Shown one piece after another: positions 1 through 64,000 of a stretch of 64,000 nucleotides of DNA. The notes below the pieces were generated by a model, which was given only the letters and a program-made list of their open reading frames with translations, was not told the origin of the DNA and made no database searches. Each line of letters opens with the position of its first letter. The first letter of the stretch is position 1. The DNA is from Buxus sempervirens (Eukaryota > Streptophyta > Magnoliopsida > Buxales > Buxaceae): positions 41,584,901 to 41,648,900 of the forward strand of contig OX387183.1 in assembly GCA_947561395.2 (NCBI GenBank), written 5' to 3'. Position numbers and translations under genes: made by a program.

Positions 1-39
1 GGAGTATCACATAGCCACATTTCCCAGTAGACACGAAGT

Positions 40-545
40 CACACCGGGTACTCATACCAGCACTATAAGCCAGGAGTACTCATCAATATTTATATCCCAG
101 TAGGCGTCCCTCACTGGGTACTCAACTAGGTAATGCACTAGGAGTACGATCCTCCCATCGGTAATCCTTGTGGGTACTTAACTAGTATGTGGCAAATACT
201 AGAAGTACATCAAATACCATCCCACAAGTGTTCCCAATTGGGTACTAAACTAGTATCTCAACTAGCTGTACAATCATCATAAATCCCCCAACGTTTATTC
301 ACGGTGGGTACTGTACTAGTGTTTTAACTAGCAGTACAAATTCATAAATCTCCCAACGTTTATTCACGGTGGGTACTATACTAGTGTTTTAACTAGCAGT
401 ACAAATTCATAAATCTCCCAACGTTTATTCACGGTGGGTACTGTACTAGTGTTTTAACTAGCAGTACAAATTCATAAATATCCCAACGTTTATTCACGGT
501 GGGTATTGAACTAGCAGTTTTATCACTAGCAGTACACTCATCTCA
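40..545. repeat. Tandem hairpin array with a 65-bp core period
   Basis: The block beginning CCCAACGTTTATTCACGG recurs at 287, 352, 417 and 482, an exact 65-bp period. Each unit holds two inverted repeats: CCCAACG with CGGTGGG, and GTACTgtACTAGT with ACTAGcAGTAC. Older, more diverged units from about 40 to 286 keep the GTACT...AGTAC pairing but change loop length, and one (96-118) has a perfect CCCAGT/ACTGGG stem. The array lies in LTR-like sequence. Confidence 0.85.
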
Positions 546-1171
546 TCTTATGAATTCAGAAATAATATTCACTTAAATACGTAACCAATATATATAACAG
601 AACATTTCCTCAATCCAACACATCATTTATCTCATGGATAATGCATAGAACCAAACATCCAACGCCCAACACAAATGTGAACACGTTTAAATTTACAAAT
701 AATAACTCTAACTTACATATGCATAAAGTATAAAATTATAAAATAACATGAAAATAATTCTCATGTGATCTCTTACTGCGATCATGATCTAAAGCAATAT
801 CCCACCTCGAGAAACATATTACAAAAATAAAAATATCATAAAGTTCACAACACTGTAAATACATGTCATTCCGTAATCTCACCAAAACTCAGAACATGAA
901 TGAAAAGTAAGATAATTAAAAATTAAGTTCAACCAAAAAGTTGCAGAGTAAAGTAATTAAAATAAAGTTAAACTTCACAAGCAAAATTTTTGCTTTACCA
1001 GAATATTTACCAATGAGTTCACTCCAAAAAGGAACACCCTCTGCAACCACTAATTGAATAATTGAAATTGAGTTTGTACAACCAAAGAATTGAAATTTAG
1101 TTCATTTCAAAAGCAACCTCGTCAGGAATCAAATAATTAAAAATAGGTTTACTCAAACCAACTAAATCAAA

Positions 1172-1310
1172 ATGAGTTCAACCCCAATATTCACGTAAAT
1201 GAGTTCAACCCCAACATTCACGTTGTCACGGTGGACTAAAATATTTATCGTTGAGTTCAACCCCAATATTCCCACTAAAGTATTTACAATTGAGTTCAAC
1301 CCCAATAGAA
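1172..1310. repeat. Short direct repeats, GAGTTCAACCCCAA core
   Basis: Four copies of GAGTTCAACCCCAA occur near 1173, 1201, 1253 and 1286 with unequal spacers. They lie in the same LTR-like segment as the hairpin array. No coding or regulatory role can be read from them. Confidence 0.7.
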
Positions 1311-3364
1311 CACGTTACCATCAAACCAATCTTTTTTTAATTGCACGATTATTCATATGAAAAACCACATATCCAATAACACCCATCATACCAAAATCAT
1401 AAAAATATCATAGTCTTTCCTCAGATTTATGCTAACACATTCAAGAGCATTCCATAAACTCTAGATTCATACAACATAAAAATCAAATGATGATAATAAG
1501 AGAAATAAAGCATTTTAAGCATAGAGAATGGATTAAAACCACTTACTTTCATAGGTTTAGGGTTGGGTAGCTCCAAAATCACTATTTCTTCACCAAAATC
1601 CTCTTCTCCGTCCTCCAAAACTCACCTCCAATATCAAAAACGGGATTAGGGTTTTAAACTCTTGATTAATATATATTAAAGTCTAATGACCTTTATGCCC
1701 TTCATTAGAAAGATTTAATCTCAGCCGTTGTTTTAAGTTTGATATTAACACTTAAAAAGATTGATCTGGTGGGTGTGCAGACACCTATCTCTTGTACAAT
1801 AACCTATAGCACTTATGCAAAACAAGGACTCTTGACTTGATCAGAGTTGAACCCCATTTATTATTTGAAATTTTGACCAGGTCCTTACAACTGGTTAGTA
1901 TCATTTCATTTGGCATATTTCCACACGTGATTTGTGTATATGATCACCATCACCCACTATTTTATGCATTTCATTTAAAAAAAAAAAGGAACATCACACT
2001 CATATGCTTATATGCATACATACACCAGCACTTTTTCTCTTCGCATATCTAAGACATGCTATGTATTTTTAGCTTTTCTTGTTAGCATGATTGCTTCTTT
2101 TTCTCATCATTATGATTTTTACACACACTTACACTTCCCACCACCAGCATGCATATCATTCATTTGTCTTGTTAATCTCAAAAGCTCAGCACATGGATGC
2201 ATTGAGTTACTAAGATCATTTGAATGGGTTAATCGATTGAGGTAAGGCCTTGCGGGCTTCATCTTCTTCCTCCGTGGGATAGAGGGTGGAATCATTTCCA
2301 CCATTAGGCAGGGACTCCTAAAGTCCCTATTCTTTGGCAATCAAAGGATGTAACGCCCCGAACCCGGGTCAGTGCAAACCGGCACCCAACCCGAACCCGG
2401 TTCGCTACTGTAACAACCCAAGTCCGGTTCAACAACCAAACCCGAGGTGTTACCACGAAGCTGGGGTCAGATACAAACCAAGATTCACAATAATTTTAAA
2501 ATTTACAATTTAATTACATCAGAGTTATGGTGGCCAGTAAAAACAATTCTTTATTTAATAATATCAATTCTGTTTACAGTAAAGTTTATCTAATCAACAT
2601 GTGGCATTAATACTACCCATCAAATTAAAACCCTATCTTCGCGATCTATCCAAGCAACCTGAAAAATAGGGGAAAACGGAGTGAGATTTACATCTCAGCA
2701 AGTAGCAGGTGCATGCAATTTGAAACAGTCCAATGTAAGCAATATTCATGAGGTATTCGATTAATCAACGATAAGACGAGGAATCCAAGTTATCCATGGC
2801 AATTACAAATAAGGCGAAGAAACATATGATCATGTATAAATACCAGTAACTTGATGTTGATGAGGTAAAACCGACAAAAGCGACAAAACACGTGCCATTG
2901 CAGGACTCACAAAGATGATAAGTATTTGAGATGACACTCGACTAAATGCTGTTCCACCGTGCGGCTTAGGGGCAGTGCTACTTAATGATACTCAAGCCCC
3001 ATGCAGTGCAGCTTAGGCAAGAGCCGTAGTCACCGACTTATTGCGCACGAACCCCGCAGAGTTGGACGTACCACCAGCATGCAGCACCAGAATCAATACA
3101 TAGAGTGTGGTCGCTTATCCACATGTACAGGGAATCACCAGCGGCTCACCGGGGTGTCCCTCCAGACATAGGACCCTCCCAGAGCAAACTAACTTGCAAA
3201 GGGAAGTGCACTCGCATATAGGAGTAACTCAACCCAAACTAAATACCACTTAGCTAACCAGCCAAAACTATGGATCCATATACAGCTAAGCCCACTGACA
3301 CAAACCACGATAAAACCACATACGTGAGGACACGCTAATGTAGGAGGCATACACACTTTTACCC

Positions 3365-3407
3365 GTAAAGGATTACACATCTCTACACAGAGGATTACCC
3401 ATCTCTG
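3365..3407. repeat. Two hairpins with near-identical loops in LTR C1
   Basis: Loop GATTACACAT (3371-3380) is flanked by GTAAAG and CTCTAC. Loop GATTACCCAT (3393-3402) is flanked by CAGAG and CTCTG. The loops are nearly the same; the left arms differ between units. Confidence 0.6.
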
Positions 3408-6179
3408 CCGTAAAAGATAGTATCAAACTCCACCACAGAAGCCGTATCACCGAACCGTAAAATTAAAGAGAACAACATCATACCACATACCAATCCATAC
3501 CAAAGTATTCCATTCCATGTGAAATCCATGATTCAATCATAACGAATCCAATTATAGGCATTTTCAGAATAACATATGCAATTCTTCCAATTATATTCAA
3601 AATAAAACTCAAGTATCATAAATCCGATAAATCTGAGTTTATGAAATTCCAGTAGCTAATATTCCTATTTAAAGCTCAAAATAAAGTAAATACAATCTTA
3701 CTTAGAGTTTTCTTTGTTAATCCCTTTTATTAGAATCAAATTTCCTACCTTAGCACCTAAGCTAGTTTCTATTTGAATTTTCTGTATTTTATTTTTCTAG
3801 CACGTTCTACAGACCTAGAATGAAGTTTAAAAGATGTTTGTAAGCTATAAATTTCAGTAGTATTATTTCTAGCAATATCCATACCCTTTGACTCTTTTAT
3901 AAACAATCCTTTCATTATAACCTTTTATTTATTGCTTAATCTTTCCCAATTAATTTTATAATTTTTATAGCTTAATTAGGTCCTTATAAAGATGCTAACA
4001 TGCTTAACTAATCATAAGAATTATTGGGTATTTATTCGAATTACAAAATCCCCAAAATCTACAAATTTTACTTAGAGCGCCTACCTCTACAGGACTGGGC
4101 GATCCTAGGCGCTCGTGCAAAATAAAACAGAATTTTCCAGATTTTTAATGTTCGAATTTTTAGGCCTTTGCTATATGTTTTCTTGGTCTAAATTAATCTA
4201 CAAACCTTCTAAAACATACCTATAGCCTTCTAGAGTAATTTTTATAAATTAAATACCCTCCTACCTTTATTTACATAATCCAACTAAACTTTCTTCATTA
4301 ATTTGATAAATCCACCAAGAATACAAATCATGAAAATATAAGCAACTTGATTCCATGTAAATACAGTTCCGTCTAATCCATTCTAACCATATGAAATCAC
4401 AGAAATCAAAATCATGCAGTTCCTCACGTTTTCCAAGGGTTACTACTTGCCTTATACGCTAAATCCTTCTTCCATTGCACCTTCTAATTCTGGACCAGAA
4501 TTTTGCTCCCAACCGCACCAAGCTAGACTCTTCCACTTCAAATCTCCACCGTACACAATGTAGTTCTATTAGTGAAAAACAAAACCTCCAAATTTGAAGG
4601 CGATCCACCGTACGGATTTTCCCCGATCGCGTTTTGATGGTGGCTGGTCAGACACCTCCATTAGAAACCTCCTTCCTTTCTCTCCCTCTTTTCTCTCCAT
4701 AAGAAACCCACGAAAATTCCCTCTTGTCTAACCTTAGTCTCCTATTTATACTAGGCTTTAGAAATCTTAAACCAACCCTAATTGGCTAATTTAATTTGGG
4801 CTAACCCAACCATGGTCTAGTTAATGTCTAATCCTTCTAATTTAATTCCTAATTTTTCTCCACCTTCTATTTTCCACTTAAACAATACTAATTAAGTTTC
4901 TTATTATCTAAACTCATGAAAATAACCTATTTTCGTGCAAAATTTTTAATTAAACATTTTTATCACTTAAAACCTTATTTTCTCCAAATTAAGACGTGAA
5001 ATCTCCTAATTACCCTTTTCCCTATTTTAGGCTTTTATTAATTTCTTTTAATTTCTAACTTGTCAAAATAATTTGTTTTCTTCTATTTTCTAATTCTAAT
5101 TATTATTTGATGATCTATTTACTAATTACCTTTTTTTGAAAATTACCAAAATACCCTTTTATTCTTTTAGGCTACTCTCATTAAAATTTTTTCTTTATTT
5201 TTGTAAGACCCTGATTTTTGGTAAGTTTTATTGTTTGTTTATTTATTTATTCTTATATATATACCTGTGTTTATCAGGTGATTTTGTGGTTTGAGGGCTT
5301 AGCCCATACTCGTATGTACAGGCGTTATATAGCCATTTTTCTGAAAAATAGTATTATTATCATTATTATTATTAAAGTATAGTTGTGTGCTTATTAACGT
5401 AAGTGGATGCGGAACATGTAGTGTTTCCGGTGGGCGAGCATGCATAGGATCAAGGGGTTAAAAGGGTTGATCGAGCGGCGTATGTATCTCGCAAGGTAAA
5501 TGTACAAATAGGGAAAGTAGGGTTTTGGGTTTAAAGGAAATACGCGTATGTACTTACGGAAATATTGTTGTTAGTCTCATACTCAGGAGCTCAGGAGAAT
5601 CGGCTGGAGAGTGTGGCGACTAGGGTTCTGTGCTCGTGAAGAACAAGTATCGCAAGGGCTAAGAGGAGGGTTTCGGAGTTGGAGTTGAGTGGGTTCTTTC
5701 TCTCTGCTCGAGACGAATTGTTGGGTAGGTTCTGTATTCGCGTGCGTGGCCGGAGTGGTGATCGGCCGAGGTTTTGATATATTCGGGAATAAGCGCATTC
5801 AGCATTCAGGTGAGTAGCACTGATTTACAACTGGGTTTTGTGTTTGATGTTTTCGTGGGCTTATTCTTATGCATGGTTTGTATTTTAAGTGATGTATGAG
5901 TTTTCTGGTTTTCTTCTGGTTTTCTGGAATGACCTGAAACAGAGTCAGAGACCGAAATTTATCTTGAAATTAAATGTAGTTAGATTAAATCCAAATATGT
6001 TTGGGAAGTCTTCTGGGAGTACTAGGAGGGTATTGGAGTAATAACAGACCGAAACAAACCAGCCAGAGATATAGATCTCGAATTTACAGAGAACTGGAAA
6101 TCGCAGGGGGTATCCGCGAACCCGGCACCCATTGCCGCTCACCTCTTAGCTAGATGCCCGTTAAAATTCGACTTACCGT

Positions 6180-6290
6180 CGAGCTCGCGCGAACCTGGCG
6201 CTCAGCTCGCGTGCACCCGAAAACCGGCCGCTCGGCTCGCGCGAACCTGGCGCTCAGCTCGCGCCTATCTCGCGCTCACCTAGCATCGAG
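6180..6290. repeat. GC-rich 53-bp tandem repeat in LTR C2
   Basis: GCTCGCGCGAACCTGGCGCT recurs with a period of about 53 bp (near 6183 and 6236), followed by partial CTCGCGC units. It is a strong local GC peak in an AT-rich region. Confidence 0.7.
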
Positions 6291-6979
6291 TGAGCAGAAG
6301 CAACCTTTTACCCAAATTTTCTTACTGCCGACCGACGTCCACCTGGCGCCCACCTCAGGAAGTGAGCGCCTACCCTATTTTACTTACTGAAATGGAAATC
6401 TGAATTAGCCAAGAGTAATTGGGTGTCTTAGGGGTTAAACCACTTCACTATTCACTTGTTTGGGAACTTTGGGATCTACTTTGCCTATGAAATTATTAGA
6501 GGAAAATTTAGTTAACTTCTTAAAAGCTTCCAAGTTGAATTTAGGTTATCTATGAGTGTTGTGCCGGATGCCAAACCACTAAGAGTTACCAGTTACGTTC
6601 ACTCTGTTTTATACACTGTTTTGATTGAGGAGTTATTCTATTCTGGTTTCACGTGTTTGGAAACTGTAAATGTGTTGTGAGGATTTCCTTGGTATGAATG
6701 AATTGAGTTTTGTTTCCGAATGGCATGTGTTACGAAAATGAGAAAATGCTGAAAGTACTTGAGATACTGCTTGGTCCAGAGGGACAGGTGATGAACTGTG
6801 ATGGGTTTTACATGATGTGGAATGAATGCTTTTTCTTTGATATTGGTATTGAGATTATACGATGTTTTACTGTTTTGGTCTAGCTTGTCCTGGATCCAGA
6901 TGTTTAAGCTTAGTAATGTGATGTTATTGTTGGTTGTTGGAATTGCATGGCCTTGTGTGTTGCCACGACCGGTGTAGAG

Positions 6980-7102
6980 CAGCCAGAAACCCTGAGTAGG
7001 CCTGGTTGTCAATGCAAAAACCCGGGGAGTAGGCCTGCATTGGATGACGAAACCCTGAGTAGGCCGTCATTTCAGAGTATCCGAAACCCTGAGTAGGCCG
7101 GA
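6980..7102. repeat. Array of four hairpins with conserved loop and changing stems
   Basis: Four units of about 35 bp share the loop AAACCCTGAGTAGGCC (one variant has CCGGGGAG). Their flanking arms differ but pair within each unit: CAGCCAG/CTGGTTG (6980, 7002), CAATGCA/TGCATTG (7010, 7036), ATGAC/GTCAT (7044, 7066) and TCCG/CGGA (7080, 7099). The matching changes are visible directly. Function is unknown. Confidence 0.85.
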
Positions 7103-8847
7103 ACTGTGTACATGGAGGTGTGGAGTGTCTACTTGGCATGTTTAATTTATCAACTAAACGATAGTCATGACATTGACCAATCGATGTGTTGCCGTACTTA
7201 ACTGAGATGTGATTTGTTTGATCAGAACAAGTTTTGATTTGAACTTGGGAATTGATGTTGGTTGTTTAACCGTATTAAGTGTTTGTCGATGCATAGTTTT
7301 AAATTGTGGTCAACTATTTCTGCATGTATGTGCTACTCGCTGAGATATTCGTATCTCACTCCGTTGTTTGTTTTGTTTGTTTTTCAGATACTCGTGGTGA
7401 GGCGATTACTGGGGTAGATCCTGCTGAGGCTTATAGGGAGGAGGATTACTATTACCTTCCTTAGACTAGTAGGTTATCTGTTCTGAATTTGAGAACTTTG
7501 AATTAATTGAGATGTATTAAAGTTTAATTGGGGTTGAACCATACGATTCTAGTTCAGTTTAAATGTTACAATTTTGCATAAATGGAAATGTGCACTCTGT
7601 CAGGTTATAGCTATATGATTATCCAGCGATCATAAATTGATTAACGATCCTTGCCTAACCTTCGTGAGACGTGTTATATCTTTATTGAACAACACGGATC
7701 CGGGGCGTTACAATTTTCAACTTAGGACTTATTTGAATTAATTATCCTCTAAATCTTCACTTTTTATTTTAACTAGGACTTAACTCATATTTTCTTTTAT
7801 TTATTAGGTGAAAAATCGGGGTTTTACAAAGGAGGTTTGAGACCATCAAAGTTTCCTCTTTAAAAAGCACCATAGAAGAGGTCATTTGAGCCGAGATCAA
7901 GTCATCTGAACCACCGTGGTTACATTCAAAGATCTGTAACAGATCGTGCAGGTGTTTAAGAGAAGAGCAAGCTGAACCCATGGGCTTTTTTACCCTTTCT
8001 GGATGTTCGGGTCTGAACCGCACCGGAATTGCGGTCTAACCACGACCATAGGCCATCTACGGTCAAGATTGTTTTAATCATTAAAAAATCATTTTATGGA
8101 CCCAAATAGACCATTTGACCCGAATGGCTTTAAAATGAACCAGGTGGGCTTTTGGGCCAACCCGAGCCCAATTTTTTTTACCTGGGTCCACTTAGACTCA
8201 CCAAGGCATTTGTGGGCCCTCCAATGGGGCCCATATCCAGACTGACCCACACCAGGATTTGTTTCATAAATGGGTCTCGGGTCACTTGATTAAAAACCCA
8301 TGGGCCAAGTCCAAGCCCAATGGGCCTTAAAAACTTAAACCCACTCAATTAAATTTCATGTTTCATTAACTTCAAAATTAAATGACCAAATCCAATAAGG
8401 GTTTCCCAATAACCCTAATGGGCCATGGGCTTGACTTAAAGCCCAACTTAGCAACCAATGGGCCTTCCAACGGGGCCCATACCCGACCCACTTCCCATAA
8501 ATAACTAAAAAAGATATAAAAAAAAGTAAAAGGACTTACACCTGAAAAAAGTCCCAACAGACTTAATCTGATATATGCTAGAATAGGACAATGGTGAATA
8601 TAGTTGACTCAAAATTAGGATGACCCAAGGGACCCGTTGAATCGGCGGGGCGGACCGGGGTGTCTTCGGACTTACACGGACCGTAACCGAGCACTTAACC
8701 AGAATCTCAAGCTGCAGACCAAAATAGACCCAGTTAGGTTACCTTGTATTTGCCTGCACCTCTCAGGCAGTGGCGACTCCGGTATTCAATCTTTTAGGAG
8801 GCACGCACACGACACGTGCGCCTCGCCGTGCGATTTCACCGCGCACA

Positions 8848-11631
8848 GTTATGATACATGGGATATCGTTCTTCCTTTAAAATAGGGTTTTAATTGAGGA
8901 TGAGCATGCGTTAGAGAGAGACTTTGTTTTGGAGTTTGTGTCTATTGTAGCTGGAGAAAACCAACGAAGGAGAGAGAACCACATTCAAAAGCTTTCAAAT
9001 CTGTGCAGTTTGCTTTGATCTTCTTGAGTTGCTGAAAGGATCAAAACAAGAAAGATTTGTAAGGTAAGTAGTAACTGTTGGAAACAGTGATTCATATTCT
9101 GGGTCCAAGGGGGGAGGGGCCCTGTGGGCAAAGCATATATAGGGCACATTGCCGAACCGCTTAAATTTGCGTGTTCTTCTTCTTCTCTTTTTTTTCCTTA
9201 CTATTCACGTTGCGTGATTCACAACAGTAATGCTTCTCGATCTTTAAAATGTGCATGGTTTCAGGTTTGTCATTAAATAGCAATGTTATTGGACGATTCT
9301 ATTTGGTCTATGATGTTATTGATTTGGTTTGTGATTTTGTATTATCTTTTGAAGAATCTGAGATCAATTTTATACATCTGGGGTATTGCACAAAATCAAT
9401 GTAAGTTAAGCCCAACCAACAACAACACATTAATTTATATTTATACATATGAAAAACCATTAGAATCAATCAAAAGTTCTTGGGAAAAATAGTTTATATG
9501 CTAGATTTCAAGACTTATATTTGTGTTGCATATGATCAGAGATGATAAGGTTTAGTTTCATGTGATTAGAGAGGACCAGTAGAGAGAGAGTTTTGCTGTA
9601 AATTTTGGAAATGAGAGAATCAAACAAGAGAGATGGGATTTCAGGTTAAGGAAATTTATAGAAGAAGAGAGAGATGGGTTTGTTCGAATGAATGAGAATA
9701 TATTAATGAGCATATTACAGATGAAAGGGGGCTGATGATTGTGTGACATAGTAAAAAAAGTTGCAGAAAATGTGAGAACGAAAGAGAGAAAAGAGAGAGA
9801 AAGAATAGGAGAGAGAATAAAATAAAGAGGAGTGCATGAGGGAGACTAGGTTGGAAGATGGGTTTGGTTTGCTTTTTCACAGAAGAGAGAGAAAGAGAGG
9901 GCTCGTATGATGAGGGGTTCAAAATTGTAAATGTAAAAAACTTAATATGCTACTTTGTAATTTCAGGACTTAAGTAAATGATTGTTTTTAAAAAGTTTCA
10001 CTTAAACCCATATATTTAGTTTAATATCAAAATTCTCCTATTGACTACCTATTATTTAATTTAAAGGTATTAGTGACATTATTGGGATTATGGTCTTCAT
10101 CCTAATTAAAATAATTTGTATGATGATTACAAATTATATGTACATTAAATAATTCATGAGTTGTTATTATATTAATATGCATGTGTTTATACATATACTA
10201 AATGAGTAAATAAATGATAAATTATTATTAAGGGACGTAATAAAATAAATTGTTACCTTAACCAGGGAATTACATAAATAAAATTAATGGTAATAGAAAA
10301 ATAGATGATAATTTGGGATGGGTTCCTAATCACTCTTAATTTCTAAATAATTATTGTTAATTGATATTATAATGAAAAATCATTTTTTTAAAAGGCTTCC
10401 AATGTACTTCTAAAAATGTATAAGGGAATTTGAGATGATTTGGACTTATGGAATAATTCTCAAAGTTTTGCAAAAGTGTATGGACTTGGTTTTATTCAGC
10501 TTTATGGTGATCTTGCCACCTACATGTATCTTGTAGGTTATAATTTCTCTCCCATGTATCTTGAGATGAACTCTTGATTTCCTCCATGTATATTGGAGTG
10601 GTGTTTATACCATAGTTGGCAATATTGGAATGGAATGGGTATTTCTATTGTGGGTTTTAGATTAGTGTCTAGTGGGTATAGCTATGTATGGATTCATGCT
10701 TCAGCTAGGTAATGAAATGAGCCGGTCTTTGTTAGGTTAATCTCGTGGTCCATGTATGTGTACCACCATGTATCTTGGTGAGGCCTTCCTGTATCTAGTT
10801 AAGCTGGAGCAATCTGTACCACAATGTATCTCGGTAAGATCTTTCTTTGAGTTTATTGTTGCAGTTTGACTGGGTTGTACTTTCCAACCATTCTTGTATC
10901 TGGTTTGGGTGCTCCGCAATAAGACAATGTCCGAAACCCTGAGTAGGCCGGCTTCGCACATAAGTCATGAGGTGGCAAATTTGAACGGGTAGTTGGCCTC
11001 TCAAAGAAGTCTAATTTCATGAGTCATGTGATGTTACACCGTGATTTGTTTGACTATGATTAGTTGTATAAATGTTATTGGTTTTACATCGAAAAATTGT
11101 AGAGTTCTATTTCTTTATGATCATGAGATTATTGGAGAGTTATTTTTATCTGTGTAACCTCATGAAAGGTTTTTGATAAATTATTTGGACTGTGTTTTAT
11201 TACATGCATGTTACTACTTACTGCGATTTCGATCTCATAAAATGTTCCTGAAGGGGTAGAACATATTGGGGTAAAGGATTTTGTTGAAGACGACACAAAC
11301 GACCATTACTACTTAATGTAGGGTGTCTTTCATATTTAGAAGATGAATTATTTGATTGAATTATTGGATTATGGAGCTTTATTTCATTGGTAGTAGAATT
11401 TATAGATAGTCGACCTTGTTTCCAGACTTAATAATTATGGATTTGATTTAGTTATTGGATGTTTTAATTCTGCATTTTAATTGGGGTATCAATAAATAAT
11501 TTTAAATTTTGCGTACTCTGATGTTATTAAACTTTCAGTCTGGATTTAGTTGTTTGCTTGGGGTTCATAGGGTTCGCGTTTTGGGCTTGAATTTATTTTA
11601 TTAAGAATAAATTTGGGTCCAGGGCATGACA
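8848..11631 (+). mobile_element. 5' LTR portion of a Ty3/gypsy element
   Basis: The right end GGGCATGACA at 11631 is followed 8 bp later by a primer-binding site and then gag, so it is a 5' LTR. It contains the loop motif AAACCCTGAGTAGGCC seen in LTR C2 and a CTTACTGCGATTTCGATCTCA segment resembling the ATCTCACTCC region of the C family. The left end is not resolved; LTR A3 abuts or interrupts it at 8847. A GA-rich stretch at 9580-9910 and AT-rich sequence at 9950-10400 hold no gene. Confidence 0.6.
10518..10952. repeat. Array of hairpins with ATGTATCTT loops and changing stems
   Basis: The core ATGTATCTT or close variants recurs with different pairing arms: ACCTAC/GTAGGT (10518, 10533), TCTC/GAGA (10548, 10563), CTCC/GGAG (10582, 10595), CACC/GGTG (10764, 10777), TACC/GGTA near 10817-10834, and a CCAACCA/TGGTTTGG unit near 10887-10909. 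The last member, at about 10930-10952, carries the AAACCCTGAGTAGGC loop with TCCG on the left and CGG on the right. Confidence 0.8.
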
Positions 11632-11639
11632 CCTAAAAG

Positions 11640-11651
11640 TGGTATCAAAGC
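11640..11651 (+). other. Primer-binding site, initiator-Met tRNA type
   Basis: TGGTATCAAAGC lies just after the LTR end, the usual place and sequence for a plant gypsy or copia primer site complementary to the 3' end of initiator-Met tRNA. Confidence 0.8.
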
Positions 11652-11977
11652 ATAATTAGGATCCCCAACCCTAGGTAGTTGAAAACCTTAGGTTGGTTAT
11701 AGGATATGTGTTTCATTAGATAGAACCTTTAATTTTCATAGGTGAGTGATTCCTAACTTGGATTCATCTCTTGTTTTGCAGTTGAAATGGCTAGATGACG
11801 TAATTTGGAAGGTATCTATGCTGAGAGTCCAGCTACTGAGGCTCCGAATATGGAGGAACAGATGAGGCAAGTCTGGAGAGCCCTGGGATCAATGTCTACT
11901 CTTTTGAGCAGAGAGATTGAGGAGAGACAAAGGCAGAATTAGGATATTGGGCCACAAAAGAGATTCCACATGCAAGG

Positions 11978-14672
11978 TGTAGACACTTGATTTTTGCACC
12001 CCTGAAATGAAGAAAATTAAAAGTCAAATTAAAAGTCAAACCTAAGGGGGTCAAAATTTTGACTTTTTTATCGGGTACAAATTGACCACCAAACTTTATA
12101 CCATTGGAAAGAGGACTTCGATACGATTCTAACGCAACTGAGTTTTCTTAAAATCGGAGTCCAGATAAAGAAGTTATGGGCTGGTCAAGTCTGGAAATAG
12201 CAGAAATCGGTTTTCTGCAAAACTCCAAATTAGCTGCTCAATTGGACATCAGCAGAAAGAGCGCATCGACACGACTCCAACGCAATTGAGTTTGCTGGAA
12301 TCGGAGTCCCGGATAAGGAGATATGAGCAAAACTGGCTCCGGGACGCGACTTTGCACTTCTGCTAAAAAGCCCGAATTTGCTGCCAAACTCTAGCTCAGT
12401 AGATAGAAGATTTTAATCTGATTCCAACGCCACTAAGTTTGCTGAAATCGGATATCAAATGAAAAAGTTATGAGCAGTCAAAAATCTCGAAAAATCTACC
12501 CATGTGGCAAAATTGAAGAAAGGACAAAAAAAATAAATAAAGATCTAAGAATAAAATAATAATATTTTGTAAATATCTAACAATTAAACTAAATAAAATA
12601 GAAAATAGAAAAGACATGTGTCTTCTAACAAACCAATCTTAAAGAATAAAATAATATTAAAACTTAGAGAATCTTAAGATTAAAATAAATAAAAAATAAA
12701 GAAAAATACTAACCACATTCGTAGGATAAGATGATGTGGAGAGATAAGAATAAAAAATATTTACGTTTTAGTTATGTCAAACAAGAAATTAAAATTCAGT
12801 TTCAGGTCATTTTTTCAACTATAAAAAGGGGGCCACCCCCCCCCCCCCCCCCATATTTCAATCCATCAAGAAATCCCCTTTCCTTCTCCCCCTCTTGCTC
12901 TCTCCTACAGCTCCTCCCCTCTTCTTCTTGGTCTTTTCCTACGTCCAAGCTGTGCCCAATTTACATCTCCCTCAATACCCAAACCCCAAAATACCCTTAG
13001 GCTACCCCCAAACCATGCCCAAACTCTGCTTTTCTGCCTTGTAAGCGTAGATAACCCATCGAACCCCTGCCACAACCAATTTAGAAAACTGGCAGAAACG
13101 CGGAAGCGCTGCCAAAATTCTAGGAGAACCCCCTTTCAACCCCATTTCGGAGAATGAACGGGAGTGCGGAAGCGCTGCCAGAATCTCTCTGAAAAATCAC
13201 AAGACCATGCCCCTTCTCCTCACCTTCAATCTCCTTCCAATCTAAGAATAAAAGAACCCTTTTTCAAACCCAATTCGGAAAATCAAAGGAGGAGCGGAAG
13301 CGCTGCTCAAATTACTCGGGAAATCCAAAACACAACAGAAGTGAAAGGTAACACTAAAGGAATGCTTTTGGGTAAATTTCAATAAATTCAGTTCTTTGTT
13401 AAGTTGATTTCTCTTCTTATTTTTTTTTACTACTTCTCACCTGTTTCCTCTCTGTGGCATGATGATGAGCTCCCCATGACAAGGGGAAGAACTCATTCAA
13501 AAGGTGGAAAAAGAGAGCCATTAGCAAAAATGGGTAAAAAGAAACCCATTCCGTGACATTTCTAAAGAAGGCAATTATCCCTTTGAACTGTCTCATGTAT
13601 CCCATACTCTCCCCTTCCCTTTCCTTCTTGAGATTGACAACAAGTGATTAAAACAAAATCTCAAATCTCCAAAGAATGCAAGAGAGGAGAGAAGAAGGCC
13701 TTTTAGGCCAAATAAAGCAAATGGAGCACCTTGAAGATGCTGGAACCCCGACGGATGTCACCAGACCTCCTAAAGGACCTGTCGAAGTGATCCCAGCCGG
13801 AATCGAAGCAAAACGGCGAAAACAAGCAAAAACCGCATACTCAGAGCAGTCGGCACATGACCGCAATTGATCTGCAGTCCGGTCTAAACCGCACTGCATC
13901 TGCAGTCCAGACCAAACCGTAGAGCAAGTGCGGTCACATCCTTCAAAATGACTAAAAAGTTAACTTTTTTTTACCCGGTTGGATCCAAACCCGACCTGAA
14001 CCAGCCTGAACTAGCCTCTTAAGTAATTTGGACTTCTTTGAGTCCCTTTTAGACCGTGGGCTTAGACGAGCCCACCAGGACACCCCGGGCCCACATGTGT
14101 GGCCCACATTTTGACTGGCCTATACCAGGCATGTTTTCAATAAACAGGCCCAGGCCCCTTGACCTTTGGCTAATGGGCCAACTCCAAGCCCATTAAGCCC
14201 ATGGCGTCTGTAAATAATTTAAATAAATAAACCAAAAGGGGTTACCCAATAACCCTACTGGGCCCCAAGCCCAACCTTGGCAACCCACGGGTCTTCCAAC
14301 GGGACCCGTACCCAACCCATCTCACATAAATAAAAAGATAAAATAAAAAGGGGTCCACACCACCAGAGGGTCCCGCCAGACCAAACAAAGTGGCATGCTG
14401 GCCTAGGAAGGGTGAAAATTGACTCAAAACCAGGGAGACCCGAGGGACCCGTCAAACCAACGGGGCGGGCCGGGGTGTCTTCGGACTTCCCCGGACGTAA
14501 CCGAGGACTTAGCTAGAACTCTGAAAAGCCGCAGACCAGACTTAGACCAGGATAAGGCAAACACCGTGTTTGCCTGCACTTCTCAGGCAGTGGCGACTCC
14601 GAATGTCCCGAGGCACGTACGAACCTCCACGTGCGCCCCTTGTGCGATCTAGGCCAGATTTAGGTGCGCACA
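11978..14672 (+). mobile_element. Solo LTR A1, Tat-like gypsy family
   Basis: Starts TGTAGACAC, ends GCGCACA, 2695 bp, with perfect 5-bp duplication CAAGG at 11973-11977 and 14673-14677. It sits inside the gypsy gag remnant. Its first 500 bp match the inverted copy A2 (shared GGTTTTCTGCAAAACTCC-like and TTATGGGCTGGTCAA-like words). A TATA box and C-tract lie near the middle, and a conserved stem-loop with TGGCGACTCC lies 72 bp from the end. Family placement rests on LTR style and is tentative; the boundaries are firm. Confidence 0.92.
12820..12827 (+). promoter_or_regulatory. TATA box of LTR A1
   Basis: TATAAAAA precedes a run of 17 C (12836-12852) and a C/T-rich leader, the expected layout of an LTR promoter at the U3/R border. 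Confidence 0.6.
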
Positions 14673-15673
14673 CAAGGACAATCTTCTATTTCTAAGTTGG
14701 AGCAATTCAGGAAGATGTCTCCACCCAACTTTCAAGGTTAACCTAATCCTATGGAGGCTGAGAGGTGCTTGATGAAGATAGAGAAAATTTACATTGCTAT
14801 GAGATGCCTGGAGGATAGTAAAGTAGAGTTGGCTACCTTGATGTTGGAGGGGGAAGCTGAGTTTTGGTTGCAGGGAGTCCAGAAGGGAATTGGAAATAGG
14901 GGCCAGTTATCTTGGGAACAGTTTAGAGAGATTTTATGAGAAGTTCTTCTCAAAGGAGGCGAGACTTCATAAAGAGGTGGAATTTATGTCTATTTCTCAA
15001 GGTAGCATGACCGTGGCATAGTACAAGGCCAGATTTTTAGAGCTGGCTAGATTTGCTCCCCACATGGTTGTGGATGAGGCCAAGAAGACTCACCATTTTG
15101 AGAAAGGCTTGAGATCCAATATTCGTAGCAGAGCATCTGTGCTACTGTGTTCGCTGTACATGGACTTAGTTCGTAGAACTACAGTAGCCGAAAGGGAGAT
15201 TGGCTTGAGGAATTCTGAGCAGAACAGAGCGAGGACCCCAGTTAGAACAGTATTTGACCATATGAGGTTCTCTGGAAGAGACAAGAGGCAAAGAATTAGT
15301 TTTTTGTAATCAGAGGAGTACTATGACTATTGGCGAGGGATCATCATCTGGGAGTGAGAGTGCGAGACCCACTAGTGGGAGCTGTATTAGGTGCGAGTGA
15401 TTCCATTTGCTAGGGCCATGTTTTTTACCTTTTGGAGCGTGCTTTAGATGTGGACAGCACAGTCACAGGATTGCTGACTGTCCACACCCCTCTACGTATC
15501 AGTCATTACAAATCAGGCATACCCCACATACTGAGGCACAGACCCCTTCTCCTAGATTCCAGAGTGGATTCCAAGGGTAGCGTTCAGGGCAGAAATCTAT
15601 ATCTTGTCAGAAGCAGATTGAGAGGGTAGGACCACCAGGCAGAGTAGCACATTAGAGAACTTAAGAGATATGG

Positions 15674-17367
15674 TGTAAGGACCCAGTCAACTTTTCAACA
15701 TTGACCAAGGCTCACCCTATTGGCTAGTCAAAGATCCTATGTGGACATTAAATTGGAGGATTGAGATTAAGTCTCACACCCTAAGGGCTAGATGGGGATT
15801 AGGAATTTAATTAAAGGATATTAAAGGAAATTTACTTCATAAGTATAAAAGAAGGGATTAGGGTTATTTTATTAATTTGGCATCATTGAATTGGGGATTT
15901 GCGTGTGACGACCAGGATAGAGAAAAAGAAGAAGTTTAAGTTTTCCAAGGAGTTCTTGCTTTGATCTTCAGAAAGATTCAGGTATGTGTTGTTATTTTAT
16001 TCCCTATACCTTGATTTGCTAGAATATGGTTGGATTTTCATGATGTTAATGGTAACTGTTTAATATATGGATTGTATGGGTACGATTTTTGTATCCATGT
16101 TTTGAAACCCTACCATGATGATTTTGGTATGCATGAACCCTTGTAACATGTGTTTTTCTTAAAAAGAATACTTGAATTGGTAAGGGGTCTTTTGTTTTGT
16201 TTTATTGAGTTCGTGTGTTTCTTCTTTTGTTTTATTTCAATTTATGTATTGTTTTGATAAAATAGAGAAGAGGGACATTAGACCCTCTTTAGTTTAGTTA
16301 AGATAAACCTTTCCTTAAATATTTAGAGAGAGAGAGAGGGACGTTAGTGGTCTTTGTAAATCCTAAATCAATTGTGTAGAACCTTTCTTTAAATATTTAG
16401 AGAGGGACGTCGCTGGTCTTTGGAAAGAGATGTGAGCCATAATCCTTAATCAATTTTTAATATTTAAAGTTTAGGTAATGTAAACTTTTCTTTAACTATT
16501 TGAGTTTTAGGAAAGTGAGCCATTCTTTGGACCTGTTTGTTTTATTAAAATGCTGAATAACGGATTATGAAGACGTAAGTAGGCTTGGGTTTTATGTTTA
16601 TGTGTTTGAATGAAGTTTATATATGACATACTTGCAAAACATATATACTTTGCAACATGTAGTCTGGCAGGTTAGCGGAGGGAAAGGACCCATGGGGCTT
16701 GTAAAGTAGTAGGGGAGAAAGACCCATGAGACTTGTGAAATATGGCAAGGTGGCAGGGGGGAAGACCCGTTGATGTGGAAGAACCTCCAAATTGTGTGTA
16801 AATGATTGTATGCGTATTGCTTGTACTTGACATGTGTGAATTCTACGAATGATGTTCATACCACATGATATGTAATGGAATTGTTAAATGAAAATGTTAT
16901 TGATTTCTGCTTACTATTATATACCAATTAGATGCTAATTATGAAGATTAACTGCTATATTTCTGTAAATCTTGTTATATGGAGTAAAATAGCTCCATCT
17001 ACTGAAGCTTTGTACTCACCCGTACTGATTAATTTCAGGTTCTAAGAAGAACGCAGTACCAAAAGGACAGTGAAAGGCCCTTTCTCTTAAGTTACTAGTT
17101 TTTACTTCTTAGTAAGTAGGTTTGAAAATTCTTGTGGTGATAGGATTTTATTGGGTCACGGATTATTTAGAAAAGTTGTAGTAGGAATTTTATACATGAT
17201 ATTTTATGCAGCTTTCACTTTGAGATGTTATTAAAATCTTTGAATTTTATTATTAATTTTAATCTGATTTGTATATTGTCCAAATATTGTTGTACGCTTA
17301 TGAGCGAGGTCATGCTTTGGGATACGAGCCTATGTATTTATTAAGGCTTAGTATTTGAGCCGCGACA
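15674..17367 (+). mobile_element. Solo LTR D (Ty3/gypsy-like)
   Basis: Starts TGTAAGGACCC, ends CGCGACA, 1694 bp. The perfect duplication TATGG lies at 15669-15673 and 17368-17372. It contains GTATAAAAGAAGGG near 15843 as a probable promoter, GA-rich repeats at 16265-16420, and a TACTCACCCGTACTGATTAA segment near 17011 typical of plant gypsy LTRs. It sits at the junction between the gag remnant and the L1 endonuclease remnant. Confidence 0.9.
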
Positions 17368-17372
17368 TATGG

Positions 17373-17494
17373 AAAAGAACTCCACGTTAATATCACTACC
17401 ACAAAGGCTTGAAGAATCCCACATAATTAAAAAACCTCCCGCCGAGCTCATTGACGTCTGAAAAATCCACTGTTTTTGTCTATTACCCTATAAG
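17373..17494 (-). pseudogene. L1 LINE endonuclease fragment
   Basis: On the minus strand this reads through SAGGFLIMWDSSSL, the plant L1 endonuclease segment usually seen as SAGGILIIWDS. It continues the endonuclease whose start lies at 21730 and is separated from it by solo LTR A2 and the hAT element at 20138-21599. After LTR D is removed the frame may run a little further left into 15640-15673. Confidence 0.7.
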
Positions 17495-17499
17495 ATCCC

Positions 17500-20114
17500 T
17501 GTGCGCACGTCCTGCAAGGCGCCGCACTAAAATGGGAAGTATCGGAGTCGCCACTACCTGAGAGGTACAAGCAGACACAGGGTTCCTAATCGGGGTCTAT
17601 TATGACTGGTTTGCGACTTTATTAGGATTTTCTGGGCAAGTTCTCGGTTACGGTCCAGGGAAGTCCGAAGACACCCCGATCCGCCCCATCGATCTGACGG
17701 GTCCCATGGGTCTCCCTGGTTCTAAATCAACTCAGTCTCACCCTGCTCCTAATCCAGCATGCTTGTTTGTTTGGTCTAAGTGGGGACCATTAGAGGTATA
17801 GGTCCCCTTTAATTGATTTTATCTTTTTTAGCCTTTTAGTGAAGTGAGTCGGGTGTGGGCCCCGTTGGAAGACCCATGGGTTACCATGTTGGGCTTAAGC
17901 CAAGCCCATGGCTCATTAGGGTTATTGGGTAACCCTTATTTTGGTTATTTATTTTGGGGTAAGTTGATGTGAGTTTCAGAGAGAACTCACAGTGGTACAA
18001 ATTCTCCTATTTGGCTTCAATAACTTATTTTTATCATGCCTTAACCCAATTAGTGAACTTCTTATAGATATACTCGTATGGTCATGTATAGGAATGATGA
18101 CATAAAACACTTAAAACCAATAAATGGAATGAGCCTACTAGATAACCAAAACATGTTTTAGAAAGCGAGTTAAAATACTAAAGATAATCCAAAAGTGTGT
18201 GCTAGTGAGCAAAGTAAAGACAAAATCCTATACATGTGTTTATAATGGGAAAGAGCCAATTAAAACAAATCTAAAGCATTACAAATGAATATGTGCATGT
18301 GAAGTTCCTTCACTAAAGGAGAAATTCTAAGTAAAAAAAAAATTTTATTTTGTACAAATGAAAATATACTTTATATAAAAGTATATCTACTTGTGAATTG
18401 AAAACAAAAAAAGTTTAATACAAATATCTAAAGAAAGAAAGCAAAATAAATTTTTGAATACACTTCTAAAATGCCTTGAATAAGTGTGTTTAGTGTTCTT
18501 TTTTTTATTTTTAAAAGTAAATAAAAATGAGATAAAATTTTGCATGTGTGCATGTGATAACTTTACTATCTATATACATGATTATAAAAGAAGAATGATA
18601 AATATACCTAGAAATGAGTAAGTGAAGGGGATGAGGGAGAGGATATTAAGGGGTACAAAAGTTCTTTGAGGAGGACAAGCCCCTCCTTAATAAATCAACA
18701 TAAGGTGATGAAATCAAGAACATCTCCACATTTCTATTTACTTTTACCTCGCACTCTCCTCCCATCTTATTGTGTAGGGAGTTCCCCTTTACCATGGGAA
18801 CTCCCATATCATGCCAAAGAGAGACAAAGGTGGTTAGAAGGTCAACAAGAAATAAAACCAAGAGTTAACAAAGAAATATACTTCTAGAAATTTTTGTACG
18901 TGGGGTAAAGTATATCAAATACACTTACACTTATATTACTTCCTCTTATGAACTGATGGAGATCCTCAAATGGAAATGGACAGCACCTAAGAGTGCTTCT
19001 TTTGGTTCCAAAAATGATGTCTTGTTGGTCTCCAAGAGGTTAAAATAAGTAGGGAAATTGAAAAGGGAATGGTTAAGAGGGTAATATGGTAATAAAAAGG
19101 GTCTTAAGGTGAAAACAATGGACAAGGGGGTTGCTGGTTTCGGACAAAGTAAGTGGGGACGAGAGGGGAGAAAAAAATGGAGGGGGAGTGGGAAAGAATC
19201 CTCCCTTGGAATGGGGAAGGAGAACGCCCTATTTATAGTATAAAAAGTGACCAAATTTTAATTTTAATTTTAATTTATCTTATTCACTTTTTACCAAATA
19301 CACATTGAATGATACGTGAGTTGTTTTATAACCAAGTTATTTCAACGCATTCTCCATATGGGAGAATGCGTTGTCACCTTCCAATTTTTTATTTTATTTT
19401 TTATTTATTTTATTTACTTGATTTTTATGTTTTTACTATTCTTTTATTCTTTGATCTTTTTTTAAGACACACACGTGTCTTCAATTTTCTTTTATTTTTT
19501 ATTTAATTTAATTAATATATTTTTAAGATATAATATTATTTTATTGTTAGATTTTTTTTATTTTTTGTCCTTTCTTTGATTCTTGCCACACATGCAGATT
19601 TGCCAAAACTTTGACTGTCTATAATTCCTTCGTTTGGTGTCCGATTTTAGCAAACTTAAAGGCGTTGGAATCAGGTTGAGATCCTCTATCCACTGAGCTA
19701 GAGTTTGGCAGCAAATTCAGATTTTTTAGCAGAAGTGCAAAGTCGCGTCCCAAAGCCAATTTTGTTCATATCTCCTTATCCAGGACTCCGATTCCAGCAA
19801 ACTTAGTTGCGTCGGGATCGTGTCGAAATGCTCTTTCTGCTGGTATAAAATTGAGCAGCTAATTCGGAGTTTTGCAGAAAGCCGATTTCTGCTATTTCCA
19901 GATTTGACCAGCCCATAACTTCTTTATCCGGACTCCGATTTGAGCAAACTCAGTGTCGTTAGAACTGTATCGGAATCCTCTATCCATTGGTAAGAAGTTT
20001 GGTGATCAATTTGCACCCGATCAAAAAGTCAACTTTTTGATCCCTTAGGTTTGACTTTTCAATTAGGGTTTTCATTTTCTGCATTTTTGGGGGTGCAAAA
20101 ATGAGGTGCTGACA
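17500..20114 (-). mobile_element. Solo LTR A2, Tat-like gypsy family, reverse orientation
   Basis: On the minus strand it starts TGTCAGCACC at 20114 and ends GCGCACA at 17500 (2615 bp). The perfect duplication ATCCC lies at 17495-17499 and 20115-20119. It is an inverted relative of A1, sharing the first 500 bp and the last 700 bp; the middle is more diverged. It sits inside the L1 remnant. Confidence 0.92.
19229..19238 (-). promoter_or_regulatory. TATA box of LTR A2
   Basis: CTATAAATAG on the minus strand, at a position within the LTR like that of the A1 TATA box. Confidence 0.55.
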
Positions 20115-20137
20115 ATCCCCACTAATCGGGAATCAAC

Positions 20138-21599
20138 TAGAGCTGGAAAGGGGTTGGGTCATAATCAAGTTGTCAGTTAATCGGGTCAATTCGGGTTGAA
20201 CCCCGATTGTGGCGGGTTGGGAAAATCCCAAACCGAATCCAACCCGCCAATAAATGGGTTCAACCCACCAACCCGATTATTTTTTTTATTTTTTATTTTT
20301 TTGCAAAAAAAAATGATTAGATATCATTTTCATACAATGACTCGGTAATTCCAATAAATGTGCAAGCTTCAAAAGATGCTTCCTAGGTTAAATTTTCATA
20401 CAATGACTTGGTAATTCCAATAAATGTTGAGGCAGCTCCTAGTTTTATGAACAAAACTTAATAAACCGTAAATAGTGCTTGTTTTTTTAAGACGATTTGA
20501 TATGATCCAATAAGAAGTAACTAATTGGCAGAAAAACTCAAACCCAACCCAATCCAATTTAAGAAGTTAATAAAACCCAAACCCTAGCCAATTGGGAGAA
20601 AACGTTGAAATCTCCTTTTCGAAAATACCGTAAGGAAACCATTTCATGAAGTTGGGTTGCTGGATCTGCATCTGCATCGCCACAGGCATAACCCCAATAG
20701 AGGTTGGTGCTTCGTCCACTTTTGGGTTCATCTCCGCAGGCTCTTCCTTCAAAGATACAAGAGGAACTGCCTATGATGGATGCGAAGGAGCAAACACAGA
20801 AGCCTCTTGCTCCGGTGGCGACGGTGGATCACAAGATGATTCCTTGTTATCGCTATTTTCATCATGGTCATTAATCGCCTCTTTGCCACTCCATCCCGAA
20901 TCATCAGAAGCACCTCCTCTGTCGTCGTCTTCTTCAACCTCTTGTTTCTGAATCGAAGCCATCTCAATACACACCAAATCAAACCGACCCAATACACAAT
21001 ACCCCAATCCCAGAAAAATTAACAAGAACCCAGAAATTCAAACGAAAGAAATCAAGAAATCGAGAGTTTCAGAGCTCTCTCTCTCTCAAACAAAATCCGG
21101 GAACAAAACGACTTCTTGCTTGGAGCTGACGCGACGCGGTTCAATCAACAATCACGTCTTCAAAAAGAGACTCTTCTCTTCCGGTTCTCCTCCTCCTTCT
21201 TCTTATCTTCACCATGACAGAGAGGAACGAGAGATTAAAATCTTAACCAAAAGAGAAATAAAAAGCGAAATAGAAAGAAAGAAAAGTTACAAACCCATAA
21301 TAAATCAGGAAGAAGAGGGCGACACCGCGAGAAGCGAAGACAAAACGAATAGGAAGAAGAGGGCGAGACTGCGAGAGGCGAAGACAAAACAAAATATGAA
21401 GGCGGAAGGAAAACCCTAAGTAAATGTAAATGGTTTAATCGGGTAACCCGTCGGGTGGACGGGTTATAATCAGGTTGACCCGATTACAGGCGGGTTGGGA
21501 AAACCTCAACCTGTACCCAACCCAATTAATAAATGGGTCAACCTAACACGTTTATAATCGGGTTCACCCGTCGGTTCGGTTCGCTTTTTGCCGGCTCTA
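20138..21599. mobile_element. Non-autonomous hAT transposon carrying a host gene fragment (Pack-hAT-like)
   Basis: The ends are short inverted repeats, TAGAGCTGG at the left and CCGGCTCTA at the right. A perfect 8-bp duplication, GAATCAAC, at 20130-20137 and 21600-21607 is the hAT signature. Both subterminal regions are packed with GGGTT, AACCCG and CGGGTTG words in both orientations, as in many plant hAT elements. There is no transposase. The interior (about 20580-21420) looks like a captured 5' gene end: leader plus first coding part (separate entry). Length 1462 bp, inserted in the L1 remnant. Confidence 0.9.
20567..20962 (-). pseudogene. Captured host gene fragment, N-terminal coding part, unidentified
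   Basis: From an ATG at 20962 the minus strand encodes an acidic, Ser/Asp/Glu-rich start (MASIQKQEVEEDDD). After an in-frame TAG at 20771-20773 it continues in the same frame with VDEAPTSIGVMPVAMQMQIQ and PNFMKWFPYGIFEKEIS. Upstream (20963-21420) is a CT-rich, plant-like leader. I do not recognise the parent gene; the low-complexity acidic N terminus suggests a nuclear protein, but that is a guess. The TAG could be a single C-to-T change of a Gln codon, so this copy is probably not translated whole. Confidence 0.6.
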
Positions 21600-21607
21600 G
21601 AATCAAC

Positions 21608-22434
21608 CAATTCCTTCTGAGTCTCCGATACCAAAACTACATCTGGTTTCCATTTACAACAAATCTCCTTTAGTGCACGTCGCTTATCAAAACCCCCCAA
21701 CCCATGGATTTTACAGCTGATGATTTTCATTAATTACAATTTATATCCTCATTCAACCCTACCATTACTCTACGAATCACCTCACGAGAAGACACAACTG
21801 AACCATCAAATTCTAAGATTCTAGCTACGACTAAATCCAAAAACCCTCTACACCTTCCTTAAAATTGACTTTCAGATGGTTAAAAGCCCTTGGTGAACTG
21901 CCCATTTGAATCACTTTCTCCACAATACTCCGGGTCACTACCTTGGGCTTGATTATGCACCGAAATCAGCTCTTCGACCTCCACACCCTCATTGAATTCA
22001 CCATGAACAAGAATAGTTGTGTGTTCACCACCATTAAAAGAACAAATATGCTTAGATAAGGAAAAATATGATAGAACAAGTAAAGAACCATGGAGCGTAC
22101 CTCTTAGGCAAGAAGAAGAGAATGGATGGCATGAAGAGGATGGAACCTGAATCCTTGACTTAAATGTGCAACCATCTATAATTCGATTAAAAATCTCAGA
22201 TTATGTAAAACACCTTGTAGATAAACTTTCATAGCAACCATCCTCTGGAGACATCAACCCATGCTAGTTACACCCATGATAGATCGCACCCAATCTGGCT
22301 TTGCACCAAATTAGAAACTACTAGATTTGCATCTTGATCAGGAGAGTATGGATACAGAACCAAATGCAGAATGTTCGAAGATTAAGCAGCTTAAGAAGAG
22401 GTCCCCTCCTTAGCAAGGTTAGCATGTCTCCCTA
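21608..22434 (-). pseudogene. L1 LINE remnant: end of ORF1 and start of ORF2 endonuclease
   Basis: The minus strand from 21730 reads MKIISCKIHGLGGFDKR and then KPDVVLVSETQKE, the start of a plant L1 endonuclease (usual form MKIISWNIRGLG...PDVVLIQETK). Positions 21740-22434 would be the C-terminal part of ORF1, with no clear domain and several stops. The copia element at 22435-27238 inserted at its right edge; L1 sequence appears to resume at 27239. Confidence 0.7.
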
Positions 22435-22708
22435 TATTACAGTTTTAGAATATTTCAAGCTTAGAAACTCACCATGTTCCTATTTTGTCAAGATTCTCAC
22501 TCACTATGTTATAGGAATGTGTTTCCTTGTACAAAATAGATTTGTAGGAATTAGAATATTTCTTTATGCAATACATGATTCTAGGAGAGATTTAGGATAC
22601 TGTTATAGACATTTCTTTTCTTTAAATACAGTATACATGTATATTGAAAATATAAAAAGGAATTCTTCTTTTGAGGTTTAGACTATTCCACCTTCACGTT
22701 TCTTAAAA
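22435..22708 (+). repeat. 5' LTR of the copia element
   Basis: 274 bp, starting TATTACAG and running up to the primer site. It carries the AAATATAAAAAGGAATTC promoter-like segment near its 3' end and matches the 3' LTR throughout apart from a few substitutions and one length difference. Confidence 0.92.
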
Positions 22709-22720
22709 TGGTATCAGAGC
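22709..22720 (+). other. Primer-binding site of the copia element
   Basis: TGGTATCAGAGC, directly after the 5' LTR, complementary to the 3' end of plant initiator-Met tRNA. Confidence 0.9.
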
Positions 22721-22761
22721 CTTCATCCTAAAGCTCTAGACTCGTTCTTCATTGTGATAGC

Positions 22762-23754
22762 ATGGCTAATAATCCAGATTCTTCTACCCAGTCTTCTTCT
22801 TCACAAGTGAGTAATGTTTTTTCCCCTTATTTTCTTCACTCATCTGATCATCCTAGTGCTGTTCTAGTCTCCTCTCTTCTTACTGGAGACAATTATTCTA
22901 CATGGCAAAGAGCTATGAGGATGGCTCTCAATGCAAAGAATAAACTTGGGTTCGTTAATGGCACTCTCAAGAAACCCAATAATGATGCTGAAGCTGTTCA
23001 CTTGTGGGAGAGATGCAGTGACATGGTTCTCTCTTGGCTCCTCAACAGTATCGACAAATCTCTCACTGGTAGTCTTATATATTGCAATACACCCCATGAA
23101 GTATGGGTTGATCTTGAGGCTTGGTTTTCTCAAAGCAACAATCCAAGGATACTTCGTCTCAAGAGAGACATAGCCACACTCCGACAAGATACTCTTTCTT
23201 TTGCACAGTACTACAACAATATTAAACAATATTGGGAAGAGCTTAGTGCATTACAACCTCTACCAAATTGCATCTGTGGGGCATCCAAGGACTCAGCTAG
23301 CCTGCAAGACACTGAACGAGTTTTCCAATTTCTTATGGGATTGAATGAATCTTATGCCCAAATCAGAAGTCAAATCTTAACTATGGAGCCTTTACCTGTT
23401 GTGAATCGAGTATACTCCATTCTCCACCAAGAAGAAACACAACGTCTTCTTCATCTCCCATTACCCACGCCAGACATTGTTGCTATGCAAGTTAATCGAT
23501 CACAGAACCTTCATGTGCGTGAAGTTCAACCCAAAGGAAAAAATATTCATACTTGTGAACATTGTGGCAAAACCGGGCACTCTAAAGCTTCTTGCTATCG
23601 TCTCATTGGATTTCCTGCTCATTGGAATCAAAATCATAACACTTCACGAAATGATACAAGTCGTCAATTTGTGGCCCACCAGGTTTCTACTAGCCCACCT
23701 ACAACTTCAACCGAACCTGGGATCCCTGGTTTAACTAATGAGCAATATAACTAA
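22762..23754 (+). CDS. gag: Copia Gag protein
   Basis: An open frame of 330 codons. The N-terminal part carries LLTGDNYSTWQRAMRMAL (about residues 40-57), followed by the helical capsid-like UBN2/Retrotran_gag region with VWVDLEAWFSQSN and LKRDIATLRQ. A CCHC zinc knuckle, CEHCGKTGHSKASC, lies near residues 264-277. The product would form the particle and bind element RNA. This frame looks whole, though the element as a whole is not. Confidence 0.9.
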   Translation: MANNPDSSTQSSSSQVSNVFSPYFLHSSDHPSAVLVSSLLTGDNYSTWQRAMRMALNAKNKLGFVNGTLKKPNNDAEAVHLWERCSDMVLSWLLNSIDKSLTGSLIYCNTPHEVWVDLEAWFSQSNNPRILRLKRDIATLRQDTLSFAQYYNNIKQYWEELSALQPLPNCICGASKDSASLQDTERVFQFLMGLNESYAQIRSQILTMEPLPVVNRVYSILHQEETQRLLHLPLPTPDIVAMQVNRSQNLHVREVQPKGKNIHTCEHCGKTGHSKASCYRLIGFPAHWNQNHNTSRNDTSRQFVAHQVSTSPPTTSTEPGIPGLTNEQYN

Positions 23755-23757
23755 TTA

Positions 23758-26700
23758 ATGGATCTACTCAAGCCTGCTTCTATCAACTTTGCTGGTAATT
23801 CTTCAGTACCCATCTTTAATTCGTCTTCTTGTACTTTATCTGATTGGATTATAGATAGTGGAGCATCTGACCACATGTCTAAGCATTCATCTTCTCCTAT
23901 CAAACCAACCGTTACACATCAGTTTAGTCCTGTTTGTTTACCAACAGGTGATGTTGTTCCTGTTTCTCATGTTGGTACCTTTCATTTACCTCCCTCAATT
24001 ACTCTTCATAATGTTCTCTTTGTTCCTGATTTTGAATTTAATCTCTTGTCCATCAGTAAAATTACCAAATCTCTTAATTGTGTTGCTATTTTTTTCTCTA
24101 CCTTTTGTGTTTTCCAGGACCTAACCACGAGGATGCTGATTGGAATGGGTGAAGAGCGTAATGGACTCTATTACTACAAGCATGTTTCTCCTGTAGCCTT
24201 TCATGTCAACAGATTTATTCAGTCCAATATCTGGCACCAGTGACTTGGTCATCCTTCTCATTCATGCTTACCCAGTTTTTTATCTCCTTCTATTAAACCA
24301 CTTCATTGTGATGTGTGTGCTAAGGGAAAGCACACCAGACTTCCTTTTTCTTTGAACTCAAATAAAAGTACTTTTTGTCTTTGATCGCATTTATTGTGAT
24401 ATTTGGGGTGGTTATCATACTGCTTGTACCATGGGTGCTCATTACTTCTTGACTATTGTAGATGACTTCTCTCGGGTTACTTGGGTGTATTTAATGCGCC
24501 TTAAATCTAAAACTTTACATTGTCTTAGAAATTTCTTTGCCATGGTTCAAACCCAATTTCAATGCAACATTCGTCATATCCGTACTGATAATGGTCAAGA
24601 ATTTCTTTCCCATGTTACCCAACAATTTTTTCATGAACAAGGTGTCATCCATGAGCAAACTTGCGTAGAGACACCCCAACAAAATGGTGTTGCTGAACGT
24701 AAACATCGACATCTTCTCAATGTTGCTCGATGCTTACGTTTTCAAGCCAATCTTCCTTTTCATTTTTGGGGTGAATGTATTCTCATTGCAACCTATTTAA
24801 TCAATCATACTCCTTCACCTAGTCTTGATAACCTTACTCCCTATGAACATCTTTTTAACAAAGCACCTCACTATGACCACTTACGTGTTTTTGGATGTTT
24901 ATGTTATGCTCAAACATTACAATCTCATAGGGATAAATTTCAAGCTAGGGTCATTCCCTGTATATTTATTGGATATCCTCTCAGTCAAAAGGCATACCGA
25001 CTGTTTAATCTGGAAACAAAAAATATTCACTTCTCGTGATGTAACCTTTGTTGAAAGTGTTTTCCCTTATCACACCATTATGTCTCCATCCTCTACTTCC
25101 ACCGTCATTCCTCAACCCCTTTTTGAGGTACCCATTGAACCCCTTCATCCTCCTAATAATGAACCTTCCCCTTCTCATTCTCCACCTTCTATTAATGTTC
25201 TACCACCTAACCTTATACCACTTCCTAATCCAATTCCCTTAACTAGACCATGTCGCCACATCACCCGCCCCTCGTATCTTCAAGACTATGTTTGTCCCAC
25301 TTTACCTTCCGAGTCCAATACGTCTTCATCCACTTCACAGCATTCATCAGGTACGGCTCATCCACTTGCTAATTTCATTTCTTATCATAAATTCTCTTCT
25401 CAACATTTTTCTTTTATTTCTTCTTTGGCTTCACATTATGATCCTGTTAACTATTCTCAATCTATTCAGCATTCTCATTGGCGTGATGCTATAACTTTTG
25501 AAATACATGCTTTGTAAGACAACAATACTTGGAGTCTTCACCCTCTTCCTCCTGGTAAGAAGCCCATTGGCTGTAAATGGTTTTTCAAAACTAAACTTCG
25601 TGCAGATGGATCCATTGAACGGTATAAAGCTCGTCTAGTGGCCAAGGGTTATACCCAAATTGAAGGTCTTGACTATCATGAAACTTTTGCCCCGGTAGCA
25701 AAACTCGTCACCGTTCGTTGTGTTCTTGCTATTGCAGCAGCTCGTCATTGGCATCTTCATCAGTTAGATGTGCATAATGCCTTTCTTCATGGTGAACTCG
25801 ATGAAGAAGTCTACATGACCCTTCCACCTGGCTATTGTGGTAAGGGGGAGACTCGGGTTTGTCATCTCCACAAGTCTCTTTATGGGTTAAAACAAGCTTC
25901 TCGCAACTGGTATTCTAAACTTTATGTTGTTCTCCTCTCCGCGGGCTTCACTCAATCACAGGCTGATCACTCGCTATTTACACGATCCAATGATCAAACT
26001 TTTACTGCTATTCTTGTCTATGTGGATGATATTTTGTTGACAGGAAACGATCTTCATACTCTTACTACTGTGAAAGCCTTCTTAGCTAATCGTTTCAAGA
26101 TCAAGGACCTTGGTTCTCTTAAATACTTCCTTGGGCTAGAGGTTGCTTGTTCACCTTCTGGTATTTTTCTCAACCAACGGAAGTATACTCTAGATATTCT
26201 TTCTGATGCGGGCACTTTGGGTTCTCATCCTTCTTTTTTTCCCATGGAGCAGAATTTGAAGTTAACACCTCATGATGGCGAACTCCTCTTAGATCCCAGT
26301 ATCTATCGGCGTCTTGTTGGTCGCCTCATTTACTTAACTATCACATGACCTGATATTGTTTTCTCTGTTAATGTTCTCAGTCAGTTCATGCATCAACCCC
26401 GTCAACCGCACTATCAAGCAGCTCTTCGAGTTCTGCGCTATCTCAAGTCCTCACTTGGTCATGGTATATTCCTTTCTTCCACATGCAATTTTCAGGTCTC
26501 CGCATATTCAGACTCTGATTGGGCGAGTTGTCCCACTACTCGCCACTCCACTACTGGTTTCTTTATCAAGCTTTGTGACAGTCCTATATCTTGGCGCACT
26601 AAGAAGCAATCCATTGTTTCTCGTTCCTCCGCTGAAGTAGAATATCGTGTAATGGCCTCTAACACATGTGAATTAGTCTGGTTAAAACTCTTACTTCATG

Positions 26701-26975
26701 ACTTGGCTGTTCCTCATCCTCAACCGATGCTTCTTCATTGTGATAATCAAGCTACACTTCACATCACCCGCAGTCCTGTGTTTCATGAACGCACCAAGCA
26801 CATCGAGATTGATTGTCACTTGGTTCGAGAAAAATTCCGAGCTCGTCTAATATCTCCACTCCATGTTCCTAGCACACATCAACTTGCTGATATCTTTACT
26901 AAAGCTCTTGGTCGTGAGTCTTTTCATCAATTTGTTTGCAAGTTGGGCATTACGGATCTTCATGCTCCAACTTGA
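23758..26975 (+). pseudogene. pol: Copia Pol region: protease, integrase, reverse transcriptase, RNase H
   Basis: Domains in order: aspartic protease with DSGASDHMS near 23854; integrase with RTDNGQEF near 24583 and PQQNGVAERKHRHL near 24680; reverse transcriptase with [19 protein letters not shown] near 25770 and the YVDD catalytic motif near 26018; RNase H with YSDSDWASC near 26510, SSAEVEYR near 26625 and HIEIDCHLVREK near 26800. The order protease-integrase-RT-RNase H is that of Ty1/copia. It is a fossil, interrupted by a handful of breaks, and would not give one continuous polyprotein. Confidence 0.92.
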
Positions 26976-26982
26976 GGGGGAG

Positions 26983-27238
26983 TATTACAGTTTTAGAATA
27001 TTTCAAGTTTAGAAACTCACCATGTTCCTATTTTGTCAAGATTCTCACTCACTACGTTATAGGAATGTGTTTCCTTGTACAAAATAAATTTCTTTATGCA
27101 ATACATGATTCTAAGAGAGATTTAGGATACTGTTATAGACATTCCTTTTCTTTAAATACAGTGTACATGTATATTGAAAATATAAAAAGGAATTCTTCTT
27201 TTGAGGTTTAGACTCTTCCACCTTCACATTTCTTAACA
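26983..27238 (+). repeat. 3' LTR of the copia element
   Basis: 256 bp from TATTACAG to TTCTTAACA, preceded by the polypurine tract at about 26972-26982. Confidence 0.92.
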
Positions 27239-28055
27239 CCCTGTATGCCTTTTCCCATGAGAACACCCTTCCTTTTCCATATGACCTTCAAACCGACCAC
27301 AAATGACCTTCTTTGCAGTAACCCCAACTTCCATCTCGTTAGGATTCTCTCTTATATGCCTCTAGTGATAAATTTTTAAGGGGGAGACTTCGACGTATGA
27401 TTGTTCCTGCCACATCTATCGTCTCCATCCTTTCTTCTGACATTATCCTTTCCCTCTATACTATTATTTTTCAAGAGCATGGAGTCCCTATTTTGATCTT
27501 CACCTAGATGGTGCACACTTCCTTGAGGAGATAGAGATGCTGCACCATTCAAACACCTGGTAGCAACAAGGGTTTTAGCAACCCACCCTTGGACTAAATG
27601 ATGCCATCTTTCTTCAGCTCCTTCGCTGACATTAAGAGAAGAGGGAGAAGATGGGGGCTACAACTAAAATGATAAAGATGATCCTTACTTAAGGTGGCTT
27701 TAGTGATTTGACTGGTTAAAAGTCTAACCAAGATTGTTAGATCAAATATTTTCACATACAAAGGTTTAGAATTTAAATCAATACGAATATCGAAGAATAC
27801 CTGCGAAAGCCATTGGGGATTTTTCCTCACGAAATTCTTTACAAAATAATATTGGTAAGGGCTAGCTCTTTTTCTCCTTGCTCCTCTTTATTATAACCCA
27901 TCTGATGGGAGGCATTGTTAGATTACATAATGTTCTGTCGGTTAGAAGAGGAGAGAAACCTAGCCTATTTATAATAAAGTAGTCCTCCCACTAAGGACTT
28001 TAATCTTGATTAGAATTCTACAGAAACTCCTGACCCAATATGGTCTCCTGGCCTA
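27239..28055 (-). pseudogene. Probable L1 ORF1 remnant, 5' part
   Basis: On the minus strand a 78-codon open stretch from 27830 contains RKNPQWLSQVFFDIRIDLNSKPLYVKIFDLTILVRLL, and the rest has no long frame. Position and orientation fit the upstream part of the ORF1 whose end lies left of the copia insertion. Domain similarity is not clear by eye; the call rests mainly on continuity with the L1 endonuclease start at 21730. Confidence 0.35.
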
Positions 28056-29689
28056 TATACAATCATAGTTTACCAGACCTGTCTGTACCGGCCAGTTCGG
28101 ATGGTCACGGACCGGTATTCCGGCTCAGGACCATCTGTCTTAACAAATGGATTTAACTCAAACAGTCCCGAGTTGGGACTGCTGGAGTCGGAATTGACCA
28201 GGTGATATCATTTCCAGCTCCAGTGGTCCCAACTCCGGACTGCTCGAGATGTTTTAGATAGTAACTATTGCTATCTTTAAATTTTAAAAAAAAAACTGTC
28301 ACACAGCAACAGCTAGTAGGCTTGCTACCACAAAGCCTATAAAGGCTAGTGTGACGTGATGTCACACAGGTTGAATTTAATACTGACTTGAAAAAAAAAA
28401 CCATGTTACACTTGCAGACAAGAGAAGAGAGAGAGAAGCTAAGTGTGAGACATGGAAAAATCAATCAATGACTTCCAAATCATCACACGGGATCAAAGAA
28501 TCAAGGAGTCGCCACCATTCCTTTTTAGGTGTGAATTGACACAAAAATAATCAAATAAAATACAAAAGGCAAAACTAGAGTAAAAATAACTCTACTTTAA
28601 AATAAAATAAAAACCAGAGATGGATAAGGGGATTAGGTTATGAATAGGGGAAGGTGTTAGGCACCCCTATTCATCCACACAAGGTGGTTGCCAAGTATTG
28701 TTCATGCTTTGAAAGAGGCTTGCCAACAAAAATCAAATCAAAAGTAAAGAAAAAAGAGTAAAAAGATGTATGGCCTTTTCTATATGAATGGCCCAATTAA
28801 TTCTGGACCCTTCATATGAATATGCCATCTCTAGGGTTTCATGATTGAGTAAAATCAAGATAAAGAAAACAAACCTAAAGTAAAAACTTGAAAAAACTAG
28901 CTTTAAGTTAAATCATTGAAATCTTGGAACTACATGATAAAAGTTAAAAATCTTTTGACAAAATATTGAAGAATAAACCTGAACAATCTAGGGTACAGAT
29001 CTGGTCTAGATCTCTCATTAGTTGAGAGATCTAAACCAGATACACCCATGTTGATGAAAAACATAAAAAATGGAGAGTTTAGACCATAGGATCCTCTCTC
29101 AAATATTAAAACAACTTAAAAATCACCTCATGAAACCCTAGAGGTTACTTTAAGGCTTTTGATTTCATATTTACCATATTGATCATGGTAGATCCAGAAT
29201 CCTAGCCTAATATAACCAAAAGAAAGAAATCGGTGTGGTGGGTGTAGTTGTACAGAAAATCAAAATCTCTAGGAGGAAAAGAGGGTCTCATGCTTTGAAC
29301 AACATGGATCCATAGGATTCCTCCAGAATCAGAATAAAAATCAATAATAGCACCACAAACAGAAAATCTAAAAGGTATAGAAGATCATCGCATAACATGG
29401 TTCTAACCTAGGGATCCATTCCTGTTCCCTTTTCTCCTAGCTCTCTCTTCACATTTTACGGCTAGAGAGGATGCTTGAGGTACTTGGAGTTAGGTATGAG
29501 GTTACAAACACAAAGTAGGCCTTGTTCTATAGAAATGAAGAAGATTAGACTACCCTAGAATTTAAAAACAGAAAAGGGAAAAGGAGAGAGTCTTACCTGG
29601 GTTTGAGAAAACAGAGAGGCAGGGGTTCCCTTCATCTCTTGGAGCTTTTCTAGCTTCAATTCTCAGTCATTTGCTTGAGGTGAGGTCTT

Positions 29690-29700
29690 CTATTTATAGG
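29690..29700 (-). promoter_or_regulatory. TATA box of LTR B1
   Basis: CCTATAAATAG on the minus strand, in the same context as in LTR B2. Confidence 0.6.
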
Positions 29701-29900
29701 CAAACCCAGGGGCATGGTTGGTCACAAGGGTATGCCAAAATAGGGTTTTAGAATGTTCCAACTCATTTTTAAAACTTGAGTTGGAGTAAATCTAACAAAC
29801 CACAGAGGGTAAAAATGGAGATCGCATCTCCTAAAGAGAGATAGGAGTGGTAAATATGGCTCAAAAATTGAGTATTTGCAAATTCGCACAAATCACGCGT

Positions 29901-29976
29901 GACCGCATATATATTGCGGTCATGCCTTGACCACATACTCTATGCGGTCAAGGCACATCCGCATACTAAATGCGGG
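29901..29976. repeat. Hairpin cluster in LTR B1
   Basis: Three successive inverted repeats: GACCGCA/TGCGGTC (29901, 29915, perfect), TGACCACAT/ATGCGGTCA (29928, 29942) and CCGCAT/ATGCGG (29959, 29970). Stems are similar and loops differ. Confidence 0.8.
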
Positions 29977-30084
29977 CAGCACATGTTTGACCAATTTTTC
30001 AAATTTTTGCATGTTTCAAATCTCAATTAAATATTTTCCCTTATTTTCTCATCTTGTAGTGCAATTTGAGGTGTCTACACTAAG

Positions 30085-30290
30085 AAAGTAAGAGGGGGGA
30101 GGGAGATTGAGAGGGAGAAAAAGAGAGAGGGAGCAACAGAGAGTCAGAGAGGGGAGAGGAGGAGGGAGGGAGACTGAGAAAGAAAAAGAGAGAGGGAGCG
30201 AGAGAGTGAAAGAGGGGAAAGGGAGGGACAGAGAGAGAAAGACTGAAAGAGAGGGGGAGGGAGGGAGAGAGGGGGGACTTAAGGAGACAT
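30085..30290. repeat. Purine-rich GAGAGGGA low-complexity tract
   Basis: About 200 bp of almost pure A/G on the plus strand, with GAGAGGGAG and GAGAGAAAG units. Its open frame is only a product of low complexity. Confidence 0.85.
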
Positions 30291-30477
30291 GGAGTGACTT
30301 ACATGGTGGGGTTTGTGCAGCTCGACTCGTAGATCATTGGAAAAGAGAAGCAATGCGCACTTTTTTACAAAATTTAAGGATGGACTGACCAGTCTTGCCA
30401 GTTCGGTATAGTTTGTATCGAGACCAGGCCCGACCGGTCTGATCTCCGGTCTTGGTCTAAAAAACCATGTATACAAC

Positions 30478-31359
30478 TTATATCACACATCAAATATATA
30501 GAAAATATTTTTGTATAACTAAGGTGCATAAAACCCATTTAATATGAACACCAAAATATTGGATCACCTGTAATATCATTATAGATTATATATTTAGCCT
30601 ATTTTTGTAAACCAAAATACAATCAATGTAAGCCCACATATGAAAATTCTTACAAAGACAAATTATTCTAGGTGCAAATGTGCTCTTTCCTTGGTTGCAC
30701 ACACTTCTTTCATGAAATCATGCTTGCATGTTTGAGTTAATGAACATTATTGTTAAATGATTATATGTTAGTGATTAAATGTATGTGCACACGAAAAAAG
30801 CACAGTCAGACCTCTAGTAGTTGCACCAATAATAAGTTGTCTTGGTTAGACTCTAACCTGTCAACCTAATCTGGCCATGACATTGACCCAGGTCCATGTC
30901 AGACCTCTAGCAGGTCACGAAACCCATTTCTTAAAAAATCAAGATACATCAATTGAAATTTTTTATGATTGATGTTATCTAATAAGGTAATTTAGTGAGC
31001 TTGTCTTCAAAGTGTCATTCATGGGCTGACATCTGATGCAATGTTATACTACAGTAGTCACTGCAGTGCCCCGTGACATGTTGCCATATGGAGCATCTCA
31101 CGGCTTGTGTTCTTCATTGTTTTGTGTGGGCCTAGTTGAAAAACCACAGGCCATGAGATGCTCCACATGGCAGCACATCACACCAACTGCATTAAAAAAC
31201 TACAGATGATCTCATCATGTCATCCACAACCATAATACTTTAGAAAAAAATTAATTGTATTAAAGTTAATATTTCACTAAGGATTTGATACATAATGTTA
31301 TAATGACCATAATACTTAAAATGGATTCTATTAGTTTGGCTTATCTTATTCTAAGAGTA
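30478..31359. other. Intergenic sequence between a hAT and an LTR element
   Basis: No gene is seen. It holds a foldback repeat (31049-31204) and two partial direct repeats containing CAGACCTCTAG (near 30808 and 30899). Confidence 0.6.
31049..31204. repeat. Imperfect foldback (MITE-like inverted repeat)
   Basis: Arms 31073-31109 and 31145-31181 pair with about 6 mismatches in 37; both contain GGAGCATCTCA or its complement. Weaker pairing extends outward to CTACAG at 31049 and CTACAG read inverted near 31204. No clear target duplication was found. Confidence 0.65.
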
Positions 31360-31364
31360 TATCT

Positions 31365-31449
31365 TGTTGAAATATTATATTTCCTTTTATATACGGAGTT
31401 ACACTCTCGCCTATTAGCTTAAGCTTTTATGTGAAACGGTCGTTTGACA
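31365..31449 (+). repeat. Left terminal repeat of the short-LTR element
   Basis: 85 bp ending GTTTGACA, directly followed by the primer-binding site. Confidence 0.85.
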
Positions 31450-31461
31450 TGGTATTAAAGC
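31450..31461 (+). other. Primer-binding site of the short-LTR element
   Basis: TGGTATTAAAGC, one base away from the usual TGGTATCAAAGC initiator-Met type. Confidence 0.7.
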
Positions 31462-32040
31462 AAACCAAATTCTAACTAATCTTTGAAGAACCAAGAGTAT
31501 ACTAGCGCTTACCTTTCATTCAGTCCACAAGTTGGGAAGACTGGAAATTCAAGCTAGATAAGTAGACACATGAAGACCCACTATTTAGCCCAACTGGCTG
31601 GTACAAATAATGCAGCCAGCCCACTGCATAAACCCCATTGAAACAAACTCAATCCCTTACTTCCAAAGAATGAACTTAGAAGAAATTGCCTCAATACCTA
31701 TGCACCAATAGCAATTGTCATCCATCCTCATTTATTCCATTCGATTCCAACAGTGAAGTAGTTAGAAATTTGACATAAAAAGAAAGTGTTGAATTTTAGG
31801 CCTACCATTTTTTATGGAAAAGCTCCTATTATCTTGAAACTTGAAAGTTCACTTACACAGAAAGCTCCTACTCTCTTGCATCCATTATTTCTTTCCAGTT
31901 ACAATAGAGACTCCATTTTCATCTGCGTCCATTCTTTCTTTCCGGTTACAACAAAGAGTCCATTTTCATCTCTTGTAGATTAAGATCTTCTTGTTCTCCT
32001 CTCCACGTCTCAGAGGCAAAGTTATTGGTGCATCAGCCAC

Positions 32041-33682
32041 GATGAACTTTCCAGAATGGTTTAAGGAAAATGACTTAGATTTTCTTCAACGTTTTGGAGG
32101 TCTCGAAGGACTCTCCGAGCATCTGGATTCCGACCAAGAAAAAGGAATTTATGGTACTGATATGCATTTTAGCCATAGAAGAGAGTTTTTCGGCTACAAA
32201 GGTTACATTGATTCCAAAAATCTGTTTGTAAAATTGTTCCAGTTACAATAGAAGCTTTCTGTGAAATAAATCTAATGTCCTATTCATGTTATGTTTCATT
32301 CTATACCTAATTCCTGTGATTGTGCCTAAATCATTAAGGCTAAACTGGTTACTCACAGGTTTAATAATATATATTTTTCTCATTGTATCCCTTATTACCA
32401 ATGTATGGGGCAAATACTGCTGCAAAAAGGTTTCCCAATCTAGGATCCAATCAAACGAAAACCACAATACTCTAGTCAATACCATGAGAAATGGTACATT
32501 GGAAATCATCCTATTCCTTGATGTCGTGGTGGGTGAAATTGTCTTTCTTGGGTCGAGTGATTGGGTTCCTGGTGATGGAGTGTTATTTCCAGGGGATAGG
32601 CTATATGTGAACCTATATCCCGAAATTTCCAAAAAGCCACGGGAAGTGATTTTAGTTGATAGCAATAGGCCAATATTCACTGCCTACTCCATGGTTGTCT
32701 AGGGCTTTGGACACATACTTGTTGTCTCTATAGGCTCAAGCAATTATTGAGGAGAGATAATTTTATCGATCTATAAAGGTAACAGTACCAATAACACTCC
32801 ATTGTTTCATCAACTAGAAGTTTACAACTCTCACATGGATTTATGTTGGCTTCTTATTACACTATCGAGGCTGACAATCGGAAAGACCCTGAATATACTA
32901 TCAAGACTAAAACTACTATGACATTTGATGTGTTGAGTAGATTTATTCTTAAAGAGAATCCGTGGACCAACAAGTTTTCAAGCATGCTATCATTGTTCAT
33001 GGGGTTAATGCCAAGTTTTGCTTTACCAATTGCTTTGTTCTTCAATCGTAGTAAAAGAAAATTGAGAATGTGTGGACCAACAGTCAAATATTTGTCATTC
33101 ATTGCAACCATTTCCATGTTGAATGAGATCATTATCAACCAAACCAGTGTATTGATGCTAGCACAAAGAGCAGTTCAGTTCTGGCTCGGTGGGCTTCAAA
33201 TGCTTAATAATCTCTCTGGTGCATCAAGCTATTTCACCCGAGCATTGTAGCTTGGAGTTGGCCTTAATATAGAAGCTAAATCTGATGACTGCTCTTCAAA
33301 TTTGCGGCATGGGTTTATGAATTGTTACAAAGAGAGGGTTCTTCAGCATTGGGTTCAAGAGAATAGCTTTGATTACACCATGTTCCAAACAGAAGTCTTG
33401 TAGAACAAATAGTGTGGGATGGTAATAAGAGATAATAAGAATAGTAATACATTTGCACATTGGAAAGGAGATGCTAAGACTATATTGGCAAAGTTCTTGA
33501 AGTACCTTGATCTTAATGAATTTGAAGAAGATCATGGGGTTGAAAATGACATGGATTATGACATGAGAGCACCGTTGCAGAATTGCATAATTGAAATGGA
33601 GGATAATGGCATTTTCTTTATAGCTTCTGTAAAACCAATGGTACAAAACAATGGAACAACATACAATCACCTACCTTGCTAG
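32041..33682 (+). pseudogene. Captured autoinhibited Ca2+-ATPase (ACA, P2B) fragment
   Basis: Several stretches match plant P2B Ca2+-pumps in the right order. First comes an N-terminal region with FGGLEGLSEHLDSDQEKGI (family pattern GG...GL...L...EKGI). Next is the actuator-domain segment DVVVGEIVFLGSSDWVPGDG followed by VLFPGD (family pattern D.VVGDVV.L..GDQVPADGV). Then comes a membrane/ATP-domain part with FWLGG and, near 33450, FAHWKGDAKTILAKFLKY (family pattern HWKGAAE.IL..C..Y). The spacing looks cDNA-like, with little sign of introns. Catalytic regions are missing or strongly diverged. It lies wholly within the short-LTR element, so retroelement capture is the simplest reading. It is a fossil with several breaks. 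Confidence 0.7.
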
Positions 33683-33921
33683 GAATAGCAGGTTTACTAC
33701 ATACATGCCCCTAAGAGGTGACAGAAGCAGTGAGGATATGTAAAGCAACTAAAGTTAACATCAAAATGGCAACAAATGATAACATGGTATCAAAGCAGGA
33801 GGTCTTGGTTTCAACTCTTGAGGGCGAGTTTGCCTTGGCATTTATTTGTATACAGGATGTTTACACTTTGGGTTAGTCCTCCCCACGTATGTTCCTGTGC
33901 AAAATCGCATGTGCGGAGGAG

Positions 33922-34009
33922 TGTTGAAATATTATATTTGGGCCTTTATTATACGTAGTTGCACCCTCACCTATCAGCTTAAGCTTTTAGGTGAAATGTT
34001 CGTTTAACA
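33922..34009 (+). repeat. Right terminal repeat of the short-LTR element
   Basis: 88 bp, preceded by the purine tract GCGGAGGAG and followed by TATCT. Confidence 0.85.
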
Positions 34010-34014
34010 TATCT

Positions 34015-34979
34015 ACCAAATCTCAATACTTAGCATGCATTTACACTCCACATGAACCAGACCCATGAATTCGAAGGAAATGATCATTTTTGGATCAAAG
34101 GGAACTTAACTTTTGTACCATGTGCTGTGGCAAGGGAAGCTTGAAAATCCTACTCATTTTCACAATCATAAATATCTTGTTGATTATTTGATGTCACCAA
34201 GTTTCCTTCGGCTAACTGCTTTTTCAAACGACAATCTCTTTACAAAGTGGCCTTTTTTGCCACAATTATAACCTTTACTATTATTTTGCTAAACAGTTTT
34301 TGAATATTGATCCCTCCTTATCTTGCTATTGGGTAGCTTGAAATTGAGCACGCCTCTTATATCAGCATCTCTCTTGGATTCCTTTCCTTGACTCAAAGGC
34401 TCCTCGTCTTTTGGGTTGACCTCTCCTTTTACTAGTAAGAGTACCTTTTCCTTGCTCTTTATTGAAACTTCGACCATCTACTTAGCCAAAGTTTCTCAAT
34501 TGGCCAATAAATTTTCTAACTCCTATAATGAGGGATGTGTTGGCCAACCTTGAATTGTAGTGATAAAGCCTTTATACTCGGGGTTTTAACCCATGAATAA
34601 TAATTCTCCTGATGCAATGCTAATGAATTTTAGCTAAAGGATCTAACTTAGAGATTTTGCGGTAGGGGCACTTTATCTTCCTAAAGTTTCTGATTGATTG
34701 TAAGCTCCATCTGTGCTGTCAACATTTCTTCACCTTTAAGGAGTTGAAGCCGCATATTGTTCTTCTTTGAGAAACGCATGGCAAATATATCCCAGGCTTC
34801 TTTTGGAGTGGCGGCATGCCTAATATGCTCCAGCATTTCCTTTCCCATAGTTGTTTTGATAGTGAACATAGTCTTGCCTGCTTTAATTCACCATTTTCGG
34901 AGTCCTTTGATATTTTGTGGAGAAGGTGGTATAGTGTCACTACTGTCAACGATCTCCCATGGATATTGCCTCTGCAAAT
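34015..34979 (-). pseudogene. Ty1/copia gag remnant, split by LTR B2
   Basis: The minus strand carries HIRHAATPKEAWDIFAMRF followed by SKKNNMRLQLLK, the UBN2-type copia gag core. Upstream, toward 34979, is YPWEIVDSSD, and further downstream a Lys/Glu-rich tail. LTR B2 cuts it at its right edge. No pol is seen. It is a fossil with several breaks. Confidence 0.75.
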
Positions 34980-35083
34980 TGTAGACACCCCAAATTTCAC
35001 TACAATATGAGAAAATATGTTTAAAGCACCTTAATTGAATTTTGACACATGTCAAAACTTCAAAATTGGCAAAACATGTGTTG

Positions 35084-35186
35084 CCCGCATACATTGTACG
35101 GATTTGCTCTGTTCGCATGTGTTGTGCGGTTTGGTCTTGTCCGCATATAGTATGTGGATAGAACAGATCCGCATGCTATATGTAGA
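35084..35186. repeat. Hairpin cluster in LTR B2
   Basis: Successive inverted repeats: CCGCATAcattgTACGG, CGCATgtgttgTGCGG, CCGCATAtagTATGtGG and CCGCATgctATATG, the same position and theme as the B1 cluster. Confidence 0.75.
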
Positions 35187-35389
35187 CACGCGCAAATTTG
35201 GCCAATTTGCAAAGGTTCTAGGCTTAAGCCTTATTTATCATTCGTATCTCTCTCTAGGAGACTTGATCTTCCCCAATTACCCTCTGAAATTTTTAGATTT
35301 ACTCCAACTCATGCCTTAAAATTGAGTTGGAAGAATCTAGAAGGAAACTTGGGCCTACCCTTGTGACCTCCAATATCCTTGACTTTGCC

Positions 35390-35398
35390 TATAAATAG
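35390..35398 (+). promoter_or_regulatory. TATA box of LTR B2
   Basis: TATAAATAG followed by the CTCAAGCAAATGGC leader segment shared with B1. Confidence 0.6.
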
Positions 35399-36787
35399 AG
35401 GGTCTCTCCTCAAGCAAATGGCTAGAAATTGAAGCTTGAAGAGATCCTGGAGAAGAAGGGAACCCCTGCCTCTCAACCCTTTCAAGCAACCAAGGTAAGC
35501 CTTTCCTCTCCTCTTTTCTTTTCATTAATCTTAGGATAGGCTCTTCTTCTACCTTTTTGTAGTATAGAGACCTGCTTGTGCTTGTAGCCCCAAACCTACC
35601 TCTAAGTACCTTAAGCACCCTCTCTAGCCGTAAAACGTGAAGAGAGAGCTAGGGGAGAACCCTTTTTCTGTGATGATCCTTTGTATGTCTTTTGATATTC
35701 TGTGAGTGGTTGTATTTTTATGATCTTGTTTCATTTCTGGAGGAATCATATGGATTTATGTTGTTCATAGCATTAAATCCCTTTTTTTTCCTCCTAAAAT
35801 GCTGATTTTTCACACAACTACACATACTTCACTAGTTTCTTTCTTTTGATTAATATAGGCTTGGATTTTGGATTTACCATGTTCAATAGGGTAGATCTAA
35901 GATCAAGAGCCCTAGAATAATCTCTCAGGGTTTTATGAAATGGTTTCAAATGACTTCAATCTTTGAGAGAAGACCTTATGGTCTAATCTCTCTTATTTTG
36001 ATGTTTTTTTTATCAACTTGGGTGGATTTGGCTTCCTCTCCCCAATTAATGAGAGATCTAAGTTAGATTTGTACCCTAAATGATTATGAGTTTGTTCTTC
36101 AACATATTTCAAGTGATTTCAATCCATATTGCATGGTCACTCTTTGTTTTGATGGTTTTATAACAATAAATTTCAGCAAATGTATTTTCCTTGGTCTTTA
36201 TCGGATTTGGGTGGAATTTCTACTGCATTTTCTACTTCATGAAAACCTTCAAATGGCTTTGGTATTAGTCGGCTGGGGTTTGGATTGGAAGACCTTTGAT
36301 CGGTTGAGTTTTCAAAGCTTTAAGTAATTTAACCTTAAGTTGATTGTCCAAGTTTGGCTTTAAACTTAGTTTTTTGTTGAGTTTATTTTGATTTTTCATG
36401 AAACTCTAGAAGTCGTATATCTATATAGAGAATCTAGAATTAATTGGACCACTCATATGGAGAAACCATACATATTTTGTCTTTTATAAGTACTTTATTT
36501 TGATATTTGTTTGCAAGTAATTATTTAAAGCATGAACGACATTTGGCAACCACCTTGTGTGGATGAATAGGGATGCCTAACACCTTCCCCTATTCATAAA
36601 TTAATCTCCTTACCCAATCTCTAAACAAGACCATGAATTAGAGCTACTTAGCTCTATTTTGTTTTTTTTTATGATCACTTTGGTGTCCATTCATACCTTA
36701 ACTTGAATGGTGGCGACTCCAATCTTTTGTAAACCCCGTGTGATGATGAGGAAGTCATCTAGGTGATTTTCCATGTCTCACACAAAT

Positions 36788-37705
36788 ATAACTCCATGCA
36801 TGTTTGCCATGTGCTACAGTTATGATTGTTGAGCTTCTCTACAACTCCAATGAACTCAAAATCTTCCATTGTTATGTAGTGTACGTTCTCTTGTACTTCT
36901 ACAAAAGCGTGGACCCAGACCAGCAAGTTTCAAGTTCCTAGACTGTGCACGAGTAGAAGCTCCTCTGTAGTGGCGCTTCAAACACGGTCCTTGACCATCA
37001 AGAACATGGTCCCAGACAAACAAGTGCCATAGTCCTAGATTGTGCATTGCCATAGTCTCCTTACTGATGGTGCCTCTAAACACGATCTTCGACTGCCAAA
37101 AACGTAGTCCCAAACCACCAAGTGCCACAGTCCTAAACTATGCATGGACGAAATCTCCTCATTGATGGTGCCTTAATCACGGTCCTCGACTACCAAGCTC
37201 CGGTACTAGATTGTTGAGAAGGTGACACACCTGTTAATTACAAAGACTTACATAAGCCTTAGCCAAGGTTTACACAAACCCACTTGATTATACAAGACTA
37301 CCCATGAGGGTTATATTACAGATGAAAGGGGCCAATGCCTTCTTATAGTTGAACTAGGTCGGTTAACTAGGCCTTGGTTACTTGGTGATGAGGCTTCTTT
37401 GAATTCACAAAGTATTGCAATCGATGGTGATACTTTGGCAGTGAAGAAGACTCTAGAGAACTAGAGGCGGTGCTGATGCTTCAATTTCAAGTATTTGTTC
37501 TAACTTAAACCTATTTCCAAATATACTTTAAAAAATAATCCGTATTATGTATGATGGTATACCTTTATAGTATTATGTAAAATGATATCAAAATTTTGAA
37601 TATCATTTTCTAGGAAATCAAAATCGAGTGAGACAATTACCATTGGCATACTATCACTTCTGCTGTTGTCACTCCTAATAATATGGGCATATCACCACCA
37701 CTATT
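36788..37705. other. Intergenic sequence with a 98-bp tandem repeat
   Basis: Apart from the tandem repeat listed separately, nothing recognisable is seen in 37206-37705. Confidence 0.6.
36890..37205. repeat. Three diverged 98-bp tandem repeats
   Basis: Matching points lie at 36925, 37023 and 37121 (AGTGCCATAGTCCTAG and variants), each followed by a TCTCCT...GTGCCT...CACGGTCCTCGAC block. The copies have diverged noticeably. Confidence 0.75.
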
Positions 37706-37722
37706 AACCACCATTATCAAAT

Positions 37723-38042
37723 AACCATGGAAGTGGTGGCCCAATTATCTTGCAGGTTACTTCCATTTGATTTGGAGGGTTGGAGGTCATAGGATCAAAT
37801 CCCCTTACATGCAGGGGTTAGTCCCAAGGGTTGGACCACCCAGCCCGCCCGCGCCGCCGCCCCCCTGCGCGTGGGTTGCTTGCAAGGACGGTCTAATTCC
37901 TCGATTAAGGCAGGGATGATTGGTATATTTGACTTGATCTGAACATTCCTCAGCAGGAAGGAAGCCACTATGGTCATGCTGAGGGGGTCGGCCATGCTAG
38001 TAGCCCTATTTCTCTTGCTTGATTACTAAAAAGGGAAAAAAA
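37723..38042 (+). mobile_element. Probable SINE with 17-bp target duplication
   Basis: A perfect 17-bp direct repeat starting AACCACCATTATC flanks it (37706-37722 and 38043-38059). The insert is 320 bp and ends in an A-rich tail (AAAAAGGGAAAAAAA). The 5' part has a B-box-like GGATCAAATCC near 37794 and a weak A-box-like GTGGCCCAATTATC near 37736, as in tRNA-derived plant SINEs. A retroposed short RNA of another kind is possible. A GC-rich stretch (about 37840-37872) is unlike its surroundings. Confidence 0.75.
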
Positions 38043-38059
38043 AACCACCATTATCAAAT

Positions 38060-38768
38060 TTCGATAGCAATATGTTTTTTAACATCTAAACCATTTTATT
38101 ACGCTATTTCAATCCTCATATAAAAGTGAAATTTGTGTTTTCAAGTTGTTTTCTAGAACCAATTCACCAAAACAAGATGAAAATTTAACAGTTTCTAGAA
38201 ATCAAATTCACCGGACAACATTCCCATTCGTGCCAACATGTTTGTAGGTGGGCGACGAATCGTATTACTTGGATAGGCGAGTTTCTCTGGAAGTGAGAAA
38301 CCGGTACGTACCGTTATTAACGACCTGGTTACCGGTTTAGCCGGTAATTGAATCTCCCACTTGCACCGTCGCTAGTTTTGTCTGACGGCGTGGCGCGGCT
38401 ACATCGGAGTACAACTCACCACCGGTTGTTTAAGCCAACAAGTCCAACTAGACAGAGAAAAGAACAGAAACAATAAACAAGAAAAGAGGAAGATAGAGAG
38501 AGACAGAGGGAGGGATAGAGAGAGACGGGATCGAAAGGAGAATAGAAAATCGAATTCTCCGTTTTCTCTCGTTCAATCGAAGAGGGAGAGCTCTGATGAT
38601 TAGTCTGCGCTTTTGATAATCTTGTTTTGTATGAATCGGTGATGATGTTGCTGAATTTCGTTGCTATTAGGTATGTTGATGTGGCGCTGGAGAAATGCTA
38701 ATCCGCCGGCACAGTAGCCCCAATCGCGGCGATAAGGACTACATTGAAGCGTCGAAGGCGAGTTAATA
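38060..38768 (+). promoter_or_regulatory. Upstream region and 5' leader of the BSL gene
   Basis: No clear TATA box. From about 38455 the sequence turns A/G-rich (AGAGAGAGACAGAGGGAGGG near 38494), typical of a plant leader. The transcription start cannot be fixed. TATTAGGTATG near 38666 could be a splice acceptor of a leader intron, but no donor stands out. Four short upstream ORFs lie in the last 175 bases. Confidence 0.5.
38596..38717 (+). promoter_or_regulatory. Cluster of four upstream ORFs before the BSL start
   Basis: uORF1 38596-38616 (MISLRF), uORF2 38631-38642 (MNR), uORF3 38642-38701 (19 codons, begins MMLLNFVAI) and uORF4 38673-38717 (MLMWRWRNANPPAQ). uORF2 and 3 overlap at one base, and uORFs 3 and 4 overlap in different frames. 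All end before the main ATG at 38769. Such clusters often lower or condition translation of the main frame; whether they lie in the mature mRNA depends on the leader splice pattern. Confidence 0.55.
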
Positions 38769-39231
38769 ATGGATGTTGATTCGTCAATGGTGCCGGAAGC
38801 CGATCAGGATTGTCTGACGCAGAATCATGAGCTGTCAGATGACTCAGGGATGGATTCTGCGGATAGGCAAGAGGAGCACGTCGATGGTGCTGAACAGTCG
38901 TCGTCGTCGGCGGCGGCGGCTTTAGCATCATCAGCATCAGAGTCTGTGCCATCTCCCGTGCAGCAACAGCATCAACAGCAGACACAGCAAGCTTCGGTTG
39001 CCTTGCCGAGACCGGCTCCGACATACTCTGTTGTTAATGCAATAATTGGGAAAGAGGAGGATGGAGCGGGTTCTCGGTGCGGCCACACGTTGACTGCGAT
39101 TGCTGCTATTGGGCAAGAAGGAACTCCCGGATACGTTGGTCCTCGGCTTATTTTGTTTGGTGGCGCCACTGCTCTCGAGGGCAATTCTGCGGCTACTGGG
39201 CCTCCCACGACACCTGGCGGTGCCGGCATCC
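38769..39231 (+). CDS. BSL exon 1
   Basis: Residues 1-154 plus one base. Contains the low-complexity N terminus (SSSSAAAALASSA, QQQHQQQTQQ) and the first Kelch blade strands. The start is the first ATG after the upstream ORFs and gives an MDVDSSM start like the family. Donor C|GTACGC. Confidence 0.93.
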
Positions 39232-42200
39232 GTACGCGTTTCTTTGATTCTAAAGTTCTTTATGTTCGTTATTTATCAGTTGCAAGTTTGATCATTTAGG
39301 TCTTGCCTATTGGCATAAAAAACCCTAAGTCTCTTTAAATATTATTGAATTAGGCCACATCGGTCACGAAGATGTTCTAATGTGGCTTTAATTCTTATGA
39401 ACTCATTAAGTTGAGCCCTCTAATTCTAGTAGCTGCAATATACAGTAGCTGGAGATCGATTGATCATGCAAAATGAGGTCTTAGGAAAAGTCCAAGAGGG
39501 TGTGTAGAAGTGTTTAAAAGGGCTAGAAGTAATCTGAAAAGGACTCGAATTGGCATTGCATTTTCTTAATTCATTTTTCTAATTGAATATATGGTTTTTG
39601 ATAATTTGGAAATTTTAACAGGATTTTTGTTGCCGATGAGTCATTTTGTTAATATTGATGTACATGGAAAATATACTGTAGAATTAAATGTAACAGGGAG
39701 GGTTACATATTGATAAGGAAAAATAAAGGAAGAAAGAAAAAACAAAGACAGGATTAGTCTCCTAATTGAAAAAACTTCAGGCGCTGTATTTGTATGACAA
39801 TTTTTAATTTTACGGAATTGCAGGGCTAGCTGGTGCTACAGCTGACGTCCATTGTTATGATGTTTTGTCAAATAAATGGTCTAGGTAAGGTTGGGACTAA
39901 GAGTTACTATTTTATTACGCACAAGTGTATAACTTTGCTGATAATTTTATTTTTCAAATGCTATTTGTTTGTCTCAATTATAGAATGGTTGTAATCGTTT
40001 TTCTTTTATACGAGCTATTTTGTAGGCTTATCCCTCTTGGGGAACAACCCTCACCAAGGGCAGCACATGTGGCAACTGCTGTGGGTACTATGGTGGTTAT
40101 CCAGGTTGGCAAAATTGAAATATTGAAATCTCTCTACCTTTGTTATTGAAAGCACACGCATGCACACACACACACATATTGATAATATATTTAATAAATA
40201 TATATCTATTAAGGAACATCACTTGGAGTGGTAGTAAAAGCGTCTAGTTGTGAAGGTGAACATGTGAGTCCGAGTCTGAATGCAGTCACTTGACATAAAA
40301 ATGCTGAAGGTTGGGGGGGGGGGGGGGGGGGGGGGGGGTTGTGGGTCTATATTTGCAAACACACACACGCAACGCATGCATACATACATACATATATAAA
40401 GTTTAGGTTAGCACATGAATCTTGTTCTTTCATCTTAATTTATGAATGACCATATCTTAAGTTAGAATATAGGTATTCATATCCATTTTAACAGACTCCA
40501 AATTTTGTTTTTTTGATCTTCCCCCTTGATTTCTTGGATCTTTTAATGCATATCTTTCACACCTTTTGACAATTGCCTTTTTAGGCCTTTGTTTTACATG
40601 CCGAAACTATTTTAGCCTATTTTCCTTTATCTTGCCACTTAATTGAGCAACACTCAATAATTCTCCAATATGTTCATTCCGTATCTTTCCTAGTCTTTTC
40701 ACACATGCATCTCAGTAACTTTTATCCTGTGCATATGTTGCTTAGTTGCCCAAAATTCTGATCTATACATCAAAATAGGCATAATAACTGTATAATAAAA
40801 TTTTCTTTCAGTTTAAGTAGGATACATCAATTTATAAAACTCGGACGCACCTCCCTGCTTAAGCCATCCATCCTTAATTATATGTGTAACATTCTTATCA
40901 ATATCTTCCTTATGAATAATTGATTCAAGGTAATGAAATTGATTATTTTTAGGAATCTCTTGATTCTCAATTCTCAATTTTGCTTTTCCTCTACCATTAT
41001 ATATATATATATATATTAAAGTTACACTCCAAATATTCAGTGTTAGTTCGCCTTATTTTAAAATCCTTTATTTCTAACTAAGGAATCCCTTTAAAACTCC
41101 AATTTTGTGCTTCTCCTTCCATCTACAAATAATATGCACTAAGTCACCTTTTCGTGGATACATCTAGTTATTTTATCCATTTAAAGCCAAAAGATAAGAG
41201 CTCACAGCAGACCTTTGGTTTAGTGCTCTTACACACGTGTTAAACAATTGCGATATACTTTGTTGGTACTTATTTTTGTTCAAGACCCACTAAATTAACT
41301 CCATTGCAACTCTATCAGATGTTTTTCTAGGTCAGTAAAAATCATATGAAGTCCTTTCTTCTCTTTCTAAGCTTCTCCACTAATTGTCTAGTTAATAAGA
41401 TTACCTCAATAGTAGACCTTCCTAGCATAAAGCCAAACTGGATTTCTAACCCTATGGTTATTTTTCTTAACCTTTTTTTTTTATCACTTTCTCCAATAAT
41501 TTCACCATATGGCTTATAAGCCTGATTCCATGATAATTGGTGCAATTACGGATATCTCATTTCTTTATATATATGTGCACCACCATGCTTTTCTTCCAAG
41601 CATTTGGGAATTTTCTGGTCCTCAAAATTCCATCAAATAATTTGTCAGACATATTACACTAATCTCACATATACACCTACATTCTTTAATTAGATTAACA
41701 TCTTGTGCTAATGCCTTTGCAGCTTCCATTTTAGCTGAAAGCCTTTTCACTTTAGGGGCCCTAATCCTATGAATAGAACAATTTTTTTTTTCGATCAGTA
41801 CTGAAAATGCTTTATTAAAACTTAAAAGGAAGGAAAAATGTATGTTGACTTCCCCCAGGAAAAGAGGAGAATAGATATCAAAACACTAAATTAAGTGCTA
41901 GACAACGTTACATTATTAGGAATCCTTGTAAATAGTTTCCCTAAATGAGCCGATCTACTAAAGAATTTGTTGATCAGGGAATAAGATGAAATGAGGTGTT
42001 TCAACCCACAGTAAGAGAGCATGCCAACCCTAAAATATAAACCGTCCTCTTAGAGTGTGAAATTGAACTAGAAATCTGCAGAACTCAATTGCAATGTTTG
42101 TCACTTCCAGTTTTTTGTCCTCCTCTATCCCAGTCAATAACTCAACAGCTTCAGAAATATGCATTAGTCTCCCTCCCCAGTAGGACCTGAGAAAGGCATG

Positions 42201-45200
42201 AATGTTATTCCCTGCTTGACCGTGAAGCTGACCCCTTGTTATGGTTGGTCCAGGATTACCGAATGAACTCTCATCAAATTAGGTTTGATAAATTATTGAT
42301 TAGGATCTTTGGAGCCTAAATGGTTGGTCCAAGTAATCATCAATTGGGCCATGTTAAAATCAACTGTATAAATATCATGATGATGTCGGTGCATTTACGT
42401 CCATTGGGCTACCATTTCTATGATAGAATCAATTAGGCTTGTCACTATAGACCTATAGTTATCAAATATCCTCTTATTCCTTTCCAAGAATAAGTTCAAT
42501 GGTGTGGCAAAGACAAGAAACTGTATGTAGTACTCTAATTTTTCGCCAAAAATTTAAATTGCAGTTGCTCCAACTGGTGCTGAAATGAAGGTGGCATCGA
42601 CAAAAACACCTATCTTGTCCAAGAAAATACTCTATACTTAACTGATCAATGTATAAAAAGATGATCAAACAACTCTCCAGCACCCCAAAACATCTCACAT
42701 ATATGGGGAGATATGCATTGTTGATATTAGACAGGAAAGCAGCCCAAGTAAAAGCTTTGACATTCAAAGGAATGAGAGGACTTCAAATTAGTTTTTTTTT
42801 TTTTTTGGGGTGGGGGGTTTGGTTTTGGTGTGTGGTTCCTACCCTGGAAAAGGGGGAAGGACTGTGTGGAAAACAAACTTCTTGAGTCCAAGGACTATAT
42901 TCTTGAGTTTTAAGCTGAAGCGTCAATAAAGATTGGCTCAAGTAGATTGATGGTGGCTGATAACTCTGCGGTGTTCTCTAGACCTTTGCCATTTAGTAAC
43001 TTTTGAGAAGATTCTCTTCATTCTTTTCTAATCTCCTCATCCCTCACTAAGATTCTTAAATCCTCAATCTTTAATTCATTTAACTTGATTCAAATCTCTC
43101 GTCTTTATTTCTCTTGTTGTTGAAAGTTGGTATATGAATTTCTCATGCTCTTTTATACAAGTTACCTATATATATTTTTTTTCTCACTTATTATCTACTT
43201 AGTTTTTTTTAGTACTTCTATATTTTTTTTGAGTCTTTTCGGTCCTTGTTTCTTTGCGAAGTTTTAAAATAAAGCCTTTTCTTTTCAACAATATTTTTCA
43301 GTACCACCATGTCTATTTATGGGATCGAACTTTAACCCTAAATTCTGTTCTTTTAATTCAATTGGCCATTTCCTCCCAATTTTTTGTGTGGTTCATTTCT
43401 AGATTCCATGTTCTGTCTTTCATTAGTTTATCTTTTTAAAAAACTGATTTTCTTCCTTTACATTCCACAACTTTATTTTTTGAATATTTTCAATACATTT
43501 TCATCTTTTACAACTCTTTGTAGTGACGTCCACAACCATCGACCTTGTTGTGATGCAAGAATCTTCTTGGAATGGTTTTGCTATCTTTGTAAGTTCTTAG
43601 CTCATTTCTTCAAAGAAGGGAAAAGTCAGTTTCACTCTAGTTTTATTCCACTTTTGAAGGTTATTGGATGTTCAATTCTCTTGTGGAAGAAATTATTTGT
43701 TAAATTATGAATATAAGTTATTTCAAACTCAAGAATTGCTTACCCTATCTCATTGTCATTTTTAAGCCATCAAACTCTCTCCAAATTGTCTTGTAATGTT
43801 TCTTTTTTCTGGTATATAGACACTAATGATGTTAACGATCTCTTATCCTAGAGATCACTTAATTACCATTAACCTATTGCTAGTTCTTCCAATACCTACA
43901 ACATTATCCTTCATATGCTTATCTACTATGATTCCGACACTATTTCTATTGTTTCTTTTCCCTATATAGTATAATTTATATGCCTCAACCTCTTCAGCCT
44001 TTTCTTCTTTTCATCTAGCCTCTTGTAGGAACATTATAGTTATTCTCCTTCTCCTCATAACATCTATTATCTCTAACCTCTTCCCAGTTAATGTTTCTAT
44101 ATTTTTTGTTGTTAGATGAATCCTACTTTCTTGGACTAGCTTTTTTGCTAGCATCTGTCTACTTTGACACTAGAACCCTTGCGTAGTTACCGTTGAAACA
44201 AGATTTCATTGTAGTTTTGGAGGATGCCGTTGTTAACCCTTGTTCACTTGTCACAGCAACTGGGATCCACTGCATCGCATTGCCTTTGGAGTATGCCTTA
44301 GCCTAAGATTGAGATACTACTTTGGGATTCATGTCATAGTGGATTTAGCAATGTTTTATATCAGCTGCCAACTTGATGCAACCTCCTATATTTGTGCTTG
44401 GGACCAGCAATGTACAAGAGATATAGTGATGGACTGATAGGACTATGACCTGGTGTTAGTATTGCTTAATCATGGTCCTTGGAGGATTGTATCGGTAACA
44501 AACCTAATGTTGGCATTTCTAATATAAAGTTGTTGTGCCTTGACTTTGACTTCATGTTATTATACTAACACTCTGGCTTTACCATCATACTAAGTGAAAT
44601 TCTTTATTGAGACGCATATATATGCCAAACTAAATATTAGACCATTTAATTTTCCCTTTGATTACACTTAGGGTGGAATTGGTCCAGCTGGTTTATCTAC
44701 AGAAGATCTCCATGTTCTTGACCTCACACTACCACGGCCACGATGGCACAGGTTTGCATCTTAGCTAGTTCTTCCCATCTTTCTTTAATTTTTTCTGTGT
44801 TAATATTCTGTCAAAACAAATGATCATTTTTCTTTCTTTTTCCCAATTTCTTCTGGTGTAGGGTTGTTGTCCAAGGCCCTGGTCCTGGGCCACGTTATGG
44901 ACATGTGATGTCTCTTGTGGGGCAGAGGTTTCTCTTGGCCATAGGTGGGAATGATGGTAAGTCACATCCTCTTCTAGATTTTGCCTTTTTGATTTATGTT
45001 TGTTGAATATATTTCATACTTTGAGGTTTTTACTGCATTCAGAATTAATCCAATCTTGGTACATTATCTAGGAAAGCGACCTCTGGCTGATGTGTGGGCC
45101 CTAGACACAGCTGCCAAACCTTATGAATGGCGGAAGTTGGAGCCAGAAGGGGAAGGTCCTCCTCCATGCATGTGAGATATGATATTCTTTGAGATTTCAT

Positions 45201-48200
45201 CCTATCTAATATAAGTACTTAGTGCTAATATCTTTTTTATTATGTGTATGCTTGCACCACTTATCAAATATAATTAACAAGGCAATTAAACTTTCTTGAA
45301 GATGGAATTCTCAACATCTCAGTCACATTTGAAACAGATGGCAAGGTGTCAGTTAATAGATCTTGACTGAAAATATCTTTTGTTTTCAAATATTGCTTGA
45401 GTACCACTTCAAAGTTTAGACTTTAGAGAGCACTTGTTTTTTTTTTTCTCTTTCTTGGTAAGGGTTCAGAGAGCACATCTTAGAACATTGTTTCTTTAAC
45501 AATTGTTAAACAAGGAATCATAGTACATGATGTAGTGTTTGGGCATGTGGTCAAATAGTTCTGCTGCCGTAAGTGTCTTTGACTTTGTATCTGTATATGA
45601 CCTGCCTAATCCATCCCGCGGCTAGGGTAGATGACTTATTTACTGGTTCAAAATGAATGAGATTTTTTTTTGGAAACATAGCTAATTCGTACCTTCACTT
45701 CCTAGTGTTGAACATACTTGTACCTTGTAAGCTGGTGAATATATACTAAGGTGCTACTGGTGGATTTTTCTAGCTTTATGTATCCTCCTCATCTGCTACT
45801 TTTATTTGGATAATTTGAATTGGTTCTGAATTTGGACTTATTGGATAATATGAATTCACTTCTCAAGTAGCAGACAAGTTTGATCTCCATGTATGTGGAT
45901 CAGTGGTAAACCAGATTATGAGTGGTTGTCTTTTGATCATGCTTCTTTCCATCTCAACTTAATCTAATATGGGGCCTGTTCTTCAAATCTTGATTGTCCA
46001 ATAAACAGGACCATATTAAAGATCTAAATGATTTTTACCAACTGATTTGAAAAAAAATTCATTGTTGTAACCTTAACAAGGGGCCAAAAGAAAAAAACAG
46101 AAAGATTTTGAGTTTATGATTGGTGATGGAATGGGATTTTGTGTTGCCATGTGAATGAAGTTCTTGGGAGCCAGATTTATTTATCTTTGCTTGTTTAGGC
46201 TAAAAATCAATGATTTACATATATAATATGTAAAATAATTGCATTTGCATGTATAATTGTACGAAAATTACTACAAGTAGCAGTTATACACTTCAAAAAA
46301 TCATGCAAATATAATGTGACATGTAAATGTAATGATCGAGGTGATGCTGTGGGCTGTGCATAAATCAAAATGACAAATAGGATCCAAATTTCAAATTAAA
46401 CTGAAACAATAATAGAAAGAGTAAAAAACATACAATAATGCTGCTAAATTAGTACTGAAATGAATGGTGAGGCTCAAACCCTGCTCTTTCGCCAATAAAG
46501 TGGCAGTAACGCTTCCATCCGATCCGAAATCTATACTCTCTTTGATATGAACTGACATGCTGCTCATATTCCTCTTGTGTCATGTGTGCCATGATAGCAA
46601 CTGGATATTTATATATTAGAAGGTGAAAAAGTACAGGTACACAAACTGTGTACCATATTGGAGACACTACATCTGACTAAATGTAAAGTAACTACTATGA
46701 TAAAGAGGGACTCAACCACCTTCCTTCATAGCCCTACTCTTAGATCATAAAAATTGCTACAAAACAAGAAGTCTTCAATGGGTATATTATCTCGTGCTGG
46801 CTGACCTAGCAACCAGCTATGCATCAACTTCAAAATAGCTCTTTCAATCGTTGATTCTGTGCTTTCCAAATTCTCAAAAATCCTCCCATTTCTTTCTCCC
46901 CATATCACCCAAGTGATAGCTGCAGGAGCCAAGTTCCAACATATATCAGCACATGTTTTCCCTTTTCTCCAACCCCATGCTTCTAAAGCTAGTTTATACT
47001 CCTTAGGATGCGCCCAAGCTACTTCAAACCTTTGGAAAATAGCTCCCCATAATTTGATAGTACCTTTGCAATGCAGAAACAGGTGTGCTACATTTTCCTC
47101 TTCCATTTTACATATGCTGCACCTGTTAGGGAGATGCCACCCCTTATTCTTCAAGTGATCCACTGTCAAAATCTTATCTAGGATTGCTGTCCACATGAAA
47201 ATTGCCACTTTGCTTGGAAACATATTTGACCAAATATGTTTGAAAACCTTAATCTTCGAACCTGAACAGTGAAGGTGTTCAAAAGCCTCCTTGACTGAAA
47301 ATGAACCCGACTTGCCATATGCCCAGCTTCTAGAGTCTTTTTCTTGTCCTACTACCTTTCTATATAGGACATTAGTAATGCTACATAGTTGTTAATCTCC
47401 CAGTCCTGCAAATTCTGCCTCAATTTTATACTCCAGATGCTGCCATCCTCTGTGTTGGATATATAATCCTTTACCCTTGCTTGCTTATTCGTGCTTAGAT
47501 TGTAGACCAAGGTATAAGCCTCCTTCAGCTTGGTCTCACCACACCATATGTCTTCCCAAAAGCTAATTCTCGAGCCATTTCCCACCTTAAATTTGCAATC
47601 TTTCTCCACAGATTTTGCCAACTTAGCAATAGGTCTCCATAAACTCATCGCACAAGGCTGATTTGAAGAGTTGGGAAACCAACCATTAGGGGAAGAACCA
47701 TACTTCTTGTTTAGGATCTCTCTCCATGTATTCCCTATCTCACATCCATATCTCCAAATCCACTTTTGAAGAAGGGCTTTATTAAATACCGTCATAGGCT
47801 TTAATCCAAGACCACCTTCTTTCTTTGGCTTGCAAATCTGATTCTATGCCACTAAATGGTACTTGAATTCACCCTCCTTACCCTCCCACAAGAAATTTCT
47901 TTGGATTTGTTCCAATCTCCTTGCCACCGATTTAAGGATCTTCAAAATAAACATGTAGAAAGCTGGGAGACTCTCTAGCACACTCTTGATCAATGTCAAC
48001 TTACCCCCTTTCGATAGGCTTCGGCTCTTTCATGTTGCAAGCTTTTTTTCCATTCTTTCTACCACCGGGTTCCATATAGTAGCTTTTTTATACTTGGCTC
48101 CCAATGGAATCCCAAGATATGAAGCAGGGAAAGTCCCTTCTTTGCATCCCAGGACCCGGCTTAGGCTAGATATATTTCCCTCCTCCCCTATCTGAAACAT

Positions 48201-51200
48201 CTTACTTTTGGACATGTTAATGCTTAAGCCAGCTCATGCTTCAAAGCAAAGCAAAATGCCTTTGAGCCACATGATCTGTTGGTGGATTGGTTTGCAAAAG
48301 ATCAGGATATCATCAGCAAATAAGAGATGATTGACTGCAATGGGTCTTCCAAATGTAATTCCTTCTATTGTACCTCTTTCCGATGCTCTAGTTATCATTC
48401 TGCTAAACACTTCCATTACTATGGTGAATAACAGGGGGGATAAAGGGTCTCCTTGACGTAAACCTCTTGAACTTTTGAAGAAGCCCGCTGCCGCACCATT
48501 AACAAGAACCGGGGTAGTGGTTGTTGAAATACAAGCTGTAATCCAATTCCTCCACTTCTCACCGAAGCCCATACGATTTAGCATGTACATTAAGAACTCC
48601 CAATTTACATGATCATAAGCTTTTTGCAAGTCCAACTTGCACATTACCATGTTTTCTTTTCGCTTCATGCATGAATCAATGCACTCACTAGCCACCATCA
48701 CTCCTTCTTGTAATTGCCTCCCCCCAACAAAAGCCCCTTGAGACTTAGATATTAGGTCTTGAAGCATTGGTTTCAGCTTGTTGGCCAGCAATTTTGCCAA
48801 AATCTTGTACACACTACCGACCAAAATTATTGGTTTATATTCATATATCTTGCATGTACCTTCCTTCTTTGGGATTAAGACGATGAATGTGGCATTCACG
48901 CTTCTCACAAACTTGCCTTTTTTGTGAAATTCCTCAATTGTAGTCATTAGTTCACCTTTAATAGTACTCCAGCACGCCTTGAAAAATGCTAAGGAATACC
49001 CATCCGGAGCTGCAGCTTTGTCCCCCTTAAGTTGTTTTATTACTTCTTTAACCTCCTCCGAGAATGGTTTTTCCAAATCTTCCCTATCCTCCTCCGACAG
49101 TCTATTGAACTCCAAACCATCTACTTTTGGTCTAAAATCTACCTCCTCCTTGTATAAACCTGAAAAGTATTCTGAAATCTTCTTACCAATAACCGCATCC
49201 TCCTCATAAACCCTCCCTTCGATTTCTATCTTATTAATAGAATTTGTTCTTAACCTTGCACTTGCCATTTGATGGAAGAATCTGGTGTTTTTGTCTCCTT
49301 TTAGCCATAGAATTCTTGATTTTTGACGCCAGCAGATCTCCTTCCCTTTGGCCCATGAACTGAACTCTATTTTGAGTCTCTCTCTTCATCCAGTCCATTG
49401 CACATAATACTTCTTCCTCTTCCTTCTTGTCCATCTCCTTGATCTGCTTTAGTAGTGTTTCCATTTGATCATCCACCTTCCCAAATTCCTCCTTATTCCA
49501 CCTCTTGATCTTGTCCTTCAACAATTTCAACTTCCTACTCAGAACATAACTAGGAGTACCTTCCACCTTAAATTCAGCCCACCACTCTTCCACTTTTTAG
49601 TAAAGCCCTCAACCTCCAACCACATATTTTCGAATCTGAATGGGGCAGCTCTTTTGATCTCATTTTCGCAATATAGAATCAAAGGAGTATGGTCAGATGT
49701 TGGTCTTGGCATAATGTCTGCCCATAGACCTGAAAATAATCTCTCCCATTCTACCGATACTAGGAATCTATCAATCTTGGACATCGATGGCAGTGATTTG
49801 TTATTTGACCAAGCATATTTAGCACCTTTCAATGGTATGTCCACCAATGCCAGGTTGTTGATGAAGTCTGAAAATTCCTTCATAGCCATAGAAATCTTCC
49901 TGCATCCTTTCCTTTCTGAAGGGTATCTAATAACGTTGAAATCCCCTCCTATGCACCATGGCAAAACACATCCATGTCTAACTTCAAGTAACTCCTCCCA
50001 TAGATTTGGAAGAAGTGAGTTTGAATTAGGACTGTAAACTCCACTTATGAGCACTGACACCGCCAGCTTCGATATGTACAAGGAGGCTGAGATGGAATAT
50101 GCTTTAATCCATGATTGACACAGATGGATATCAGCACCCTTCCAAGCCATGACTATTCCTCCAGAGCTGCCCCTTGATGGCTGATAGATCCAGCTAATCC
50201 TCTCCTGATCCCAAATACTCCTCATAATTCTGTTATCTATTGTTTCCATTTTGGATTCCTGAAGTAAAACAATGTCTGGATTCCAAGCTCTTAGTAAAGA
50301 TCTCACAGTGTCCCTCCTCTCTACCGCGTTTAACCCTCTTGTGTTCCAAGATAAAACCTTAATCTTCATCAACACCGGTAATCCCCTTCCTACCTTTTTT
50401 TTCTGCAGGTACTATGGACTCCTACTGAACTTGGATTATCCTTCACCAACCAGGTTAATTTCTGTAATTCCCTTGCTGTTTTCTTGTTAATCAGCCTGGT
50501 TTTTGCATGCTGAGCTTCAATGGCTGTGAATAACGCCATGGCTTCCTCTTCGAAGCCTTTGAAGGAAACCCCTAGACATTTACTCATCAGAAGAATTCCT
50601 ATTAGCATTTCAGCCGACTCCTTTTCCTCTTTATTAGGTTCTGAAGATAACGGCCTGGTCTGAGCGTCCATCTGATGGTCCTTTGGAGGAGTTTTGGCAC
50701 AATCATTGGCATTTATATCCTCAGGATATATCATCTGAATAGGCGTGATGATATCATAATGATTGGTCATCTCTGCTCCTCCTCCAATCTGATCTGCTCC
50801 TCCAATCTGATCAGGTTTGACCACGTTTAAAGAGTCGTTACACTGCCTTTTCTTCTCCACCTTAACCTCCTGAGCAGCATCTTCTTCTTGTGAATAAACC
50901 TCCTGCTGGTTAGTCAATAACCTGCTCTGAATCTCCAACTCTTGATTGCCAGGTGAGGACACTGCTGATATGTCCTTGGTCATCTCCCTTGACTCACCCC
51001 CTGCAACAGGTGCCAACTTGGCCTCGGACTTCTTGGTGTATAGGTCTACCGTACCAACCTGATTCCAATTTTCTGTCACGTTTTCAATTCTTGCTTCCTC
51101 AGAAGGATCACCACCGTCAATCATTGATCTAGCGTCCTCCATCTCCTGATGATCACCGTCTAACGAAATCTGTTCTTGAGATTCGACATCTGTGGCTTCT

Positions 51201-54200
51201 TCTTCCACATCGGAATCCATACGCACATGCACTGGATAGTCGCCATCCTCATGGATTGACACATTAGATACAGTAGCACTAATGTCTGAATTTTTGATGG
51301 TCTCCCCCGAGCTCAGATTTCTATCCCAATCTTCTTCATAGACCTTCGAATAGGTTTCTTTAGGCCTTCTTGCCCTGTCGAACTCCTTGTGGTGAATATT
51401 GCCCTCCAACCTGCAAGAGTTACGAACGGCTCCAACTACAACTTCTGACGCAGAATTTCTGGTATTCTTGTCGGAGGCGACTACCTTCCTTGAGGTATGC
51501 GACGAGTTAGACAAAGGGGTTAAAATCTCCGGCCCATGGCCCACATCTTGCTGGACAAAAGTAATGTCTCTCTGTATTGGCCTGTTTAATGGCTGAAATT
51601 GATGTTCTGTTTGGCGGGCTTCATGGTCTCGGCCCCACGAACCAAATGGCCCATTAATTTGAATTTCTTCTGTGACAGGTCCTGCTCCAAATCCTGATTC
51701 TGCTACTCTTCTCCCTGAAGAAACAGGTCTATTTCGTCTGTTCCATCCACCAGCAACCTGCCCCTGTCGCTGACTTCCAACTTGCCTACATCTCTCAAGG
51801 TTTCTTGCCACGTCACCATCTTCTACTCCTCGGAATAAACTACTCCAACTCTTGATCCTGTTTTGCCGGACTTCCGGTACCGGCGAAATGAGAGTTTCAA
51901 ATGATGACGAACCGTCCCAAAGACAAATTGATCTGGGTATCCTCTAGAGAAATCTCTCCCTAACCAGCATGGACACTTGGTAAAGGTCACTTTGCATCAC
52001 ATTTACTTCGCCCACTTTCAGAAGTCCACCAATGACATTACCTATGAGAAGTAATGTTGAGTTTCCCATTAGATGCAGAGGGATGCCTTCGATTTTGATC
52101 CATGTGCCTTCTAGAGGAACGCCTCCTACATTTCTTCCTCCTTCAAGATCCAGTCGATGGAGCCTAACCTTGCCTTTCCTACCAAAGCAGGCCTCTTTCA
52201 TATTAATCAACCTCCTGAAATCAAGGTCTGAATTGGGGAATAGGGTAGCTTTTTTAGAAGATAACCCAGATGGCGAACATGATCTTCCATAAATTTTTTG
52301 AAAATCGGATTGCACCTCTTCCCACCTCATTCTACTGGCCATTTGCTGAAAGATTATCGCTGAGCTCCACTTGTCGTTTGCTGGGAAAACACCGATGACT
52401 GGTGACCAACCTAAATTATGGATTTCAGCCACCACCCCATTGGACCTTATCAAGTCCACCACCGATGGTTCTGCAACTTCTCTGTTTCTGCCTCCGATTT
52501 GAAATAGTCTTTCTTCGAGTGTGCTCCTCCTTTCTCAAAATCTTCTTCAAATCCTTCCAAAGATAATGCCAGTCGCCTGATACGTGGTCCATAGGAAAAA
52601 TCAGACTCCTACTTCTACCATTTTCAAAGGACGACAATTGCAAATACCACCCCCGTCTGTTTGATTTCCTCTCAATAACCAATTTCCTTTCGTTAAACCT
52701 TCTGCTGCCCAACATCTCGTAGCATAAACTCCCTCTAACACTCTTCTATTCAAAATTTTCCAACCATTTGCATTCATCACCTTGGAATATCAACCATCTA
52801 GCATGACCTCCTGAGTTCTCTGTAATACGAACCTCCTTGCATCGACGATTCTCAAATCCTTCCAGAACTATCGACTTCCTTGGAATCTGTTAGTCTATTT
52901 TTAAGCTTCTCTTGCTCGAAGCACCATACTTATCTCCGGCGACCCATGCACCTTCAAGTCGATAAATACGAAGCTCTTTGACAAAACATGAAGCTCTCAG
53001 TGGACAAAAAATCGATAAATAGAAACGAGCTACCCAAGCACCTTTAGCTTCGACGAACGGAATTGACGACCCTTTTGCCTTCATCTCCTTCGATTTGAAT
53101 GAACAGACACGTCGAACCTAAACAACGAACATAGTCGATTCCCCGCACTCTTCAGGTCCGACGAACAGATTCGACGAGCATGAAAATATCAACTCCGAGG
53201 AAACATGAAGCTCTCAGCTCCGACGATACACAGAGTCACGACCCACGCATCATCAGCTCCGACAATACACGACCCATGCTCTTCAGGATTGACACTTTAT
53301 AGCTCCGACCCCATTAATAATAAATTAGTATATTACCATTACCAATTAATTATAAACCTTATTAATTTTTAAATTTTTTTTTCAATTTTCCATATTATTT
53401 TAATATTTTTTATAATTCCAAAAAAATTTTAATATAAAAAAATGATATAAACCCCGATTCTTCAAAATAATTTTTCTATAATAAATAAATTAAATTTATG
53501 AATTTAGTTTGAGAATTTATCTATTTTTTATCCTTTTGTATTGATTTTTGACTAAATGTAATAAAATAAATTAATATTTTTATGAAAAAATATTTGCCGA
53601 CACCCATCTATACATTGGGAGTCCCTAGATATTATATATAAAATTCATGACATTATATAAAGTTTATAGCATTAAAAATAATAAAAAAACGTTTTTAATT
53701 AATTTTTTCGCATTAAATAATTCAAAAAAATAATTATTTTTATAAAAATTAATCCTGGGACACCCATCTGTAGATCGGGTGCCCCTATATACTATATATA
53801 ATTTTCATAAAATAATACAAGGTTTATACAATTAAAATTAATTAAGAAACGAATTTCCATCAATTTTTGAGTAAACAAATGCTAAAAAATAAATCTATCG
53901 ATAGATTGGATGTCAATCTAACATATATCTAATAATCACAGCATTTTATCAAGTTTAGATCAATCTAAATGAAGAAAAAAGTGTTTACCTTCTCGTTACC
54001 AAATGTGTGTTGTATAGGAATTCTTCAATCTCCTATAAATCATTGAAAATCTCTCTCAAATCACTTTTATTACGTAGGGTGATGAGAATAAGAGTGATTT
54101 GAGGTTGATTCAGATGGATTTGGCGGAGAAATCGAAGTTTGGGGGGTTTTCTTCAAGTCTACAAGCCGTCGCTCGCTTTGGGTGAAATTTCGCCCAAATC

Positions 54201-57200
54201 GAGTGACACCTCCCTATTATTCTCTCGCATGCGTGCAAGAGGAAAAATGGGTAAAAAAAAGGTGTTGGCGAAACGTAGCAAAAACACCTCTCGAAATCTT
54301 GCCAGGGAAACTTCCTTGGCAATTTCCCCTAGCGAAACGCATTGCTAGAGGAAAAATATCGAAATTTCGGCCGAAACTGAAAACACTGATCAACATATTT
54401 GGAAAGCCAAAACAGAGGACATAGGTCTGCATATTTGTGTTGCTGATGTAGTCAAATAATGAGTTTTTCTTGGAGCAAGCAAAATATTAGGTTATGGAAG
54501 CACACTGACAAATTTGATTCTCTGATATCTTGTTTAACTGATGGCACAGATGTGCATGTATATGGAACCATAACTTCGAAAGAATACCTTCCAGGCACAT
54601 TACAATATTTTAATTGCTGTAACTAAAACAAATCATGATGCCATGGTGGGGTAGGTCAAGAATCAATGTCATTATTGAAATACAGTGTTCGGTGACATAG
54701 TTTCAAGTTCCTTTGGCGTCTTGGAAAACATGTAGATGATAGGTCCTGATTAGATTTTCATGTTGAATTGACATTCATATTGGTGGATGGTGTCATGATT
54801 TTGTCCGTTTTTGTAGATTTTTATGTTCTACACGGTAATGAATGAATTATTTTGATTGGTGGTCTGAATTATTGCCATCTTGGAGTGATTATTAGAAACA
54901 AGAGGATACATTATATGCAAGCTCCGATTAGGTTTCTCTGCAAGAAACCTTGTGTTTTTGAAGAGCTAGAAATTGGAAAAGGTTGTTGTTGAAGGGCATC
55001 CAAATAGTCTGATTGGGTAGATGTTAGATTAGAAGCATGTCTCTTGAGGTTCTTGCACTTCATCAAGCAATCTAATCTTTTGACATGTGCACCTTGTTCT
55101 TTGTTTCATGATTTACAAATCATTGGTGGAATCATTGCTAAAGGAGTTGAGTCCTTATACAAAAGAGATGGTGAAGTAATTTTTTGTAAATAAAGTTCAA
55201 ATTTATCCCATGTTTTTCTATAAACCCTTCTTAGTGTTTATTTCCCTTTTCAGAAAGAAAATATCTATGTAGGAGCCTTCAAGTTCTAGCATATTTATTG
55301 ACAGGGTGGAACTGTGAAATTATGGATATTTTTTGTGCTTGAATAGTAGAAACTTAGCATTTCGACAGTTATTGGTAAGTGATATGCTTATTTCTTGAAT
55401 TTCCTTACCTAAGAGAGCATCAAGTGCTAGATGGCCGAACTTGAGCTTTGTGGGTGGTTGGGGGTTAAATGGTCTGGATGTCCTATGTTTAAGATAGTGA
55501 ATTACAAATGTCTCAAGCGTAAGAGGGTATCAAACAGGGGATGCACATCTTATTCTCAAGCAGATTTACCAATATGATAAATTGAAGGCCCATAAGTAGT
55601 AATATAGATGGTAAATTTAGTTCGAGATAATGGTGGCTTTGGATGATGAGAAGGAACAGTTAATTCCATGATTTGATCCTAATAAAATTTTTTAAACAAG
55701 TACCAGCTAAGTAAATTTTCAAGTAATCTGTAAATGAGAATATACAACAATATGGAAGGCTTTCATTTCTCCTTTGTAGTTAGCTCTAAGAAATTACATA
55801 AGCAAGCAACTATATGAATACAATCTCAAGTATTGAAGACCATGTAGTTCCCAAGAAACAAAAATGCTCCAATAAAAGGAAAGCCTAACATGTAGTAGAA
55901 ATAGAATGAATGCAAATTTCTTTGTGACCTTGCATTAAGATAAAAAATGATTTGTGTCCTCCTTTACCCTCTTTCAACAATTTACTTATTCTTCTTCCTT
56001 GATGAATCAAATATTTTATTGATGGATCTTAGCCCATAAGAGTCCGAGCGAAAGGCTTTCCCTAGAGATTAATAGGAGTCCAAAGCTAGAATGGCCTTAA
56101 TTTGAGTACCAAAAAAGGCTCCAAATAGGTAAAGTAGACTTGTGGATGGGTACTATTCCAATTTCCAAATCTTCTTCCACCCCTTGCATCGTTCCAAACA
56201 CATTCATTAATGTCCCTATTGTTTTGTTTTGTTTTGTTTTTTTTTTTTTGAATTGAGAGTATTGCATATTTATTACTTCTACTTTTGTAATAGAAATTTT
56301 TGTATTGATTACAAACTGGTAGAAGAGGTGGGAAAACACACACACACGCACACACATATTGCATAGCTTTCCCAACATCGTTCTCTCAAAACCAAATGTG
56401 ATCTTCATGCCTGAAAATGAAATTAATCCCTTTCAGGAAGTCATCATAAAACTTCATGGCTGCCTTCTTGACTCTAGATTGAAGGAGCCAATAACTTTTT
56501 TGTCCCAATTTTTGAAGGAAACTTATATTTTGTTCCAATTGCGGTTCTGCACTTATGCCATTCCTTCACATTAAATCTCTACATCTATCTCTAGAACAAA
56601 GTGTAATTGATCCTCTTAACGTTTTATATGTCTGTATTTCCAATTTTATTTTATTTGATTTATCATTTTTTAATCAGTAAAAGTAAGTATTGCATTAAAT
56701 ACAAGTCTAAGTTGGCAATGCCCTATGTGCATAAAGTATAAAATAGGATGGTACAAAAACAAGAGTAGCCTAAGAATGACTGCTTACAAACTTAGAGTTC
56801 CTCTATTAAACTATAATGCTAGAAAAGGAGACTTCTTTGAATACAATAAAGTTGAAGCATGGTATTTGAAATATTTCCATTTTATTTCCTTTAATGGAGC
56901 CCAGAAACATAATTAAGGGACAAATACTTCACAAGATAGAATCCTTGCCATTTCTTTACTTCCATTGTCAAGAGATTAAGGTGTCATCAAGTTTTTTAGG
57001 CATCTCTTGTGATATGCAAACTTGCATATGAAATATGCCTATAAACTGGAAGATGCTTCGTAATGCAATCTGTGTCAGCTGACATACACCAAGTCTATTT
57101 AACTACTGTGTTCTCTTTTAAAAACAAGTGACCAATTGTCTAATTAGTTATTGAGCTACCAAAAATCAACAAAATCTGGGCCTTTCGGATGATGTTTGAC

Positions 57201-60200
57201 ATACTAAAGTCTATATTGAAGAAAATTTAATGCCATGCATTGTAATTTTTGATCCAAGCCTTGTTGACGCAGTGGACATGTATTAAAAGACTCTTGGGTC
57301 TTCATTTTTACAAGTGACTAAAATGACTTTATTTAAGAAATAAAAGAAGTTCAATTTTGGGAAGCTATTTGCAAACACCACAAAAAGGGCAATGCCGTGT
57401 AGCAAAATTGAAATTCAGGAGGATGATATATTTGAAAAGTACCACAGAAGAGGTACCACTTCCTGGATTGCTGGAATCTGCTAGAACCCAATCTAGTGGG
57501 ATATTTGACTGCAATCTTCTATTCATTATTTTCAATGCCTCCTGCCTTTTGAAGGTTTACTATTACTATGGCCAAAAATGAAGCCTAACCTTCCTTGAGA
57601 TGCATTGCAAAGTATCAGTCATTCAAACTGCAAATTTTGGAGTCATGATTAGTGACGTTGTAGAGAATGTAGTTGCAAGCTTGATTAGGAATCACCAAGT
57701 TAATGACGAAGAATAAGAAGAGAAAGAAGTGGAAAAAAGAAGGCAACAAAAATAGTGGAGAAGAATAGTTGTCATTGATACTAGAGAGAGGTAGGGAGGG
57801 AGGGGGAGAGAGAGAGAGAGAGAGAGGGAGGGAGGGAGGGGGGGGGGGGGGGTGGGAGGGAGGGAGGGAACTAAACAACAATGCATAGATGTCCCACATA
57901 GCTTGATTAAATGAAGTACTAGTAAACTTTAAACAACAATGCACTTGCAAAAAAAGAAAAAGAAAAGGAAAAAAATGAAGTACCAGTGAACTTGTTTAAA
58001 TTCTCTCTAAAGGTTGTGCATAGCTTGCTTGCAATCTCATCAGGTTAGCTTCTACTTTAGTACCCCTGAAATATGTATTTCTAATAAAATGTTGAGGTTA
58101 CTCAATATGTTTATCTCTGTCTTGCTAACCAGATTATACGTAATGCTTATGGCTTTTCTTTTTTCTTTTATTGTATAAACCAAGTGCCCAACATTTATCA
58201 AAAGTACCTGTAACTATAACAGCTCATAAATGCCATGTGCCATTGATCTGAGTCAGCTTGTACACTAAATCTAACAGAAAAGATTGCTTGCTTCTCCATA
58301 TTGGGATTTCCATTAATTTTAAGCAGCCTGATGTAGATCATCTGCCTCTTGCATGCCCAACCAGAGTGGCATTGGTCCATGTGTCTGTTCTCACATGACC
58401 ATGCTTTGTGGAGAATAAGCCTTGTTAGGGACATGCCTTGAAGTCCCTAAGTATTCCCAATACAACTTCAAGCTATGTTCTGAGTGCATGCATGAATAGC
58501 TCATAATTCCCTCTTTTTAATGGTAAATTAAGCTTTAACTATTTCTCTTTAATCAAATATGCCTTCAACGAGCTCTCACTTCGCTCCCCATTGTGTTCTT
58601 TTATAGGTATGCGACTGCAAGTGCACGTACTGATGGTCTTCTTCTGCTTTGTGGAGGGCGGGATGCAAATAATGTGGTGAGTTAAGAACATTTGAGCAGT
58701 TTCTAGGGTTTTTGGATGCTATTTATGGTATATCTTTATAGACTTTGGCTGGTTGATACCTTGTTAGTATGCTCTACATGTATTGGGATATTTAAATGCA
58801 TTACATAAATAGGTTTTATTTATTTTTGTACTTGCACATTTGATAAATGTGAGATATAGCTTCTGAAAGCGGTTACCTAGTTTCTTGTGCTCTTTTGTGG
58901 CTTTTTACCATAGATATTTTATTTAATAAAAAGTGAGAAAAGGATTCAGGATATGGTATTCATCTTGTTTAAGGTTTTATTGTGGAAATAATGTGGCTAA
59001 GGTCCTTTGCAATAGAAATGCATTTTTCTTATGTGACCAATTTTTTTTTTTTTTATTTCCTTTGTGCCTGCTTAAACTTTATTCACTATTTTTTATTCCT
59101 TTCATATGCTTTGATGGATTTTTCATCAAAAGTAGGGTAAAAGAAAAGGGGAGAAGATCAGGATCAGGAATATAGAACACGTTGTTAGTTGTTACATGTC
59201 TGAATCTATTCACTCTAGCTAAGAAATCAATCAAATAGGTGTTGCGTAATAACCCAAATCGAGATAGCAGAAAACAGTAAAAGGAGAAACGAAAAACAAG
59301 AATAATACAAACAATTTACGTGGTTTGGCTTCAAAGCCTACGTCCACGGGAGAAGATGACAGAGATTCACTAAAATCTGGATGCAAGATACAAAGCTGTT
59401 CTTTACAGTAGAAACCCTAAAATCTCATGAACTCAACTTGCAACCCTGAAACTCAACTCCATCGTAACTAGTACCCCAAAAAATTTGGGTCGGGGGCTCT
59501 GCCCCTGAACCCCTAATGGGCCATTTGGCCCTCCATCACCCTACGGGAAGGCCCAATGGATACTGGATATGGTGAAATATAAGACATCTATATTACAATA
59601 GGCGTATCTGAAATGCTTTTCTTTTTCTTCTTGAGGGGGAGAAAAAGGGTCTTATGGAGGGAGCGAACATTTGGGCACATTTCTGATATGAGTCTTCCGT
59701 GGGACTGAATCTTCCATTTTACATATTGATAATTTGAAAGTAGGTCGGTTATTCTTGCATATGCTTCACCTCATTCGTCTCAAGAAGTGATTATTTAACT
59801 GCTACACCTAAATGCTCCTGTTCCCTCTTTAGTCTTTAAAGAAGTGATTATTCTCCATTATCACCTTGTCATCAACATCGCTCTTTACTTATCCCTTGTT
59901 CCACTCAATAGTTTTTTCTTTGCACTGATATCATCTTCTGTTTTTGAAACTACAAGATGCTCATCCGCAACTGTTGAAACTTTATTGGGGTATTCTACAC
60001 TGACTTCTCAAAATTAGAAACCCACTAGCAACATGTTTAATCTAGAAATTCCACCACTTCTTATCTTCTTGCCATATTAATTATTAACTGTGCAGCATTT
60101 TGTCATCATCAATTAGTTCCATGCATCTATCTTATTTCTAGGTTCTGTTTTAATTTCATATCGAAAACAAAAAGTTGACAAGCGTAGATGAAGAAAAACA

Positions 60201-63200
60201 CCAAATGAGTGAGTTTTCAAGAATTAATTATTTAAATCATAACTTACACATGTAAACCATAATGTACAGTTATTAACCATAAGAATTTATTTATTTATTA
60301 ATTTTAAGATTTATAATAAGAATATAAAGATGATATTAAAAAATCGAATGAATCCATGATTGATACACCAATTATGGATTGATGTTACATAAGATATATT
60401 TTCATAGTAACTTAAAAATGTGCAGAAAATCTCCAATCATGAGAAAAGTTAAAAAAAGAAAAAATGTTCCATAGCTTTACTTGAAGGAAACAATCAATTT
60501 GTGGAACTATTCTGTCACTCTAAATTGATGCTATATATTAATTATATCACCTATTTATAGAACTTAATCAAAATAATGTTTTTGAATTTTTTGAAATTGT
60601 TCAGAAGATGAGTGTTACCAAGATGAATATGGTAAGATGGATGTATGGCAAAGCTTGAGAAGACAAAGTAAGAAATGAAAATATTTGAAAGGATTAGGCA
60701 TTGCATGTATTAGGGATAAAATTGAGGTGATTTGGACATATAAAGCAAAGACCTAGAGATGCATCTGTAAGAAGGTGTGAGAGTACGCATTTTGAATGGC
60801 CTAAGAGATCAAGAATAAAAATCTAAAATGACAGGGATGGAGTTAAGAAAACAAGATTTACATAAACTTAAATTAATTGAAGATATGATTTTTGATAGAA
60901 CAGGATGAAAAGACAAGATTCGTGTTGCGGACCCACTTTGGTGGAAAGTGGTTTATGTTGATGATTATTGATGATGATTTTCATATCAGAAAATAAGAAA
61001 TCAATTTGTTGTCTCAAAATCATCATCAATTCATGAAACTTATAACAAATTATTAATACCTAACTTATGAAGATTAAGCATTGAAATTTATTTTTTAGTC
61101 AAATCTTTAAGCGTTAAAGAATTTTGAAACATAAAATACTTTTCTTATCTTTTAGCAATTGACTGGATAAATTTTTTTTTTTCATATCAGAAAATAAGAA
61201 ATCAATTTGTTGTCTCAAAATCATCATCAATTCATGAAACTTATAACAAATTATTATTACCCAGCTTATGAAGATTAAGCATTGAAATTTATTTTTTAGT
61301 CAAATCTTTAAGCGTTAAAGAATTTTGAAACATAAAATACTTTTCTTATCTTTTAGCAATTGACTGGATAAAATTTTTTTTTTCATATCAGAAAATAAGA
61401 AATCAATTTGTTGTCTCAAAATTTTTATCAATTCATGAAACTAATAACAAATTATTAATACCTAACTTATGAAGATTAAGCATTGAAATTTATTTTTTAG
61501 TCAAATCTTTAAGCGTTAAAGAATTTTGAAACATAAAATACTTTTATTATCTTTTAGCAATTGACTGGATAAAAAAAATTTCTTAGAATTAATTTTCCAT
61601 TATTAGTTTGATTTTTTATTTGTAGATCTTGAAAATTATTAATATTTTCCATGTTAATCAGATGTTTGAAAGTATTTTTCTTAGTGCTGATCAAAATTAT
61701 ACTTTTTTTTGCATGTTTGATAAATTTTGCTTTCTTGTTACAGTATCACCATCCTTTTTCCTGTCTTGTATTTGCTTGTAGCCATTATCTGGTGCATATG
61801 GTCTTGCCAAACACAGGGACGGTCGTTGGGAGTGGGCCATTGCTCCTGGTGTCTCACCGTCTCCTAGATATCAGCATGCAGCAGTGGGTTTTAGTTTCAC
61901 TTTATCGGTTTCTTCCTTTTCATTTTCTTAAAGATATTCTTGTTTCTTATTTTTTTTTAAGTCATCAATCAATTACATTCTTTATTTTTCCCAGGTTTTT
62001 GTTAATGCACGGCTCCATGTATCTGGAGGGGCACTTGGTGGTGGTCGCATGGTGGAAGACTCATCAAGTGTGGCAGGTATTTGCTTTTTTTCTTTGGAGA
62101 TTTGGATTTATGGGTACTTTCATATCTTTGTGCAGCATGGGATTTTTTGATCCTATATGTTAAACGCAATGCAAGGATTGCAAAGTAGAAAAGTGGTTGT
62201 ATTATTACTTGAAAATTATGCAATTTTTCTCTCTCTACTGCCATCTCCTGTTTGTGTAATGTGTTTGTATGCCATTTAGGATTTCTAGATATATCCTTCA
62301 ATCTTTTATGCTTTAAAATTTAGTCAGATGTTCATTTTTGTGCTTGGAGATGAAAGAATTAAAATTATGCTTCAAAATATTGTATGAAAATATATATTCA
62401 GACCTTAAAACATGGAAAACAAATTGATATTGGAAACATTATAAAAATTTATGAAAACATTGTAAACTCATTGAAAATATAAAAAAACTGAAGTAAGGCT
62501 CATTTAGATGTAAATATAGGCTCAAAATATGATGAATTAACATGAAGTTCATATTACAGACCTGTTCACATAATATAAATTAACGTGGAAACAAATTGGT
62601 TCCCATGAAGAAGAGGGAGAGAAGGTTATGGAACAATTTATGAGCTTTGTCAGTTCGCACAAAAAGAAGAAGATTCAATGGAAATATAGGAATATATTAT
62701 ATAGAGGACAAAGATAAGGAATAAGTTGGAAGAATTGTTCCTTTTCTAGTAATCGAATATGTAAACCCATGAAGAAGAATAAGATTTGAGTAATAAACAA
62801 CAGTAACAGTCACAAAATTCATTATTGATGTTAGTTAGGGTCAGGAAAAAATAGAAAATAAGGACTTACCAGACTTTCTTAGAGGCACTTAAGGCAATAA
62901 TACATGGTGGATTTTTGAGTGAGCAAGAGTCGTGGCAGATGAAGAGGTCCCTATGTAGGAACGAGTTGCATAACCCTATTCCTTTTTGAAAGAATGAGAA
63001 AAACCATTGGTGTTTGTTCAAATTTTGGATGTTGAACTTATGTCACACAATTTACCCAATCTGGTTTTATTTATTCAACAAGTTGAAAGATATTACATAA
63101 TTATTTATAGTGATGCCTGCGTATTTGTATCTTAAGAGGAACAAAAGAGAGAAGAAGGGGTTGGGGGGGGGGTGGGCTGAGGTTGTGGAAAGAAATCTGT

Positions 63201-63942
63201 GATATAGCCACATGGGTATATTCGTATGGTAGTAAAAAGTCAAATGACTTATAAGCCTGCCAATTGGAAATTTGATGTCAAATTTGGTCCAATCATTACT
63301 GAAGTGGTGAGTGATGGGAATGAAATCCCTGTTTCTAAAGTAGAAAATTTGGGATTAGGTGGGATTGAACTTGCCTCCCTATGTCATGGTAGAGGTAGAT
63401 CATTTTTTTGGCTGCAGTATTATAGGTGGGCACCTGGGCCAGTTACTTTGATGTAAAGCTGACATGTTGGCGGCTAAGAGCTTGTTCATTACAGTAATCT
63501 CAAATCTCAACTAGGCATAAATGCACAAAATTATTTTATTGTGTTAAATCATGGTTACTTTGTCATATTTTGGGATTCAAATCTCATTCTTCTCCACAAT
63601 TATTCTCTTTTCTCTGAGAGAGATGCTGCTAAAACCATCATGCCTCTGTACTTTGGTTTATTGCGAAGGAAAGTGAACTTTAACATCTTTCCTTTTCCCT
63701 CTTGTTTTGGTCAAGGCTTTTTCACCCATAAACCTAACAAATATGCTTTTTGCTTTTTTCAGTGTTAGATACTGCAGCAGGAGTTTGGTGTGATACTAAG
63801 TCTGTTGTTACAAGTCCTAGAACAGACAGATACAGTGCTGATGCAGCTGGCGGGGATGCTGCAGTTGAATTGACAAGGCGGTGCAGGCATGCTGCGGCTG
63901 CAGTTGGTGATTCAATCTTTATTTATGGTGGACTGAGGGGTG
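38769..63942 (+). CDS. BSL2/BSL3-like: BSL2/BSL3-type Ser/Thr phosphatase with Kelch repeats (5' part, ten exons)
   Basis: Exons: 38769-39231, 39824-39884, 40026-40104, 44672-44751, 44862-44956, 45072-45171, 58607-58676, 61782-61883, 61995-62076, 63763-63942. All introns are GT...AG and the frame holds at every junction, giving 437 codons. The protein starts with an acidic/Ser-Ala-Gln tail (residues 1-85), then PTYSVVNAIIGKEEDG and a Kelch propeller: RCGHTLTAI, LILFGGATALEGN, PSPRAAHVATAVGTMVVIQG, GPRYGHVMSLVGQ, AIGGNDGKRPLADVWALDT, LLLLCGGRDANN, RYQHAAVFVN and CRHAAAAVGDSIFIYGG. The C-terminal PP1-like phosphatase lies beyond the window. Members of this family dephosphorylate BIN2-class kinases in brassinosteroid signalling and affect stomatal development. 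The sequence resembles BSL2/BSL3 more than BSL1 or BSU1. Confidence 0.95.
39824..39884 (+). CDS. BSL exon 2
   Basis: LAGATADVHCYDVLSNKWS. Acceptor TTGCAG|GG, donor CTAG|GTAAGG. Intron 1 (39232-39823, 592 bp) has no recognisable element. Confidence 0.93.
40026..40104 (+). CDS. BSL exon 3
   Basis: RLIPLGEQPSPRAAHVATA then VGTMVVIQ. Acceptor TTGTAG|GC, weak donor CAG|GTTGGC before the 4.6-kb intron 3. Intron 2 is 141 bp. Confidence 0.92.
40313..40338. repeat. 26-base G homopolymer
   Basis: An uninterrupted run of 26 G on the sense strand of intron 3. Its exact length may be affected by sequencing error. Confidence 0.9.
40390..44175 (-). mobile_element. RTE-clade LINE, degenerate, antisense in BSL intron 3
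   Basis: On the minus strand: endonuclease with NSVGIIVDKHMKDNVVGIGR (about 43955-43895) and YKDSKTIPRRFLHHNKVD (about 43595-43540, family form CKVIPGESLTTQHRLVV); linker RDLNQVK..KD near 43100; reverse transcriptase with QFGFMLGRSTIEVILLTRQL (about 41450-41390); and C-terminal YLGSIIHKED and NVTHIIKDGWLK (about 40940-40850) with VTEMH near 40710. Stops and frameshifts are frequent throughout. The 3' end near 40390 runs into CATA and CA microsatellite sequence, as RTE elements often do. It is split by an insertion at about 41775-42960. Confidence 0.75.
41775..42960 (-). mobile_element. Probable L1 LINE 3' fragment inside the RTE element
   Basis: The left edge is a T-run followed by CGATCAGTACTGAAAATGC and TTTATTAAAA, the usual antisense appearance of a plant L1 3' end with poly(A). 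No domain can be recognised in the rest. The right edge is unclear; a T16 run and a G/T-rich stretch lie near 42790-42830. Confidence 0.4.
44672..44751 (+). CDS. BSL exon 4
   Basis: GGIGPAGLSTEDLHVLDL then TLPRPRWH. Acceptor CTTAG|GG, donor CACAG|GTTTGC. Confidence 0.93.
44862..44956 (+). CDS. BSL exon 5
   Basis: RVVVQGPGPGPRYGHVMSL, VGQRFLLAIGGND; a Kelch strand with the double Gly. Intron 4 is 110 bp. Donor GATG|GTAAGT. Confidence 0.94.
45072..45171 (+). CDS. BSL exon 6
   Basis: GKRPLADVWALDTAAKPYEW then RKLEPEGEGPPPC. Intron 5 is 115 bp. Donor GCAT|GTGAGA opens the 13.4-kb intron 6. Confidence 0.94.
45172..46454. other. Start of BSL intron 6, no element recognised
   Basis: AT-rich unique-looking sequence up to the left target duplication of the L1 insertion (TAAATTAGTA, 46445-46454). 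No gene or known repeat is seen. Confidence 0.6.
46455..46596 (-). other. Non-L1 sequence at the 3' end of the LINE, possible 3' transduction
   Basis: On the minus strand the L1 3' UTR ends ATCCAGTTGCTATC. About 140 bp follows that encodes MTQEEYEQHVSSYQREYRF, then RIGWKRYCHFIGERAGFEPH, ending CATTTCAG just before the target repeat. The frame is uninterrupted and exon-like. I do not recognise the peptide. It could be transduced flanking sequence, a family-specific 3' UTR, or chance. Confidence 0.4.
46726..50375 (-). pseudogene. L1 ORF2: endonuclease, reverse transcriptase, zf-RVT
   Basis: Endonuclease 50375-49539 (278 codons intact): VLSWNTRGLN, IVLLQESK, SRGSSGGIVMAW, CIGGDFNVIRYPSE, SKIDRFLVS and SDHTPLIL, with the catalytic Asn, Glu, Asp and His residues all present. 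Reverse transcriptase 49593-48030, main open stretch 49268-48234: VNATFIVLIPKKEG, SKSQGAFVGGRQ, CKLDLQKAYDHVNWEFL, SSRGLRQGDPLSPLLF and the catalytic FADD in LLFADDILIFCK. C-terminal part 47795-46726 includes CSICKMEEENVAHLFLHC, the zf-RVT motif. Frame changes fall near 49590-49540, 49260, 48220, 47800-48020 and 47220-47350. It nicks target DNA and copies its RNA in active relatives; this copy cannot. Confidence 0.9.
50390..52715 (-). pseudogene. L1 ORF1 (DUF4283-type RNA-binding protein)
   Basis: Begins MLGSRRFNERKLVIERK at 52715 in one frame. From 52462 it continues in another frame with EIHNLGWSPVIG, RRLINMKEAC and TWIKIEGIPLHLMG, the DUF4283-like core of plant L1 ORF1. After a stop at 51944-51946 the same frame continues to 50390 with a long Glu/Ser/Asp-rich tail of about 470 codons and no CCHC knuckle. 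The family protein binds L1 RNA. Confidence 0.75.
53321..54440. other. AT-rich intron 6 segment with a 160-bp duplication and an open stretch
   Basis: Very AT-rich at 53330-54000. It contains a tandem duplication (53599-53880). At 54110-54430 base composition rises and short frames open on both strands (for example VLAKRSKNTSRNLARE on plus), but no domain is recognised and coding is doubtful. Confidence 0.5.
53599..53880. repeat. Two diverged copies of a 160-bp unit
   Basis: GACACCCATCT begins both copies, at 53599 and 53759, followed by GGGAGTCCCTAGATA or GGGTGCCCCTATATA and a matching AT-rich tail. Confidence 0.75.
56655..56735 (-). mobile_element. Possible L1 3'-end scrap
   Basis: TTTTTTAATCAGTAAAAGTAAG followed by TTGCATTAAATACAAG resembles the antisense 3' end at 41790 in intron 3. 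It is short and has no domain. Confidence 0.3.
57780..57868. repeat. GA/GGGA microsatellite with a G14 run
   Basis: A purine-only tract of GAGAGAG and GGGAGGGAGGG units around a run of G. It could form G-quadruplexes on the sense strand. Confidence 0.85.
58607..58676 (+). CDS. BSL exon 7
   Basis: YATASARTDGLLLLCGGRD then ANNV. Acceptor TTATAG|GT completes the Met codon split by intron 6. Donor GTG|GTGAGT. Confidence 0.94.
59240..59597 (+). mobile_element. Short solo LTR, probably copia
   Basis: Starts TGTTGCGTAATAACCC and ends TATTACA (358 bp). The perfect 5-bp duplication ATAGG lies at 59235-59239 and 59598-59602. It contains TTTACGTGGTTTGGC and CCTACGTCCACGGG, which I associate with plant LTRs. 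No primer site or internal sequence follows. Confidence 0.8.
60605..60975 (+). mobile_element. RTE-clade LINE 3' fragment, sense in BSL intron 7
   Basis: The plus strand reads MSVTKMNMVRWMYGKA (family form AEMRMLRWMCGKT). The RTE C-terminal pattern follows: LRDQE region, MELRKQDLHKLKLIEDMIFD, then KIRVADPLWW (family form RNRIHVADP). It ends in GATGATTATTGATGATGA repeats, as RTE tails do. It is 5'-truncated, with several stops. Confidence 0.75.
60981..61583. repeat. Three near-identical 201-bp tandem copies
   Basis: TCATATCAGAAAATAAGAAA begins copies at 60981, 61182 and 61383, exactly 201 bp apart. The copies differ at only a few sites (for example CATCATCAA versus TTTTTATCAA near their first third) and end in AATTGACTGGATAAA plus a T-run of varying length. 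High identity suggests recent expansion. Confidence 0.92.
61782..61883 (+). CDS. BSL exon 8
   Basis: PLSGAYGLAKHRDGRWEWA then IAPGVSPSPRYQHAA; 34 whole codons. Acceptor TTGTAG|CC, donor GCA|GTGGGT. The 3' triplication lies about 200 bp upstream of the acceptor. Confidence 0.94.
61995..62076 (+). CDS. BSL exon 9
   Basis: VFVNARLHVSGGALGGGRM then VEDSSSVA. Intron 8 is 111 bp. Donor GCAG|GTATTT. Confidence 0.94.
62077..63762. other. BSL intron 9 (1686 bp), no element recognised
   Basis: AT-rich. A G-rich tract near 63160-63175 is the only low-complexity feature noted. Confidence 0.65.
63763..63942 (+). CDS. BSL exon 10
   Basis: VLDTAAGVWCDTKSVVTSPR, TDRYSADAAGGDAAVELTRR, CRHAAAAVGDSIFIYGGLRG. 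Acceptor TTTCAG|TG, donor GGTG|GTAAGA. The next exon, encoding the linker toward the phosphatase domain, lies beyond the window. Confidence 0.94.
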
Positions 63943-64000
63943 GTAAGATATCAAAATGAATTCATCTGGATGCATTTCTTGTTGATATTTTAGGACATGA

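What the first reader, a model, noticed from the sequence alone, without database searches (positions are those of the whole stretch)
6980..7102. Hairpin array with conserved loop and covarying stems in a gypsy LTR
Four consecutive units keep the loop AAACCCTGAGTAGGCC, but each has different arms that still pair: CAGCCAG/CTGGTTG, CAATGCA/TGCATTG, ATGAC/GTCAT, TCCG/CGGA. Simple tandem duplication would copy the arms unchanged, so paired changes suggest that the fold is kept while the stem sequence is free. The loop could be a protein or RNA contact site. I know of no named LTR feature of this kind.
Basis: seen in the sequence. Interest (0 to 1): 0.72.

Follow-up and report, generated by a model that had tools for sequence, protein, structure and literature searches.

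The report
Shared-loop RNA hairpin array in retrotransposon
Many copies of a jumping gene, probably in a plant, carry a row of small hairpins that show the same loop on differently spelled but still matching stems, which suggests a repeated RNA handle used in the element's life cycle, although accidental copying between the two arms is not excluded.

Summary
The array is real. Window 5202-7712 is a solo LTR (TSD ATTTT) of a Ty3/gypsy chromovirus. Its four abutting hairpins (6980-7105) share the loop AAACCCTGAGTAGGC; unit 2 has a longer variant, so three loops are exact, not four. Own-arm pairing is the best of all 24 arm permutations, and 1 of 200,000 random draws within the LTR does as well. 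The 16-base loop word occurs 10,880 times in this 676-Mb genome. In 61 distinct arrays 97.4% of stem cells pair. The best covarying pair, by genome-wide pattern counts, is A-T 1824, C-G 1578, A.G mismatch 6. A second LTR in the window has a weaker array built the same way on another loop (ATGTATCTT). The array lies downstream of the only TATA-like box and between splice-like sites, the 3' one recurring in other LTRs. Best reading: a sense-strand RNA platform on unspliced element RNA that shows one loop several times, perhaps for Gag binding or packaging; transcription, splicing and function are inferred. Main rival: template switching re-matches the arms without selection. Wobble data favour sense RNA only modestly (T.G 167 vs C.A 112 at one pair). 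The loop's partner is unknown. I score it a new variant of a known kind.

The parts
5202..7712 (+). Solo LTR (2,511 bp, TGTAAGACCC...GGGCGTTACA) of a Ty3/gypsy chromovirus; sense = + strand
   Evidence: ATTTT repeated on both sides; 40 rows scored (the window itself included), 38 of them at 92% identity or more; paired copies show TSDs, PBS after the 5' LTR and a purine-rich tract before the 3' LTR
5197..5201 (.). Left target-site duplication ATTTT
7713..7717 (.). Right target-site duplication ATTTT
5254..5262 (+). TATA-like box, the only place in the LTR that matched TATA[AT]A[AT] (LTR position 53); inferred promoter
   Evidence: a TATA-like stretch found at the same place in 29 of 29 copies examined; function inferred
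5808..5815 (+). Splice-donor-like AG|GTGAGT
   Evidence: GTGAGT in 29 of 29 copies, though the base before GT is T in 7 of them; function inferred
6980..7008 (+). Unit 1: CAGCCAG / loop AAACCCTGAGTAGGC (6987-7001) / CTGGTTG
   Evidence: 7 pairs with one G.U
7010..7042 (+). Unit 2: CAATGCA / variant loop AAAACCCGGGGAGTAGGCC (7017-7035) / TGCATTG
   Evidence: in most aligned copies base 7017 is G, giving an 8th pair
7044..7070 (+). Unit 3: ATGACG / loop AAACCCTGAGTAGGC (7050-7064) / CGTCAT
7076..7105 (+). Unit 4: AGT-A(bulge)-TCCG / loop AAACCCTGAGTAGGC (7084-7098) / CGGAACT
   Evidence: copies without the bulged A, such as one in L049, pair 7 bases straight
7341..7358 (+). TGAGATA-TTCG-TATCTCA hairpin just upstream of the acceptor-like site
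   Evidence: similar in L099, L101, L085 and another LTR in the flank of L031
7380..7387 (+). Splice-acceptor-like TTTTTCAG| after a pyrimidine-rich tract
   Evidence: CAG in 28 of 29 copies (L032 has CAA); function inferred
7516..7521 (+). ATTAAA, possible polyadenylation signal
   Evidence: function inferred
10518..10538 (+). Second LTR: ACCTAC-ATGTATCTT-GTAGGT, first of an array with a different shared loop
   Evidence: permutation test; de novo scan
10582..10598 (+). Second LTR: CTCC-ATGTATATT-GGAG
10764..10780 (+). Second LTR: CACC-ATGTATCTT-GGTG
10931..10951 (+). Single AAACCCTGAGTAGGC unit (CCG/CGG) inside the second LTR
   Evidence: only 3 contiguous pairs
11622..11651 (+). End of the second LTR (..GGGCATGACA, 11631) and PBS-like TGGTATCAAAGC (11640-11651): same sense as the first

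Best explanation
A multi-copy RNA structural element of a chromovirus LTR. Shown: the units lie in one orientation, each shows the same loop (or a variant) on its own complementary stem, the stems differ but keep pairing, and a second LTR in the window that shares no long repeat with the first has an array built the same way. Inferred: transcription starts near the TATA-like box at LTR position 53, so the array is in the RNA; it lies in an optional intron (donor 5808, acceptor 7387), so only unspliced full-length RNA carries it. Each hairpin presents the loop to one trans-acting factor; several weak sites in a row give avidity and mark the unspliced RNA, most likely for Gag binding, dimerisation or packaging.
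For: Within-unit pairing beats permuted arms and random loops. 61 distinct arrays: 97.4% of cells paired vs 95.6% shuffled, 6 pairs and 27 cells changed on both sides vs 2.7 and 11.5, 0 of 500 shuffles reaching any of these three; slid structures pair 14.7-43.8%. Pattern counts at one U2 pair: A-T 1824, C-G 1578, T.G 167, C.A 112, A.G 6, where free assortment of these five classes expects about 869 A.G. T.G over C.A has binomial p 0.0012; the two sites have nearly the same local context because the stem is a palindrome. Another loop (ATGTATCTT) has the same build in the second LTR: 36 of 5040 permutations (L081), 188 of 5040 (window), 1872 of 362,880 (L084) by contiguous pairs; its first hairpin varies C-G 5, T.G 4, T-A 2 at one pair. 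The two LTRs share no direct repeat of 60 bases or more. Loop orientation is mixed in 0 of 74 arrays, 253 units. The array is 3' of the only TATA-like box and between donor- and acceptor-like sites; an acceptor-like site recurs in other LTRs. Three LTR pairs are 98.4-99.2% identical, so the family moved rather recently.
Against: No RNA data: promoter, splicing and transcription of the array are read from motifs only. Whole-array folding is no better than shuffles. Strand tests on the copies are weak: G.U vs A.C single changes 50:29 by copies, p 0.024; 49:32 on a tree, p 0.075; 27:18 in the second family, p 0.23; C>T also exceeds G>A in the loops, 35:17. One of the two tree routes to the C-G form of U2 runs through C.A, not G.U. 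Related copies make shuffle controls generous. In the second family several units have only 0-1 contiguous pairs, and looser scores are less clear (L084: 48,240 and 16,738 of 362,880 permutations); its single AAACCCTGAGTAGGC unit has 3 pairs. The retroviral packaging signals in the passages I saw are present in both spliced and unspliced RNA, so the 'unspliced only' analogy is not supported by that text. A sunflower survey found no Tekay-clade element among the expressed ones (passage). No partner protein or RNA is identified, and nothing here separates Gag binding from other RNA roles.
Confidence: 0.4

Rival explanations
1. Mutational by-product: units arose by tandem duplication and diverged, and template switching between the two arms during DNA synthesis or reverse transcription repeatedly copied one arm into the other. 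Pairing is then maintained by the mutation process, with no function of the fold.
For: The process is described: template switching can create perfect hairpins and multibase compensatory changes (PMC8794818; abstract, start of introduction and outline seen). Here arm changes in U1 come in blocks (CCAG/CTGG, CACCG/CGGTG in L030, CATTG/CGATG in a second array of L049, ATCCG/CGGGT in L039), and on the tree U2 goes from A-T to C-G once in a double step and once by way of C.A. Changes on tips far outnumber those on inner branches, so the copies look mostly neutral.
Against: It does not explain why loops stay alike while arms differ, nor 0 of 74 arrays with an inverted loop, since such switching can also invert the spacer (start of the abstract of PMC8604942 in the listing). 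In the ten AAACCCTGAGTAGGC unit classes the helices hold G.U pairs (U1, U2, U3) and no A.C pair, and T.G exceeds C.A 167:112.
Confidence: 0.27
2. DNA-level cis-regulatory palindromes: repeated protein-binding or cruciform sites acting as enhancer or silencing target, as proposed for palindrome clusters in Sirevirus LTRs.
For: Arrays of repeats, sometimes palindromic, in control regions of transposable elements are described (PMC10760457, section 21 read; the original Sirevirus paper is not held).
Against: A DNA site would be expected to conserve the arms; here the arms vary and a non-palindromic loop is kept. The DNA fold of the array is no better than shuffles. The array is about 1.7 kb downstream of the TATA-like box.
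Confidence: 0.13
3. Splicing or small-RNA structure: the hairpins shorten or regulate the LTR intron, or feed host small-RNA production, without any packaging role.
For: The array lies between donor-like 5808 and acceptor-like 7387, and a separate hairpin sits just before the acceptor. Two sunflower retrotransposons give alternatively spliced RNAs (PMC7730604, passages seen). Structured regions concentrate in maize Copia LTRs and carry more small RNAs, but Ty3 elements there lacked such a peak (PMC10760457, passages seen).
Against: Neither role needs a conserved loop sequence. Stems of 4-9 bp are short for Dicer substrates (recalled).
Confidence: 0.15

Closest known systems
Palindrome clusters in the cis-regulatory region of maize Sirevirus (Ty1/copia) LTRs (Bousios et al. 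2016, as cited in PMC10760457)
   Same: Clustered inverted repeats in an LTR
   Different: Other superfamily; cited there as control region and small-RNA source. Here the arms vary and a non-palindromic loop is constant. I could not read the original, so details of those palindromes are not compared.
Retroviral packaging/dimerisation hairpins in the RNA leader (review PMC5035971, passages seen)
   Same: RNA structure near the 5' end of full-length RNA that Gag recognises; likeness of build is recalled, not tested
   Different: Those are a few distinct hairpins (recalled); here one loop is repeated 3-7 times per LTR. In the passages seen the signals occur in spliced and unspliced RNA alike. No binding shown; no homology tested or claimed.
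Template-switch-made RNA hairpins (PMC8794818, abstract and outline seen)
   Same: Multibase compensatory changes in short stems
   Different: That work concerns RNA genes; here a repeated constant loop in one fixed orientation

Membership tests
Ty3/gypsy chromovirus (Tekay-like) | LTRs TG..CA with 5-bp TSD | tested here: met
   Window ATTTT/ATTTT; paired copies CATGG, AAGTT and GGTAA on both sides
Ty3/gypsy chromovirus (Tekay-like) | tRNA-Met-type PBS and polypurine tract | tested here: met
   TGGTATCAGAGC after the 5' LTR (one base different in L034), purine-rich tract before the 3' LTR; naming the tRNA is recalled
Ty3/gypsy chromovirus (Tekay-like) | gag with CCHC, integrase after RT, chromodomain at the C-terminus | tested here: met
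   Retrotrans_gag 1.1e-18, zf-CCHC 4.6e-5, Integrase_H2C2 3.3e-19, rve 3e-7 (31.1 bits, below its cut-off 32.6), SH3_Tf2-1 1.7e-27; Chromo 4.8e-6, 26.8 bits vs cut-off 25.1. RT and its place relative to integrase were not looked at
Tekay clade in particular | RT phylogeny | not tested
   No tree of RT was built; 'Tekay-like' is a recalled resemblance
Retroviral-type packaging signal | Lies in the full-length RNA | tested here: inconclusive
   Downstream of the only TATA-like box, no transcript data
Retroviral-type packaging signal | Bound by Gag and required for encapsidation | not testable with these tools
   -
Known structured RNA family (Rfam 15) | Covariance-model match | tested here: not met
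   No match at E <= 1 in window 5000-12500
Sirevirus-type LTR palindromes | Member of Ty1/copia Sirevirus | tested here: not met
   Ty3-type capsid/gag match, SH3_Tf2-1 and chromodomain

The most novel reading that the evidence does not exclude
Chromovirus LTRs carry a fast-evolving RNA recognition code: arrays of hairpins that show one family-specific loop several times, restricted to unspliced RNA by an LTR intron, with the loop changing in concert as its element-encoded reader changes. In L101 and L099 the place of the AAACCCTGAGTAGGC unit seems to be held by a TGTAACT/TGTAGCT loop on the same CCG/CGG stem (read by eye).
Probability: 0.27. Interest if true: 0.78.

Novelty: new variant of a known kind. 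Interest (0 to 1): 0.54.

Why it matters
How plant Ty3 retrotransposons mark their genomic RNA for packaging is, as far as I recall, little understood. A loop word present more than ten thousand times in one genome, on stems that vary, gives an exact bait for finding a reader and a natural test set for separating selection on RNA folds from template-switch mutation.

Tried and rejected
Rejected: a simple tandem duplication with copied arms; a known RNA family; an exceptionally stable fold. GAAACCCNGAGTAGGCC has 0 exact matches in viral contigs (the tool says records of this genome or near ones may be left out). Within-family G.U/A.C counting was tried three ways and is suggestive only. My first regex extraction of units was too loose and picked up spurious rows; I draw no count from it. 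In one search the list of 21 hairpin classes was partly chosen by eye with G.U allowed, so its total (16 G.U vs 3 A.C) is biased; only its ten AAACCCTGAGTAGGC classes, chosen by loop, are used as evidence. The six hairpins of the second family leave out units that pair badly. Its alignment A2 has 19 rows: the window and 18 of the 20 loci; L079 (the window itself) and L095 were left out. The U2 pattern counts do not include the C.T and T-A classes, and the A-T count allowed only AAACCC where the others allowed AWACCC. Literature: ten searches (one search failed on an argument) listed no paper whose title or abstract start describes a shared-loop, variable-stem array in an LTR; only open-licence PMC papers are held and I opened four, so this is weak. 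No genome of another eukaryote could be searched. The host is named by no call; that it is a plant is recalled from the kinds of element.

Full report
WHAT IS THERE. Window 5202-7712 is a 2,511-bp solo LTR flanked by ATTTT on both sides. The LTR query gave 40 scored rows, the window included, out of 6006 candidates at first look; 38 of 40 are at 92% identity or more. Three pairs of copies lie one internal region apart and show the repeats CATGG, AAGTT and GGTAA on both sides, the primer site TGGTATCAGAGC after the 5' LTR (one base different in L034) and a purine-rich tract before the 3' LTR. Their LTRs are 99.2, 98.4 and 99.2% identical. Gag, CCHC, integrase, SH3_Tf2-1 and chromo domains are found in L015/L017, so this is a Ty3/gypsy chromovirus, and the + strand is sense.

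THE ARRAY. Four hairpins abut between 6980 and 7105. Three carry AAACCCTGAGTAGGC, unit 2 a variant two bases longer. The 16-base word AAACCCTGAGTAGGCC occurs 5,432 + 5,448 times in the genome, its reversed control never. Some copies have a second array about 250 bases downstream, in which one unit has a stem but no loop (GATGAC..GTCATTT; L072, L073, L077; decayed in L003 and L078).

IS IT MORE THAN CHANCE. For U1-U4 the observed order is the best of 24 permutations. For eight unit classes 6 of 40,320 permutations reach the observed sum with G.U, 2 with Watson-Crick only, 2 by energy; for five classes 2, 1 and 1 of 120. With a loop one base larger allowed, random loops in the same LTR reach the sum in 1 of 200,000 draws, composition draws in 0 of 200,000. 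Whole-array folding is not exceptional.

COVARIATION. One search found 72 arrays with both flanking anchors in the held loci and window, 61 of them distinct; with the window row added again the alignment has 62 rows, 61 distinct. With the four-helix structure, 97.4% of 1,723 cells pair. Six pairs and 27 cells change on both sides, against 2.7 and 11.5 in shuffles (0 of 500 as high); the count of further pair types, 26 against 23.5, is reached by 21 of 500. Sliding the partner drops pairing to 14.7-43.8%. Most of the signal is one U2 pair (A-U 32, C-G 18, U-G 3, other 5); U4 adds C-G 47, U-G 10, U-A 2, other 2. Genome-wide pattern counts for that U2 pair are A-T 1824, C-G 1578, T.G 167, C.A 112 and A.G 6; free assortment of these classes would give about 869 A.G. 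The forms are inherited by many copies, so the number of independent events is small: on the tree the C-G form arises once by a double step and once by way of C.A. U1 shows replacement of the inner arm on both sides: CCAG/CTGG, CACCG/CGGTG (L030), CATTG/CGATG (second array of L049), ATCCG/CGGGT (L039).

RNA OR DNA. A G.U pair is tolerated in one strand's RNA only. At the U2 pair T.G outnumbers C.A 167 to 112 (p 0.0012) in nearly symmetric context. Across the alignment it is 50 to 29 by copies (p 0.024), 49 to 32 by tree steps (p 0.075), and 27 to 18 in the second family (summed by hand; p 0.23). In stems A>G is 9 and T>C 0, elsewhere 12 and 5. But C>T also exceeds G>A in loops (35:17), and copies are related. 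I call this suggestive for sense RNA.

A SECOND LTR, ANOTHER LOOP. Upstream of a second LTR end in the window (11631, PBS-like site at 11640) lies an array with loop ATGTATCTT: ACCTAC/GTAGGT, CTCC/GGAG, CACC/GGTG and weaker units, some with 0-1 contiguous pairs. The two LTRs share no direct repeat of 60 bases or more. Own-arm pairing by contiguous pairs: 36 of 5040 permutations (L081), 188 of 5040 (window), 1872 of 362,880 (L084). With two other scores: L081 188 and 12 of 5040, window 274 and 61 of 5040, L084 48,240 and 16,738 of 362,880. So this array is weaker. Its first hairpin varies through G.U: C-G 5, T.G 4, T-A 2 in 11 of 19 rows, the other 8 rows having a different sequence there and being left out. 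The same LTR also holds one AAACCCTGAGTAGGC unit. In two further elements (L099, L101) the corresponding place seems to have TGTAGCT or TGTAACT on the CCG/CGG stem; L101 also has CATC-GTGTAGCTC-GATG where the second LTR has CACC-ATGTATCTT-GGTG. These correspondences were read by eye from flanking similarity.

WHERE IN THE ELEMENT. The only TATA[AT]A[AT] place is at LTR position 53, and a TATA-like stretch is found there in 29 of 29 copies. A donor-like AG|GTGAGT follows at 5808 and an acceptor-like TTTTTCAG| ends at 7387; the array is between them. GTGAGT is kept in 29 of 29 copies (the base before it is T in 7) and CAG in 28 of 29, but those copies are young. More telling, I fetched ten 1-kb stretches upstream of other primer sites (chosen for variety from the 100 listed of 1,064 matches): four (L099, L101, L105, L107) have a pyrimidine tract ending in CAG before a similar continuation, two (L104, L108) have a related stretch with another triplet, four (L100, L102, L103, L106) have none (read by eye). 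A pattern search found it in L085 and in a neighbouring LTR in L031 as well. For the second family, donor-like sites in like context occur in 4 of 20 loci (L079 = the window copy, L080, L085, L086); others do not reach that far or show none. Splicing and promoter use are therefore inferred.

READING. Constant loop, differing stems that pair, fixed orientation (0 of 74 arrays mixed, 253 units) and recurrence in another LTR fit a repeated RNA recognition element best. The likeliest use, by inference, is marking unspliced RNA for the element's own proteins; the review passages I saw do not support the 'unspliced only' part for retroviruses. Template switching as the source of arm matching is the strongest rival; it could also be the mutational supply on which selection acts, so the two are not exclusive.

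KNOWN OR NEW. Ten literature searches (listed in Tried and rejected) showed no such array in titles or abstract starts. Palindrome clusters in Sirevirus LTRs (cited in PMC10760457) are the nearest described thing that I met; retroviral packaging hairpins (PMC5035971, passages) are the nearest in supposed working.

Noticed in passing
window 10515-10915: Second LTR with its own shared-loop hairpin array (ATGTATCTT), weaker than the first.
   Followed up: partly
window 7341-7387; L099 739, L101 (minus) 722, L085 (minus) 2669, L031 (minus) 424: TGAGATA-TTCG-TATCTCA-like hairpin directly before a pyrimidine tract and CAG in several LTRs; looks like an intron 3' end inside the LTR.
   Followed up: partly
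L065 200-700: A different element with four AAACCCTGAGTAGGC-like hairpins (arms about CATTCCG/CGGAATTG) spaced 117-118 bp apart.
   Followed up: no
L072, L073, L077 (second array; decayed in L003, L078): A unit with a stem but no loop (GATGACG..GTCATTT), about 250 bp downstream of the first array.
   Followed up: no
window 60978-61574: Three 201-bp tandem copies, 96% matches.
   Followed up: no
window 40313-40338: Run of 26 G.
   Followed up: no
window 22732-24243: Open frame that by eye resembles a Ty1/copia-type gag with zinc knuckle, followed by a second frame; not searched.
   Followed up: no
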